This document shows, piece by piece, positions 1 through 64,000 of a DNA stretch of 64,000 nt (within the stretch, counting starts at the first letter, position 1; every line of letters begins with the position of its first letter). The notes under the pieces are model-generated. The model was not told the DNA's origin. It worked only from the letters and a program-made list of their open reading frames with translations, and did no database searches. This DNA is from Bryum argenteum (lineage: Eukaryota; Streptophyta; Bryopsida; Bryales; Bryaceae). The stretch spans positions 12,311,495 to 12,375,494 of the forward strand of contig CM073328.1 of NCBI GenBank assembly GCA_037043015.1, read 5' to 3'. A program made the position numbers and the translations under genes.

Positions 1-78
1 CAGCCCCTGCCCAAAATGAAATTTGTCTTCAAAAGTTTACAGGACTGTAAGAACTCGTTGTTGTGTTTGACTATTGTA

Positions 79-347
79 GCGTTTACACTCCCTGCCGCTC
101 CTGCTGGGCCTGCTAAGCAGTTTCATTTACACGGCCTGCCCTAGAACAACCATAGCTATCCATTTCTTTGCACAGAATCCGCGATACGACAAATGAATTT
201 TTTTTGGATTATTCGCTGCCTGGTGGGTCTGCTGCCGCAGCGCAGCTGCTCCTAGGACTTCAGCTACTTGCGAGCCAGCTAATGCGGAGTCACAACTTCA
301 AGCTGAAAATAGTAACTCCCAGCAGTAGCGGCAGGGAGTGTAAACGC
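79..347. mobile_element. MULE-like MITE inside the duplicated VAC14 promoter
   Basis: A 269-bp insertion has terminal inverted repeats of about 30 bp (left GCGTTTACACTCCCTGCCGC, right end its reverse complement with one mismatch further in). The paralogous promoter at 5100-5170 reads straight through from GTTTGACT to GTGTCTCG and so is an empty site. The flanks ACTATTGTA and ACTATGTGT look like a decayed 9-bp target duplication, which would fit Mutator-like elements. No coding capacity is seen. Confidence 0.7.
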
Positions 348-350
348 ACT

Positions 351-1068
351 ATGTGTCTCGTTCCCTTCGTTGTCGTCGAGAGAGATTTCTTTCGGGCGCT
401 AGCAATTCTTGTGAATTGCTCTTATTGTAGTTCGTTTCCGGGTCCGTGATCGCTCGATCATGCACGGGACAGTATACGCTCGCTAGAACAAGAGCATTTG
501 CCTTTTCAAGCTGTTTTACTCTCTGATCTCCGCTCCCTTCTTAATTTATAAAGCCATTTACGCTCCCTTTTCGCGCAATTGATGCTACAAATTTCGCGCA
601 ATTCCATTTGGTGTAATCGCGCAGATAGGAGAAAGCTCTAAATTGCCATAGCTGTTTCGTGCTGAGCGAGTTTTTTTTGTGTAGCAGCAGCCTCGTTCTT
701 TTCTCTTGCAGTATTTTTCTCAGTCTTTATTTCGCATGGTTTTTCTCTTCCTTTTAGAAACTTCAGAGAATTCGAATTCTCGCCAATTGCGCTTGTGATC
801 GCCTCACAGATCATCCTCCGATGAGAATGTTTATGAGTACAGCGATGGACTTGGAATCGATCATCCGCATTTCCTTTCTCTAGAGTTAGGGTCTTGTAGC
901 TTGAGTCCTCGCTCAGATCACCTGTGAATTGATGCAATGGCTCGCGAACGCATTCGGTAAGTCGCCCTCTTTCACATCACGATTTTTAAAATGTTTTGTC
1001 TCTGTCTTTTGGTGAATTGTCGATCGCATTGCGAGTCGAGGGTTTATGGTTGCTGCATTTCACATGAT
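351..1068 (+). repeat. Duplicated VAC14 promoter, 5' UTR and first exon (upstream copy)
   Basis: About 720 bp here align nearly base for base with 5166-5885. That stretch includes the VAC14 upstream region, the ATGCAATGG start context and the splice donor CG|GTAAGT (donor here at 957). The match stops abruptly at about 1068/5885, after which this copy enters the OSGEP fragment. On the left the similarity runs back to position 1, interrupted by the MITE at 79-347, so the duplication probably starts outside the window. No VAC14 exon 2 follows, so this copy is a promoter plus exon 1 without its gene. Confidence 0.85.
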
Positions 1069-1074
1069 GGTGTA

Positions 1075-1498
1075 AGGCATTTTACTTTTTACACGGCTGC
1101 ATGCACGAGGGATAACGCGTGTGTGTGGGGTAAGCGTTCGTAGCAGCTATCAAGGAGGATGGAGGAGGGATAATGAGCTTCTAATTTTTTGATGTATAGA
1201 AATTAAATGCCAAGGAGTAGGCTTCCAAGGGTAACTTGGGGGCGCAGACCTCAAATTCGAATTCGAGATTATCAAGAACGGCCTTGGGAGGTCCCTACGG
1301 ATTCTAGGGTGCCTCCTTGGTAGCTGCCACGAACCATTGCCCGTGTGCGTGGTGATGCTCCGCTGTGTGGGGGGGTAGAAAGTCGTGGCTGGGAGGTGTG
1401 ATGTATGTGTGACGAGGGTTCGCGAGTATGGTCCCATTGTTGTCTACTATTCCTACTCCTATCTTGTCCGTTGAGCTCTCCAATCCCAGCGCAATCAT
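1075..1498 (-). pseudogene. 5' fragment of OSGEP/Kae1 (KEOPS tRNA t6A ATPase), interrupted by a MITE
   Basis: On the minus strand an ATG at 1498 opens about 50 codons. They contain [32 protein letters not shown] and [13 protein letters not shown], the N-terminal ATP-binding and histidine-rich segment of Kae1/OSGEP, which with its KEOPS partners makes the tRNA modification t6A. A 215-bp MITE (1128-1342) then breaks the frame. Beyond it the reading HALSLVHAAV resumes the family sequence and stops at about 1075, where the VAC14-like repeat begins. No later exon is seen leftwards. I infer a truncated, transposon-disrupted gene fragment. A living gene would need the MITE removed by splicing and exons beyond the window edge. 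The family assignment is from memory of plant OSGEP and is strong at motif level. Confidence 0.75.
1128..1342. mobile_element. MULE-type MITE (core family copy 1)
   Basis: A 215-bp element has imperfect inverted ends (GGGTAAGCGTTCGTAGCAGC on the left; reverse complement of the right end GGGCAATGGTTCGTGGCAGC). It is flanked by 9-bp duplications GTGTGTGTG (1119-1127) and GTGTGCGTG (1343-1351), 8 of 9 matching. Its interior (about 1180-1300) carries a core that recurs in the elements at 50137-50405 and 62692-62962: AATTTTTTGATGTA, then AGGAGTAGGCTTCCAAGGGT. It lies inside the OSGEP fragment. Confidence 0.8.
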
Positions 1499-2150
1499 CG
1501 TGCTAACTCCTGCACAACCGTAACTACTCCTTGTAAATTAACCTTTGATGTCTGGGAGGCTCTCCCTTCGTGGAACGACCTTGAGCATTGTAGCTTCATA
1601 TAGGCTCATAGAGAATTCGCTGTGAGAAAATCTCACAGGAAATTCTCTGTGAGCCTATATGAAGCTACAATTAATTCCCTCTGAGAGAAGCGTACGTCAG
1701 CCGAAGTGTCGATTCTGCCCGAACCTGCCCAGGGTTTCAGGGAGTAGTTACGCCGGGGGAGGTCCCCATCGTTGGGACTCCCGGCGAGTTCGTGACCCTC
1801 TCTCGTTGGGCTCCCGCCATCCTCAGGTCGGGTCCCTCATAGGCCGGGAGTCCCTCCGGGCCTCCCCCTTTACAACAATCGCTTGTTAGAAGCCGGCTTC
1901 TGAACCTCCAGTATCACAAGTTTCATTCACGAAGCATATTGGAAAAAGTGAAGGCGCACAAATACGAGCCTCAGAAAGGATACATAAGAAGTAGTTACCT
2001 AATCCACCTGGGTTAGTACACTCCCATATAAATACAGAAGCTTCTCCAGGACAGGAATAATCTCAGAGTTATTTCACCACCGACGATCCCTGCCAGACCT
2101 GCTTCATCAATCTGCATCTGAAGTAAGAAATCTAGTTCAGCATGTAGGTC
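1499..2150. other. Non-coding stretch with an 85-bp hairpin, otherwise unassigned
   Basis: Apart from the hairpin at 1587-1671 this stretch holds a GC-rich block (about 1690-1880) with an open frame on the plus strand. That frame has no recognisable domain, and I do not call it a gene. CGTAACTACTCC at about 1521 is inverted at about 1742, so the hairpin may sit within a slightly larger inverted repeat. Confidence 0.4.
1587..1671. repeat. Near-perfect 85-bp hairpin
   Basis: Arms of about 40 bp (outer ATTGTAGCTTCATATAGGCT and its complement, inner CTGTGAG/CTCACAG) surround a 4-base AAAA centre, with only a few mismatches. It could be a tiny foldback transposon or a small-RNA precursor; the sequence does not decide between these. 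Confidence 0.75.
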
Positions 2151-2179
2151 AAGTGAAAAAGACACAATGTCATAAGAGA

Positions 2180-2420
2180 GCTAGCACGACGCTCCCAGTA
2201 CAGCCAACACGACGCTCCCAATATTGTAGCACAGCTAGCACAACGCTCCCAGTGCTAGCTAGCACGACGCTCCCATTGCTAGTTAGCACGACGCTCCCAT
2301 TGCTAGCTAGCACGACGCTCCCAGCGCTAGCTAGCACAATGCTCCCAACACTAGCTAGCACGACGTTCCCAGCGACGACGCTCTTAGTGCTAGCTAGCAC
2401 AACGCTTTCAATATTGTAGT
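2180..2420. repeat. 24-bp minisatellite
   Basis: About nine to ten imperfect units of the type GCTAGCTAGCACGACGCTCC plus CATT. Because 24 is a multiple of three, frames stay open on both strands and give artificial octapeptide repeats (ASTTLPLL, LASNGSVV). I read it as non-coding. Confidence 0.85.
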
Positions 2421-2713
2421 GTGCTAGCTAGTTAGATTGCTCGTTAAAGGAGTGAAAACATTCCAATAGAAGCGAGTGTAGCTTGCAAGCTGGGCCGGGC
2501 GAGTTAAAATGGAGTGGGACCCGACCACCATGCGCAGATAGCCTCTATATAAGTAATCTTACCTCCTCCTTCACTTCATACTCACACCATCTCTATTTAT
2601 CCTTATCTAAAATATGGGCCAATCGGAGAAGTGGGTGCTCAGCCCTCCTTAAGCCCTTTGATCGCCTTGAAGCTTAAGGAGGGCAAAAGGATAGCCAAAA
2701 GTATAAGTAAATA

Positions 2714-3387
2714 GAGAAGATAGTAGTCATATTTCAATTTCTAAATCACTTAATCCAATGGAGTAACTTAAGATGACTATGAAGTCCAAGTTAGAGATGT
2801 TGATTTGATTGAGAGATTTTGAATTAATTTCAACTTGCCAACCATTAAATCTTCAACTCTAATTATTAATAAGAATGGTTGTAGTGATAGATAAAATGTT
2901 TATGAAGCCATGCAATTAAGCTGATTTGGCTAAGGCTATCATTGTTTGTTTACCTTAGAATACATTTAGAAGTTTCATCATTCTTTGGTAGATAGATTAT
3001 TGTAGGAAGGTACCTCATGTTTACTTCCAATTAAGAGAATGAACAATTTACACCAAAATAATGACCTTATGAATTGTGAGTTTTTGAGATTAATAATTTG
3101 CATGATGAAGTAATGTGGTTTAAGAGTGATCATTTATCAATTTGTAGCATTTAAAATATATGGAAATTTATGTCTTTTATCAACATCCATCATTTATTGT
3201 ATGGCGTTATAAACTTTTTTCTACCACTCTTATTAATAAGTTGACTTCAAGATTTAATGGTTAGATTGTTACAATTAATCCAAAATTTCTCAATCAATCA
3301 ACATCTCTAACTTGGACTTCATAGTCATCTTAAGTTACTCCATTGGATTAAAAGATTTAAAAATTGAAACATGATTACTTTCTTCTC
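2714..3387. mobile_element. Foldback element, about 670 bp
   Basis: Inverted arms of about 200 bp. The left arm runs 2714-2910 with GAGTAACTTAAGATGACTAT and GAAGTCCAAGTTAGAGATG; the right arm (about 3195-3387) is their reverse complement with scattered mismatches. The spacer of about 280 bp is AT-rich and has no gene. No clear target duplication was found, so the ends are approximate. Confidence 0.75.
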
Positions 3388-4339
3388 TTTTCTCGAATAC
3401 TATTGACCTGCTTAATTCAAACAATTGGGTACAAAACAAATGCTTATTTAAAAATAAAACAAAATTACAAAATTCTAGAGATTAGACATGAAACTATATA
3501 AACATGACTCATTTGCCAAGTAGGTTCTTGCACCAACTTAGGACATTTATAAATATTTCAACTAAAGGTGATGCAATACATTACCTTTTGCATGTAAAAG
3601 CTGATAATAAGTTAAAAATAATAACTTATAGAAAAGATGCATTCTATATACGCGTCTTATTTTCCAATAATAGCCAACATGGGACAATTGTTTGACAATT
3701 GTCAAGCTTTAAAGATTCGAATTTGGGAATTCAGTTTAAGCTTCCCTCTTATGAATGCACCTATAAACTTCTTTTTTGAAACTCACTTTTGAATGCACCT
3801 ATAAACTTCCACTTGTGTAAAATTTAGTGCCCTCCGCAAAATTATAAGACTTGAGGGGCACCCTTCTTGTTACTTACGCAATTCATGAAAATTGTTTCCA
3901 TAGCCTCTTTCAACTTAAATTTTCCACAACCAATAAATTCGTTCGGTTATTAACCAACTGATAGGCCCCAATTTAAATAACAATGCAATCTCATAAAACA
4001 GGCAAACCGGTTTCATGGCAACATTCCTGACAATCCTTTTTAACTGGGCCCTAAAGGGGATGAATTACGTACCTTTAGGATGATTCCTATCCATAGAGGA
4101 TGATTATCCCCAGGCACGTCGTTATTTGGGCACTGCTGTGTCATTCGTGGTGGATGAAAAAGCGTCAATCGAGAACCCAGGGCCGTGGATGAGTATCTAG
4201 ATTCCAGGCAAGTTCTGAGTCGGCTGGATGAATATACCTTCCTTTTTGGATGATAAATCTGCCCGATTGGACGCCATTATTAGTCTTAGCCAGATTGTGC
4301 CCTCTACCGACCGGAATATGCTCCTCAGCCTGTCTCCCT
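3388..4339. other. AT-rich intergenic region, nothing identified
   Basis: No conserved reading frame, RNA gene or clear repeat structure. Short direct copies of GAATGCACCTATAAACTTC occur at about 3752 and 3792. From about 4080 base composition rises, but only short frames are present. Confidence 0.4.
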
Positions 4340-5130
4340 CCCTTAACGAACATATATATATTTTCATCTACCCTTCTCTAATATCACCCCTTACAATCTC
4401 TTACTATTGGGTTTGAAGTTCTTTTAGATTTTGATGCAATGTAGGTAGAGAATACTTTTGCATAATAAAAATACAATATAGGAGATTAGTGGGGAAAGAC
4501 TTATTCGAAAGTAACAAGGGTGTAGATTGAGTGGTTAAGATTCAATAAACGAAAAGGCTAAAACACAACAAGGAGTCGTGTCATGTTGTCTCGACAAGAT
4601 GAAGTAATTCATGACAACGATCTGGCACATCAAACCGAGTCGCGTGCCCGATTGATTTTCCGGATCTTTGTCACGAATTCCTTTGCATGGTTGTAGTTGT
4701 AGTTGTGCGCCAACTACATGAACCTGTTGCGGGAGCGCACCCTGCATCATGTGAATTCCTCCCTTGTGCGCACCTCGTATTACCTCCTTTGCGCGCACCT
4801 CGTATTACCTCTTGCACGCACCTCGCATTACTCCCATGCGCGCACCTCGCATTACCTCCTTGCGCGCACCTCGCATTACCTCCTTGCGCGCACCTCGCAT
4901 TACCTCCCTTGCGCGCACCTTGCATTACGTGAAGTCCTTCCTAGCATTGTACCATAGGTGCTCTCGCACCCATTTCCTACGGAGTTGCAACAGCAGTTTG
5001 TTTACATTTTCGTGTAAACCTTCTCCAACAAGGTAAGCTTCCATATTAGCACATGTATACATCAATTTCTAATAGAAGATTCTTATGGTCAGAATGGGCT
5101 GCCCAAAATGAAATTTGTCTCCAAAAGCTC
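4340..5130 (+). repeat. Diverged copy of the 14-31 kb repeat unit, next to the VAC14 promoter
   Basis: The order of landmarks matches the 5' part of the units at 15.5, 19.9 and 28.5 kb: CTCCCTTAACGAACAT, ACCCCTTACAATCTCTTACT, a CCTTTGCATGGTTGTAGT segment, CAACTACATGAACCTGTTGC, CATTGTACCATA, a CAACAAGGTA segment and finally GCCCAAAATGAAATTTGTCT at 5101. It therefore abuts the VAC14 upstream region. Position 10-40 of the window has the same terminal segment, so the unit end appears to be joined to both promoter copies. Confidence 0.65.
4745..4930. repeat. 24-bp minisatellite within the repeat copy
   Basis: Seven to eight units of TTGCGCGCACCTCGCATTAC plus CTCC, expanded from the single GTGCGCAAACTACATAAACC-like segment found in other copies of the unit. 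Frames stay open across it on both strands only because of the 24-bp period. Confidence 0.85.
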
Positions 5131-5165
5131 ACAAAACTGTAAGAGCTCGTTGTTGTGTTTGACTG

Positions 5166-5778
5166 TGTCTCGTACCCTTCGTCGTCGTCGAGAGATTTCT
5201 TTGGGATGCTAGCAATTCTCGTGAATTGCACTTTTTCTAGTTCGTTTCCGGGTCCGTGATCGCTCGATCATGCACGAGACAGAATACGCTCGCTAGAACA
5301 AGAACATTTGCCTTTTCAAGCTGTTTTTCTCTCTGATCTGCGCTCACTTCTTAATTTATCAAGCCATTTACGCTCCCTTTTCGGGCAATTGATGCTACAA
5401 ATTTCGCGCAATTCCATTCGGTGTATTCGCGCAGATAGGAGAAAGCGCTAAATTGCCATAGCTGTTTCGTGCTGAGCGAGTCTTTTCGTGTAGCAGCAGC
5501 CTCGTCCTTTTCTCTTGCAGTATTTTTCTCTAGCTTTTCTCGTTCTTTTATTCGCAGGGTTTTTCTCTCTCTTTTTTAAAAATTTCAGAGAATTCGAATT
5601 CTCGCCAGTTTCGCCTGTGATCGCCTCACAGATCATCCTCCGATGAGAATGTTTATGAGTACAGCGATGGACTTGGATTTGATCATCCGCATTTCCTTTC
5701 TCTAGAGTTAGGGTCTTGTAGCTTGAGGTCTCGCTCTGACCACCTGTGAATTGATGCAATGGCTCGCGAACGCATTCG
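5166..5778 (+). promoter_or_regulatory. VAC14 upstream region and 5' UTR exon
   Basis: This segment is duplicated at 351-956. It ends in a short exon with the donor CG|GTAAGT (GT at 5779). The intron runs to an acceptor TTGTGCAG (AG at 5922-5923). Two overlapping ATGs lie at 5754 and 5759. The one at 5754 would splice in frame to the VAC14 coding exon and add 43 residues; the one at 5759 would give a short upstream frame. The transcription start is not visible, so the left limit is set by the duplication. Confidence 0.55.
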
Positions 5779-6027
5779 GTAAGTCGCCCTCTTCCACATC
5801 ACGATTTTAAAAATGTTTTGTCTCTGTCTTTTGGTGAATTGTCGATTGCACTGCGAGTCGAGGGTTTATGGTTGCTGCATTTTACATGATGTTGGAGCTA
5901 AACCTTGGTTGTTTGTTGTGCAGGTACGCGGGGACCCATGTCGCGGGAAGATGTTCTTGCGGGAGAGAAAACGTGTGTGCGACTTTGTTTTGAGTATTGG
6001 GAGTTAGAGAGCAACAAGATTCGAGAC

Positions 6028-9000
6028 ATGGTGGAGAGCAATGCACCACCCCTTCCGGGGTCGGTGCTGCGCAATCTGGGCGACAAGATGTACGAAAAGC
6101 GCAAAGCTGCAGCTCTTGAGGTGATTAATTGCTTCCCATTTCCTTCAATCTTTCTTGATTTTCTCATGATAGCTCAAACACATTGCTTGATTGTTGTTGC
6201 TTTTGGTGAGGCAGGTGGAGAATGCAGTGAAGGCACTCATAGTGGCGAAAGATCATTCAACGATATCCAAGATCCTTGCTCTGGTTGTACACGAATTCGC
6301 CCTTTCTCCTGTGAACAGTCGTCGTAAGGTGAGCTTTTCGTTCTCCTCCCACACCAGGTACTTCATGCTTTGAATTCGTAGCTTTCTAATGAGTTCGGGT
6401 TGCTCTTTCCTCCAGGGTGGTCTGATTGCCCTCGCAGCTGCAGTCGTCGGGCTTGCACCTGAGGCTGCTCAATATCTCGAGGTACGTCAATGGATTTCGT
6501 TGTTCCTGGTTGCCTTTTCATCAAGAATATTTTTAATATCAGTGACTTGTCTTGTGTGCAGAAAATTGTACCTCCGATCCTCAAATCATTCACAGATGAT
6601 GACAACCGTGTGAGATACTACGCTTGTGAAGCTCTATACAACATCGCAAAGGTAAAAACTCGTTTGCATTCTTACATTAATTGCACGGTATTGTAAAAAT
6701 GTTGGATTTATGGTGTGATTGTGTGTGTGCAGGTGACGAGAGAAGACATGCTCGTCTTCTTCAACGAAATCTTCGACGCCCTTTGCAAGCTCTCAGCAGA
6801 CGTTGATCCTGATGTTAAAAACGCTGGTCACTTGCTGGACCGCCTTATCAAGGTCCGCATACTCTTATCTCCTACAGACTTGAACAGTGTCAACACTTTG
6901 TAGCATCAATATTTTTTGACCTGTTTTATGTGCCTTTCCTCTGTCTCCTGACATAGAAGTAACATTGACTTTGCAGGATATTGTTACAGCAGAGAATTCT
7001 AATTCAGACAATGATCTATTCAGGTTCAACGAATTCACTGACTCAGTACCAGAGCATAATTACTTCTGACATTGGTTCTGTTCGTTTTAACATTCTTGGA
7101 GGTATAGTAGTTTGCTTTGTACCAACTTGTTGTGGGGTATTGCAGCATTGAGGCTTTCATTCCCCTTTTGAGGGAGCGGATGAACGTACATCATCCAATG
7201 GTGCGCCAGTTTCTGGTGGGATGGATCACCTTGTTGGATGGTGTCCCGAATTTCGACATGCTCAGCTTCCTCCCACACTTCCTTGATGGTAAGAATTCTC
7301 CATAAGATTCAAGAATGATTCTTCTCTTTGAAGGTCTTGTACATGCATGTATGAATGGGATGACCGGATGTTGTAATATTCTGCAGGGTTGTTCAACATG
7401 CTGAGCGACGATAGTCATGAGATTCGCCAGAAGGCTGATCAAGCTCTTATGGAGTTCCTCCAGGAGATAAAGAATTCTCCCGTGAGTCTCCCAAAGCTCA
7501 TAGGAATCCATTTTGGAAGCTCACGGTGAAACTTGCAAAGCATAGAATTCGACTATTGGTACCTTCCCTTAAATCTTTTGCTCAATTTGCTTTTTGGAAC
7601 TCATTGATGACTGTGTTTGTTTGCAGTCTGTGGAATACGGTAGAATGGCAGATGTACTGATCAAAAGAGCAGGATCTCCCGATGAGTTTACTCGGCTCAC
7701 TGCAATCACTTGGGTGCGTCCTTTGAATCTTTCATTTCAATGCTGATAATTATCATGCTTTATATTGCATTCGAGCATTTACTCGGAAATTCTAATGTGT
7801 CAATGGCGATTCTCTCTTGTGCAGATCAATGAATTTCTGAAGCTTGGAGGAGATCAACTTGTGAAATACCACGCCGACATCCTTGGAAGAATCCTTCCTT
7901 GTATCTCTGATGAGGAAGAAAAAATTCAAGTGGTACGTCGTCATCTCGTCTAATCCTGCTTTTGTTAACCACAATGTTTTGAATGAAATATAATGCAAGC
8001 TGTTGTCTGTAGGTTGCTCGAGAGACAAACCAGGAGCTACGATCAGTAAATGCACCGCCCTCAGAGGACTTTGACGTCGGTGCTATTCTGGTCATCGCAA
8101 GAAGGTAACTAACATTGAAATGAGAGGGTCACCAAGTATCTGGTTTATGATAAAGGATAACTTCCCTAAACTATCCTATTTTGTTTCGTTTTGACAGGGA
8201 GCTGCTGAGCGAGCACGAGGTCACGAGATTGGAGGCGCTAAGGTGGATCTCCGTGCTCTTGGAGAGGCATCGAACAGAAGTGAGTACACTGAAATCCTGA
8301 ACATTGCGTTTTCGTATTGTTTTTTTCAAGACAAAGATGTTGCTAATTATGCTCGTAGTAACTTTAATGGCGGTGTGTCCAGGTGCTCTCCTTCTTCGAT
8401 GGCATCATCCCAGCCCTATTATCATCGCTGTCCGACCCATCTGATGAAGTAAGGCTCTCTTCTGAAGGATAGTTGTCGTTGTTAGTCTTTCGCAATCACT
8501 AAGTTCCTCTCATTTTTGTGCAGGTTGCCGAGCAAGTTCTGGAAATTCAAGCCAACATAGCTCGAGATCCTAACCACTTCCGACACCTACTGGTCTTCCT
8601 TGTGCGGCGCTTCAACACCGAACACAATCTTCTTGAACAGTAAAAACCTCCTCTCACAAAGTCACATGTCTTTTATGGTTTCGTTACTGAAAATGTGGAG
8701 TTCTAGCTCTTTAGACCTGAAAAGAGATTTGTGTTTTGATTCCAGGAGAGGTACAATGGCAATACGAAGTTTTTGCCAGTCGCTGGGTTCAGAACCAGTG
8801 TATCGGGAACTGGCTGCCATTCTTGAGAAGGAAAGGGACCTCAATTTTGCAACTATTATGGTTCAGGTGAGTTTTTTTACCATATCACTTGAATGAATGT
8901 CGGGTCTAGAGCATACATAGAGGTACTGACGCGGGCGGGTTCGTACCTATTGCAGGCGCTGAACTCGATACTCCTGACGGCTCCAGAGCTCCAAGAAGTG

Positions 9001-10871
9001 CGAAAGGCTCTGAAAGACACTATGACAACTCTTGCTGGACGGGACCTGTACCTCGCCTTGTATGGATCTTGGTGCCACGCGCCCTTGGCCACTATCAGCC
9101 TCTGTCTGCTTGCCCAGGTATGCTCGCTCGATCATCATCCTCTTTCTATTCACAAAGTAATCCGACGAATTGTTGGGTCAAGTATGCTCATTTCTTTATA
9201 TTCGGGTTATAACTTAGCATTGTACTATCATCTTAATGGACGTGTTTTCATTTGCATTTAAGAATGTGAACCCTGGAAATTACGAATACAGTGATACATT
9301 GACGTGATTCAGCATATGAGGACTAAGTAGTTAGTGCGTCTTTTTTTTATCATACCCAAACAAATTCCTCAGTCAGACAGCTCAAAATGGCTAGTTATTT
9401 CACAGGCCTACCCACATGCGGCTTCTTTGATTCAATCGCTAGGCGAGAGGGACATCACAGTGCCGTTCTTGGTCCAACTTGACAGATTGGTGCGACTGTT
9501 AGAGACTCCTGTATTTGCAAACCTCAGGTTGCAGGTAAAGAATTCATACATCTTACCTTGAGAAGTTGATTGAAATTACTAAACTCCTCCTTTTTAATGA
9601 CTGATCCTTTATCGTTGTGGGCCTGTGAATCTAGTTGGTAGAGTCAGCTCGGTATCCTTCACTTCTTAAGGCACTGAATGGGCTGCTCTTGCTTCTCCCT
9701 CAGGTACACCTGCTCGCACTTTGAAAAACCAAATAAATGTAACTATTCATCTTAGTATCTTTCAAATAATAAATTGTTTAGACGCATGGAAAACTGAAGA
9801 CTTGCAATGGTGGTGTTCCAGTCAAGCGAAGCGTTCGAGATCTTGCGCAAGAGACTGAAGGCAGTGCCACCCCAGACATGGATGTACTCGCAATCACCTG
9901 GACCATCGCACGTGGATGACATTCCTGGACTGAAATTATTCCGGAGGCCTCCTGCGCAACCACCCATGTCACCGAACCTACTCAGCCTCGGAGGTGACGG
10001 TAGAGCTCCAGTTGTTCCAGGCATCAACTTCGCCAGTCAAATGAGGCAGTACGAGCAGATTCAGAAGCAGCATCGGGCTCTCAGAACTATTGAGAATGTG
10101 AATGAGGCCAGAGCACCTCGCCGACCTCCAGTCGTCACAAAGCAGGTATAACTCCATCATGGCCACTGTAATCCAACCACTCGAATTCCCACCCCCATTT
10201 TCAGTTTCCATTGCCAAGGAGTCTGAACCGATAATTGAAACGAGCGATATCCGAATCGTAAGTTTGCGCAGACTTCGAATAAGTTACTGATTCTAGTTGT
10301 TTTTGAATCATGCTGAGTTGCACTGTATTTTCTTATCAGCTAACTAAGCCACCAAAAGGAACGGTCGTTTATCATAAAACAAACTTCGCCACTAATTGAG
10401 AAGGCATTGTAGCAGCAGCTGTGATCGTGTAACAAAGTTCTCGAAGACCCACCCCACTTCCAGTATTCAGTGCAAGGGTTTAGGGTTTATAGCTCATGGT
10501 AAACTGATTACATAACCTGAGTTTGAAATTCCGCTACTAATTTCAACAGTTTCTAAACCATGGCGTGGAACTAAAAGGAACAGTTGCCATGGTTGTTTAT
10601 TGAGCAAACTGATTGAGGTATCACAGCAGCAGCTGTGATCATGTAACAATGGTGACAATTCTTGCAGAGTGGAGGAAAAGCAGAAATTGTACTAGCAGAG
10701 CCTCGCAATCCAACCGAAGGAACAGCACCGAGATTCAACATGCCGGTCTCTCCACCATACGGATTCACTTTCAACGGTGAAGCACTGCGCACACCAACTG
10801 GAACAGTCCCCAGATCAACCGAGACTCCACCATACAACAAACCTCAGCCACGGAGGAAGAACAGAAAATGA
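6028..10871 (+). CDS. VAC14: VAC14, scaffold of the PI(3,5)P2 kinase (Fab1/PIKfyve) complex
   Basis: VAC14 is a HEAT-repeat scaffold that holds the kinase Fab1/PIKfyve and the phosphatase Fig4 on endosome and vacuole membranes and so controls PI(3,5)P2. Twenty coding exons read in one frame: 6028-6120, 6215-6328, 6416-6481, 6562-6651, 6733-6852, 6977-7023, 7146-7288, 7387-7481, 7627-7713, 7825-7932, 8013-8104, 8198-8279, 8383-8448, 8524-8639, 8746-8866, 8956-9117, 9406-9534, 9635-9703, 9822-10145, 10668-10871. Together they make 2328 nt, 775 aa, close to the about 780 aa of Arabidopsis. Diagnostic blocks are RVRYYACEALYNIAK (about 107-121), FFNEIFDALCKLSAD, RQFLVGWITLLDGVP, MLSDDSHEIRQ, EFLQEIKNSP, DEFTRLTAITW, DFDVGAILVIARR and FLVQLDRLVRLLETP. 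Residues 1-350 correspond to the HEAT/Fab1-binding half and about 430-600 to the Fig4-binding half; the tail after 600 is Pro-rich and diverged. I chose the start at 6028 because SVLRNLGDKMYEKRKAAALE follows at the family's usual distance. Upstream in-frame ATGs at 5938 and 5754 would extend it. Confidence 0.95.
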
Positions 10872-12628
10872 TTCATAGGTGATTTACACCATCACTACAC
10901 AGGTATACATAGTCAGATCCCAATGATCCTCTGCAGGGATGGGTGGTATACAATGATCTTTGTACAGACAGGTCAAACTGAAGCTTTCTCTTACACATGC
11001 TCAGACCAGGATCCTGCTGATCCTTGTGTCTCGTTGATTTACATGGATATACTGCTTACATATGTGAACTAACCTTTTGTTTAGTAGTACACATGTGTAA
11101 GGAGATTTGCAATCGGCAATCACAATGTCTACATTTTTACCCTGAAATGCCAGGGATGTAAATATTACAGACAGTGGACATATCTGGGGACAATCAATCT
11201 GTTTCGAATGTCCACATTTGTAAGCAGTCTACATCCAATTAAATGGTACCCTGGAAGGCCAGGGATTTTGAAATCTGAGTCTCTTTGCTTTGTGAATGAA
11301 AATCTTTATTCCATTGTATATGTTTGCTATACAAGTTGTACAAAGTCTTAGTCTTTCGCAGGTTTTTTTGTGATTCTTTCAAGTGCGTCGATTGCACTTT
11401 TGAGACAAAAACTGACAACATTGTGGACTACACTTGCAGATTAAGCAACTCTAGAGAATAAGTGGGGACGGTACAGTTTCTATGGAATCCGTAGAGTCAT
11501 TTGATTGAAACTGTTAAATGGGTGCCTGGCTTCACTTTAATCAACATAACCACCAATTATCTAACGACTCTTAAGCTTCTAAATTCACCATTGGGCCGTT
11601 GGCGCTCTTGATAACTGATCACTTCCTGCATTACTTGACCTGCCTGTGAAAGTATTCACTACCACATCGAAGTTGTAACTACAGTCTCAACTCCAGGTAC
11701 TGAAACTGTCTCTTTATTTCAATCGTTGAAGCCCATATTCAGTGTGTGATTTCTGGTTGTGAAGGTGATCATAGTCTAGTTTGCATTTCCAGACTATGAT
11801 CATTGTCTTGAAAGTATCTGTGGAGAGGATTCTAGTCTGCGCAACTATGAACATCAATCTTACTTCATTTCCTGTAGAGTTGCATCCTGTAACTAGGATC
11901 AAGGAAAAGCTGTAAGTTCTAGAATAGAGGCCAGGTTTATTTCTTCTAGAGTGCCTTCCAACAAGGATTACGTATAGTTTTCATTTGATGTTACATCTTG
12001 ATATTTCATGGCAACCAAGTTACATCGTGAACTAGAATCAAGGGCTTATAGTAGTTTGATGTTGATAATCATCAATGTAGTTTACTTGATGGTATTACAT
12101 GCAATGGGCTCTTGCTCTTTGTTTGCAGCACACGAACTGTAAGTAATTTTGGTTTGATGTTGTATGTTGATGTTTCTTATTTCATACCACTATCATGTTC
12201 ACCTTGAGAGGGGGTTATTAGTCATGCCGTACATTAAGTTGAACGATTGCTATACTTACACCACTCTTAATTAGGGTTTGGAGTTTTCCTTCTTGATCTT
12301 TGTTGCAAGTTGTATCTAAATCAGACTGCATATTGGTTTGAGGCTCTGATCATCATCAAGGTGACATGCTCAATAATTGTTAGTATCAAGCTCGTTCTGG
12401 AGTTACCAAGGGATTCATTTTCCCGGAAACGGGCAAAATTCGTGGGAGATTGCATCATTTCAAATCATGAACTTCTCTTGATTTAGTTACAAGATTTAGA
12501 ACTCAAGGAAGTTCTACAGGTGCACCTCAAATTGCACACCCTGACATCCAACTCCTGAGCACATTGAAACACAAAAGTGAAAGCAGAATTGACTTTCTCT
12601 TGAATAATTATTGACTGTGCGGATATGC
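10872..12628. other. VAC14 3' UTR and intergenic DNA
   Basis: The first few hundred bases after the TGA at 10869-10871 are presumably 3' UTR. No convincing poly(A) signal stands out. The rest has only short shadow frames and no recognised repeat. Copies of GCAGCAGCTGTGATC lie about 215 bp apart in the last VAC14 intron (about 10412 and 10627), a small local duplication. Confidence 0.4.
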
Positions 12629-13180
12629 ATGGCAATTGAATCGATATCCAACATGCTCTTTTCTGGCGTGCAGACTGAATCTGTTGCGGCAATCCCTTCT
12701 TGCAAAGCTCATCAAATGAAGGCAACACGAGGAAGAGGGAGAGGGAGAGGCAGAGGAGCAAGTGCCGCAGCAGCAGCCGCAGCAGCCATGAAGGCAGCAG
12801 CTTCATACGTTCCCGAGCAGCAGCAGCAGCAGCAGCAGCAAAGAACAGACTCATCAGATCCCACAACGGGAGCAGGAGGAGGAGGAGGGTACACAGAGAC
12901 AGACTTGCGGGCAGCAATGAACGCACACGGCGCAGGACTATTAGGAGCCCTGGGCCAGCAGATGAACGCCCACTTGACAAGCTTGACCATGTTCGAAAGC
13001 GCAACAACCAGTCTCCGGGGCCAGTGCCAGAACATGGTGGTGGAGATCGGGAAACTCCTGGAAGCCATCGAGTTGTACCAGAACACCCATGCTCAGGTCA
13101 TGATTCATGCTGCTCTGCTGCGACAGATTGTTGCGGAATTCGCACAGCATATTCATAACTCGCAAGTCTTCGGTGCATAG
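12629..13180 (+). CDS. Unrecognised Ala/Gln-rich small protein
   Basis: A 183-aa frame opens with ATG at 12629 and closes with TAG at 13178. Order of features: an ordinary N-terminus of about 30 residues, an RGRGRGRGRG run, an alanine run, QQQQQQQQQ, a GGGGG linker (about residue 90), then about 85 residues without low complexity (YTETDLRAAMNAHGAGLL to AEFAQHIHNSQVFGA). These look helical and could form a coiled coil. The start could also be ATG 12716, just before KATRGRGRG, and TTTTCTGGCGTGCAG before 12675 looks like a splice acceptor, so an upstream exon is possible. No family is recognised. The non-repetitive C-terminal block is the main argument for a real gene; the CAG and GCN tracts also keep other frames open, so doubt remains. 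Confidence 0.5.
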   Translation: MAIESISNMLFSGVQTESVAAIPSCKAHQMKATRGRGRGRGRGASAAAAAAAAMKAAASYVPEQQQQQQQQRTDSSDPTTGAGGGGGYTETDLRAAMNAHGAGLLGALGQQMNAHLTSLTMFESATTSLRGQCQNMVVEIGKLLEAIELYQNTHAQVMIHAALLRQIVAEFAQHIHNSQVFGA

Positions 13181-13317
13181 AATGCTACTCTTACATGCTA
13201 GTCTTACACCAGTGGTGATATGGGAATTCTGTTCAACGGCACTTCTGATAGGAGATTGGTGTGCTTCTTCTTTTGCTTTGCTGCTGCCATATTTGAGGTA
13301 GGAATCGCCCTTGTTAA

Positions 13318-13785
13318 AGGGAGCCCGAGGGGCTCTTTTTCAATAGGATGTGCTCTGTCTGTCTGTAGCTCTCAGTGTACTCAACTTTTCATTTATATTT
13401 TTGATGTTGAACTTGTCACCTTCTTATGATGCATTTAACGCGTGAAATTTTACAATTCAAATCACAATTTGTATGAGTAATTTTGTGCTTTGAAAGGATG
13501 TGGTAGGTAGGTTGGGATTGTACATAACTTTGTAGGAGGTAGCAAGCTCATCATTGATTGGTTTATTTATTTATTTATGATGCCCAATTTCAAAAGATGA
13601 TGTGATCCAATTTTGGGCTGCCCGTTTCAGACCCCATGGGCATTCAGACCCCATGGGCATTCAGACCCCATGGGCATTCAGACCCCATGGGCATTTAGAC
13701 CCCATGGGCATTTAGACCCCATGGGCATTTAAGGGTTAATGTGTGACTAATTTTGCCCATTTTAGACCCCATGGGCATTTAAGGG
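13318..13785. mobile_element. TTAA-flanked MITE (family A, copy 1) with satellite at its right end
   Basis: Homologous over most of its length to 56178-56539 and, inverted, to 55479-55840: GAGCCCGAGGGGCT, GTACTCAACTTTTCA, CAATTCAAATCACAATTTGTATGAG, GTAGGTAGGTTGGG, TGCAAGCTCATCATTGATTGG-like, CAATTTTGGGCTGCC. TTAA lies at 13314-13317 and at both 13736 and 13786. The left terminal repeat is degenerate; the right one has been turned into a 17-bp satellite. Confidence 0.7.
13628..13785. repeat. 17-bp minisatellite
   Basis: About six units of CAGACCCCATGGGCATT at 13628-13730, then one more copy after a 50-bp duplication of the TTTAAGGGTTAATGTGTGACTA junction. It derives from the right terminal repeat of the MITE, where other copies have a single CAGAGCCCAAGGGCG. 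Confidence 0.85.
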
Positions 13786-13789
13786 TTAA

Positions 13790-14400
13790 TGTGTGACTAG
13801 TTTTACTTGATCGTAGTTTTTGGGTGATGGAGATATCCATTATTTTTGTGATGCGGTGAGTTTGGGGTAGTGTGTGGATGCCTTGGTATCAATATGATCA
13901 AGATCAAGCATGTTTGTTATGTTTAGTTGGTTACTGTAAGCTTTAATCTCTATTGTCAACAGATCTTCTTGTGTTAGTTGTGTACAAGTAAAGTGAGGAA
14001 TAATTGAGTTCATATAATTTTGTTTTTGATAGAGTTACATATGCTTTCTCTAAGTAGGAAATGTTTGTGAAAGTGAGTAGAAATGACTATGCTTTTTGTT
14101 GTAATGTAAAATCATGATGTTCAGTATGATAAAAATAAGATTTTTAAGTGCCTCAAGTTTTAACCTTCAAAAGTGCCTCAAGTTTTAACCTTCAAAAGTT
14201 CGAGTCTTTTCTTAACCAAGGATACTATATTTTTGAAAGTGTCGTAAATAAAATTTTAATATGAGTTATTTGAATAGAATTTCAACTCAATTGTAGAGTA
14301 CGATCTTGTCATAGATCTATTGTGGATCATTTGGGTCATATTTTGAGTCATCAAGCGTCAAGAGATTGTTGAAACACAAAATTTCATGATTTCACTCTCA
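13790..14400. other. AT-rich spacer
   Basis: No gene seen. A perfect 22-bp tandem duplication (GTGCCTCAAGTTTTAACCTT plus CAAAA) lies at about 14149-14195. Confidence 0.4.
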
Positions 14401-15128
14401 AGTGGAAATGCTACTAATAGACTTATTTCAGTGGAAGAAATGACCTCAGAAGTTGTTTCTTCATCTCAATAACATCCATTTACCAAAGAAATTTATCAAA
14501 AAAAAATTCTCGGTCAAATAAATGCATCCCATGTCTTAAAGTTGAAATTTAAGGTGAACGGAAGAGATAGAGCTCCTCAAAAAGCTTGTTAATTTATTTT
14601 TTTAGTTTTTCAGGTATAGATATTGGATTTGTATCGATCATTCTATAGTTTTCCATATATAGAATCAACATTGCAAATCTATTACCAATATTATTCTAAA
14701 TAAAAATTTGACAGTTACAAAGTTGTTGGATATTATCTTAAGATCATACATGTGTAAGAATAAATTATAAAAAACTAAAAACCCCAATTTTGTTTAAATG
14801 ACATTATTCTGTTAAAATGGCATGTTTTAGGGTGTTCAAGTAGTAAAAAATAAGATAGATAATTGTCTCTTTTTGACCTTTGACCACTGCTGAGAGGCAG
14901 ATATTTTGATATATCTCAGTATCTCAATATCTCAATATATCTCAATATCTCAATGACCGCTTCGAAACAAAAATGTTTTGAACTTTTGTTAGAAATATTT
15001 ACCCTTTCACCACTATGTAGAGTTCAAAAATTGTAATATTGTGTGATATTAGAAAATAATTTGTGATAATATAGTTTATATTATAGAGAATGTGTGATAT
15101 TAAAAAACCTGCCATTTAGAGACATTTT

Positions 15129-15166
15129 GACTATGAGAAAAGTGAGGGGTTTGCAATCTTTCAAAT

Positions 15167-15209
<43 letters not shown>

Positions 15210-15478
15210 TAAACGTTCCTCAAGTCTAGCAACGTATTAGAACTTGCTTGAACAACGTTCTCAAGAAAATAAGCAACATTTTCAACTAGATTATAAATTA
15301 CATATCGTGGTGATGCGATAACATTGCTCATTTTTTTGAGAATGTTGCTCAAGCAAAGTTCCAAAACGTTGCTCAAGCAAAGTTCCAAAATGTTGCTCAA
15401 GCAAAGTTCTGAAACAATTGCTAAACTTTAGCAATGTTTGAGAAGAAAAGGTTGCAAACCCCCTCAATTGTTGTGGTG
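15129..15478. mobile_element. CACTA-like MITE inside repeat copy 1
   Basis: Ends read (G)ACTATGAGAAAAGTGAGGGG on the left and, in reverse complement, CACCACAACAATTGAGGGGG on the right, matching the better preserved element at 19658-19914. The interior has a T tract of about 38 bases and three tandem copies of GTTGCTCAAGCAAAGTTCC. TTC follows the right end. Confidence 0.6.
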
Positions 15479-17019
15479 TTCCACCATTTCCCTCTCCATT
15501 TACAAGCATTTATATTTATATTTTTATTTGTATTTACACCTTTCTAAAATCACTCCTTATATTCTCTTACTATTGGGGGTTTAAAGCCTTTTTAGTTTGT
15601 CACGTATGTAGGATACCTTTGCATTATAAAACTAGGACACCAAAGCTCTTGGTCAAAGACTACGTTGAAAGCAAACAAAGGTTTGCTTAGTTGTGATTGA
15701 GTTCTGATGAACATAAGCCTCAATCCAAAGGAGATGCGTCAAATTATCTCGACACCATGGAGGATTTTGTAACAAGGATCTCGCGCATCGAAGTGAATCC
15801 TTTCCATGGTTGTAGTTGCGAAGCACACTCAATACTTTCATGTGCGCAAACTACATAAACCTATTGTGCGCATTTTTCAAATTCTTCCCTAGCATTGTAC
15901 CATATCCTCCATTATGTCGAATCCTATTGCTGTCGCACTCATTTTGTGCGGTTGTCACTTTATGATTGTCACTTTGTTGCTGTCGCACTCATTTTGTGCG
16001 GTTGTCACTTTATTGCTGACCTTTCTTGTATACCTTCCACAATAAGGTATTCTTCTATACTATTACAAGTGTATATATATCTCCACTTTCCTATATTAGA
16101 GAATTATCATAGTCACATTGTTTTCCACCACCACTGCCCACAGTAAAATTTGTCTTCAAAACTTTACAAAACAAGAAGCTCGACAATTTTAAAAGTATAG
16201 ATTCAACTTATATATTAACATTCAAGAACCATAACAAACGTATGAATCAAGTTACATCAAGGTATGTATACCATTATTAGGGCCGTTGTCTTGATGTTTG
16301 CGGCCATGGTCAAATCATTCTTTCCAACCAATACCTTCAATCTTGTCTTGACAAGTTGACAGTGTGTATCTATCTCCAACATGGTAATGACAATCACATA
16401 TCTTTGCGATGATTGTACTTGTCACTACTGTAAGCGCACACAATAAAAGTACTTTGAGCACACACAAAATATAAAGTAAGAAGCAATACATAATTCAATG
16501 AAATCTCCCATGGGTAGAGTAAAGTGAAAAGAATAACAAACAAAATATGCACATGATCCATTAGTGAGTGAAAAGGCAAGGAAAAGCATTTTCTTACAAT
16601 GTGCAAATGATATCCTAAAAATTTTGTGCTTAATTGAAGGAGAGAGCATGATTATAAAACAATTGTACCCAAGAGAATTGAAAATTACAAACAAAGAGTA
16701 AAGAAAAGGTATATTAGAGCTGATTGAATTAGACTAGACTTGCAAGTGTTTCATTGGAACAAGTTGAATGAGATATAATCTTTTGAGGGCTTTGAGAAGC
16801 TTCAGAAACGAGTGAACTACACAAAATCTTCTCTACACTTGTCGAAAACAATAGGAAACCAACAAGAATAATTAGTACGTAGAAATTCAAATCTGGTGTT
16901 GTGGTAATCTCACTAGAAGGGCCTGCGGTATTGAACTTGAGGGTTCTACCACGTATGGAGGATGGCGCTTTGAGATATCTTCGAAGGCTCTTACCAAAGT
17001 AGCACCTAGCATGCACCTA

Positions 17020-18540
17020 CGGAAAAGCGTTTGTAGCATTATGACTTACTGACTTAGGTAATATCACGAGAGTACGTCGCAATCCACGAGAGGAGAGAAA
17101 CAAGAAGTAAAGCAAAAGCGGAACGAGGAAACATGAAGCCAAAAGGAAAGAAGAAGCAGGAGCAGGGAAGAAGAAGGGAAGAGGAACGCAGACTACAGCA
17201 GTTGACCTAGCCGCACACAACAGCACAGTTCTTAAAGAATAAGTAAAGCACAAATCAAGCGGAAGACAACACAAAGCCAAAGTGGAAGGGAAAGGAGCAA
17301 CTTGAAAGGGGAAGGAAAAACAGGGAAAGGGAACATTGTCCATCTAGCCGTACAAGATAAAGGAGCAACAGGGAAGGGGAAAGAGGAAAAGGGAAGGGAA
17401 CGCGGTCCACCTAGCCATACAGCTCGACAAGACCATATAAAGCACAAACAAAAGAAGGAAACAAAAAGCCAAAGGGGAGGGAAAATAGGAAGAGGGAAGG
17501 GGCCCAAGAGAAAGGAGCAAGAGGGAAGGGGAACGAGGAAAAAAGAAGGGGAATGCGGGCCTAGCCGCACTGCTCGACAAGACCAAGCAGAAGAAGGAAA
17601 CGCAAAGCCAAAGAGGAGGGAAAATAGGAAGAGAGAAGGGGCACAAGAGAAAGGAGCAACATGGAAGGGGAAGGAGGAAAAAGGAAGGAGAACGTGAACC
17701 ACCTAGCCGTACACCTTGACAAGACCAAATAAAGCACAAGCGGAAGAAGGAAACGCAAAGCCAAAGAGGAGGGAAAATAGGAGAGGGAAGGGGAAAGCAG
17801 GAAACGCAAAGCCAAAGGGGAGGGAAAATAGGAAGAGGGAAGGGGAAATCTCACTACAAGGGCATGCGGTATTTGAACTTGAAGGTTCCACCACGTATGG
17901 AGGATGGCGCTTCCAAATATCTTCGAAGGCTCTTACCAAAGTAGCACCTAGCATGCAATTGCAGAAAAGCGTCTGTAGCATTAGGACTTAGCCACTTGGG
18001 TAACATCACGACAGTTAGTCACGAGAGGAGAGAAACAAGAAGTAAAGCAGAAGCGGAACGAGGAAACGTGAAGCCAAAGGGGAAGAAGAAGCAGGAGCAA
18101 GGAAGAGGAAGAGGAACGCAGGCGATCTAGCCGCACATAGCCGCACAAATCTTCAAGAATAAGTAAAGCACAAGCGGAAGGAGACAACTCTTGCGAGATT
18201 CAAACCTGAGGGTTCAACCACGTATAGAGGACGATGCTTCTAAGCGACTACGGAGGCTCCTTCCGAAGTAGCAGCAGCCGGAAAGCAACAAGAGCAGCAA
18301 GGCGGTAGGTTGCAATCCGCAAGACCAAAGTAACAAGAAGAAATAAAGTAGAAGAGGAAGATGGAAACGTGAAGCCAAAGGGAAGGGAAATGTCGTCGAC
18401 CTAGCCGCACAGCTCCACAAGAACAAGTAAACCAGAAGGAGAAGGAGGAAACGCGAAGCCAAACGGGGTGGAGAAAAGGGGAAGAGGGAAGGGGAACGCG
18501 GTCAACCTAGCCACAAAACTCCACAAGAACGTAATGAGAA
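17020..18540 (+). repeat. Purine-rich degenerate satellite within repeat copy 1
   Basis: About 1.5 kb in which nearly all plus-strand bases are A or G, broken by about eight CCTAGCCGCACA-type boxes (about 17206, 17343, 17409, 17559, 17701, 18126, 18398, 18506). Each box is followed by ACAAGA, AGTAAAGC and AGGAAACGCAAAGCCAAAGG. Copies 2, 3 and 4 hold only two or three such units (21540-21800, 27050-27300, 30400-30750). Long frames on both strands here are by-products of composition. Confidence 0.8.
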
Positions 18541-18899
18541 TAGTAGGAATTTTATAAGAACGTGGTCCACGTGGCCGTACATATTTGCAAGAAACATAGA
18601 ACCTCTTTCTAGGCTATTCTTCCTTCGAAGATATTGTGATGGCAAAGAAGCAAGTATATTTTTCAATTCATCAACTATTTAAGAAGGCTCAAACAACATT
18701 TTGGATGAAGGGCAAAACATTTAAGAGCCAAATGTCCTTCATCCAGAGTCTATTTAAGATGAATTCAAAATGGTCTGAAAACAAGTCTAGTTTGTGTAGT
18801 AAAAATCTCAATAACATCTCAATAACACCATTTTACCAAAATTTATCAGAATAAAATTCTTGGGTCAAAGAATAGCCTTGCAACGGTGAAAACTATTTG

Positions 18900-21800
18900 A
18901 ACTTCTACAAAGAGAGTAAAGTCCAAAATTAGACCCCTTGCATTAAAACGCATCCATAACTTTTTCACATTTTGGATCAAATGAATGTTTCTACTTTTAG
19001 AAAAAAAGATTAACTAATATTGAACCCTACAAACAAAGTTGAAATTCAAGGTGAAGGAAGAGATAGAGCTCCTTAAAAACCTAGTTGATTTGTTTTTGTT
19101 ATTTTTCATGTATAAAATCATCATCATTCCAATACCGATACCAATATCATTCCTCAAAAACCACGTATAATTATTTTTAGTTTTCCATATATAGAATTAT
19201 CATTGCAAATCTACTACCAATTATTCAAAACAAAAACTCTGACAGCTACAAAGTTGTTCCTGAATATCATCTTAAGATCATACATGTGTAAGAAAAAATT
19301 ATAAAAAACTAAAAACCCCAATTATCTTATAATAACGTTATTACGCTAAAACGGCATGGTTTAGGGTATTCCCGAAGTAACAAATAAGAGAGATTATTGT
19401 ATCTTTATGGCCTTTGACCACTGCCGACAAACAAATATTCCTCGATGTCCGCTTAGAAACTGAGAGGCAAATATTCCTCAATGACTGCTTAGAAACAACA
19501 TTGTTTTGAACATTCATTGAGGAATGTTTAGCCTTTGACAACCTTTTAGGGTTCAAAAATTGTGATAATGTATAATATTACAAAATAATTTGTGATGATA
19601 TAGTTGATATTATGGAGATCGCGTGATAATAGAAAACGTGCCATTTAGAGGCATTTCCACTACAAAAAAAGAGAGAGGTTTGCAATGTTACAAATGTTGC
19701 TTGTCGGTAAACCTTGCTCAAGTCTAGCAACGTATTGGAACTTACTTGGGCAACGTTCTCAAGAAAGTAAGCCAACGTTTTTAACTAAATTATAAATAAT
19801 ATAAATAATATTTTTAGGTGATGCGATAACGTTGCTTATTTTCTTGAGGAAGTTGCTAAGCTTTAGCATCGTTTGAGAAGAGAAGATTGCAAACTCCCTC
19901 AAATTGTAGTAGTGTTCCACCCTCTCCCTCTCCATTGAGGAGCATTTATATTTATATTTTAAATTTGATTTACACCTTTCTAAAATCACCCCTTACAATC
20001 TCTTATTATTGGGTTTGAAGCTGTTTCTAGTTTGTCACGTATGTAGGATACCTATGAATTATAAAAACTAGAACACAAAAGCTCATGGTGAAAGACTAGT
20101 TTGAAACCAAAGAAAGGTTTGCTAAGTTGTGATTGAATTCGATTGAGTCAAATTATCTTCACACCATGGAGGATTTTGTGACAAGGATCTCGACGCATCA
20201 AAGTGAATCGTGTATTATGATCCTTTGCATGGTTGTAGTGGGAAAGCACGCACGATACTTTCATGTGCGCAAACTACATAAACTTATTGCGCACATTTTG
20301 AAAATTCTTTCATAGCATTGTACCAAATCCTTCATTATGTCGAACACTCCATTAGTGCGCTCACACTCACTTTGTGCAGTTGTCACTTTATCGTTAATTT
20401 TTTGTGTATACCTTCAACAACAAGGTATTCTTTTATATTATTACAAGTATGTATTGATTTCCACTTTGCTATATTAGAGAATTTTTACAGTCACATTGTT
20501 TTTCGTTGCCCTTGCCCAAAATGAAACTTGTTTCTAAACGTTCAAAAAACAAGAATCTTAACAATTGACAATGTATAGATTCAACTCAGATCTTACCATT
20601 CAAAAACCCGTTACAAACTTAATGAATGAAGTTACATCAAGGTATATTTACCATATGAAACCTATGTTTCACCATTTGAGATTATAGCAAATATATAGAA
20701 ACGGCGGGTGGTAATCCTCCATGTGTGTTAGATGTCCCACGGCCACAAGCTTGAGATCGTCTTCCAAAAGGATGGAGTGCAGTTGACCGAAGTTGTAGTC
20801 CATATTAAAACAATATTAAACCATATTAAAACAACGGCGTTTCTCGTCTTTTGAAACCCTAAGAAAGAATGAAATAACATCATTTATCCCAGTATAATCA
20901 TGATTGTGTGCATGTCCCTACAAATGACACAAACCATACTCAAACAATACCTATAAGTGTGGCATATTTATGCACAACTTGTTTTGTTGCCAACATTGCT
21001 ATTGTATACTTCTAGGTTGAGGTTTAGGATTCATTCATTCCTCGCAAAAGCATCTCATGAGTACTAGGATTTCTTTACGCAATCAGCTTGGATTGAACCG
21101 CTACGTACCTTAACAATGACAAGGAACTCTAGGGCCGTTGTGTTGACTTTTGCGGTCATGCTGAAACGCTTCTCTTCAACCAATACCTTCAATTCTCTCT
21201 TGACATCGTGTCGGCTATCACCTACATGGTAAGGACAATCACAGATCTCTCCTATGATTGTAGTTGTGGCCACTGTAAGCGCACACAATGAAAGTATTTT
21301 CCGCACACACAAAACCTAAAGTAAGAAGCAATACATAATTCAACGAAATCTCCCAAGGATAGAGTAGATTGAAAAGAATAACAAACACAATATGCACACA
21401 ATCCAATAGAGAGTGAAAAGCCAAAGAAAAGAATTTGCTTACAAAGCGCAAATTATTGAGCATGTCACCTAACTTGAGGATTTTGCTACGTATAGAGGAC
21501 GGCGCTTGGTGACTTCGAACACTCCTGCCAAAGTAGCACCTGCCTGAAAGCGCCGGCAGCAGCATGGCGGTAGGTCGCGATTGACGAGAGCAGAGAAACA
21601 AGAAGTAAAGCTGAAGGGAAAGGAGGAAACGCGAAGCCAAAGGGGAAGGGGAAGCAGGAAGAGGGAAGGGGAACGCAGTCGACCTAACCGCACAGCTCTA
21701 CATGAACAAGTAAAGGAGAAGCAGAAGGAGGAAATGCGAAGCAAGGGGGGAACAGAAAGAGGGAAGAGGAATGCGGTCCACCGAGCCGCACAACTCTACA

Positions 21801-22190
21801 AGAACGTAATGAGAATAGTAGGAATATTATGGGAACGTGGTCCACGTGGCCTACAAAGTTGCAAGGAAAATAACACCTCTCTTTGGCCTGTGCTTCCTTC
21901 GAAAATATTGTGATTGCAAAGAAGCTTGTATATTTTGCAATTCATCAACTATCACATCTCAAACCTAAACTCCAATGACCCAAGGTGTTTGAGGTTTGAA
22001 GTTCGAGAGGTGCGTAAAAAAGCCAAATTAAACCTATGGCATTTCTCCAAGTAAAATCTCAAGAAATAATGGAAAAATTTGAACAAATTGGAAAGAAGAG
22101 ACACTCAATGTCTCAATCCAAGGAGGAGCTTACTAAAAAAAGTCTCTCGTCAGGGGTATGATAATTATCTATATTTTGTCAGCCACGCGC
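18900..22190. repeat. Long dispersed repeat unit, copy 2
   Basis: Same order of landmarks: TTATTATTGGGTTTGAAGC (about 20000), GCATTGTACCAAATCCTTC (20315), AAGTAAGAAGCAATACATAA (21321), two purine-rich satellite units and GAACGTGGTCCACGTGG (21834). The middle (CATCAAGGTATATTTACCAT, AGATCGTCTTCC) and the 3' end (AACCTAAACTCCAATGACC, CTTACTAAAAAAAGTCTCT) match copy 4 but not copies 1 and 3. The segment 18900-19640 corresponds to 27660-28460. Confidence 0.7.
19658..19914. mobile_element. CACTA-like MITE inside repeat copy 2
   Basis: A 257-bp element starts CACTACAAAAAAAGAGAGAG and ends in the complement of CACTACTACAATTTGAGGGA. A 3-bp duplication TTC lies on each side (19655-19657 and 19915-19917). 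Repeat copy 4 lacks it at the same place (28466-28505, GAGGTATTTCTATCATGTCC), giving an empty site. Short CACTA ends and a 3-bp duplication are typical of EnSpm/CACTA elements. Confidence 0.75.
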
Positions 22191-24790
22191 ATAGAAAGTC
22201 CTCTATTCAAGTGGCCATTGTGCAATGGATGGTATATTATGCCTTGTTTTCATATTAAAACATCAAATCAAGCCATCAAAATAGAAGAGTTGATACTTTA
22301 ATTAAACTACTTTTGATTCCATTATTTTGTATCATGATTGTAAAGTCTTTGTTGAATTTATAGGTTAATAACCACACAACGTTTTAAGTCCTCAAACATC
22401 ATTATCCTTTTTAATTTTCTTTGTTCTTATTAACATTCAATAGGTACCACATGATCGAATCTTCCGATCCTGCAAAGTAATTCCACATTTTCAAGTTTTG
22501 CACCAATTTACTTATATGGATATGTGAAGTGACTTCAAGATATTATAGTTGGAAGATTGGTGTCTTAAAGTTTTTCTGTAATTTTATATTCAAAACAAGA
22601 ATTTAGATGCTTTCAACTAACTTTGGTAAATGAAATTAGAAGTGTAGAAAGAATCTATATATATAAAAGAACACGATTACCTGCTAGCGATCCTTTGCAG
22701 GTTGCCCGACCTGATGTAGCCGGTTTTCTCTGTTTGCCCTTGGTGATCCTTCCCGGTAGTAGGGTGGTTTGCCCATGAGAGTATACACAGTATGAAGAGT
22801 TTTAAAGATTTTGAAGGATTTCCGTAGGTGGTACTTGATTGTTATTAAGAATTTATTAAATCTCATTAACATAACAAGAGTCGAAGGACAAGGAATGTGG
22901 AACATGTAAAATGGAGCAAAGTAAGGAGTAAAGAGGAGATCAAGGGAACCTGGAACAAGAACTAGGAATTGGGCACGGAGAATGGGAACAAAAACAAATA
23001 ATGAGAACCATGAATGTATGATAGGAACTGGAAACAAATTATGGAAATTGGGAACAAATGATGAAACCAAGAAGGGAAATTGGGGGATGGCCGGATGGGG
23101 GAGCCGGAATCGGGAACAAAGGATGGAAACCACGAATGGGAAATTAGAGGTTGGGAGTGATTAGTAAAGAAAAAGAGAATGGGGAACAAGAATAGAACAG
23201 AAGACAGCTGGGAAGTAGGGATCCATGGAATGAACGATATCATAAAATTCTTATAAAGCAAGGAGATACAATCAACGAGAGAATCAAGGATGGGGGTCAG
23301 TTCTTGAGGAGCACCAAATAAAAAGCTCATCTATTGGGATGAGGGGGAGAAATTAATCAAAGACATGCATGGTCATGGCCATTATCAGTTGGTCACGGAT
23401 ACACAACATGAAGAGTAACTGTTCTAAAGATTTTGAAGAGTTCTCTAAATGGTATGTGGTTGTTATTAAGAGTTTATTAGATCCCAATAATAAAAATACA
23501 AGGAGTTAAAGAGACAAGGAATATGGAACATAAAAATGGGAGCAAAGAAAGAGTCACTTGAGGGGAGATCAAGGGAACATCCGAGGGGAACCAGGAATTG
23601 AGATTAAAGGATAAGAATTACGAAAGGAGGATGAGAACTACTAACAAATAATGAGTACCAAGAACGAATGATGGGAACTACATACAAATGATGGAAACTA
23701 GGAACAAATGACGGAAACCAAAAAGGAAAGTTGTTGAAACACAAAAGAAATGATGAGAACGGGGAACGGGCCAAAGCATGGGTAACCTAGAAAAAGGGAA
23801 CGTAGGACATGCTATAAATCTTAAAAAGTAGGAAGATCATGGACTAGGACATTAAAAGGGCCAATCAAATTTTTTTTATAACACGTAAAAAACTAAAAAT
23901 TTAAACTCAGGTATAAAAAGAAATACGTAGTTGGAGGATTCTCAATAGGGTATAATTATTTTTTATACCTAGGTCCGGATTTTTTACATGTTTTCATAAA
24001 TTTCAATCTTACCCTTTTGATGTCCGTGTCCGGAGGACACGGGTTAGGACTTGTATGTTATAAAATTCTTACAATGGTTAGCATTTGATTCATTTGAGAT
24101 ATTATTAATGATTACCTCAATTATATACTAAGATATAAGATATTTTGTCTACTAAGATATAATTATGTTATATTATAAAAGTTTTAATTCCTAGTTGAGA
24201 ATGATGGAAGAATACGAGATCTTAGATTCGGATTCCTTTGTTACCATTTGTGAAATCATAAGGTTCAATTTGAAAAATAAGTTTTGTTCCCTTGTTGCGA
24301 AACGGTATCGAGGTGTTTTGGGAGTAGACAAGAATCTCTTTTAAAGGAAAATCTCACATGAGGCTCTTCGAACTCTTGTTCCTAGGTGAGTTAGTTTCAT
24401 GTCAATATAACTTTTATCCTCATACGACTTATAAAATCTTAAAAGAAAGTGCTTAAATTCTCACATGGGTTATGCTAAAATTCAAACACAAAGGCCTACT
24501 TTTGATGATTAAAAAGGCATATGATAATTATCATGTAGAAAATCCAAATGATGGGAATGTACCTTGATACCTTTTTAACACATACAACAAACTTTAATAA
24601 GTTTAATAAAAATAAAATCTGAATTCTTGGTGAATTTTAGAAGTATTTGCAATCTAATCAATTTTGGACAAATGTCAAGAATATATGAGCAATTTTGGTC
24701 CGATTCAACATGCTTTTTAAAATGAAAACTATAATTTCTTAAACTTTGAAAAATGAAAAGTCATTAATTTCCAAGTCTTAAATAAAATAT
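22190..24790. repeat. AT-rich region with two ACAAATGATGG-type satellite blocks (family C)
   Basis: Two blocks (about 22790-23340 and 23400-23870) each begin with a GAAGAGT...TTTTAAAGATTTTGAA-type lead and AGGAACAAGGAATATGGAAC-like text. They continue with 15-20 bp units such as GGAACAAATGATGGGAACT and end near CACCAAATAAAAAGCTCAT in the first block. The same arrangement occurs at 40860-41530 and, shorter, at 32400-32830. GTCCGGAGGACACGGG (24026) recurs as GTCCAGAGGACACGAG (41507) and GTCCGAAGGACACGAG (32803). The remaining 24060-24790 holds nothing I can name. Confidence 0.6.
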
Positions 24791-24794
24791 TAAC

Positions 24795-25815
24795 CGGATC
24801 GAAGGATATATCCAGTGGGTTCCTTAATATTGCACAAATACTTTCAAGTTGATTGAGCTAAACAATCAGTATTAATAAACATTTTCATATCAGGGTGTGA
24901 AAATTAACCTAATCTAAGTTGATTTTATAACTAAGTTTGTGATGGTCTCAAATGGTGAAATGTAGGACCTCCATTTCGTTAAAATGGCACTTTGTGCTAT
25001 TTTGCCAAAGCCCTCAAGTGTAATTTTGGACACGTTCTAAAACGTGCCATTTTACAAGCATATTTTTGAATTGCAATTTAGGAATATTTAAGCTTTCAAA
25101 ATGGCACATCTCTTGATATCAGGCATGTACTCTATCAACCAATTTCTGTAATAATTATCATAAAAATTCCATAATTCTATATTTTACGATGGTTTTTGAT
25201 CTTTATATGCGGTCAAAGGGCAATACTTTTGACGCCCTTGAGAAACATTGTTGGTTTTGGAGAGATGGTGAGGAATATCTCATCAAATGGCAAATGTATT
25301 TGAACGGCGGTTTAAAAAGAAAAATATGCCCTTTGATGTCAAAAGTTGACAAATATTACTTGCTATTTTTTTTTCCAGTCCGGAATAACTCCAATTGAAC
25401 AAAATTGAGGTTGTAGGTTCCTTACAATAGAACATACCTTGACCTAACTTGATTCATACATTTGTTACAATTTTGAACGGTGAAACGTGAGTTGATTCTA
25501 TATGTTTGAAACCATTGAGCTTGTTGTGAACTTTGAGAGACAAACTTGAGGGAAAGGGATTGGTGCATAGACTAGCTTCATTTCATTATGAGAAGGACAC
25601 CAAAACATAATCAACCCCATGTAAGAAATAGAAGTAATATATACTTGTGTATGGAAGAATTAGAAAGGCCATCCTGTCGAACATGTGTAAAAAAGGTTTA
25701 GAAATGAGAAAATAATTTGTATAAAATGTGTGTAAGCGCATAAAAATAGGGTGTCTAGCACGAATAGAGGATTTGGCAAGATAGAAAAGCGGCATGACAG
25801 AGGATTTGGCAAGAT
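24795..25815. repeat. Dispersed repeat D, copy 1
   Basis: About 1 kb colinear with 31085-32070: AAGGATATATCCAGTGGGT, AACCTAATCTAAGTTGATT, AACTAAGTTTGT, ATGGCACTTTGTGCTA, GATGGTTTTTGATCTTTA, CTTGATTCATACATTTGTTA, GAGCTTGTTGTGAACTTT, CACGAATAGAGGATTTGGCA. No conserved frame. It truncates the 5' side of repeat copy 3 at about 25905. Confidence 0.7.
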
Positions 25816-25904
25816 AATAGAGAGGAATTGGAAGTGCACGTGTGAGGAATTTAATTAAGAGAGGAAGGAGACAAAGGGAGAAGGTATGAGGAATATAAAA
25901 AATA

Positions 25905-28460
25905 AACTACATAAACCTATTGTGCGCATTTTTCAAATTCTTCCTTAGCATTAATGTACCATATCCTCCATCATGCCAAACCCTCCATTGGTGCGCTCGC
26001 ACTCATTTTGTGCGGTTGTCACTTTATTGCTGACCTTTCTTGTATACCTTCCACAACAAGGTATTCTTCTATACTATTACAAGTATATATCTATTTCCAC
26101 TTTGCTATATTAGAGAATTTTTATAGTCACATTGTTTTCCGCCACCATTGCCCACAGTAAAATTTGTCTTCTAAACTGTACAAAACAAGAAGCTCGACGG
26201 TTTTAAACGTATAGATTCAACTTATGTATTACCATTCAAGAACCGTAACGAACCGTATGAATCAAGTTGCATCAAGGTATGTTTACCATTATTAGAGCCG
26301 TTGTCTTTATGTTTGCGGCCATGGTCAAATCATTCTTTCCAACCAATACCTTCAATCTCGTCTTGACAAGTTGACATTGTGTCGGCTATCTCCAAGATGG
26401 TAATGACAATCACATATCTTTGCGATGATTGTACTTGTCACTACTGTAAGCGCACACAATAAAAGTACTTTGAGCACACACAAAATATAAAGTAAGAAGC
26501 AATACATAATTCAATGAAATCTCCCATGGGTAGAGTAAAGTGAAAAGAATAATAAACAAAAAATGCACATGATTCAATAGAGAGTGAAAAGGCAAAGAAA
26601 AGCATTTTCTTACAATGTGCAAATGATATCCTAAAAATTGTGTGCTTAATTGGAGGAGAGAGCAAGATCATAAAACAGTTGTACCCAAGAGAATTGAAAA
26701 TTAGAAACAAAGAGTAAAGAAAGGTAAACCGGTATTAGAATTGATTGAATTAGACTAGACTTGCAAGTGTTTCATTGGAACAAGTTGAATGAGATATAAT
26801 CTTTTGAGGGCTTTGAGAAGCTTTAGAAATGAGTGAACCACACAAAATCTTGTCTACACTTGTCGAAAACAATACGAAACCAACTAAGATAATTAGTGCA
26901 TAGAAATTCAAATCTGGTGGTGTGGTAATCTCACTAGAAGGGCTTGCGGGATTCGAACTTGAGCATTCAACCACGTATGGAGGACAGCGCTTCCAGGCAA
27001 CTACGGAGGCTCCTTCTGAAGTAGCAAGTGCCAAAATGTGTCAAGAGCAGCAAGGCGGTAGGTTGCAATCCACAAAAGCAGAGTAACAAGAAGAAGTAAA
27101 GTAGAAGCGGAAGGAGGAAACGTGAAGCCACAGGGAAGGGGAAGCGGGAAAAGGGAAGGGGAATGTCGTCGACCTAGCTGCACAACTCCATAAGAACAAG
27201 TAAAGCAGAAGGAGAAGGAGGAAATGCAAAGCCAAAGGGGGTGGAGAAAGGGGAAGAGGGAAGGGGAACGCGGTCAACCTAGCCGCACAACTCCACAAGA
27301 ACGTAATGAGAATAGTAGGAATTTTATGGGAACGTGGTCCACGTGACCATACATATTTGCAAGAATCATAGAACCTCTCTCTAGGCTATTCTTCCTCCAA
27401 AAATATTGTGATGGCAAAGAAGCAAGTATATTTTTCAATTCATCAACTATTTAAGAAGGCTCAATCAACACTTTGGATGAAGGGCAAAAAATTTAGGAGC
27501 CAACTGTCCTTCATCCCTAGTCTATTGAAGATGAAATCAATTGGGTGTGAAAACAAGTCTAGTTTGTGTAGTAAAAATCTTAATAACATCTCAATAATAC
27601 CCTTTTACCAAAGATTTATCAATATAAAATTCTCGGGTCAACGAATAGTCTTGCAATGGTGAAAAATGTTTGAGTTCTTACAAATAGAATAGAGTCCAAA
27701 ACTAGACCCCTTGCATTAGAATGCATCCCATAACTTTCTCACAATTTGGATCAAATGAAGGTTTCTACTTTTTGAAAAAAATTCAAACTAATATTCAACC
27801 CAACAAACAAATATGAAATTCAAGGTGAAGGAAGAGACAGAGCTCCTTAAAAATCTAGTTGATTTATTTTTGTTATAATTATTGTAGAAAATCATCATTA
27901 TTCCAATACCAATACCAATATTATTCCTTGAAAACCACGTATAATTATTACTTTTAGTTTTCCATGTATAGAATATAGAATAATAGAATATATAGAATAT
28001 ATAGAATATATAGAATATATAGAATATATAGAATAATCATTGCAAATCTATTATCAATATCATTCAAAATAAAAACTCTGATGGTTACAAAGTTGTTCTT
28101 GTATATCACCTTAAGGTCATAATTATATGTGTAAGAAAATTTTATAAAAGTCTAATAACCCCAATTTTTTTCAAATAACGTTGTTCAGCTAAAAGGGCAT
28201 GTTTTAGGGTGTTCAAGTAGTAACAAATTAGATCAATATTGTCTCTTTTTGACCTTTGACCACCGCCGAGAGGCAAATAGTTTTCAACGTTCTCGGCAGA
28301 TAGTTTTCAACGACCGCTTACATACAACAATGTTTTGAAGAGGCGGCGAGAAGAATTTACCCTTTGACCACCTTTTAGAGTTCAATAATTGTGATAGTAT
28401 GTGATATTGGAAAATATTTTGAGATGATATAATTGATATGGAGAACGTGTGATATTAGAA
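25905..28460. repeat. Long dispersed repeat unit, copy 3, with its 3' linker
   Basis: Begins abruptly at AAACTACATAAACCTATTGT, which in copy 1 lies about 350 bp inside the unit. It then matches copy 1 closely through AAGTAAGAAGCAATACATAA (26489), CTAGAAGGGCTTGCGGGATT, two purine satellite units and GAACGTGGTCCACGTGA (27330). After that comes the GATGAAGGGCAAAAAATTTA segment. A short ATATAGAAT satellite lies at about 27970-28030. Confidence 0.7.
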
Positions 28461-31075
28461 AAACTTGCCATTTTTGAGGTATTTCTATCATGTCCCTCTC
28501 CATTAACGAGCATTTATATTTATATTTTTATTTACACCTTAGAGTCTCTTATTAATGGATTTGAAGCCTTTTTAGCTTGTGATGTACTGTATGTAGGATA
28601 CCTTTGCATTATAAAAACTAGAACACAAAAGCTCAAGGTGAAAGACTGTCTTGTTTGAAAGGAGACAGAGGTTTGCTTCGTTGTGAATGAATTTGTATGA
28701 ACAAAACCTCAATCACATGAGGATGTGTCAAATGATCTTGACACCTGGAGGATATTGTGACAAGGATCTTGCACATCAAAGTAAATTGTGTATTACGGAT
28801 CCTTTGTATGGTTGTAGTCGCAAAGCACGCACGATACTTTCATGAGTGCAAACTATATAAACATATTGCGCGCATTTTGCAAATTCTTGCCTAGCGTTGT
28901 AACAAATTTTTCATCATGTCAAACCCTCCATTGGTGCGCTCACACTCACTTTGTGCAGTTGTCACCTCAGTATACCTTCCACAGCAAGGTATCCTTCTAT
29001 ATTATTACAAGTATGTATCAATTTCCACTTTGCTATATTAGAGAATATACTTAGTCACATTGTTTTCTGCTGACTTTGCTCAAATTGAAATTTGTCTTCA
29101 AAAGTTTATAAAACAAGAAATTCAACGATTTCAAACGAATAGTTTCAACTCAGTTCTTACCGTACAAGAACCATAACAAACTTATGAATGAAGTTACATT
29201 AAGGTATATTTACCATATGAAACCTACCTTTTACCATTCGAGTCATAAGAAACGTATAGAACAGCCGATGGTAATTCTCCTTGTCGATTAGATGTCACCA
29301 GGGCATGAGCTCAAGATCGTCTTCCGTAATCATGGAGTGCTTGGAGTCTCCGAGGTTGTACTCTATATCAAAGACCCCGTTTCCCACCTTAAGAAACGAT
29401 GAAATAACATCCTTTTTCCCAATATATTCAATGTTGTGTGCATGTTCCTACAAATGCTACAAGCCGCACACAAACAACATCTATAAGTGTGGCATATTCA
29501 TGCACAACTTCTTTTGTTGCCAACATTGCTATTGTATACTCCTAGGTTGAAGTTTAAGTTTTTCATTCCTTGCAAAAACATCTGATGACTACTAGGGTTT
29601 CTGTATGCAATCCGCTTAGATCGAACCACTAAATACCTTAATGAAGACAAGGAACTCTAGGGTTGTTTTGTTGATGTTTGGGGCCATGCTGAAATGCTTC
29701 TCTCCAACCAATACCTTCAATCATCTCTTGACATTGTGTCGGCTATCATTGACATGGTAAAAAAAATCACTTATCTTTGCCACGATTGTACTTGCGACCA
29801 CTATAAGCGCACACAATAAAAGTACTTTCTGCACAGACAAAGTACAAAGTTAGAAGCAATACATAATTCAATGAAATCTCCCATCATTAGAGTAGAGTGA
29901 ATAGAATAATAAACCGAATATGCACACGATCCAATAGAGAGTGAAAATCCAAGGAAAAGATTTTGCTTACAAAGCGCATATGATATTCACAAAACTATGT
30001 GCTTAAATGAAGGAGAGAGAAAGATTATAAAACAATGGTATCCGAGAAAATTGCGAATTACAAAGAAAGAGTAAAAAAAGTGGTATACTAGAATCGATTG
30101 AATTAGAATATACTTGCAAAAAAATTCTTGGAACAAGTAGAATGAGATATAATCTTCTAAGGGGCATTGAGGAGCTTCGAGAGAAACGAGTGAACCACAC
30201 AAAATCTTCTGTACACTTGTAGAAAACAATAGGAAACCAACAATGACAATCACTGCAAAGAATTTCAAATCTGGTGTTGTGGTAATCTCACTAGAAGGGC
30301 TTGCGGTATTCGAACTTGAGGGTTCTGCCACATATGGAGGACGGTGCTTGGCAACTTACGGAAGTCTCTTACCAAAGTTGCACGCGAGAGAAAGCGTTAG
30401 GAGCATGACAAGAGGTTGCGATCGATGAGAGCAGAGAAACAGGAAGAAGTATAGCAAGAGCGGAAGGAGGAAACGCAAAGCCAAAGGGAAAGGGGAAGGA
30501 GGAAGAAGGAAGGGGAACGTGGTTGATCTAAGTGCACTACTCGAAAGGGACAAGTAAAGCAGAAGCGAAAGGAGGAAACACAAAGCTAAAGTGGGAGAGG
30601 AATGCGGTCGACCCAGCCGCACAGATCCATAAGAACAAGTAAAGCAGAAGCGGAAGGAGGAAATGCAAAGCGAAAGGGAAAGGGGAAGCAGGAAGAGGGA
30701 AGAGAAACCCGACCAATTTAGCCGCACAACTCCACAAGAACGCAATGAGAATAGTGGAAATATCATGGGAATGTGGTCCACGTGGCCATACAAAATTGCC
30801 AGGAACATAGAACCTCTCTCTAGGCTATCCTTCCTCCGAAAATATTGTGATTGCAAAGAAGCTTGTATATTTTGTAATTCATCAACTATTTAAGAAGGCT
30901 CAAACCTAAACCCCAATGACCTGAGGTGTTGAGGTTTGAAGTTTGAAAGGTGCATAATAAAGCCCAGTTGAAGTTGAACAAATTCGAAAGAGGAGACTCT
31001 CAATGTCCTAGTCCAAGGACAAGCTTACTAAAAAAAGTCTCTTGTGAGGGGAATTCAAAAAAACGCATATTATTA
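28460..31075. repeat. Long dispersed repeat unit, copy 4
   Basis: Matches copy 2 in order and subtype (CATTAAGGTATATTTACCAT, AGATCGTCTTCCGTAATC, CTTACTAAAAAAAGTCTCTT). It lacks the CACTA-like MITE. GAACGTGGTCCACGTGG equivalent at about 30772; three purine satellite units at 30400-30750. Confidence 0.7.
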
Positions 31076-31084
31076 TAGTATTGA

Positions 31085-32070
31085 GAGATACACCGGGTCA
31101 AAGGATATATCCAGTAGGTGCCTTGATATTGTAGAAATACTTTTAAACTCATTGGAACTGAGCCATTAGCGTTAATAAACATAATCCAAATTAACCTAAT
31201 CTAAGTTGATTCTATAACTAAGTTTGTCATGGACTCAAACGGTGAAATGTAGAACCTCAATTTTGTTAAAATGGCACTTTGTGCTAATTTTCCAAAGCCA
31301 TCTTGGCCATGTTCTAAAGCGTATCATTTTACAAGCATATTTTGAATTACAATGTTTATGCCTATGAAATGGCATGTTTCTTAATATCATGCACGTACTT
31401 TATCAACCAATTTCTCTAATACCATAAAAATTCCATATTGTTTGATGGTTTTTGATCTTTAAGCGCGGTCAAAGTGCAATGATTTTGACGGCCGTCAAGA
31501 TACATTGTTGTTTATGAATGGCAGCTAAGGACAATCATTGAAAGGCAAATGTTATTGAACAACCTTTTAAAAAGAAAAATCTGCCCTTTGATGTCAAAAG
31601 TCAAAACATAATATGTTATTTTTTTCATTTTAAACACTCAAAAATCCGCCATAGGAATAACTCCACTTTAACAGAATCGAGGTTTTAGGTTTCATACGGT
31701 GGAACATACCTTGACGTAACTTTGATTCATACATTTGTTATAATTTTGAACGGTGGAAAGTAAGTTCATACCATATGTTTGAAACAATTGAGCTTGTTGT
31801 GAACTTTTAGAGACAAACTTTAGGGAAAGGGATTGGTGGACGGACTAGCCTCATTTCATAATGAGAGGGGCATTACAAAGTAATCAACTCCATGTAAGAA
31901 AGAAAATTAATATATACTTGTGATGATATGGAAGAATTGGAAAGGCCATCCATATGAACATGTGTACAAAAGTTTAGAAATGAGAAAAATAATCCGGAAC
32001 TGCACAAAATGTGTGAAAAAGCATAAAAATAGTGTGTCTAGCACGAATAGAGGATTTGGCATGATAGAGG
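31085..32070. repeat. Dispersed repeat D, copy 2
   Basis: Colinear with 24795-25815 from AAGGATATATCCAGTAGGT to CACGAATAGAGGATTTGGCA, with small indels. It follows repeat copy 4 directly, whereas copy 1 of D precedes repeat copy 3. Confidence 0.7.
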
Positions 32071-32222
32071 ACGCAACATCCTTAAGATTCCTTAGGAGAG
32101 TCTCTATTTCATAAGTGAAATATACAATCCATACCGTCTTGCTAGGCTCATCAGCTTATCATCTAATGCTCTGAAATATTATTTCTTTATCTTATAGGGG
32201 CGTAAAAATTAATAAAGAGTAG

Positions 32223-32418
32223 CCCACTCCAGTATCTGCTTTAATTCATGCAGCCGCTATGGTAACAACAGGCGTTTTTATGATAGCAAGGTGATTCCCT
32301 ATATTCAAACATTCACCGGTTGCTTTAATTGTTATCACTTTTGTATGGGCTATGGCAATATTCTTTGCATCAACCACTGGAATATTACATAATGATTTAA
32401 AGATTGTCACAACCTATT
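32223..32418 (+). pseudogene. nad5 fragment of mitochondrial origin (NUMT)
   Basis: About 195 bp read as [21 protein letters not shown], a TGA codon, [36 protein letters not shown]. This is the proton-channel segment of NADH dehydrogenase subunit 5, which in plants runs [28 protein letters not shown] and continues to TTGILQNDLKRV. One base is missing near the start and the TGA sits where plants have TGC, so it is dead. [10 protein letters not shown] fits mitochondrial nad5 better than plastid ndhF. No neighbouring nad5 sequence is present. Confidence 0.75.
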
Positions 32419-33100
32419 CAAAGGGAACATGGGACGGGGAATTGGAAACAAAGGCTCGTAACCGGGAACATGAGTTCGGGGACGAGGAAGCAAGAACGAG
32501 GAAATAGAGGATGGGGAACCAAAAACATGGAAATGAAAGACAGGGAACTCAGAACAAGGGACATGGAACGGGAAACCAAACCCAACATTCAACAAGTACC
32601 CCAACACCGGTGAAAACTAAAAAAAATTAATTCTAGAATGAAAGTTCATACTACTAATCTGTCTATCCACAACAATACATAACAATGAGCACCAAATATA
32701 AAGATGTCTCGTTTCAAACGACAAGTTTTTACTTAACACAAAAAATAAGCTCTAGATTTTTTTCAAATTGATCTAATTCCAAATCCATTTTCTTTTGTGT
32801 GAGTCCGAAGGACACGAGTGCATACTCGTCATGCATACAATGCACATGTCATGAGAGGGAATTGATTCATAGAAAGTCAATACAATTTTATAAGCTCAAA
32901 AAAGTGAGTGAAAGGAACCATACATACATAAATGCGCGCTTTTAATCGTCTTCTCGACCAAGTCCAGCCAGGGGTGCGGCGGAACGTGGAGGTCCCCACC
33001 TCGGGGAGAGGCACCGGAAGGCTGTGATGAGGCCATGTCGCTCCACATACAACACTCACCACCTTTAACACAAAAACAAACAACAAGCAAATTCCACCTC
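32419..33100. repeat. Short family-C satellite block and upstream DNA of the PES-like gene
   Basis: GA-rich GGGAAC-type units at 32419-32600, then AT-rich DNA with GTCCGAAGGACACGAG, then a more GC-rich region (32930-33060) that may be promoter or 5' UTR of the following gene. No coding region seen. Confidence 0.45.
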
Positions 33101-33736
33101 TAAACTGTGATTCGTGAGATGCAACGCAACGCCATCGGCGTCGCTCACTCCGATCATCTCCACGTGTGGTACATACCTCCTCTCACACTCCATTGCTGAC
33201 CGCTACTCATCACTCATCACCTCCTCGCACCACTGCTCCTGCTCCTGTGCTGCTGCTTGTAACCATTGTTCAACTTACTTTCCATTGTCGCACCGGCGAG
33301 AAGCGGTGAGCTGCTCACACTCCCAATTCGAAATCGCAGGTGAGTGTACTGTCTCCCACTTGTTTTCGACCTCACGTCTTTGTCGTTGAGCTCCGAATTG
33401 GAACGGGAATTGCCGGAGCTTCGCAGATTCCTGTATTCAACCCCACCGCTAATACTTGGGCTCTGCAAGAGCTGATATTTATTGGGTATCAGAGATTTTC
33501 AAGTGTAACATTCAGTAGGTTGCAGTCCTGGGCTTCCTATCATACTTTGCCCTGGACTGAAATTGGACTGAATCTACTACTTTGGAACTGCCGATTTGTG
33601 CGTTTGAATGGATGGAAGTGTATTAGTTTTCTAGTTTTGTGTTTCTGGGGCTTGGAATCATACATTGCTCAGTAGTATTGAGCTCTGGCTATGGTGCATC
33701 GGTTTGCTAATGCATTTGTTTCGTGTTGCGTTCCAG
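33101..33736 (+). promoter_or_regulatory. 5' UTR exon and first intron of the PES-like gene
   Basis: A pyrimidine-rich leader ends at a good donor AAATCGCAG|GTGAGT (GT at 33340). The intron closes with GCGTTCCAG (AG 33735-33736), twelve bases before the start codon in CCACCATGG. The transcription start is not visible; short upstream ATGs lie in the leader (for example 33119). Confidence 0.5.
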
Positions 33737-33748
33737 CGAGTGGCCACC

Positions 33749-35348
33749 ATGGCCAACTTTTGTGTGAGCTCCAAAGATATGACTTTTGCTTCTTCTGGGG
33801 TTAGATTACTGTCTCCGGGAATACTCAGTGGTGCTTCATCTAGTGGTCGACAAAGCGCGCGATTCGCGAAAAGCTCGAAAACCTATCCTTCAGTCTCGTG
33901 TTCTGATGATCGCCATGGAACAGCAGCAGCAGCTGTAGCTTCAGAGATCACCAAACCAATCGAAGTGACTCCAAGGTAAGCTCGCCGTCTCCGAAGTTCC
34001 ATCAATTACACGAATGGATTGTTTGAATCGAACTGTGATTCGGGTGAAGCGCACGGTTTTCCTCTTAGTGTCTTGTTGAGAGACGGGCACTTTTTCTTGC
34101 AGGAATGGGGCTTTGTCTGTAGAGGAGAAAGGCTCGAGTAACGGCGCGGCAGCGAATGGAGCGGCAAATGGGGCAGCACGCATTCGTGACACGATTCTTG
34201 AGGAACCGAAATACACCAACGGCCCCGCCGCAGTGTATAATCAGGATCCTCCAGGCCCTTCAAGTGTTCATAATTACATGGAGCAGGTACTTACTTTGCC
34301 CGCTCCATTTATACTTCTTTCAAACTCCATTTCCATTTTCAACTCCTTCTGAACTTCCAGTGCTCAGTTCAGAAAACAAATTATGATGGATTGTCGACAG
34401 AGCAGAAACAATCCTGATTTTTTGACGATGTACAATCGCTTGGATTCCAATGTTTAGTTTCAATCACCATTGCTCAAATATGGAAAAGCCAAGAATCTAG
34501 ACTTGGCCAGATTTCGGGAATCAGTTCAAATTTTGTTGACGATAGCATTGTGTTGCTTTTGCAGGTGCCATTCTTTTTGAACGATGATGGCGGACCACCT
34601 CGGTGGTTCTCTCCTGTTGTTCCTGCTCCTCCTGCTGATGCTCCCAGCCTCTTCTTCCTCCCAGGTGAGCCATTTGCAAGCTTGTACTTGAAAAAACATT
34701 GACATATCTGAATCGGATTCGTCAATGAGCACGTTGATTGCTTGCAGGCATGGATGGTACAGGACTAGGCCTGATTTTGCACTACGCATCACTCGGGAGG
34801 TTATTCAATATGCAATGTCTTCATGTTCCAGTTCGAGATCGAACTCCATTCATCGGTACGCAATCACTTTCACGATTCATAATTCAATTGTGTGTGACTA
34901 CTCAAAAGTGGACAGAACCGTAATCTTATCGAAGTAAAAACCGCTTTGGATCATCTTCAATCTACTGTGCGCAAAAGAAATGTACAAAGCTGGCATTTTT
35001 GATGATTGAAGGGGGGTTAATTATACGTTGGGTTACAGGGCTTCTCAAGATTGCAGAGGAAGCGGTACTAGCAGAGGCTGCACGTCGGCCGAACGCGCCC
35101 ATTTACCTCATCGGTGACTCGTTCGGAGGAGCTTTGTCGTTGGCTGTTGCCGCTCGAAATCCCAAAATCGACCTTGTCTTAATCCTCGCAAATCCAGGTG
35201 ACTCTCACATCGATCAAACCCTTGCCGTTGCCACCCTTCTCCAAGAAAGCATACGAAGTCACTAAAAGTGAAGCTTTTCGTTGTTCGTTGTCGGTATAAT
35301 TCAGATGAGCCCAAATTGAAGATGAATATGTTTACTGATTGTGTGAGG

Positions 35349-35391
<43 letters not shown>

Positions 35392-38300
35392 AGCTACTTC
35401 CTTCGATAGGTCTCAGTTGCGGCCACTCTTCCCGCTCTTGCAAGCCGCGCCATCGCAGTTGTTTGGTGCTGTTCCTTACCTTCTCAGTTTCATCATGGGT
35501 AAGCTCCCCTCCTCTTTACAGCAGAAGCTCGTCTTCCCTGCATTCTGAATTTGAACCCACTTTGATGACTGTCTTTCATGACTTGTCCGCAATGACTCAG
35601 TCTTGTCGATAAACTTGTTATGTGTTTGCACGTCGGTAAGATCTGAATGTGATTGGGGATGCAGGTGACCCAATAAAAATGGCCGAAGCAAGAGTGAAGA
35701 CCGATGGATCTGCTACAGAGAAAGCATTTCAGCTGCGAGACTCCCTTCTCTCGTTACTGCCTACGCTACCGGTACCCCACCTTAAACCTTCGAAGAAACA
35801 TCGAATGCTCGATTCTAGTAGAAATGCGCAATTCTCTAAACGCCCCAGCAACAGTCATTCCTATCAGAGCTCTCTTCATCAGATGCTCGATGACAATTTG
35901 AAACATCGAAAACATGCCAATATCGAACCAATTTCAAGCATAACACTTTAGCAACAGTAATTTGTATACGAAAACCTACAATCTTAACGGAACATGTTAC
36001 AGAGGCCAGATAACAATTGTAAGCTTGCTTCAACAGTACATGCGAGGTTTATCGAATGTAAGGTTTATTGGTTTGGTGCAATTGTTGTTTGTTTTGGTGG
36101 CAGACATTAGCGGATGTGGTGCCGAAAGACGCATTGGTGTGGAAGTTGGATTTGCTTCACCAAGCAGCCCAATTTACCAACTCAAGATTGCATGCTGTTC
36201 GAGCTCAGGTGTTGATTTTAGCCAGGTACAAATCTCATGTTTTCTAGTATCTGTTGCCACTTATAAGTACTAATAACTAGATAGGAATCAGATAGATAGA
36301 GTCTATTTTTTGTCAAATAACAAGGTGCTCATGCTTGCTTGTTGTCATAATGAACAAAAAAACCTCATTTTGTCATAAGGCTAAAGGGGTTATCTGTATT
36401 TGTTTATTAGGCACTAGATAGGAAAGGGGCATAGTCTTTGCCAAGAAAGAAAATACTCATGCAGTTGTGCTTGTGGTTGGTGGTCAAAGTGTTCAGTGTT
36501 GGAGACAAAGGTCTCATTCTCTGCTAAGAAAGAAAAAACCCTATCTTTTTGTCAATGGTCAAGGTTGTCTTATAGACAAAATTCTTATTCATTTGTCAAA
36601 CAAAATTCTTATTCATTGTCAGACACAATTTAGATGAGTTGTTCATTTGATACATTGAAGACGCCTTAGATGTACATTTCATCTAAATTGTATCATTTGT
36701 TTGATAAGACAACCGTGTCAATGGTTGTTGACCATAGTATAGCAAAGTTGAAGGTGGATGTGGTGCTCTATCCACTCAAAAAAGGGTCTATTGTCATGTA
36801 TGATTTGCAGTGGTAAGGATCGTATGCTGCCTAGTGACGAAGAGGCGAGAAGGTTGAAGAAGATAATACCTAAGTCTAAAGTGCGGTACTTCAAAGACAG
36901 CGGTCATACCTTATTGCTGGTGAGTCTCTCCTTTAGAATCTTTTTCAAGGTTTAGGGTTTTAAGGTAGCTCTTTCCAAATCATGCTTTATTGAACTATTC
37001 CTGTATCCTTGGAAGTATCTTATTGGGAGATTCTTCTATGCAAGTTTTTGTTGAAGTATGATTTTTTTTTAAACTAAAATGAATGAATTTTTTCATGTGT
37101 AGGAAGGAGGGCTCAATCTAGCTAACGTGATACAAGGAGCTGGGTTTTATCGTCGGGGGCGGACTCGAGACGTAGTCAATGACTTCGTCGTACCAACTAT
37201 GGATGAATTTGACGTCGCATATGAAAAGAATGCAAAGTGAGTAATTTCCACCCACCTCTCTCTATTCAAAATCTAGTATCAATATTCAAATTATGTACAC
37301 CATATCTCATCACTAGTGGTAATCAACAATGTACTTTAAACATTCATAGCTTATACAATATTCAAATAGTACACGAGAACCCTCTTTAGAAATACCACTA
37401 AAGGTATCTAGTAATCTTAATCTCGACCCTAATACTTTGAACATTCATCTTACTCATGCAATATCCAAACAATGCAAGAGAAAGAGCACTAGAACCCTCT
37501 CCAAGAATATGCCATTTTGTTGTAGAATATCTCATCACTAGAGGTAATCTTGATCCCATCACCAAAGGTAACCTTGATCTTTGACTAAAATAATTTATTT
37601 ACTTTGAACATTCATATCTTACGCATACAATATTTAAACAATGCAAGAGAAAGTGCACTAGAACCCTCTCCAAGAAAACCTCATTTTGTTGTAATTATTC
37701 ATTTTTGTGTTGGATCATTTTTGTAGGTTAATTTGGCAAGCAACAAGCCCAGTTTTTTTCTCCACAACAGCCGACGGTGAAGTGCAACAAGGTCTTCACA
37801 ACATTCCAAATGACAGACCGGTTTTATTCGTAGGAAATCACATGTACTTCGGACTCGACATGACTTTGATTATTTACAAAGTCTTCAAGGAAAGGGGTCT
37901 TATGATTCGTGGACTGGCACATCCTCTATTGTTTCTAGACAACTTTGAATCAGACTTGCAGGTCTGTTACTTTTCCAATTCCAATTATGTTAACCCCTAA
38001 ATTTCCTGGTGTGTTTCTGGAGCTTGAAACCTCAAATCAGCAATTTTCTACCTCTATGCACTCTAGGGAGTGTGAAAAAAAAATTCTAACTATTTTTAAA
38101 CTTCCAACCGTAAGATCTTATAAATAAGACTATTTTCAGTCACTGGCTCAAAGATTGACCGTTGGATGTTTATCATTCGCAAGATCATAACATCCAAAGT
38201 TTATGTATAGAAATTTCTGAAAAATTTGAAGCTTGCTCTTATAAAGTTTGGAGGCTCCTTGTAAAAGAGGGAGTATAGCATTTTGATATTTTTTTTTATT

Positions 38301-40560
38301 TGTTTATGTTACCCTCTTTTTTTCTAAAGAGGGTTATTGTTTTGGTTTTGAAAAAAAAACAATGTATTGAGATTGTTTTGTTTTTTTGTTTTTGATGATT
38401 TTTGCAGGAACCAAGTATGTCTGATTTGTTTCGAGCTTTTGGAGCTGTACCCGTCTCCGGGAAAACTATGTTCAAGCTTTTGAAAATGGGATATTCCACT
38501 TTATTGTACCCCGGAGGTGCCCGCGAGGCTCTCCATCGCAAGGTACAATTCTTTTGCAAGTGTGAACATGGAAGTGGATAGGTCATTGGAAACTTATGCA
38601 TGAGTTGATGAAATAGTCATGGAAAATATGCAAAAAATAAAATTTTTCAGCAGAAATAATAATTGGGTGTGGAGTGAGTATGTAAACAACAAGAGTTGCA
38701 TACATTTGCTGAAATTCCAAATGTTGAAGAATTGTGTGTTCGTTATTAGTAAGTGACAATGTAAAGTTGGAGTTGAAAGTCTTCACGTTTCAGTGTTGTC
38801 TTATCAGATAAAATTCCTGTTCATTTGTCTATGCCATCCATGAATCTCAAATCATATACCACATATAAAGGTAGTGATATGGAATGTGAGATTTACTGAA
38901 ACTCTCAATTCACAATTTGATACATTGAAGACGTCTTAGATGTAGATCTAATCTAAACTGTGTCTGAAATCTGTATAATAAGACAACCATGTTCACATTC
39001 ACATTAGAGCCAATAAGGACCCACATCGACTATACCAATATATTTGTTTTTTATTTTTTTTCGATATTGGTAAGTCTTATGTAACAATGGACTTATTTGA
39101 TTGTTGGATTTGGAAATAGGGTGAAGTGCACAAGATATTTTGGCCAGAGAAATCAGAGTTTGTCCGAATGGCAGCAAGGTTTGGTTGCACCATAGTTCCA
39201 GTGTCAACAGCAGGGGAAGATGATATAGTAAATGTAAGCAATTACTTTACTTCTTTATTATCATTGAAGACATACTAAATTTGAGGTTATACTAATTTGC
39301 TATTTTTTGGTGTTGGTTATTGATAGATTCTTTTGGATATAAACGATATTCGGCGTATCCCAAATTTTGAAGAGAGAGTTTCAGTGCCAGCCATGAATCT
39401 CAGGTTCCATTATATCACTACCTTTTATTTTGTCATTATAAGTGTTTTCATTTATTATTTTGATAAGTTTTTTAACATTTTAATTATTTTTTTAATGACA
39501 GGGGTGACCTTACTGAAGAAGCCGTAGGAGACCAACCTGTTCATCTTCCATTTGCAGCTCCCAACCTTACCCCTGGAAGACTCTATGTCAAATTTGGGAA
39601 ACCTATTATTACAGCCGGTATAAATTTTTTTAATTTTTTAAATGTTTTTGGAATAAGTGTTATAAAGGGTGATTTTAATTAAATCTCAAATAAGTGTTTT
39701 AATTTTCTAATAGGTTAGTCTATATGAACATTATGCAACAAGATAATATGCTTAACTTTTGTGGTAGTGAGCTCATTGGGGAGTGACCAAGGGAATTAAT
39801 GTTTGGAAAATGGGTAAAGTATGTGGAAGACTAGTGATAATTTTAGGAGTTGTCAGGTTTTCTAAAGGAGAGGTAGTAGGTGTTTCTAAAGTAGTTCATT
39901 CTAAAATCTAGCTAATGGGATTGGAAGCTAGGTTATTTTATTTTCCTTTGCTAATCCCCTTCCTAGATGGTAGTTGATTTTGAGTACGCTTCCTTATGAG
40001 GTTAATCCATGTCTTGAACTTTCTAAGAACCCAATTCTTATAATATATAGAGTTATTAATCTAATATGAATGTGTAATAGAAAAGTGTTGCTAATTGATG
40101 ACAATGTTTCTTGATTTGATTTGATTTTTGTGAGGTTGGTTTTCAGGAAGGGAAAAGGAATTGCAACAAGACAAGGAGCAAGCACAAAGTGTTTACAAAC
40201 ATGTACAAGGTGAAGTGGAGAGAGGCATTGAATACTTGTTGGTAAGCATCTTCCTATTTTTGTCTATTTCAACCCCCTTAGTTTTCTTTTTTCTTTCTTC
40301 TTGTTAGATTTTTTTGTCTTGTACTCCTTCCATTCCAAAATAAGTGTTTGCTAAAGTGTTCCTAAATGAAAAATATACACTCATCTTAAATATTTAAACA
40401 ATTCTAGTTTTTTTTAAGAGAAAGTTCTTCTTCTTTAATAATAATGTTTATTTGAATGTAGTGGAAGCGAGAAGAGGATCCCTATCGCAAATTTGCACCT
40501 CGGATTTTGTACGAGCAAACGGGTGGAGGCGATAGGCAAGCACCAACATTCAAACTATGA
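33749..40560 (+). CDS. Phytyl ester synthase-like plastid esterase/acyltransferase (PES/ELT family)
   Basis: This family joins free phytol or diacylglycerol to fatty acids in plastid plastoglobules. Seventeen coding exons: 33749-33975, 34103-34286, 34565-34664, 34748-34855, 35039-35197, 35394-35498, 35665-35771, 36104-36225, 36811-36919, 37103-37236, 37727-37961, 38408-38542, 39120-39233, 39327-39403, 39502-39617, 40147-40241, 40462-40560. They sum to 2226 nt, 741 aa, near the about 700 aa of Arabidopsis PES1/PES2. Residues 1 to about 100 are Ser/Ala-rich and basic, as in a transit peptide. The hydrolase half has FFLPGMDGTGLG (about 166), GDSFGG with Ser234, GKDRMLPS with Asp374 and SGHTLLL with His403, a plausible catalytic triad. 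The acyltransferase half has LFVGNHMYFGLD (485-496), YPGGAREALH (564-573) and REEDPYRKF near the end. The start has a strong context, CCACCATGG. Introns 8 and 12 carry MITEs. Which acceptor it uses (phytol or diacylglycerol) cannot be read from sequence. Confidence 0.93.
35346..35393 (+). repeat. (TTG)n microsatellite against a splice acceptor
   Basis: About fifteen TTG/GTT units run straight into TAG|CTACTTCC, the acceptor of PES-like exon 6. The repeat takes the place of the usual polypyrimidine tract. Confidence 0.9.
36560..36716. mobile_element. Palindromic MITE in PES-like intron 8
   Basis: Ends GGTTGTCTTAT and ATAAGACAACC; the interior is largely self-complementary (CAATTTAGATGA against CATCTAAATTG). 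GTCAATGGT occurs on both sides (36551-36559 and 36717-36725), a perfect 9-bp target duplication. Related to 38791-38991. Confidence 0.7.
37260..37700. repeat. Degenerate tandem repeats in PES-like intron 10
   Basis: Three imperfect copies, about 130-190 bp each, of a segment containing ATATCTCATCACTAG, ACTTTGAACATTCAT, AACAATGCAAGAGAAAG and GAACCCTCTCCAAGAA. No coding content. Confidence 0.65.
38791..38991. mobile_element. Palindromic MITE in PES-like intron 12
   Basis: Same family as 36560-36716: TGTTGTCTTATCAGATAAAA on the left, AATAAGACAACCA on the right, TTGATACATTGAAGACGTCT in the middle. It is about 45 bp longer than the intron 8 copy. The flanking duplication (TTCACGTTT / TTCACATTC) is weak. 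Confidence 0.65.
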
Positions 40561-41540
40561 AATTAAAACCCATTTCTTTCTATTGTAGTAATTATTTTAT
40601 CCACATTCATTGGTTTGTTAGATAGGTAGGTATTATAGAAATTCAAGGAGCCAAGGTGCTCATGAGATTTGTAACTATACCAAAGTCATACACAAAAAAG
40701 CTTATTGCTTCTGCTATTTTGGTTCTATTCCCACTTCAGCCATTTGATACTGGGGTATTGTTTTTTTCACTCAAAAGATGGTCATTGATCTTTCGCTTAG
40801 GTTTTCGATGTATTTTTCAGATGATAATACATTGATTGGTTGGTTTCAAAAGAATTGAAATGTAAAGAAGTGATTGTTTTAAAGAGTTTAAAAGATCTCA
40901 ACAATATAACAAGGAGCCAAAGGGACAAGGAATATGGAACATGAAAATGAGAGCAAAGGAGTGAACGGGAGATCAAGGAAACATCGAAGGGGAACTAGGA
41001 ACTGGGAACAAAGGATAGGAATTGGAAATAGAGAATAGGAACTGGAAAGAGAGGATAGGAACCAAGAACAAATAATGAGAACTAGGAACAAACGATGGGA
41101 ACTAAGAACAAGTGATGGGAATTAGGAACAAATGATGGGAACCGGGTACAAATGATGGAAACCAAGAAGGGTAGTTGAGGGACAAAGAACTGGGAACAAA
41201 GGATGGAATATAGAACGGAAGTTTGGAGATAAGGAACTAGTAACAAAAAATGAAGAATGGGGAAACAGGACAGAAAACTAGGAACTAGGACAGAAAACTA
41301 GGAACTAGGAACAAGCGAACAGAGGACATGCTATAAATCTTAAAAAGCAGGGGGACCATTAATGAGGGAACCAAGGATAGGGGGTAGTTATTGACGAGCA
41401 CCAAATAAAGAGCTCACCCATCAAGACGAGGAGAACCTTATTGACAAATTAATGAAATATATATATATTATTTTTTATTTTTTTTATTTTTTTTATTTTT
41501 ATTTTTTGTCCAGAGGACACGAGTATATGTTAGTACAAAT
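40561..41540. repeat. PES-like 3' region, then family-C satellite
   Basis: The 3' UTR presumably lies in 40561-40800. From about 40860 the family-C lead appears (AGAGTTTAAAAGATCTCAAC), then GGAACAAATGATGGGAACT-type units to 41340, CACCAAATAAAGAGCTCACC (41399), an (A/T)TTTTTATT tract and GTCCAGAGGACACGAG. Confidence 0.65.
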
Positions 41541-41554
41541 AGAGATAAAAACTT

Positions 41555-41632
41555 TGGTCCTTATTATAGGGCCGGCGTGAATAAAGTGTCTGTTCGTCTT
41601 GCCAATGAGTCGCCACCGGATAGAGGGCCATT
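41555..41632 (-). repeat. Inverted repeat, left arm (LINE 3' end)
   Basis: AGATAAAAACT, then AGGGCCGGCGTGAATAAAGT and TGTTCGTCTTGCCAATGAG. The same about 75 bp stand inverted at 43672-43755. This is the 3' terminus of the minus-strand LINE; the equivalent in the second LINE copy is at 58010-58050 (GGTTGGCGTGGATATAGTGT). Confidence 0.8.
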
Positions 41633-43400
41633 GGAGCAAGACTACTCACCCCTTTCGGGAATAGACACTATAGTAACCAAAATAAAGGGGAGGATCCCGA
41701 CGTGGATCATATGGGGTATATGTCGTGTTTTGAGTGTGTTATGAACGCTAAGCCATGATTCCAGGTTGATTGGAAAGGATATTTGTATTGCTTAGAAACG
41801 GTCTGCGTTCAATTGTCAATGGATCCGTTTGAGCGTTTAGTGTGATCTACATGGCTTGGTGCTGCTGGTGAGTTACTCATAGGGAGGAAATTTGTACCAA
41901 TCAATCGGCCCCGTCCCATTTACCTAAGACAAGTATTAATCTTCTGTGAGAAGTCGTTTGCGCCATTACTCCACCCCCCCCCCTTTAATTTATTGTTAGG
42001 TTATTATTAATACTGTTTGGTTGTTTTCGATTTTTCTTTTATGTAAAATAACTGATCTTGCATGTTGAATGGCAATGGTATTTATTTCCTGAAATGTACG
42101 TTTAGTGCATGTTTCTGATAATTGGAATTTATCTACGAGTGTTTTTATTGATGGTTTGTGTGATGTGCCTCAAGCGTCCGCTGTAATGACGTTCAGTGGG
42201 TCAACTTTCCATCCTAAGTTGCGGATGTTAGTGATAAGTCGTTGCAGTAGGTAAATTCAATGAATTGGATTATGAGGTTTTCCGAGGGGTGTCATGGTGG
42301 GTCGCTATTATGTGGGAGGCCTTTTACGCATAAGATGTCTGGTTTGAATCTAGCGTTGCAGTGGCATCATTGTTGTGTACAATTACATTGTAATAGCCAT
42401 GTAGGGACTCTGTTTTCTTGTGGATTGTTATTAAATGTGCCTGCGTTCATTAGGATATAGCAACGAGATTTTTGTGAGGAGGAAATTAATTTTCTTAATT
42501 CCCATACAACTTTGTTGTGTTTTTTTATTCTAATGGCGTGTATGTGATGGTGGCTACATTTAAGCAGTGTATGTAACCATGTATCGGCATCTGTGGAGTT
42601 ACAGATAGAGCAAGTAATGGATGGAAAGCGTTGACTTCTCTTCCAAAAAATATTTGTTTTCTTGCGTTACCCATGTACTGGCGTGTGCGGAGTTTTAAAA
42701 TAGTCGTTTTTTGAGAGTGTGAAATTATAGGATTTGACCAATATGCGTTAAATATTTCTTGGTCAATATCCGGGTTTGTGGTCCATTTATTGATGTTAGG
42801 GAATTGGGTAGCAAGTATTTCAAGGTTATTATTGTAGTCATAGTTGTGTAAGTATGTTTATAGACATCGGACTGGGCCTTTATCGGGGCGTGTTAAGGGC
42901 CCGGGCCATACGTATTTTGGTAGTAGAATGGTGTTGTGTGTGCAAATTCGTGGCGTTTTGTAGCTATTGAGTATTTTTTAGTGGCGCGTGCTTTTGCAAG
43001 TTTGTCTGCCTGTTCGTTGCCAGTGATGTTGATATGTGTTTTGACTTTATGAAATATAGTGGGTTGTGTGCGGTTTTTGAGCATTTCAACCATTTCTGTC
43101 AATATGGTTTTATTGGCATGATTGTGGTGTGTGGAGGGGTGTTGAGTATGTGTATTAAGATTGTAAAGACAGTTGATGCAGTCTGTACAGATATATACAG
43201 GTTCATTTGGGTATTTGTTGCTAATTAAGTGAAGTGTTGTATATATAGCTATTAATTCGGCTCGAAAGCATGTTTGAAGGCCATGAAGTCTTTCTGATAG
43301 TTGCATGTCCGGTTTCGTGGAATTGTAAATGCCGGTACAATACATACTAAGATACATAATAAGATCCACAAAAAATTATACCCTTTTTCTGTGGGAAAAA
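41555..43400 (-). mobile_element. 3' fragment of a LINE with RNase H, CCHC-like finger and restriction-like nuclease tail
   Basis: The minus strand codes first an RNase H domain (43369-42893): FRAELIAIYTTLHLI, YICTDCINCLYNL, KVKTHINITGNEQADKLA. These contain the Glu, Asp and Asp positions of the active site. Next comes a segment with KLRTRQYMGNARKQIFF, then CSICNSTDADTWLHTLLKC, and a tail with ARFKPDILCVKGLP and FIEFTYCND. The tail resembles the PD-(D/E)XK endonuclease of Utopia, Dualen and R2-type LINEs. Several stops and frame changes interrupt it from 42890 onward, so it is dead. The reverse transcriptase is absent. A second, shorter copy is at 58005-59270. Confidence 0.75.
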
Positions 43401-43671
43401 CAGTCGTAGCAGAGCAATAAACCTTACAGACTAGGTCCCATGTATCTTAACATCCGTGAGGTCAAATTTGAAAAAACTACATGCTTATTCAAGAATTTCT
43501 GATCTGGAGGGTCACTGTAGAGCTTTTCCGGGATAAAAAAGAAATGTACTTACTATGAATCAAAATAATGATTGTTTTGGAGGTCACTGTAGAGAATTGT
43601 AGTCTTCAGTTTAGAGACCTAGAGTACACTCGCAAGTGGTATATGCTAGAATGAAACTGTCCTGTGGGCAC
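43401..43671. other. Spacer between LINE fragment and inverted repeat arm
   Basis: Contains GAGGGTCACTGTAGAG and a near copy GGAGGTCACTGTAGAG about 80 bp apart. Nothing else identified. Confidence 0.35.
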
Positions 43672-43755
43672 CGGCTCATTGGCAAGACGAACAGACACTT
43701 TATTCACGCCGGCCCTGTAATAAGTACCGGAGTTTTTATCTATCTATCTGCTAGA
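43672..43755 (+). repeat. Inverted repeat, right arm (LINE 3' end, opposite orientation)
   Basis: The reverse complement of 41555-41632 ends in TTTTTATCTATCTATCTG, a short TATC tail of the kind left at LINE 3' ends. It is probably the 3' tip of a second, very short insertion pointing the other way. Confidence 0.75.
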
Positions 43756-43801
43756 ATGAGAAATGTCGACGTATCCGCAGACTGAGGTACTAGAGCCGAT
43801 A

Positions 43802-43945
43802 CTAACTTGCATTGCAATGGATGTACATATGGATGTTGTCGCTGAAGTCGATCTCCAGGGGAGCTGCTACGGCTTCGACTTCAACTTGGCCAAGTGAAGC
43901 TCCTTCTTGCTCCTGCCTGTTGTCTCCATCGCGCTGTTGCTCCAT
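43802..43945 (-). CDS. Short acidic ORF, possible small peptide
   Basis: 47 codons from ATG at 43945 to TAG at 43802. The N-terminus is MEQQRDGDNRQEQEG, followed by APLEIDFSDNIH. It resembles the minus-strand ORF at 49147-49407, which also opens with a GDN motif and has APMEIHFGGNIW. No signal peptide or known domain. Too short to be sure it is translated; an intron or longer frame cannot be excluded. Confidence 0.3.
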   Translation of the reverse strand: MEQQRDGDNRQEQEGASLGQVEVEAVAAPLEIDFSDNIHMYIHCNAS

Positions 43946-44920
43946 GCTTATCGTGCAAAGTGACTAATTGGATATGCAAAGGAAAAATTTAGTCACTTGT
44001 ACTATTATAGGGAGCAAACTCTACACTATTTGAATATCAGCAGGTGCCCAGGTGACTAGGTAATTCATACACCGTGGCAAGGCTCGTGCGCCTCCAGTAG
44101 CTTTGCACATAAGAGGTGGTTTTTTGGCGTGGCGTGGCTTGTGCGCCTTCGTGGCACTACTGTAGACGAGTGGAGCTTCCACACCAGCACACTGTGGCGG
44201 TAATTTCTGACGTGGAGTGGCTCGTTAGGCTTACGTGGCAGCAGACACTTGTTCGATTTTGACAACCTTTTTTTCTGATTTTGATATCGCACCGACATTC
44301 GCACTCGGTTTTCTGACGGCTTCTTTGACCATTTTGTTCGTGAGCAGTTGCCGGCATGCTCACAAACAACAAGGTTCACTGAAGAGAACCGACAGGCGTG
44401 ACGACTGGTCGGTGGCTCTGTGCGTGAAGGTCTTGAACTGTTAGTAGAGTGTGCTGCTTCTTGATAAGTGCAAACCGAACAAATTTCGTTTCACCAAGTT
44501 CCACGGGGAGCAAGGTCTCTATTGTACTTGAATTTCGCCAAGCACTACTACAAGTATGGTCTCAATACAGCAGGTTCTCTACGCTCTAGAAGAGATGGGG
44601 TGTTGAGTATACCATCGTGTACTTAGTACACAACCATGTGTACAAAACGCCTCGAGTTGCATTTAGTGCAGATGCTATTAAAGCATGAGGTTTATCAATT
44701 GGATAGTCCTTTGTGTCAGTCTTAGAAGTAATAAGAGAAAAAACATGTCAAGGCTACCAACAACGAGGGTTGAATAGAGCTCCTCCTGCCAGTGTGGGGA
44801 TTTGAATTCATACCTTTCGGATTAAGCCACGTCATCATAGGTGGCTACATCATTTGATTCTACAATATGAGAGAGGCTATTCATATCACTACATGTAATT
44901 GCATGGGATGGCAGTCGTTG
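43946..44920. other. Non-coding spacer, nothing recognised
   Basis: Two near copies of GGCGTGGCGTGGCTTGTGCG / TGACGTGGAGTGGCTCGTTAG-type text near 44125 and 44205 suggest a local duplication. Open frames (44235-44444 plus, 44065-44379 minus) overlap on both strands and show no domain. Confidence 0.35.
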
Positions 44921-44929
44921 TAGACAGCA

Positions 44930-45750
44930 ACTCAAAGACAAGACCCAACACAAGATTGAGGGGAGACCTCGAAAGAAGACCAAGATAGACTGCAAGTGAG
45001 GGGATTCCTCATACAACACTTAGGTTGATACTCGAAACAAGAAAGAAGAAAATAATACTTATAACTAGAGAATTATGTACAAGTGGTGTTGAGCAGAGTG
45101 AATAACAACATTGTCCAACTCTCTATATATACTTGACTAGAGGAAACTTTCGGGGTAAGATCCTGGAAGCAGTCGTAAGATCTTTTGGAAGTTTGGGCGG
45201 CTTCCGAAATTTTAGGAAGATAAAATGGAAGCTTCCTGAATCTAAGAAGCTTTCAGAGCAAAACCCTGGAAGCAACCATAGGATCTTTTGGAGGCTTAAG
45301 GGGCTTCAGGAATCTAGGATGGTGTGGCAGAAGCTTCCTATATCTGATTGAAACTTTTAACAACTAATGAAAGGTTCTATAATCTTCCATAAATTTAAAC
45401 TCACAAAGTATACTAAATAAATTTAATCTGGAAAGTATTTGTAAAACAAGTAAATTATAGTAAACTCATAGATGCGGATGACACCCGGTGTGGCACGTCT
45501 GTGACACTATTGTTGCTTCTAGGATCGTATTCCTTTAGCTTAGTATATATATAGAGCTGGAGAATTTTGTTCCTCATTCTCTTCAACACTAATTATACCT
45601 ACTCTTCCAGATATCAATACTACCTACTTTTGTCTTGCTTCGAGTATCATTATTAGTCTGTATGACGAATCTCCTCACTTCTAGTCTATCTTAATCTGCT
45701 TTCGAGGTCTCCCTTCAATCTTATGTTGAATCTTGTCCATGAGTTGTTGT
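44930..45750. repeat. Inverted repeat of about 215 bp around duplicated GGAAGCTTCC motifs
   Basis: Left arm 44930-45145 and inverted right arm 45525-45750 share GGGAGACCTCGAAAG, AAGATAGACT, GAGGATTC-like text and a TCTATATATAC TATA-like box. Between them lies an about 105-bp unit present twice (45140-45345) with GGAAGCTTCC. It could be remnants of LTRs in opposite orientation, but no element parts confirm that. Confidence 0.5.
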
Positions 45751-46035
45751 CCGCAAGAGGCGTGAATGTTGAGGCGGAAGACTCGCTCGGGTCGTGAACG
45801 TCAATGCGCAGGACGTGTCTACGACGCAGACGTTGGGGCAAGAACCGGCCGGAGGTACGAACGTTGGGAAGTGGACGTCGGGGCCCGGGACCCATTGAGG
45901 AGCATAAACTTTGAAGATCCATAACTTCTTTATCCGAACTCCGTTTCAAATATAATTTCTTGGGTTGGGTCATAAATCAAGTCTAGTTTGTGCTATATCA
46001 TTTGAAGACTCTTATATTCAAGTAGGAATAAATGG
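45751..46035. other. Short GC-rich stretch, unassigned
   Basis: CGTGAACGTCAATGCGCAGG, ACGTGTCTACGACGCAGACG and ACGAACGTTGGGAAGTGGAC share an ACGTT/ACG rhythm but no clear period. No gene identified. Confidence 0.35.
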
Positions 46036-46039
46036 CATG

Positions 46040-46490
46040 CATTTGCGTGAATGCAGCTTTTGATTTTGGATTTTTGAACATTAGGCATGTTTTATCATTG
46101 CAAGGTAATTATGTGAGTTTAAAAGTAGTTTTTTATGAACTTTTCTTACATGAGTGTGATCCTTATATGCTTCCCAATAAATTTGTCGTTGGAAGTTTTT
46201 TGATCCGGATAACTTTGGTAGTGGATTTGCAATGATGTTTCTTCGATGAATAAAGTGAAAGAATGGACGATTTTTGAGATGTTTATCTCCTTCATCCACC
46301 ATTAGATTTAAACTTTTTTTTTGGAATGTTTTGCAATCAAATTCTAGTTTTAGTAGTAGGAATGCTAATCTAATCAAAGATGTATTGAAGATTGGCCCGG
46401 ATTTGAGTGCAATGAGACTAAATTTCGACTACTATTCCTTTATAAATTTTGGGGCATTTTTCAGCATCGAAAGGCTACTATTTGAACTTA
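46040..46490 (+). repeat. Dispersed repeat E, copy 1
   Basis: Colinear with 59255-59730: GCAGCTTTTGATTTTGG, AGGCATGTTTTATC, TTTGGTAGTGGATTTGCAAT, TATCTCCTTCATCCACCATT, GATTTGAGTGCAATGAG. A diverged inverted form lies in the linker segments of the long repeat units (about 14480-14600, 18780-19080, 27570-27870). Confidence 0.6.
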
Positions 46491-49146
46491 AATATTGTTT
46501 GGTATTTTGATATTTTGGTATTTACAATTGTCTTATGTAACTTATATGAAACATAAGGTATGGTAAAAATTAAAAATGGTAAATGGGAACATGTAAAAAT
46601 GCCTAAGTATACATCACAACTAAGGGGAATGGAAGGGTTAGATAACATAATAGTCTATACAGAAGGAATGAAGGAGATTAGCTAAGAAAAGGCATTTTCT
46701 TTTATCTCTTTCATCTTATAGAGAGGTTGAGTCTCATGCTAAGTCATAAATCTATTACGTGCAAGAAACCACAAGATTTCAATGGCACTAAAGCCTTTGG
46801 TCATAAGCTTAGGAGTCCAGAGAGCTCAGGATTATATGAGGAAGAAAGGAGGTGAGTAGAAAACCACAGTAAACTAGAGAGAACCTCAGCAAATTTTCAA
46901 GGAGGAGTGAAAGAAATCTTAACAGAGAGAGAGAGGAGTATCCAAAATTTGGTGATTCTATTCTCAATTCTAGAACCTCTAATCACTTTTCGTTTATGTA
47001 CATCAAGGAGGCATAAGAAAGTGGCAGCAGGATTTGGATTTGGTCAATCTTGTGCTTAAGCTAAACCTGCAAGTTAATTAGTAGAACCCGAGAGCGGAGC
47101 TCTCAGAATCCATTTGATGACTAGAGCCTTCACAACTATCTTTGGATCTAAAAGGTCAAGCGCCCCCTTTAGACTTGGGAATGCAACAGGCAATCTAAGA
47201 GACACAAGTCCTACTTCTAGAGATCAAATTAGACCAAAGAAAATTTTGAACTAGACCACAAACTTTATTTTAGATACTAGTAGTTATTTTAGATACTAGT
47301 AGATCTACAGGAGATTATTGAGGTGAAATACCAGAGTGAAGAAAGGAAGATAGTGTTGATGATGGTTTTTGGAAATATTATTGCTTTAAGAGAAAATTTT
47401 CTACTCCTATCTTCTTAAATTTCTTAAAGCACACAGTCACCATATTTATGGTATCTTCTTGAGCTCTAAAGGACTTACTTGCAAGATAATTTGAAAATCT
47501 AATGTGAATGTGTTGCTACCTATTCCAATGACACGCCTCCATACTTCAAAGCCGCCATCGATCTCTTGCAAATCCGTAAGTTCCACTCTTATAGAAATGG
47601 TACCAATGGCAGAGTTGCCTAGTAAGAAGCTATATAGTTGCACAATCGCGAATATGAAGCATTGGAATGCTAAAGGCATTCCAATGACAAATAATTCGCT
47701 CTCTTCTATTCTTTCACAGAATAAATAGGCTATGTAACCCCTAATGTCGAAAAGAGCCCAAAACAGGTCGTTTGGGGGTTTGGTCAGCCCCTTAATTATT
47801 ATAATTAGACCGTATGAAATTGAAACCTTTTGCAAGTTGTATAGTTTTTCTAGACCTTTCCAAAACGTCATTTCTTGCTTCAAAATTTCTCATACTTTGG
47901 AAAATATTCACGGTCAAAGTTTGAAAAGAGTATTTGAAATCTGCCCAAAACTGCCCAACTACAATATATGCTCGTTTATACTCAAAATGTGCCCAAAATA
48001 ATTAAGATTGTAGGAACTTCAAAAATTTAACAACAATTGAGATTTTACTTCTTTTGCTTTTTATACTTGGAAATAAGGTTACAAGGCATGATCTCACCGT
48101 TTGGATCTTTCATTCAATTTTTCTTCACAGGGCATTTTTGTTATCAAAGAGTGGCCCTTCAAGTTGAATTTCAGCCTACCTCCATGTTATAATGAAGCAT
48201 TTCTTTAGGTTTTACGCTTTGTGGTTTTGTGGTGCTTTGGCAGTTGGGGGGGGGATCCGCCTCGAATTGCAACATCTACAACAGTGACGAGCTACTTCCA
48301 GAAAGTTCTTAGTCGGTAGTCAATAAGGAACAATTCCCCCCACAAAATAGCTTGTTTGCACCCGTTTCAAAGTCTTTTCCTGAAGAAAAAGATTGTAGTC
48401 GAATAGCACAATCTCGAGCGAGCAAGGAGCGGTGACGACGTTGGTGGGCTTGTGGGAGTTATCTGTCGTCGCTGACCACCGGTCGCCTGCGGTAATCGTT
48501 GAAACGGGGAAGCATGTCCTCCGGTCGGATGATCTTTTTTGCCGTACCACTGGTCGCTTACATCGACCCACTCTACGGCAATCTCCAATAAGTTACTGTG
48601 CTCACTGTTCAAATGGCTCGGTTCCTGACGCTAACGGGTAAAAACACTTCAGACAGTAAAAGAGCATTTTCCATCATGATTCTTGTGGGTCCAAGAACAA
48701 AACATTGAATATCATCCACTGCGATAAGCAGATACAATATAGTCACTTATTTTATATCTGAAAAACATTCCAATTGACTTGGAATCACATGCGACTCACA
48801 TTTATCTGCCAACTTGTGCCATATATTCCTATCAAGCTGGCTAGCTCGTATCATACTGAAGTAGAACAGAGACAGTCTATATATGTCACTTCAGATTCAC
48901 ACAAAACTCCGTATCCGAAACTACCAAAGAGAAATATCTCTTCACCTCCTAAACGATACACTAAACTTGTAGGAGAATAACAACAAAGGTAAAGGGGTCA
49001 ACATAAGTAGGGTACCAACTTCAGAGGTTATATCCCAGAGGCTGTCACAAGTCAATGAGGTCAGAAATGTGAGGTGTTCTGAAATCAGGATTGTGAGCAC
49101 AAGAACAAAGCCTCCAGGACACATCGGATCGAACAGCAGAGTATGT
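46491..49146. other. Intergenic region without identified genes
   Basis: AT-rich, with short overlapping frames only. A more GC-rich island at 48400-48640 has open frames on both strands, one (minus, from 48612) beginning MNSEHSNLLEIAVEWVDVSD; I do not recognise it and cannot call a gene. A run of nine G lies at about 48246. Confidence 0.4.
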
Positions 49147-49407
49147 TCATAAAGGAATAACAGGTAAGCTGATGATGAAGAAGTAATCTTCACGCAGCGG
49201 ATTCGGCAGCCAGATGTTGCCGCCAAAGTGGATTTCCATGGGAGCTGGTGGAGCTTGGAGGGGAGCTTTCTCTTGAGGAGCTGCCTCTGGAGCTACCGGT
49301 GGAGCTGCCTGTGGAGCTGCCTGTGGAACTGCCTGTGGAGCTGCCTGTGGAGCTGCCTGTGGAGCAGGAGGGCTATTAAGGCCGTTGTCAGCATTGTCCC
49401 CGTCCAT
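49147..49407 (-). CDS. Short Pro/Ala-repeat ORF with a possible promoter upstream
   Basis: 86 codons on the minus strand from ATG at 49407 to TGA at 49147. It begins MDGDNADNGLNSPP and has six to seven QAAP/VAPEAAP pentapeptide-type repeats encoded by 15-bp units at about 49258-49370. It ends with APMEIHFGGNIWLPNPL and a hydrophobic tail. The start and the MEIHF box resemble the short ORF at 43802-43945. About 235 bp upstream lies the TATA-like TTTATAAA of the tandem 226-bp unit. Function unknown, translation unproven. Confidence 0.4.
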   Translation of the reverse strand: MDGDNADNGLNSPPAPQAAPQAAPQAVPQAAPQAAPPVAPEAAPQEKAPLQAPPAPMEIHFGGNIWLPNPLREDYFFIISLPVIPL

Positions 49408-49527
49408 GATGCAGTCCTTAGCGATTGTAAGCTCGCCGCTTTGATGTGAATATACCTCAGTGTATGATTGTTCAGAATGTGCTCGTGAGCTATGAACACT
49501 ACCGAGAAGTGATCGGCATGTACAACA

Positions 49528-50490
49528 GTTCTCTACTTTCGTACAAAGCTCAAACTTACACAGGACGAGCCTTGACTGAACCTTTCACTAGCCTCCCTGG
49601 CAGAACCCAATTGCAAGGTCATCTGCAACACAGATCAGTTTATAAAGGCCTCCGGCGACAGAGGTTAGCTAGGCAGCAGCAGGGAGGGGACGGGCGGACG
49701 GCAGAGGGGGCCAGCAGGGATGAAACGACAAACGTCAGTGTGAAAAACGTACAGTTCTCTACTTTCGTACAAAGCTCAAACTTACACAGGACGAGCCTTG
49801 ACTGAACCTTTCACTAGCCTCCCTGGCAGAACCCAATTGCAAGGTCATCTGCAACACAGATCAGTTTATAAAGGCCTCCGGCGACAGAGGTTAGCTAGGC
49901 AGCAGCAGGGAGGGGACGGGCGGACGGCAGAGGGGGCCAGCAGGGATGAAACGACAAACGTCAGTGTGAAAAACGTACAGTTCTCTACTTTCGTACAAAG
50001 CTCAAACTTACACAGGACGAGCCTTGACTGAACCTTTCACTAGCCTCCCTGGCAGAACCCAATTGCAAGGTCATCTGCAACACAGATCAGTTTATAAAGG
50101 CCTCCGGCGACAGAGGTTAGCTAGGCAGCAGCAGGGGCCTAAGGGTTCGCAGCAGCTACCAAGAGGATGAAGATGAGGATGAGCGTTGGATGGGGAGGGG
50201 TAAAGGAGCCCCCTAATTTTTTAGTGTATTGGTTTAAATTGCCAAGGAGTAGGCTCCTGGAGTAATTTGGGGCCGCAGGGCCCATTTCTGAATTCAAAAT
50301 CATCAAAAATGGCCTTGGGGGGGTTCAAATTAAAATTCCAGGGATGGGAGGGAGGATGGGGTGGCACTTTCTCATCCTCTTGGTAGCTGCTGCGAACCCT
50401 CACCCGCAGCAGGGAGGGGACGGGCGGACGGCAGAGGGGGCCAGCAGGGATGAAACGACAAACGTCAGTGTAAAAAACGTACAGTACAGC
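49528..50490 (-). repeat. 226-bp direct repeat, three copies, carrying a TATA-like box
   Basis: Units start at 49528, 49754 and 49980 (GTTCTCTACTTTCGTACAAA), with an exact period of 226 bp and almost no divergence. Each has TTTATAAA (49639, 49865, 50091) and GGGAGGGGACGGGCGGACGG. The third is split by the MITE at 50137-50405 and resumes at 50406-50490. Near identity means the amplification is recent. The minus-strand ORF at 49147-49407 lies just downstream, so the unit may be its promoter. Confidence 0.9.
50137..50405. mobile_element. MULE-type MITE (core family copy 2)
   Basis: A 269-bp element with 34-bp ends differing at three positions (inner part AGGGTTCGCAGCAGCTACCA perfect on both sides). 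It is flanked by the 9-bp duplication GCAGCAGGG (50128-50136 and 50406-50414). The two intact 226-bp units give the empty site. The core matches 1128-1342 and 62692-62962. Confidence 0.92.
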
Positions 50491-50544
50491 ACAGAAGTAA
50501 TTGTAATACAGTATGTTACATCAAAAAAGGAGGAGTAGTCAATG

Positions 50545-51245
50545 CCAGAGAATGTCGGAACTCCTCCCCCGGATGTACTGTGGAATTGCATGGCAACTTA
50601 CGATATATTCCATTACAACTTACCATATATAGGGATTGGAGGTTTTCCAATAATTGGTGTTCTTCTTCTCCTTGAGAAGCCCAAGAAGGATTGTGTGTCC
50701 CAATATATAAAGTTGTCGTGCAACATGGCCGCCCCTGCTGGGGTGAGTTTAAAGTAGGGCAGCGAGCTGGTCACGGAGCCCCTCGACCTTACCTGCCCGC
50801 CCGATCCCCTGCCCGGCCAAAACATCCATTTTTTTTGTTTTTTTTGCGTTTTGGGATGCCCTCTTATGTTTTTTTAGAATTTTTGAGTTTACAAGTGGGG
50901 CCTAAGACCCCGTTTTACAATTGGAAGTGCCTCATGGAGCTATGTGTGACATCAACCATTAAAAATTAGGGGGCAAATATACCCCAATTTTTATTTGTTG
51001 GGTGGGGATTATTTGCCCCATTTGCCCCCACGAGAGGCTCTGTGACCACCTCGCTGGCCATCTTTAAGCAAATCCGCCCTGCTGTCAGTAGTTCAACAAT
51101 CTTCTTGCAATGATACTGTGCAGTATATCCGGGTGAGGGTTGCCACGTATTCTACTATTTGATAGAGCTCTGATGTACTGAACAAAGCAGAAGTCTCTTG
51201 CACGTTGCTTGGAGTGTAGGGGGATTTGGGGAGCTCTATTATTGA
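50545..51245. repeat. Dispersed repeat R, plus-strand copy
   Basis: Inverted relative to 62525-63090: CTCCCCCGGATGTACTGTGG, AATTGCATGGCAACTTAC, GGATTGGAGGTTTTCCAAT here, and AAGCAGAAGTCTCTTGCA, TGCTTGGAGTGTAGGGGGAT at 51186-51230. The last part is the unoccupied version of the site where the MITE at 62692 sits. The middle (50680-51050) holds unrelated GC-rich and T-rich DNA. Confidence 0.7.
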
Positions 51246-51854
51246 GAAGCATGGATTTTTTTCTTGGCGAAAAACCGCTCAAATCATACCTTGTTTCGCG
51301 CAAGGCAACCTACCCCTTTTAAATTTTCACATTTTTAGGGTTTGGAATCGCTACAAGAACCGTTGTGATGGCTGGCTTTCGCCTCCAGCGCCGCCCACGA
51401 TCTTCCTCCACTCGCTATCGACACCCACTTGCACTGCCCTGCACTCGCCATTTCATCGTACTAGCAGCGATTGAGGAGCCTTTGTGATTTTGATAACGCG
51501 TTGCGGTCGCCAGAGTCTCTGATTAGTTTTTGTGTTTGTCTCGCCATTTTGGGTACTTGCTCTTGGCGGCGCTCGCCACCAGGCATGGATCGGTGGAGCT
51601 CAAGGCCTAAATTGTGAGGGATCGTTGAACGAGTCAGCACTGTGTCATCACAAAAGCTTGAATGACTTTTCTTATTTTTTAAGTGTGCATTCCTTGTCAA
51701 AGTTCTTGCATTGTGTGATCATGCATTGTGTGTCATGAATTGCATGTAGTTTGTACGATCTCGTACTTAGGTCTTTGGGCCTTGCATTGAGTTCTGTTTA
51801 CTTGAAGTTGTGCATGTCTGGATCGGTATCTAGGGTATTGGGTTTTTAGGAATC
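51246..51854. other. Region upstream of the transposase remnant
   Basis: No recognised feature. It may hold the promoter and leader of the hAT-type gene starting at 51855; a more GC-rich segment lies at 51360-51480. Confidence 0.35.
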
Positions 51855-54044
51855 ATGGCTCCGAAACAAGCAAATTTGTCTAAGTTTTTGTACGGGGGCT
51901 GCGTGAATGTGAGCGGAATCATAGAACTAGTGACGATCTGGAGCAGGGATGTGACTTTGGGCAACCCGTAGGCACACACACGGATAATGGCGGTTCCAAG
52001 TTGTATGGGGACAACGTCTTTCTCGGGACTGCCTCAACAAAACCTGCTTCGAGCAGTAACAATGATTTGCAGGTTTTAGACCCAGCAATTGCTAGTCTAT
52101 TGGTGGAGGCAGCGATGCTAAGAGACAAGGGTAAATTAGAAGAACCAACAATTTCAAGATTCATGGGCGGCAAGGTTGCCCTGGGCGGAGTCTGTACTTG
52201 GGAGCGACGGTCATGTCTGTCAGGTAAGATGGACTGTTTGCACGTCTGTGGAAGGCCGAGAGAAGCTGTTGGTTCTGAAAATCGATTCTCTTTGGAAACA
52301 TGCTGGAAGAAGGGGGGCGGTTGTAGAAGTTGGGAAGATCAAGAAGGGCCAACACTTCTTCTTGAGCACGTGTGCACATGCTAAGAATGAGAGGATCTTC
52401 TTCGCTAGAGGTGGCAGCGAAACCGTTGTTCAACTGCTGCAGGAAGGTGCCACAACATATAAGAGAAAGAAGGGTGTCCAGTTCCAGGTGGTGTTTAGCA
52501 TTCAAAGGCATGGTTGCCCAATGACCAATTACGAAGATCAACGTGCATTGCTAGGGCAGCTCATAGTGTCGGGTATGCCAAAAAAACACTGGAGCATGGC
52601 AAGCTGGTGGAAGATTGTTAATTACTTGGTCGAGTTGCTCTCTGAGCAGACAAAGAAGGAATTGAAAGAAGCTCCATTTCTCTCCACTAGCGCATATGAG
52701 GTAACCACCATTGGCCACAAGTCGTGGCTCTCTTTGCACTGTTATGTTCCTGTGGGGTTCACTCGGATCTCTATTCTCTCAGTTTACAGCGTTTAGTGAA
52801 GGGTAATGGGACTGGTGCCGTTACCAAAGTGATAATTGCCCATATGTTCCATCATGGAGACTTCGATGCACATTCCCTTGCTTCAAAGCTTGTATCTTTC
52901 GGTGCAGATGGTGTTTTGGTATTCCAAGAATTGAGAAGCGAAGTTACTAAACAACTACAATGTAAACATGCTCCATAGATGCTCTGAATACATTGTATGG
53001 CACATCGAACCAACATCGCTGTGCACCCAGTATCTAATCTCTCCATTGTGGTAAAGTTGAAACTTTGTGTTAGGCAATGTATGTCTACTTTGCAGCGTCG
53101 CCCAAGAAGCACTTGGGGTTCCAAAGACTTGCTGACCTCATGGAAACAAAGGGTAGTTTCATGCTTCGGAATGTGAAGACCGGGTGGATCAGCCTACTCG
53201 ATCCACTTAGACGTGTCTTGTCGGAGTACAAGACCTTGATCGTGAAAATGTGCGAGGACGCGGCTGTCAAGGAGTCTGGCATCAGAGCCAGACAAGTTGT
53301 TGCAAGGGAATATGCTCGTATCAACTACGAGTTGCTCATGGATATTGAGACTCTCCTTGTCCTCCCATGTTGATGCCTCTATTGGAGTCTGTCAACTTGC
53401 TCATAAATTTTACACAGTCCAAACATGCTTCTGTGTCCGATTATATTGCGGCTGTGAAAATATGCCAAGCCGAGCTCTTCATGATGTATATCGACACTGA
53501 TTTGTGATTTCAGCCCCAGCACTTTCAGCATTTCTGCAATGTCGTAAATGACCACTCTTTCGCCATCTCCCAAAAGTGCGTTGTCGACTTGAATGATGGC
53601 AGTGAGGCACTTAGCTTCAGACCACACATACTCGACGCACAAGTTGTGCAGCCAAACAAGTTTGAAACTCACCTAAATATTCAAGATTTTAGTTTCTACC
53701 TTGCCTTGCAGTTTCAGCCTTTTGACCTCAATCAAGCTTGAGTATCGTACTAACTGACCCTTCTGAATGTGTTTGCAGGTTTGAAGCTCACTGTAAGTAG
53801 GGCGGTCTTCGAAGAGGCTGTAAGTATCGTGAAGGCACAATGCCGTGATGTTGCAGAGCAGCTCATTGGTGAGCTAGACAAAGGGTTTCGAAAATTAGAT
53901 ATGATGAATTCCTTGAGGATCGTGTTTCCACGGTTTTGGTTGCAGTCAAATACGGATGAAATTTTTCTAGTGTACATGAAAACAATTTGTGATCACTTCA
54001 GTGTTCCTCGAAGCACTGGTGGTCGCACGTCCGATGGACCTTAG
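51855..54044 (+). pseudogene. Decayed zinc-finger/hAT-type transposase gene (DUF4371 / ZNF862-like group)
   Basis: Collinear pieces in changing frames. An N-terminus MAPKQANLSKFLYGG (51855) is followed by a finger-like segment with VEGREKLLVLKIDSLWKHAG (about 52240). Next come VQFQVVFSIQRHGCPMTNYE, KHWSMASWWKIVNYL and TSAYEVTTIGHKSWLSLHCY (to 52745). Then ASKLVSFGADGVLVFQ (52890), IHCMAHRTNIAVHPVSNL (53000), LADLMETKGSFMLRNVKTGW (53130), and a C-terminal block DMMNSLRIVFPRFWLQSN (53900). The gene breaks by frame changes near 51925, 52170, 52745 and 53070 and by stops at about 52976 and 53370. A splice-like TTTGCAG precedes 53780. The order matches multi-domain plant proteins in which the transposase core is kept. 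No terminal inverted repeats were found, so it may be a lone gene copy rather than a whole transposon. Confidence 0.75.
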
Positions 54045-54409
54045 TCGGTCCGGTATAAGCCGATGTTAGATGTGAGGCTCCTGGGTTTGCAAACAAGTAG
54101 ACCTCTTTAAACTAAGTAAACCATAAAAAGCACTTCTGCCAATGCCATGGCTTAACCAATGTCTGAGAACCCACTCACAAAACTTTGGACCAAAGTTGGG
54201 CAGAACGGCTTGATGGGTGGGCATCTTGACACTTGTGTTAAAATATTTGCACAACCATGGTAGATGCATGAAACCTTTCCTTATGGGGTAGCCATATCAA
54301 AGTGGAGTCAGAGCCGGAACCGTTTGGGTGCAGAAATGTCAGAGCACACCTCTGTTTCTATGATGATATCAAGTTTTTTTTGCTTTGGAATTTTTGACAG
54401 TTTCTAACT

Positions 54410-54480
54410 GGGGTGGGATGGTGGAAGTGGACGCTGCATTGGGCAGGGCCTGCTTGGCCGAGGTTCGACTCCTCTGGCCA
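54410..54480 (+). other. Possible tRNA-derived SINE head (weak)
   Basis: TGGTGGAAGTGG (54419) resembles a pol III A box and GGTTCGACTCC (54462) a B box, spaced 43 bp as in tRNA genes. GGCCGAGG/CCTCTGGCC forms the stem around the loop. A cloverleaf cannot be completed, so I do not call a tRNA. Confidence 0.3.
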
Positions 54481-55470
54481 ATTAACCATGTTTCTTTCAG
54501 GATCATGAAGTTCACAGGCACCCCGAGAATTCCCCGAAGTTCAAGGCTGAAATAGGTACCATCTCCATTACATGTGCTCACTCTCCATTAGGTTCAATCT
54601 CCATTACATGTGCGCACAAGCAGTTTGAATTTCTAATACTTAGCTGAATTCATGGGCTGAAATTCCAGGGGGAGGTATGTTGAATGTGTATCGAGTTGAT
54701 TGCACGTTTAAGCTAGTTCTCGTTTGAAGCTCAATCATCGTTGCTTTTTTATTGCAGGTTCGGGTTGAAGCTCAATCAAGCTTGACCCTTGTATTTCAAT
54801 CAAGCCTCTTGGTTCATGAGTGTGTATGTGGTTAGATAGTGGTTAGAATGTGTGCCAATCTTGCATGCCTTCTCAATATTGGAAGTGTGAATGCTTCTGG
54901 GTGTTTGACATTTGCTCCTATGACTCGTTCTGCCTAATGTTTGTTCTTTGAAGTATCACTGCTATTGCCATTTTGTGTGAAACTTTTGTCATGTGAAGCA
55001 GGTTTGAATTCTACATATCTATGTTTGAATTCTACATATCTATATTTGCGTTTTCAAATGTGTTTGTGGAATGTTCATGATGAAATTCTAGTTTCATGTG
55101 TTTGAATTTTAGAGTGGAATTGTCCATGAATGTGGTTGAATATGAGTACAAATTTCATAAAAATCGCCACATGAGGAGTATTGAGTGTGGGAAGGTGCCA
55201 CACGAGCTACCATGTTTGCGTGGAAGGTGCCACACAATTTCATCGTTCAACTTAGTTGAAATAAATTAGTTGCCACCACGGTACAAAATAATTTGGGGTG
55301 GGAGCCACTATGAGTTCAGGACCATCCAAACCATTTCGCCAAAGTTACCTACACCCCTTGTTTCTATGTCGCTGCCACAGCAAATAGAAAATAACAATCG
55401 CTGCTGAGAAGATAACACGTCGCATTTCCTCGCCTCGATGTTCAGTAGAATTGCAGAAAGTTTGGAAAAC
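54481..55470. other. Non-coding spacer
   Basis: Small direct duplications (TCTCCATTACATGTG at about 54561 and 54598; GAATTCTACATATCTAT at about 55007 and 55027; GGAAGGTGCCACAC at about 55190 and 55220). No gene. Confidence 0.4.
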
Positions 55471-55478
55471 TAACTTAA

Positions 55479-55840
55479 CCCTTAACGCCCTTGGGGTCTG
55501 AAATGGGCAGCCCAAAATTGGATCACAGCATCTTTTGGACTTGGGCATCATGAATAGTGCACTTTTTGAACTTGGGCATTGTGAATGAACCAATCAATGA
55601 TGAGCTTGCAACCTCCTACAAGGTTATGTACCACCCCAACCTACCTACCACAATCCTTTCAAAGCACAAAATCACTCATACAAATTGTGATTTGAATTGT
55701 CAAATCTCACTTTTTCAATGCATCAGAAGAAGGTGACCAGTTTGACATCAAAATATAAGTGAAAAGTTGAGTACAATGAGAGCTACAGGGAAGATTCTGT
55801 TGGAATCAAGCCCCTCGGGCTTGCTCGGACGTTTAAAGGG
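55479..55840 (-). mobile_element. TTAA-flanked MITE, family A, inverted copy
   Basis: 362 bp bounded by TTAA at 55475-55478 and 55841-55844. Ends are CCCTTAACGCCC and, inverted, CCCTTTAAACGTCC. It is the reverse complement of 56178-56539 at high identity. TTAA target plus CCC ends fits piggyBac-like elements; that is inference from termini only. Confidence 0.85.
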
Positions 55841-55844
55841 TTAA

Positions 55845-56597
55845 GGTAGAATGCCCTTAAACCGCTCAAATAAGAGATTCAGCATGGTTGTGGACATCGT
55901 GTGTATTGTTTGTAATTTTTCTTCGATGGAGAAACAAGAGGGAGAGTGAATGCAAAAATTTCCAGAATTAAATAGCAAAAGATGAATTTACCACAAATTT
56001 TCGAAGTCAAAAGTGTACATGACCTTAAACCGCTCAGTAGACTCTCCTTTGTGGCGGGTCACGCATGTAGCAAAAACCGTGCAAAAAGATTCCAGATCAA
56101 GTCGCTATGAACCCTCAGATTTCAGAATATTCTTTTTTGCCGTGGGTGCAAAAAGGTCCAGGCCATGGGCGGTTTAACCCTTAAACGCCCGAGCAAGCCC
56201 GAGGGGCTTGATTCCAACGGAATCTCCTTGGTAGCTCTCACTGTACTCAACTTTTCACTTATATTTTGATGTCAAACTGGTCACCTTCTTCTGATGCATT
56301 GAAAAAGTGAGATTTGACAATTCAAATCACAATTTGTATGAGTGATTTTGTGCTTTGAAAGGATTGTGGTAGGTAGGTTGGGGTGGTACATAACCTTGTA
56401 GGAGGTTGCAAGCTCATCATTGATTGGTTCATTCACAATGCCCAAGTTCAAAAAGTGCACTATTCATGATGCCCAAGTCCAAAAGATGCTGTGATCCAAT
56501 TTTGGGCTGCCCATTTCAGAGCCCAAGGGCGTTTAAGGGTTAACAGGCAGTCTAGCATGCGCTTCAGGGGGGCCGAACGTTTTAAGGGCATTCTACC
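55845..56597. mobile_element. TTAA-flanked element B
   Basis: 753 bp with 17-bp perfect ends GGTAGAATGCCCTTAAA and the complement, flanked by TTAA at 55841-55844 and 56598-56601. It contains the plus-strand family-A MITE (56178-56539) and shares its left TTAA with the inverted family-A copy. The rest has no coding frame of note. Confidence 0.85.
56178..56539 (+). mobile_element. TTAA-flanked MITE, family A, copy nested in element B
   Basis: 362 bp between TTAA at 56174-56177 and 56540-56543, with ends CCCTTAAACGCCC and GGGCGTTTAAGGG. Same length as the inverted copy at 55479-55840. Confidence 0.88.
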
Positions 56598-56654
56598 TTA
56601 ACTTAGTGGTAGCAGGGGGCGGCCATATTCCACTCAATGTGACACTCTTTGTAC

Positions 56655-57613
56655 AGTACCCACCAACAAGTTTACGTTCAGGAATGAAACAAGAGAACAT
56701 GCCGCAATCTTCAAACAATTGCCATGTTCACAAAAATAATCCAAATTACCAATTACAAATTGTATCGGAGAGATGATGTAGTATTCTATATCATCATTTG
56801 AAGAAATTCCAACAAAAACTAGAAATTCTATCTCAATATACAGCTTTTTAACTTATTATTTACTATTTATCCTTAGCTCTTATTAGAAGCTACTATTGCT
56901 GAGGCATGAAACAATGAAAACCTTCAACCATCTCTAAAGAAAGCTATTTTGATACGCTTTCTATTTATGCAACTCCTTTTTAGAAAAATATTGAATTGTA
57001 CCCCCATGAAGCCCAACATTGAACTTTTGTACTCTAAGTAAATGTCACGATAAACAAAAACAACTTCAAGTGATCATAACTACCACCTGGAATAACCAAA
57101 TTCCATGACACTACCACCAAAGTGCTCAAAATGTAGCAAACGCTATCAAAACTATCGCTTTCGTGATAATCCAAGCCTCATGTGTAAGAAAAGACCATGA
57201 GCAATCACAACACTTTAGAATGTGTATGTAACTTTTTCAATAAGAGACAACATCAAGGTCTCTCACACTAACTCACCTCAATATTTGTGAATGTAAGCCA
57301 CATATATGTAAAGGGCATAAAAAGAGGTTGCTAGGGAGATATTAATACTCTTTTTCCCAACAAACCTCACCATGAAATGATCTTCATAATATCTAAAGGT
57401 AGATACTAAAAGTAAGTCAAAAGATACTAAAGTTATCAAATCAATTTACACTTTTTATAGAGATTTTTCATGCATTGGTAAAGAAAAAATAACTACCTTA
57501 CTCTCACACTTCATAATTTGCAATTTGGATAGATTTTACAAACATGGTGATCATTTGAAAGTTGAGGGTATGTAATCTCTTCTTGCTCTGAACGTAAACT
57601 TCTTAGTGGGTAC
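56655..57613. mobile_element. Foldback element with AGTACCC ends (copy 3 of the GTAC group)
   Basis: 959 bp between GTAC at 56651-56654 and 57614-57617. Ends AGTACCCACCAACAAGTTTA and, inverted, AGTACCCACTAAGAAGTTTA continue as imperfect arms of at least 110 bp (CCATGTTCACAAAA against CCATGTTTGTAAAA). The interior is AT-rich without a gene. Confidence 0.75.
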
Positions 57614-57619
57614 TGTACA

Positions 57620-58000
57620 ATGAATTTTGTCGTCTTCTCCCTGGTGGACTTCCTCTGCCGCCAGCTCCCCAACTGCCGCACTGTACATAGGGAGTGGAAG
57701 TTTCCCGATCATTCTCTAATCAACTTTCGTACTGTACATGTACAGTGCAGAGCGCTAATGTAAGGGATGTATTCATGCAAGGGGGGGGGGGGGGTCGAAG
57801 CTGTACTGTACGTCGAGACTTCTCTACTATCCTTTGCGTTCCTGTATACTGATTTCTATCGTGTACTCCTTGCTGGGTCTCCTCTGCCGGCCGCCCGCGC
57901 CGTCCCTGCTGCTGGCTAACCACTGTCGGGGGTGGTATCCAGCCCCTTGATTTCCTGGTATCCTCTTAGTTGAAAAGCATGGAGGTAGAAGAAGAAGAAC
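57620..58000. repeat. Diverged piece of repeat R and 226-bp-unit sequence
   Basis: CTGCCGGCCGCCCGCGCCGT and CCCTGCTGCTGGCTAACC (57884-57925) are an inverted, diverged form of the GGTTAGCTAGGCAGCAGCAG / GGGACGGGCGGACGG part of the 226-bp unit. GCGCTAATGTAAGGGATGTA recalls 63151-63180. A run of 13 G lies at about 57781. Confidence 0.5.
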
Positions 58001-58004
58001 GCTA

Positions 58005-59270
58005 GACCCCTATGGGTTGGCGTGGATATAGTGTCCGTTCGACCTACCCGTGATGATATACCCACTGGTCATAACAACAATGGTATAGGACTACTAACCC
58101 CTCTCAGGGTGAACACTGTATAACAAAACCGAGATTCAGTAAACTGTATAGTGGTTGTTTGGGGTGTATTCTATTGTATAATAGTAAAAGGTTGGTTTTG
58201 TTGATTGTCATATTGTTGACATACCCGGTTCTTTGGATAAGACATGATTGTATTGTAGTGATGGTCTGGGTTCGATTCTCGTTGATTTCCTTTAAGTGTC
58301 GTTACAATCGTCCAACGCTATCAAGCTAGGAGGGCAGGAAATTAGAGCAACCTGGGCCCCTATGTTGTGACAAGGTTAATGTTTTAAATAAAGGTAATTT
58401 TACATTGCTACTTTTTTTGGATTTATGGTGGTTGTGTCAATGTGTGTCTGTTGGTAGTCGCTCACCGCTTTCTATTTTCTTTTGTGCAATATTGTAGACA
58501 TGACATTGTGTATAGCAATTGTATTTAATTCTTTGAATGTATTTTTTATAAGTTTTTTTGGTATTTTGAGATTGGTTTTTAGGATTTTGGTAGAAGAGAT
58601 GTATGTAGATGACATGGCACCTGCTGTAATTACTATTAGTGGTTCAACTATTGAGCCTCTGTTGATAATATCGTTGAGGAGTGATTGGTATTTATCTATC
58701 TTTCTTTGAATGGTATCAAGCGAGAATCTGTTATTATGGATTTACATTATGTGAACTCTATAGATTGTACCTTTAAGTTGATGTAGGTCTGGTGTTAATC
58801 ATGCGTTACATTGACATCTTTGTTGTACGCATGTAAATGGTAGTAGCCATGGTGGGACTGTATTCTTTGGTGGTTTATTACTACATGTGCCCACATTCAT
58901 GAGGGTATAACATCTTGAATCTTTTGATGAGATTAGTAGTTTTTTAATTTTCCAAATTGCTTGAATATGTCTTTTTGTTCTCGGTGCATGTATATGGTGT
59001 TGCTCGCATTTTATAAGTACATGTAACTATGTGTCTAGATCTTGTTTGATCGTCGCATATTGAGCATGTGATTGTTGAATATATAGTTCTTTGCCAAAAA
59101 ATAGTTGTTTTCTAGCATTGCCCATGTATTGACCATGTCGTAGTATTAGGAGGCATGTTTTTTGGGAGTCTGCCACGTGTTTATTAGTCCACAATTCATT
59201 GGATAGTATATGATCCATTTGTTATCCATTTATTACTTTTCCATTTATTTATATCAAGAGAAATTAATTT
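58005..59270 (-). mobile_element. Second LINE 3' fragment
   Basis: On the minus strand QYMGNARKQLFFGKELY (59130) and ATIKQDLDT are followed by ILMN-type text (CYTLMNVGT), PPWLLPFTCVQQRCQCNA, and RKIDKYQSLLNDIINRGSIV with EPLIVITAGAMSS (about 58720-58600). This continues the nuclease-like tail beyond the part readable at 41.5-43.4 kb; the K..KY and ITAG elements fit a PD-(D/E)XK fold. Stops and frame changes show it is dead. The RNase H domain is missing. Confidence 0.7.
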
Positions 59271-59730
59271 TAGTGAAGGCAGCTTTTGTTTTGGGTTCTC
59301 AAACATAAGGCATGTTTAACCAATACTAGCCAATTATGTGAAATCAAAAGTAGTCTTATGTGATTTTTTTCTTGCGTACATCATGATCATAAGATGACAT
59401 TAAACAACCTTTGAATTTAACTATTTTTGATCCAAATACTTTTGGTAGTAGATATGCAATTTTGTTATTACAATGACAAAAGTGAAAAAATTGATCATTT
59501 TTGAAGAGCTATATCTCCTTCTTCCATTGTTGGATTCCAACTTTATTTTTTGGGATGGATTCCATTTGGATGTACTTTTTGTGATAGAAAACTTGACCCA
59601 ATCGGAGGTGTCTTGAAGGTTAGGTAAGAATTTGAGTGCAAGGGGTGTAGTTTTGGACTATTTTTCTTGTGTAAGAGTTTTGACAATTTTTACAGTTGCA
59701 AGGCCATTATTTGAGCCAGGAATTATTTTC
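59255..59730 (+). repeat. Dispersed repeat E, copy 2
   Basis: Colinear with 46040-46490 (AGGCAGCTTTTGTTTTGG, TTTGGTAGTAGATATGCAAT, GAATTTGAGTGCAAGGGGTG, TTGCAAGGCCATTATTTGAG). Confidence 0.6.
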
Positions 59731-60330
59731 ATTTATTTTTTTTGTACACGGGTGTTATTAAGATGATGATTAGAAATACTTTCTATCTGATGAATTTTTC
59801 ATTGAGATTGGTATATTGGTAGCATTTTCACTTCACAGTGACAATGATGAAATTGTAGTTGTGTTTAAAGACTAATATGTTATGATCTTGCAATCTATGA
59901 GGCTTCATGACTCAAATTTCAATCCACATGACCTACAATAAGTTCACTACAAGTATTTATGGTTAAGATTTCAACAACTTTTCTTCATTTTTACCTATTA
60001 CTCTTTTTCTGAGATTAGATTTTTTGGCTAAAATAGATGGGCACGTTTAGGGGTTAAAAGTGAAGGTGGAATTTGAATCTTCCTTTGAACTTGACAAGAA
60101 TTCTATAAGAATTTAAGCTAAGCATGAGAGTTACTACTTCAATACCCTCTCACCATCATTAAAAAAAAACAATGTTAGCCTCCGAGGGACATATGTAGTT
60201 GCGTGAAAGGCATTCACATGTTTTTGGTAAATCTTACTGGTTATTAGGACTTATCAAGAAATTTCTCCAAGCCAAAGTCAAATAAGAAGTATATTAATGA
60301 TACCACAAATACGTTCATAAGTATCCTTAG
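59731..60330. other. AT-rich spacer
   Basis: Nothing identified. It may contain a degraded left arm for the foldback remnant at 60330-60634, but I could not align one. Confidence 0.35.
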
Positions 60331-60634
60331 AACACCTTTGGAAGCTCATTTCAAATTTGAAATTGATATGAACATCTCAAATAAAACAAAAAGCAGGAAT
60401 AGTGTAAGGCAGATGGTGTATGAAGTAACTGTAATATAACAATTTTTATAACAAAGAGGAATTGATTATGATATCATAGTACACTATGACGTGGATCCAA
60501 CCCACTTTACGGATTTCAAATCCGATCATTTTTGAGTTCACAAGAAACTGTCAAACTTTTTACAGAAATTCTCTCCTGGGAGGAATTCATAAGCAAACTT
60601 TAGAGCAATGTACAGCACAGTGCGAGAGTCTAAT
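60330..60634. mobile_element. Right-arm remnant of a foldback element (GTAC group)
   Basis: GGATCCAACCCACTTTACGG, TCCGATCATTTTTGAGTTCA and GAGGAATTCATAAGCAAAC match in order the right arms of the elements ending at 61557 and 62494. An about 16-bp stretch ending at GTACAG (60610-60615) would be its end. No left arm is seen. Confidence 0.5.
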
Positions 60635-60638
60635 GTAC

Positions 60639-61557
60639 AGTACCCTCCAAATGATTTACGAATTCAGCATTCAAGGACAATTTTCCTATCAACTTTGAAC
60701 ATTGCTTGTGCATTCAGAAATGATCCGATTTCAGAACCGTGAAGTGCGTTGCAACCACAATGAAGACTACTACATCTTTGACACGATTGCACACATTTGA
60801 CAATGAAAGGAATATAAACGATTAGAAATACTTCATACACTATCGACAAATAAGTGTTACCATTCTTTGCTTCAATTTGAATGTTCATTCAAGCTTGCAA
60901 ATTTGAAATGAGCTTGCAAGTTTGTTCTTTAGATATTGTAGATCATTCTAATGCATGATTTGTATCACTTCTACTTCATGCTACAATATGGAGTGGAGTC
61001 TTTAAAGATTCTTGATATTTGGAGAATTTTTGTCAAAGCTTGTAAAAGCCCTTCCCACTCCTCAACAATGTTGCACTAGAAAGTAAAGGGTGGTGCATGA
61101 GACATTGAGTGATATCTCTCATGAATTGATTACTAAGCTCAAATATGTTTGTTATTCTTGCCGATTTTAAGGAATGACTTATCAATCTACTATAATACTA
61201 TGTAATACCTTTACAAAAATTGCTCCACACCACAACACGAGAGGAAGAGATACAAATCATGCATTACGCATGAGCTTACACTATCTAAAGAACAAATTTG
61301 CAAGCTTGAATGAACATTCAAATTGAAGCAAAGAATGGTAACACTTATTTGTCGATAGTGTATGAAGTATTTCTAATCGTTTATATTCCTTTCACTAATG
61401 AATGTGTAAAATAGAATTGGAGAGGTAGTAATCTTCATTGCGGTTGCAACCCACTTAACAGTTTTGAAAACGGATCATTTTGGAGTGCACAAGCAATGTT
61501 CAAAGTTGATGGAAAACTCTCCCTCGGTGCTGAATTCGTAAATCATCTGGAGGGTAC
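60639..61557. mobile_element. Foldback element 1 (GTAC group)
   Basis: 919 bp, GTAC at 60635-60638 and 61558-61561. Arms of about 330 bp are imperfect complements (AGTACCCTCCAAATGATTTA; AACTTTGAACATTGCTTGTG; AAAGGAATATAAACGATTAG). The centre of about 280 bp (CAAAGCTTGTAAAAGCCCTT, GATTACTAAGCTCAAA) is related to the centre of element 2. No coding capacity. Confidence 0.85.
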
Positions 61558-61561
61558 TGTA

Positions 61562-62494
61562 CAGTGGGGTACAGAAATAATTCGAACTGAATTTGTAGGC
61601 AGTTTTTGAAAAAACTTCGAAATGTGCCTACATACTCAAAAATGATCGGAATTGCAATCCGTAAAGGGTGTTGGAACCACGTTAGAGTGTTTTACACTAT
61701 CATGGCAAAAAATTGCTTCTTTTTTGTGCAATTGTTCAAAGAACTAAAACTCTACATGTTCCATCCACAATTGACCATTGTCGCTTTGTGCTTCAATTAC
61801 AATGTTCATTTTCACTTGCAAAATTGATATGAGTGCCATAAGTTGTTCTTTAGATACTTGAGCTCATGCTTATTGAATCATTGATATGTTCCTTGTTTTC
61901 TTCTTGGGTAGGAGGAATGTCTTAGAATGTGCTTGTGACTATTCAATTTTTCTCAAAGCTTTACAAGCCATTCACACCACTAGAAATATCCTACAAGGAC
62001 TTAAAGGATGGTTTGATAAAGTTAGGGTGCTTACTTTCATAAGCTCATTGCCAAACTCAAATTCTTTTAGCATTCTCGCGAGTTTAAATCAAAGTTCAAT
62101 TTCACACCTTAAGTGTTGATTGGAAATTTATCACAAAACTACTCCAACTCAAAAGTTTAGAGGGAGCAAGTATTTTTGAACATTCAACAATGAGCTCAAG
62201 TATCTAAAGAACAAATTATGGCATTCATATCAATTTTGCAAGTGAAAATGAACATTGTAATTGAAGCACAAAGCGACAATGGTCAATTGTGGATGGAACA
62301 TGTAGAGTTTTAGTTCTTTGAACAATTGCACAAAAAAGAAGCAATTTTTTGCCATGATAGTGTAAAACACTCTAACGTGGTTCCAACGCCCTTTACGGAT
62401 TGCAATTCCGATTATTTTTGAGTATGTAGGCACATTTCGAAGTTTTTTCAAAAACTGCCTTCAAATTCAGTTCGAATTATTTCTGTACCCCACT
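61562..62494. mobile_element. Foldback element 2 (GTAC group)
   Basis: 933 bp, GTAC at 61558-61561 (shared with element 1) and 62495-62498. Arms of about 310 bp are almost perfect complements (AGTGGGGTACAGAAATAATT; CGTTAGAGTGTTTTACACTA; CCACAATTGACCATTGTCGC), so it is younger than element 1. The two mirror-image 73-codon frames on opposite strands (61606-61827, 62230-62451) are products of the inverted arms, not genes. Confidence 0.88.
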
Positions 62495-62498
62495 GTAC

Positions 62499-63154
62499 AA
62501 TGCAGAAGTCTGTGTTATCTGTTCACAGAATGATTGGAAAACCTTCAATCCCAATACAATATAAGTTGTCATGGAATATATGGTAAGTTGCCATGATGCA
62601 ATTCTACTGTACATCCGGGCGAGGAATTGCGACTTGTCATCTTCTCAGTAATAAAGCTCCCCAAATGGCCAAATCCCCCTAGACTCCAAGCGGATCACTG
62701 TATTTTAGTGGTACGAGCGTTTTTCGGAGCTCAGGGAGGGGACGGGTAATGAGCCCCCTAATTTTTTGATGTACAGGCTGTAAATGTGAAGGAGTAGGCT
62801 TCCAAGGGTAATTTGGGGTCGCAGACCTCAAATTTGAATTCAAAAACATCAAAATCGGTCACCAGGGGGCCCAAATGGAGAATTCCACAAATTGTGAGGA
62901 AAAAATCCCATTGGCTGATGGGCTCTCCGAAAAACGCTCGTAGGAGTGAAATACAGGGATCCACTCCAAGCAGCCTGCAAGAGACTTCTGATTTGTCCAG
63001 CACATGAGACTTTTACTGTTGGCTAACTTACCATATAATTGGGATTGAAGGTTTTCCAATCACTCTGTAAACACATACGACAGACTTCTGCACTGTTCAT
63101 GAGACATTCGCACTGAACAGTGCAGAAGTCTGTCGTATCTGTTTACTGAGCGCT
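62499..63154. repeat. Dispersed repeat R, minus-strand copy, split by a MITE
   Basis: Segments correspond inverted to 50545-51245 (GATTGGAAAACCTTCAATCC, AGTTGCCATGATGCAATTCT, CTCCCCAAATGGCC). A second partial copy of its start follows the MITE (GGCTAACTTACCATATAATT at 63020). Positions 63062-63150 form a hairpin with arms of about 37 bp (CGACAGACTTCTGCACTGTTCA) and a short loop. Confidence 0.7.
62692..62962. mobile_element. MULE-type MITE (core family copy 3)
   Basis: 271 bp, ends GGATCACTGTATTT and inverted GGATCCCTGTATTT, continuing after a short mismatch to a perfect TACGAGCGTTTTTCGGAG on both sides. Perfect 9-bp duplication ACTCCAAGC at 62683-62691 and 62963-62971. The related site at 51203-51230 has a single uninterrupted copy. 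Core as in 1128-1342 but with quite different ends. Confidence 0.92.
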
Positions 63155-63283
63155 GATGTAAGAGGGGCAATGCATTCATGCTAAGAGCATCTTCAATGAT
63201 GTAAGAGGGGCAATGCATTCATGCTAAGAGCATCTTCAATGATGTAAGAGGGGCAATGCATTCATGCTAAGAGCATCTTCAAT
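63155..63283. repeat. 43-bp tandem repeat, three units
   Basis: GATGTAAGAGGGGCAATGCA TTCATGCTAAG-type units start at 63155, 63198 and 63241, essentially identical. Confidence 0.92.
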
Positions 63284-63382
63284 GCACAGCAGGAAAGGAC
63301 GCAAGATGAGCATCACATGTCCACCTTCTGGACATGCTATATCAGGCTTCCGGCATTTCATGTTGTGCATTGAAGATGCTCC
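63265..63382. mobile_element. Small MITE with GAGCATCTTCAATGCACA ends
   Basis: GAGCATCTTCAATGCACA at about 63271 and its complement TGTGCATTGAAGATGCTC at about 63363 bound an about 110-bp element. The terminal GAGCATCTTCAATG is also the end of each 43-bp unit, so the array may have grown from its left terminus. The end sequence resembles GAGCATCTCCAA-type plant MITEs; superfamily not fixed. Confidence 0.6.
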
Positions 63383-63439
63383 AAGGGGGGGCGTCGGATT
63401 CCCATGAGACTTCTCTATAGTACAATACCCGGCAAGAGA

Positions 63440-63745
63440 GATATGGACAACTTGCAGAATGCCAAAAACGAGGTGAACTTGAGGTGGATGCCAAAAATTA
63501 TATTCTCATAGAATTGCACGAACTTCAGGTGGATGCCAAAAACTATATTCTCATAGAATTGCACAGAGCTCTAGGAGCAGATATATACAAGTGTTATTTC
63601 CAAGTAGCAAAGGCTGAACTAATTTATTTGAATGGATAATAGCCAAAAAGTATATTCTCATAGAATTGCACAGAGCTCTAGGAGCAGATACATACGGGTG
63701 TTGTTTTCAAGTAGCAAAGTCTGAACTAATTTATTTGAATGAGTA
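63440..63745. repeat. About 108-bp tandem repeat, two full units and a partial
   Basis: TATATTCTCATAGAATTGCA occurs at about 63489, 63541 and 63649. The two last units continue alike (CAGAGCTCTAGGAGCAGATA, GTAGCAAAG, CTGAACTAATTTATTTGAAT). Confidence 0.85.
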
Positions 63746-64000
63746 ACAACATTTCAAATTTTGGAGTCTTCACAGGGTTTTGGTTCGAAAATGCATGTGT
63801 CCATATCTCTCTTGCCGGGTACTGTACTGTGCGTTCCTGTGTACTGGGGGCCGGTTTACACTATAGTGGAGCAGTTCAGTGGTCAAGGAGAAAAGGGTGT
63901 TTCTCCATTGTGATTGGTCAAAAATGTCATTTTTGACCGGTGGGTGTTTTCACTTGGTGAAGAAATAAAAGTTGGTGAACTTTTGTCATAAATGAAAAGA
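63746..64000. other. Window end, nothing assigned
   Basis: CTGTACTGTGCGTTCCTGTG (63822) recalls 57830-57850, so repeat R sequence probably continues. No gene. Confidence 0.35.

Follow-up and report, generated by a model that had tools for sequence, protein, structure and literature searches.

The ends of MITEs normally serve to define and name their families and to link them to a mobilising transposase; the copies are dated and placed on trees from the whole sequence. The usual pattern among MULE-derived MITEs is that of common ends with differing interiors. The elements described here are like MULE-derived MITEs in their 9-bp TSD, their mostly G-initial inverted ends, their length of about 215-335 bp and their dozens or more of near copies per family. 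They differ in being reversed, since one interior is found under unrelated ends.

Chimeric copies of Galileo, in Drosophila, were recognised as mosaics from the way their variable sites fall into runs and from separate trees of two parts; Galileo has a 7-bp TSD and, in two copies, TIRs of 575-610 bp (available text of PMC2775673). The P-MITEs of Anopheles gambiae resemble the present elements in being modular, with ends and interior of different origin, and ectopic repair was proposed for them (available text of PMC1562414). The multiple-TIR MULEs of tomato resemble them in that the end architecture was altered in evolution, recombination being considered and left open in the available text (PMC3310237).

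Elements of the window and their end classes

The window, that is, the whole stretch of 64,000 nucleotides of Bryum argenteum DNA that was analysed, belongs to contig C8 of a genome of 258.8 Mb in 25 contigs. The coordinates, TSDs and motifs that an earlier note on this DNA gave for three elements (E1, E2 and E3) were borne out on direct reading and are collected in Table 1. The motifs quoted there as ends are present but are not the termini, lying 8-20 bp internal to the true ends, which start 5' with GGGTAAGC in E1, GCCTAAGG in E2 and GGATCACTGTATTTTAGTGG in E3. The common core of the three is homologous, as the note had claimed, and is not due to chance by genome matches against a reversed control: the core 23-mer AAGGAGTAGGCTTCCAAGGGTAA has 527 genome matches at up to 3 mismatches (reversed control 0), and a wider core pattern, with no more than 2 mismatches allowed, has 948 (0 for the reversed pattern). 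A fourth core-bearing MITE, overlooked in the earlier note, is located 335 bp away from E2.

Table 1. Core-bearing MITEs of the window, with their TSDs and cores (window positions)
Feature	Position	Strand	Remarks
E1, F1a-family MITE	1128..1342	+	T1 ends, E3-type core
E1 TSD, 9 bp	1119..1127 and 1343..1351		left GTGTGTGTG, right GTGTGCGTG, one mismatch; direct reading
E1 core	1165..1294	+	107.4 bits to a profile that contains the E1 sequence itself
Putative F3-origin tract within E1, TAATGAG to AACGG	approx. 1171..1281	+	placed from family majority sequences
E2, F2-family MITE	50137..50405	+	T2 variant of T1 ends, F2 core
E2 TSD, 9 bp	50128..50136 and 50406..50414		GCAGCAGGG at both
E2 core	50194..50324	+	129.7 bits to a profile that contains the E2 sequence itself
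E3, F3-family MITE	62692..62962	+	T3 ends
E3 TSD, 9 bp	62683..62691 and 62963..62971		ACTCCAAGC at both
E3 core	62740..62871	+	122.3 bits to a profile that contains the E3 sequence itself
Fourth core-bearing MITE	50741..51075	-	T5 ends, GGATTTGCTTAAAG.. / GGGTGAGTTTAAAG..
T5 window element TSD	50732-50740 and 51076-51084		one mismatch
T5 window element, diverged core	50870..50984	-	26.0 bits, full profile; 24.3 bits (weak), profile without T4, T5 and T6; maximum over 300 shuffles 14.7

E1, E2 and E3 are members of three separate repeat families, one each. Among the best 40 candidates scored for each, the relatives of E2 include copies at 100%, those of E1 are at 91-94% and those of E3 at 97-87%. 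Lengths are mostly 215-216 bp in F1a and F1b, 269 bp in F2, 255-271 bp in F3 and about 258 bp in T4. The elements are short, uniform in length and present in many copies, and are non-coding as judged from length alone; the F1a family probably comprises hundreds of copies. The 60 loci fetched by place came from listed exact matches to the core 23-mer, out of the 527, so that the sample leans towards F1a and young F3, and F1b was recovered with a pattern aimed at E2-like cores. The 157 core records, which contain repeats of one place, include 98 with TSD-supported ends; the rest were left out of the mosaic comparison, and 3 of 34 F1a and 3 of 15 F1b elements were dropped for length. Also left out were two F1a copies, L012 and L040, whose length had caused them to be filed wrongly as F2; they have grown to 292 and 280 bp, apparently through an internal repeat.

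The T1 ends, those of F1a and F1b, are GGGTAAGCGTTCGTAGCAGCTACCAAGGAGG on the left and GGGCAATGGTTCGTGGCAGCTACCAAGGAGG on the right; the T2 ends, those of F2 (the family of E2), are a close variant of T1, and the T3 ends of F3 are GGATCACTGTATTTTAGTGGTACGAGCGTTTTTCGG. TIRs are about 30-40 bp long, the inverted ends being mostly G-initial. In fetched copies with ends located by sequence, perfect 9-bp flanking repeats were identified in 26 of 46 T1 copies (35 at up to one mismatch), 9 of 9 T2, 6 of 7 T3 and 2 of 2 T5. All 18 T4 matches have them; these are read as 9 loci, each counted once per strand, since the pair of patterns used for T4 equals its reverse complement. At lengths of 6-12 bp other than 9, one perfect flanking repeat was found in total (8 bp, T1). 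For T6, a TSD-guided search gave a 9-bp TSD in 3 of 5 fetched loci; in a sixth locus (L129/L157) a TSD was looked for and none was visible.

Left and right ends align with each other better than all 300 shuffles in T1, T2, T3, T4 and T5, and better than all 500 shuffles in the T6 copy L172. Alignments between classes (T1/T3/T4/T5/T6) are no better than shuffles, the lowest value being that of the left ends of F1a and F3 (40 of 300 shuffles as good), whereas for the left ends of F1a and F2 no shuffle of 300 was as good. This comparison agrees with the earlier statement that the ends of E1 and E2 are related and those of E3 are not. The wording that the three copies had exchanged their terminal repeats is too strong for all three, because E1 and E2 belong to one end class. 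One F2 copy, L080 (C2:8803700-8804900), carries the F1a-type left terminus GGGTAAGCGTTCGTAGC and not the GCCTAAGGGTTCGCAGC of E2, perhaps by end conversion.

Make-up of the F1a family

The family of E1, F1a, is at the level of sequence a chimera, formed by the ends and right inner flank of F1b around about 110 bp of F3. F1b is a T1-ended family with the right inner flank as in F1a and an E2-type core. Aligned with F1b, F3 and F2 and read from its left end, F1a is F1b-like up to about GGAGGGG, F3-like from TAATGAG to about AAAAACGG and then F1b-like through the right end. The majorities compared were those of 31 F1a, 12 F1b and 7 young F3 elements. At the 70 two-state sites that separate the F1b and F3 majorities, F1a agrees with F1b at 49 and with F3 at 21, matching neither at 2 further sites, and the F3-like sites cluster in the F1a core, with a run reached in 0 of 100,000 permutations. 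As the T1 and T3 ends are non-homologous and part of these sites is arbitrary, the run test was repeated on homologous columns only, where F1a agrees with F1b at 17 and with F3 at 20 (0 of 100,000 permutations). A stricter left limit gave 13 F1b and 20 F3 sites (2 of 100,000), the left breakpoint having 1-5 sites on strictly homologous columns. Since end class and core type were the criteria that defined F1a and F1b, the mosaic test describes their make-up and is no blind discovery of groups.

The F1a core matches F3 in 104 of 110 columns and F1b in 86 of 109, and the outer 36 bp of F1a match F1b at 33 positions on the left and 36 on the right. Among the fetched T3 elements, L056 and L026 come closest to the F1a core, matching it at 105 of 112 positions (E3 at 102); the alignment score is 98, that of F1b being 68 and that of F2 65.5. 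Core orientation relative to the ends is constant in 46 of 46 elements with a T1 end pair (34 F1a, 12 F1b, 0 inverted); the end pair used for finding them presets the left and right forms, and core orientation alone was free.

The core tree comprises 58 rows and 131 columns, with 14 of the 31 F1a rows taken, 6 of the 9 T4 loci missed by the word filter and 25 of the 53 inner branches open. F1a is grouped with F3 (96/89) and F1b with F2 (98/99), and forcing F1a and F1b into one clade was rejected (p-AU 0.000165). The core tree is in conflict with the end classes for F1a and F1b, but single clades of the T1+T2-ended elements (p-AU 0.068) and of the T3-ended elements (p-AU 0.058) were not rejected.

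End pairs were assigned in 128 core occurrences, after removal of identical ones and of scores under 60, by which T4, T5 and T6 were left out. The pair is T1-T1 in 94 and T3-T3 in 18; one end was unassigned in 14 and both ends in 1. The assignment threshold of 12 is loose: among 60 shuffled flanks, 5 score at least as high, the maximum being 14. L111 was considered as a T1/T3 hybrid and rejected, its T3 score of 13 being within the shuffled null, and no convincing T1/T3 mixed element was identified among the 128 occurrences in the fetched loci. Smooth intermediates linking the ends of E3 to those of E1 and E2, which the earlier note had named as the sign of plain divergence, were therefore not encountered in convincing form in the fetched part of the genome. 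As read from the sequences, E1 and E3 differ by exchange and not by divergence, and the core appears to be what moved. The two-breakpoint mosaic, the p-AU rejection and conflicting core tree, ends at shuffle level and the lack of convincing intermediates all argue for it and against smooth divergence of these two elements. The idea of exchange put forward earlier is partly borne out, but for E1 and E3 its direction is better reversed, the family of E1 having apparently kept its ends and received an E3-type core.

Deeper relatives and MULE affiliation

Diverged relatives of the core are, by their profile scores, placed within at least three further unrelated end types, T4, T5 and T6. Against a profile from the F families only, T4 (GCCGGACACTAAATCCAATCCATG) has a core match of 48.1 bits, where 1000 shuffles reach no more than 9.2. 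With the profile lacking T4, T5 and T6 and the best of 300 shuffles in brackets, the scores are 35.5 bits for T5_L168 (9.7), 38.9 for T6_L171 (16.8), 35.4 for T6_L172 (8.2) and 28.0 for T6_L174 (7.7). None of the 40 candidates scored for T4 falls below 93%, and none of the 40 scored for T5, the window copy among them, falls below 80%; the T6 pattern has 154 matches, T5 included.

End replacement may account for the older differences among T1, T3, T4, T5 and T6. An older MITE lineage may have swapped its ends more than once, or its core may have been captured by the ends of several MULEs. A tentative and rather doubtful extension would take the core as a persistent lineage, one MITE lineage having worn at least five unrelated end classes while the mobilising transposase was switched, with new families arising from end change or core grafting and not from internal deletion of an autonomous element.

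The elements are MITEs, non-autonomous and with 9-bp TSDs, and probably depend for their movement on MULE transposases acting in trans. The genome contains 52 matches to MULE transposases (PF10551), one of them backed by a 56-bit Pfam MULE hit. The MULE affiliation proposed in the earlier note is favoured by TSD length and end features, but a transposase-bearing element with such ends was not found in the 8 of 52 MULE loci covered with 1.5-kb flanks, where T1-T5 ends were looked for and a de novo search for TIR plus TSD was run. The largest contig, C1 (44.1 Mb), contains 4 exact core 23-mers and 7 exact wider-core matches, and carries 10 of the 52 transposase matches despite its few cores; contig C2 (34.6 Mb) contains 19 exact core 23-mers and 59 exact wider-core matches. 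Two ORFs of the window, at 12611-13180 (189 aa, with a glutamine-rich stretch) and at 52176-52796 (206 aa), have no Pfam match at 0.001.

Origin of the F1a family and comparison with known systems

The best explanation, with a probability of roughly 0.78, is that these are two-module MITEs with separate histories, F1a having been made by an F3 core entering a T1-ended element and then amplified, with the deeper end changes uncertain. Ectopic gene conversion, or a repair-template or template-switch event, would have copied the F3 core into the T1-ended element, using the pre-existing homology of the F1b and F3 cores. Conversion in place between homologous cores is suggested because F1a equals F1b in length, core orientation is constant and the breakpoints fall at aligned positions. 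The F1a product, with both T1 ends intact, would for that reason still have been able to transpose, and would have done so and amplified. Products with mixed T1/T3 ends would presumably be immobile, so that only core exchanges with both breakpoints inside would spread. A donor direction from F3 to F1 is suggested because T3 ends are also found on old, diverged cores (F3o, at 14% from the majority in 5 elements of mixed subfamilies, against 3.5% for F1a); it is an argument and no test, since neither the T1+T2 (0.068) nor the T3 (0.058) clade was rejected. No transitional copy of the core exchange was caught among the fetched elements.

Among the alternatives, independent capture, in which unrelated MULE ends each acquired one mobile or host-derived core in a Pack-MULE-like manner, is unlikely but the strongest. 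Five end classes without detectable similarity around one core speak for it, and for the mosquito P-MITEs it was proposed that the P-element ends were retained and the space between them filled with ectopic sequence (available text of PMC1562414). Yet F1a does not depart from F1b, whose core is homologous, in its usual length of 215-216 bp, in the order of its ends or in the orientation of its core, which would be unexpected after a new capture, and free cores are rare, with 1 of 128 occurrences in the fetched loci having neither end assigned. Nested insertion followed by deletion, one MITE having jumped into another and left the core and ends of different elements, is clearly less probable. 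Nesting does occur in this material: L137 (C11:2911886-2914909) has a T4 MITE within the T1 end of an F1a copy, with the TSD CTACGAACC equal to T1 end sequence, and apparent nests are an F1 adjoining a truncated F3 in L089 and two T3-type cores in L102. The F1a majority, however, has no leftover second ends, the length of F1b and breakpoints at aligned positions.

A functional core, that is, a structured RNA or DNA element required for transposition around which the ends were replaced, is very improbable. Most of the 31 core sequences that were aligned have a central stem, TGGGG..CCCCA, and 2 of its 5 pairs are changed on both sides in at least one sequence, but the covariation term is -0.01, single-strand fold z-scores are -1.66, -1.00 and -1.08, no Rfam family was found in the window at gathering thresholds and rate variation over the core columns is mild (gamma shape 2.6), so that a covarying central hairpin or conserved structured RNA core was not supported. 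Slightly less credible still is plain divergence of a single MITE family with a conserved core and faster-drifting ends. The core and the 9-bp TSDs are common to all elements, and T4, T5 and T6 differ in core as well as ends, which makes divergence compatible with these classes. It does not fit F1a and young F3, whose cores are so closely alike while their ends are at shuffle level, nor F1a and F1b, identical in end class with cores in conflict on the tree, nor the 128 core occurrences with their lack of a convincing T1/T3 intermediate.

The entry of an F3 core into a T1-ended element bears on how such families are recognised. Ends and core disagree here, the F1a core deriving from a family with unrelated ends, and families of this kind would be merged or misdated if whole elements were clustered. 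The question whether new MITE families are founded when a surviving interior changes its transposase partner is thereby made testable. In the open-access literature searched, mainly titles and abstract openings, no description of one MITE interior under unrelated TIRs was found, and the available text of PMC2775673, PMC3310237, PMC2213677 and PMC1562414 contains no shared interior under unrelated ends.

The mosaic make-up of F1a is known by the same kind of evidence as that of the Galileo copies (available text of PMC2775673). The present elements are not of Galileo type, having TIRs of about 30-40 bp and a TSD of 9 bp, and Galileo, of the P superfamily, differs in that its recombination was ectopic, within the family and at inversion breakpoints (same text). 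In F1a, unlike Galileo, a core tract apparently crossed between families of unrelated TIRs and the chimera was amplified afterwards. The tomato MULEs have extra TIR copies and not unrelated TIRs on a common interior (available text of PMC3310237). The mosquito P-MITEs, finally, are the mirror image of the elements described here, with parental ends kept and interiors unrelated (available text of PMC1562414).
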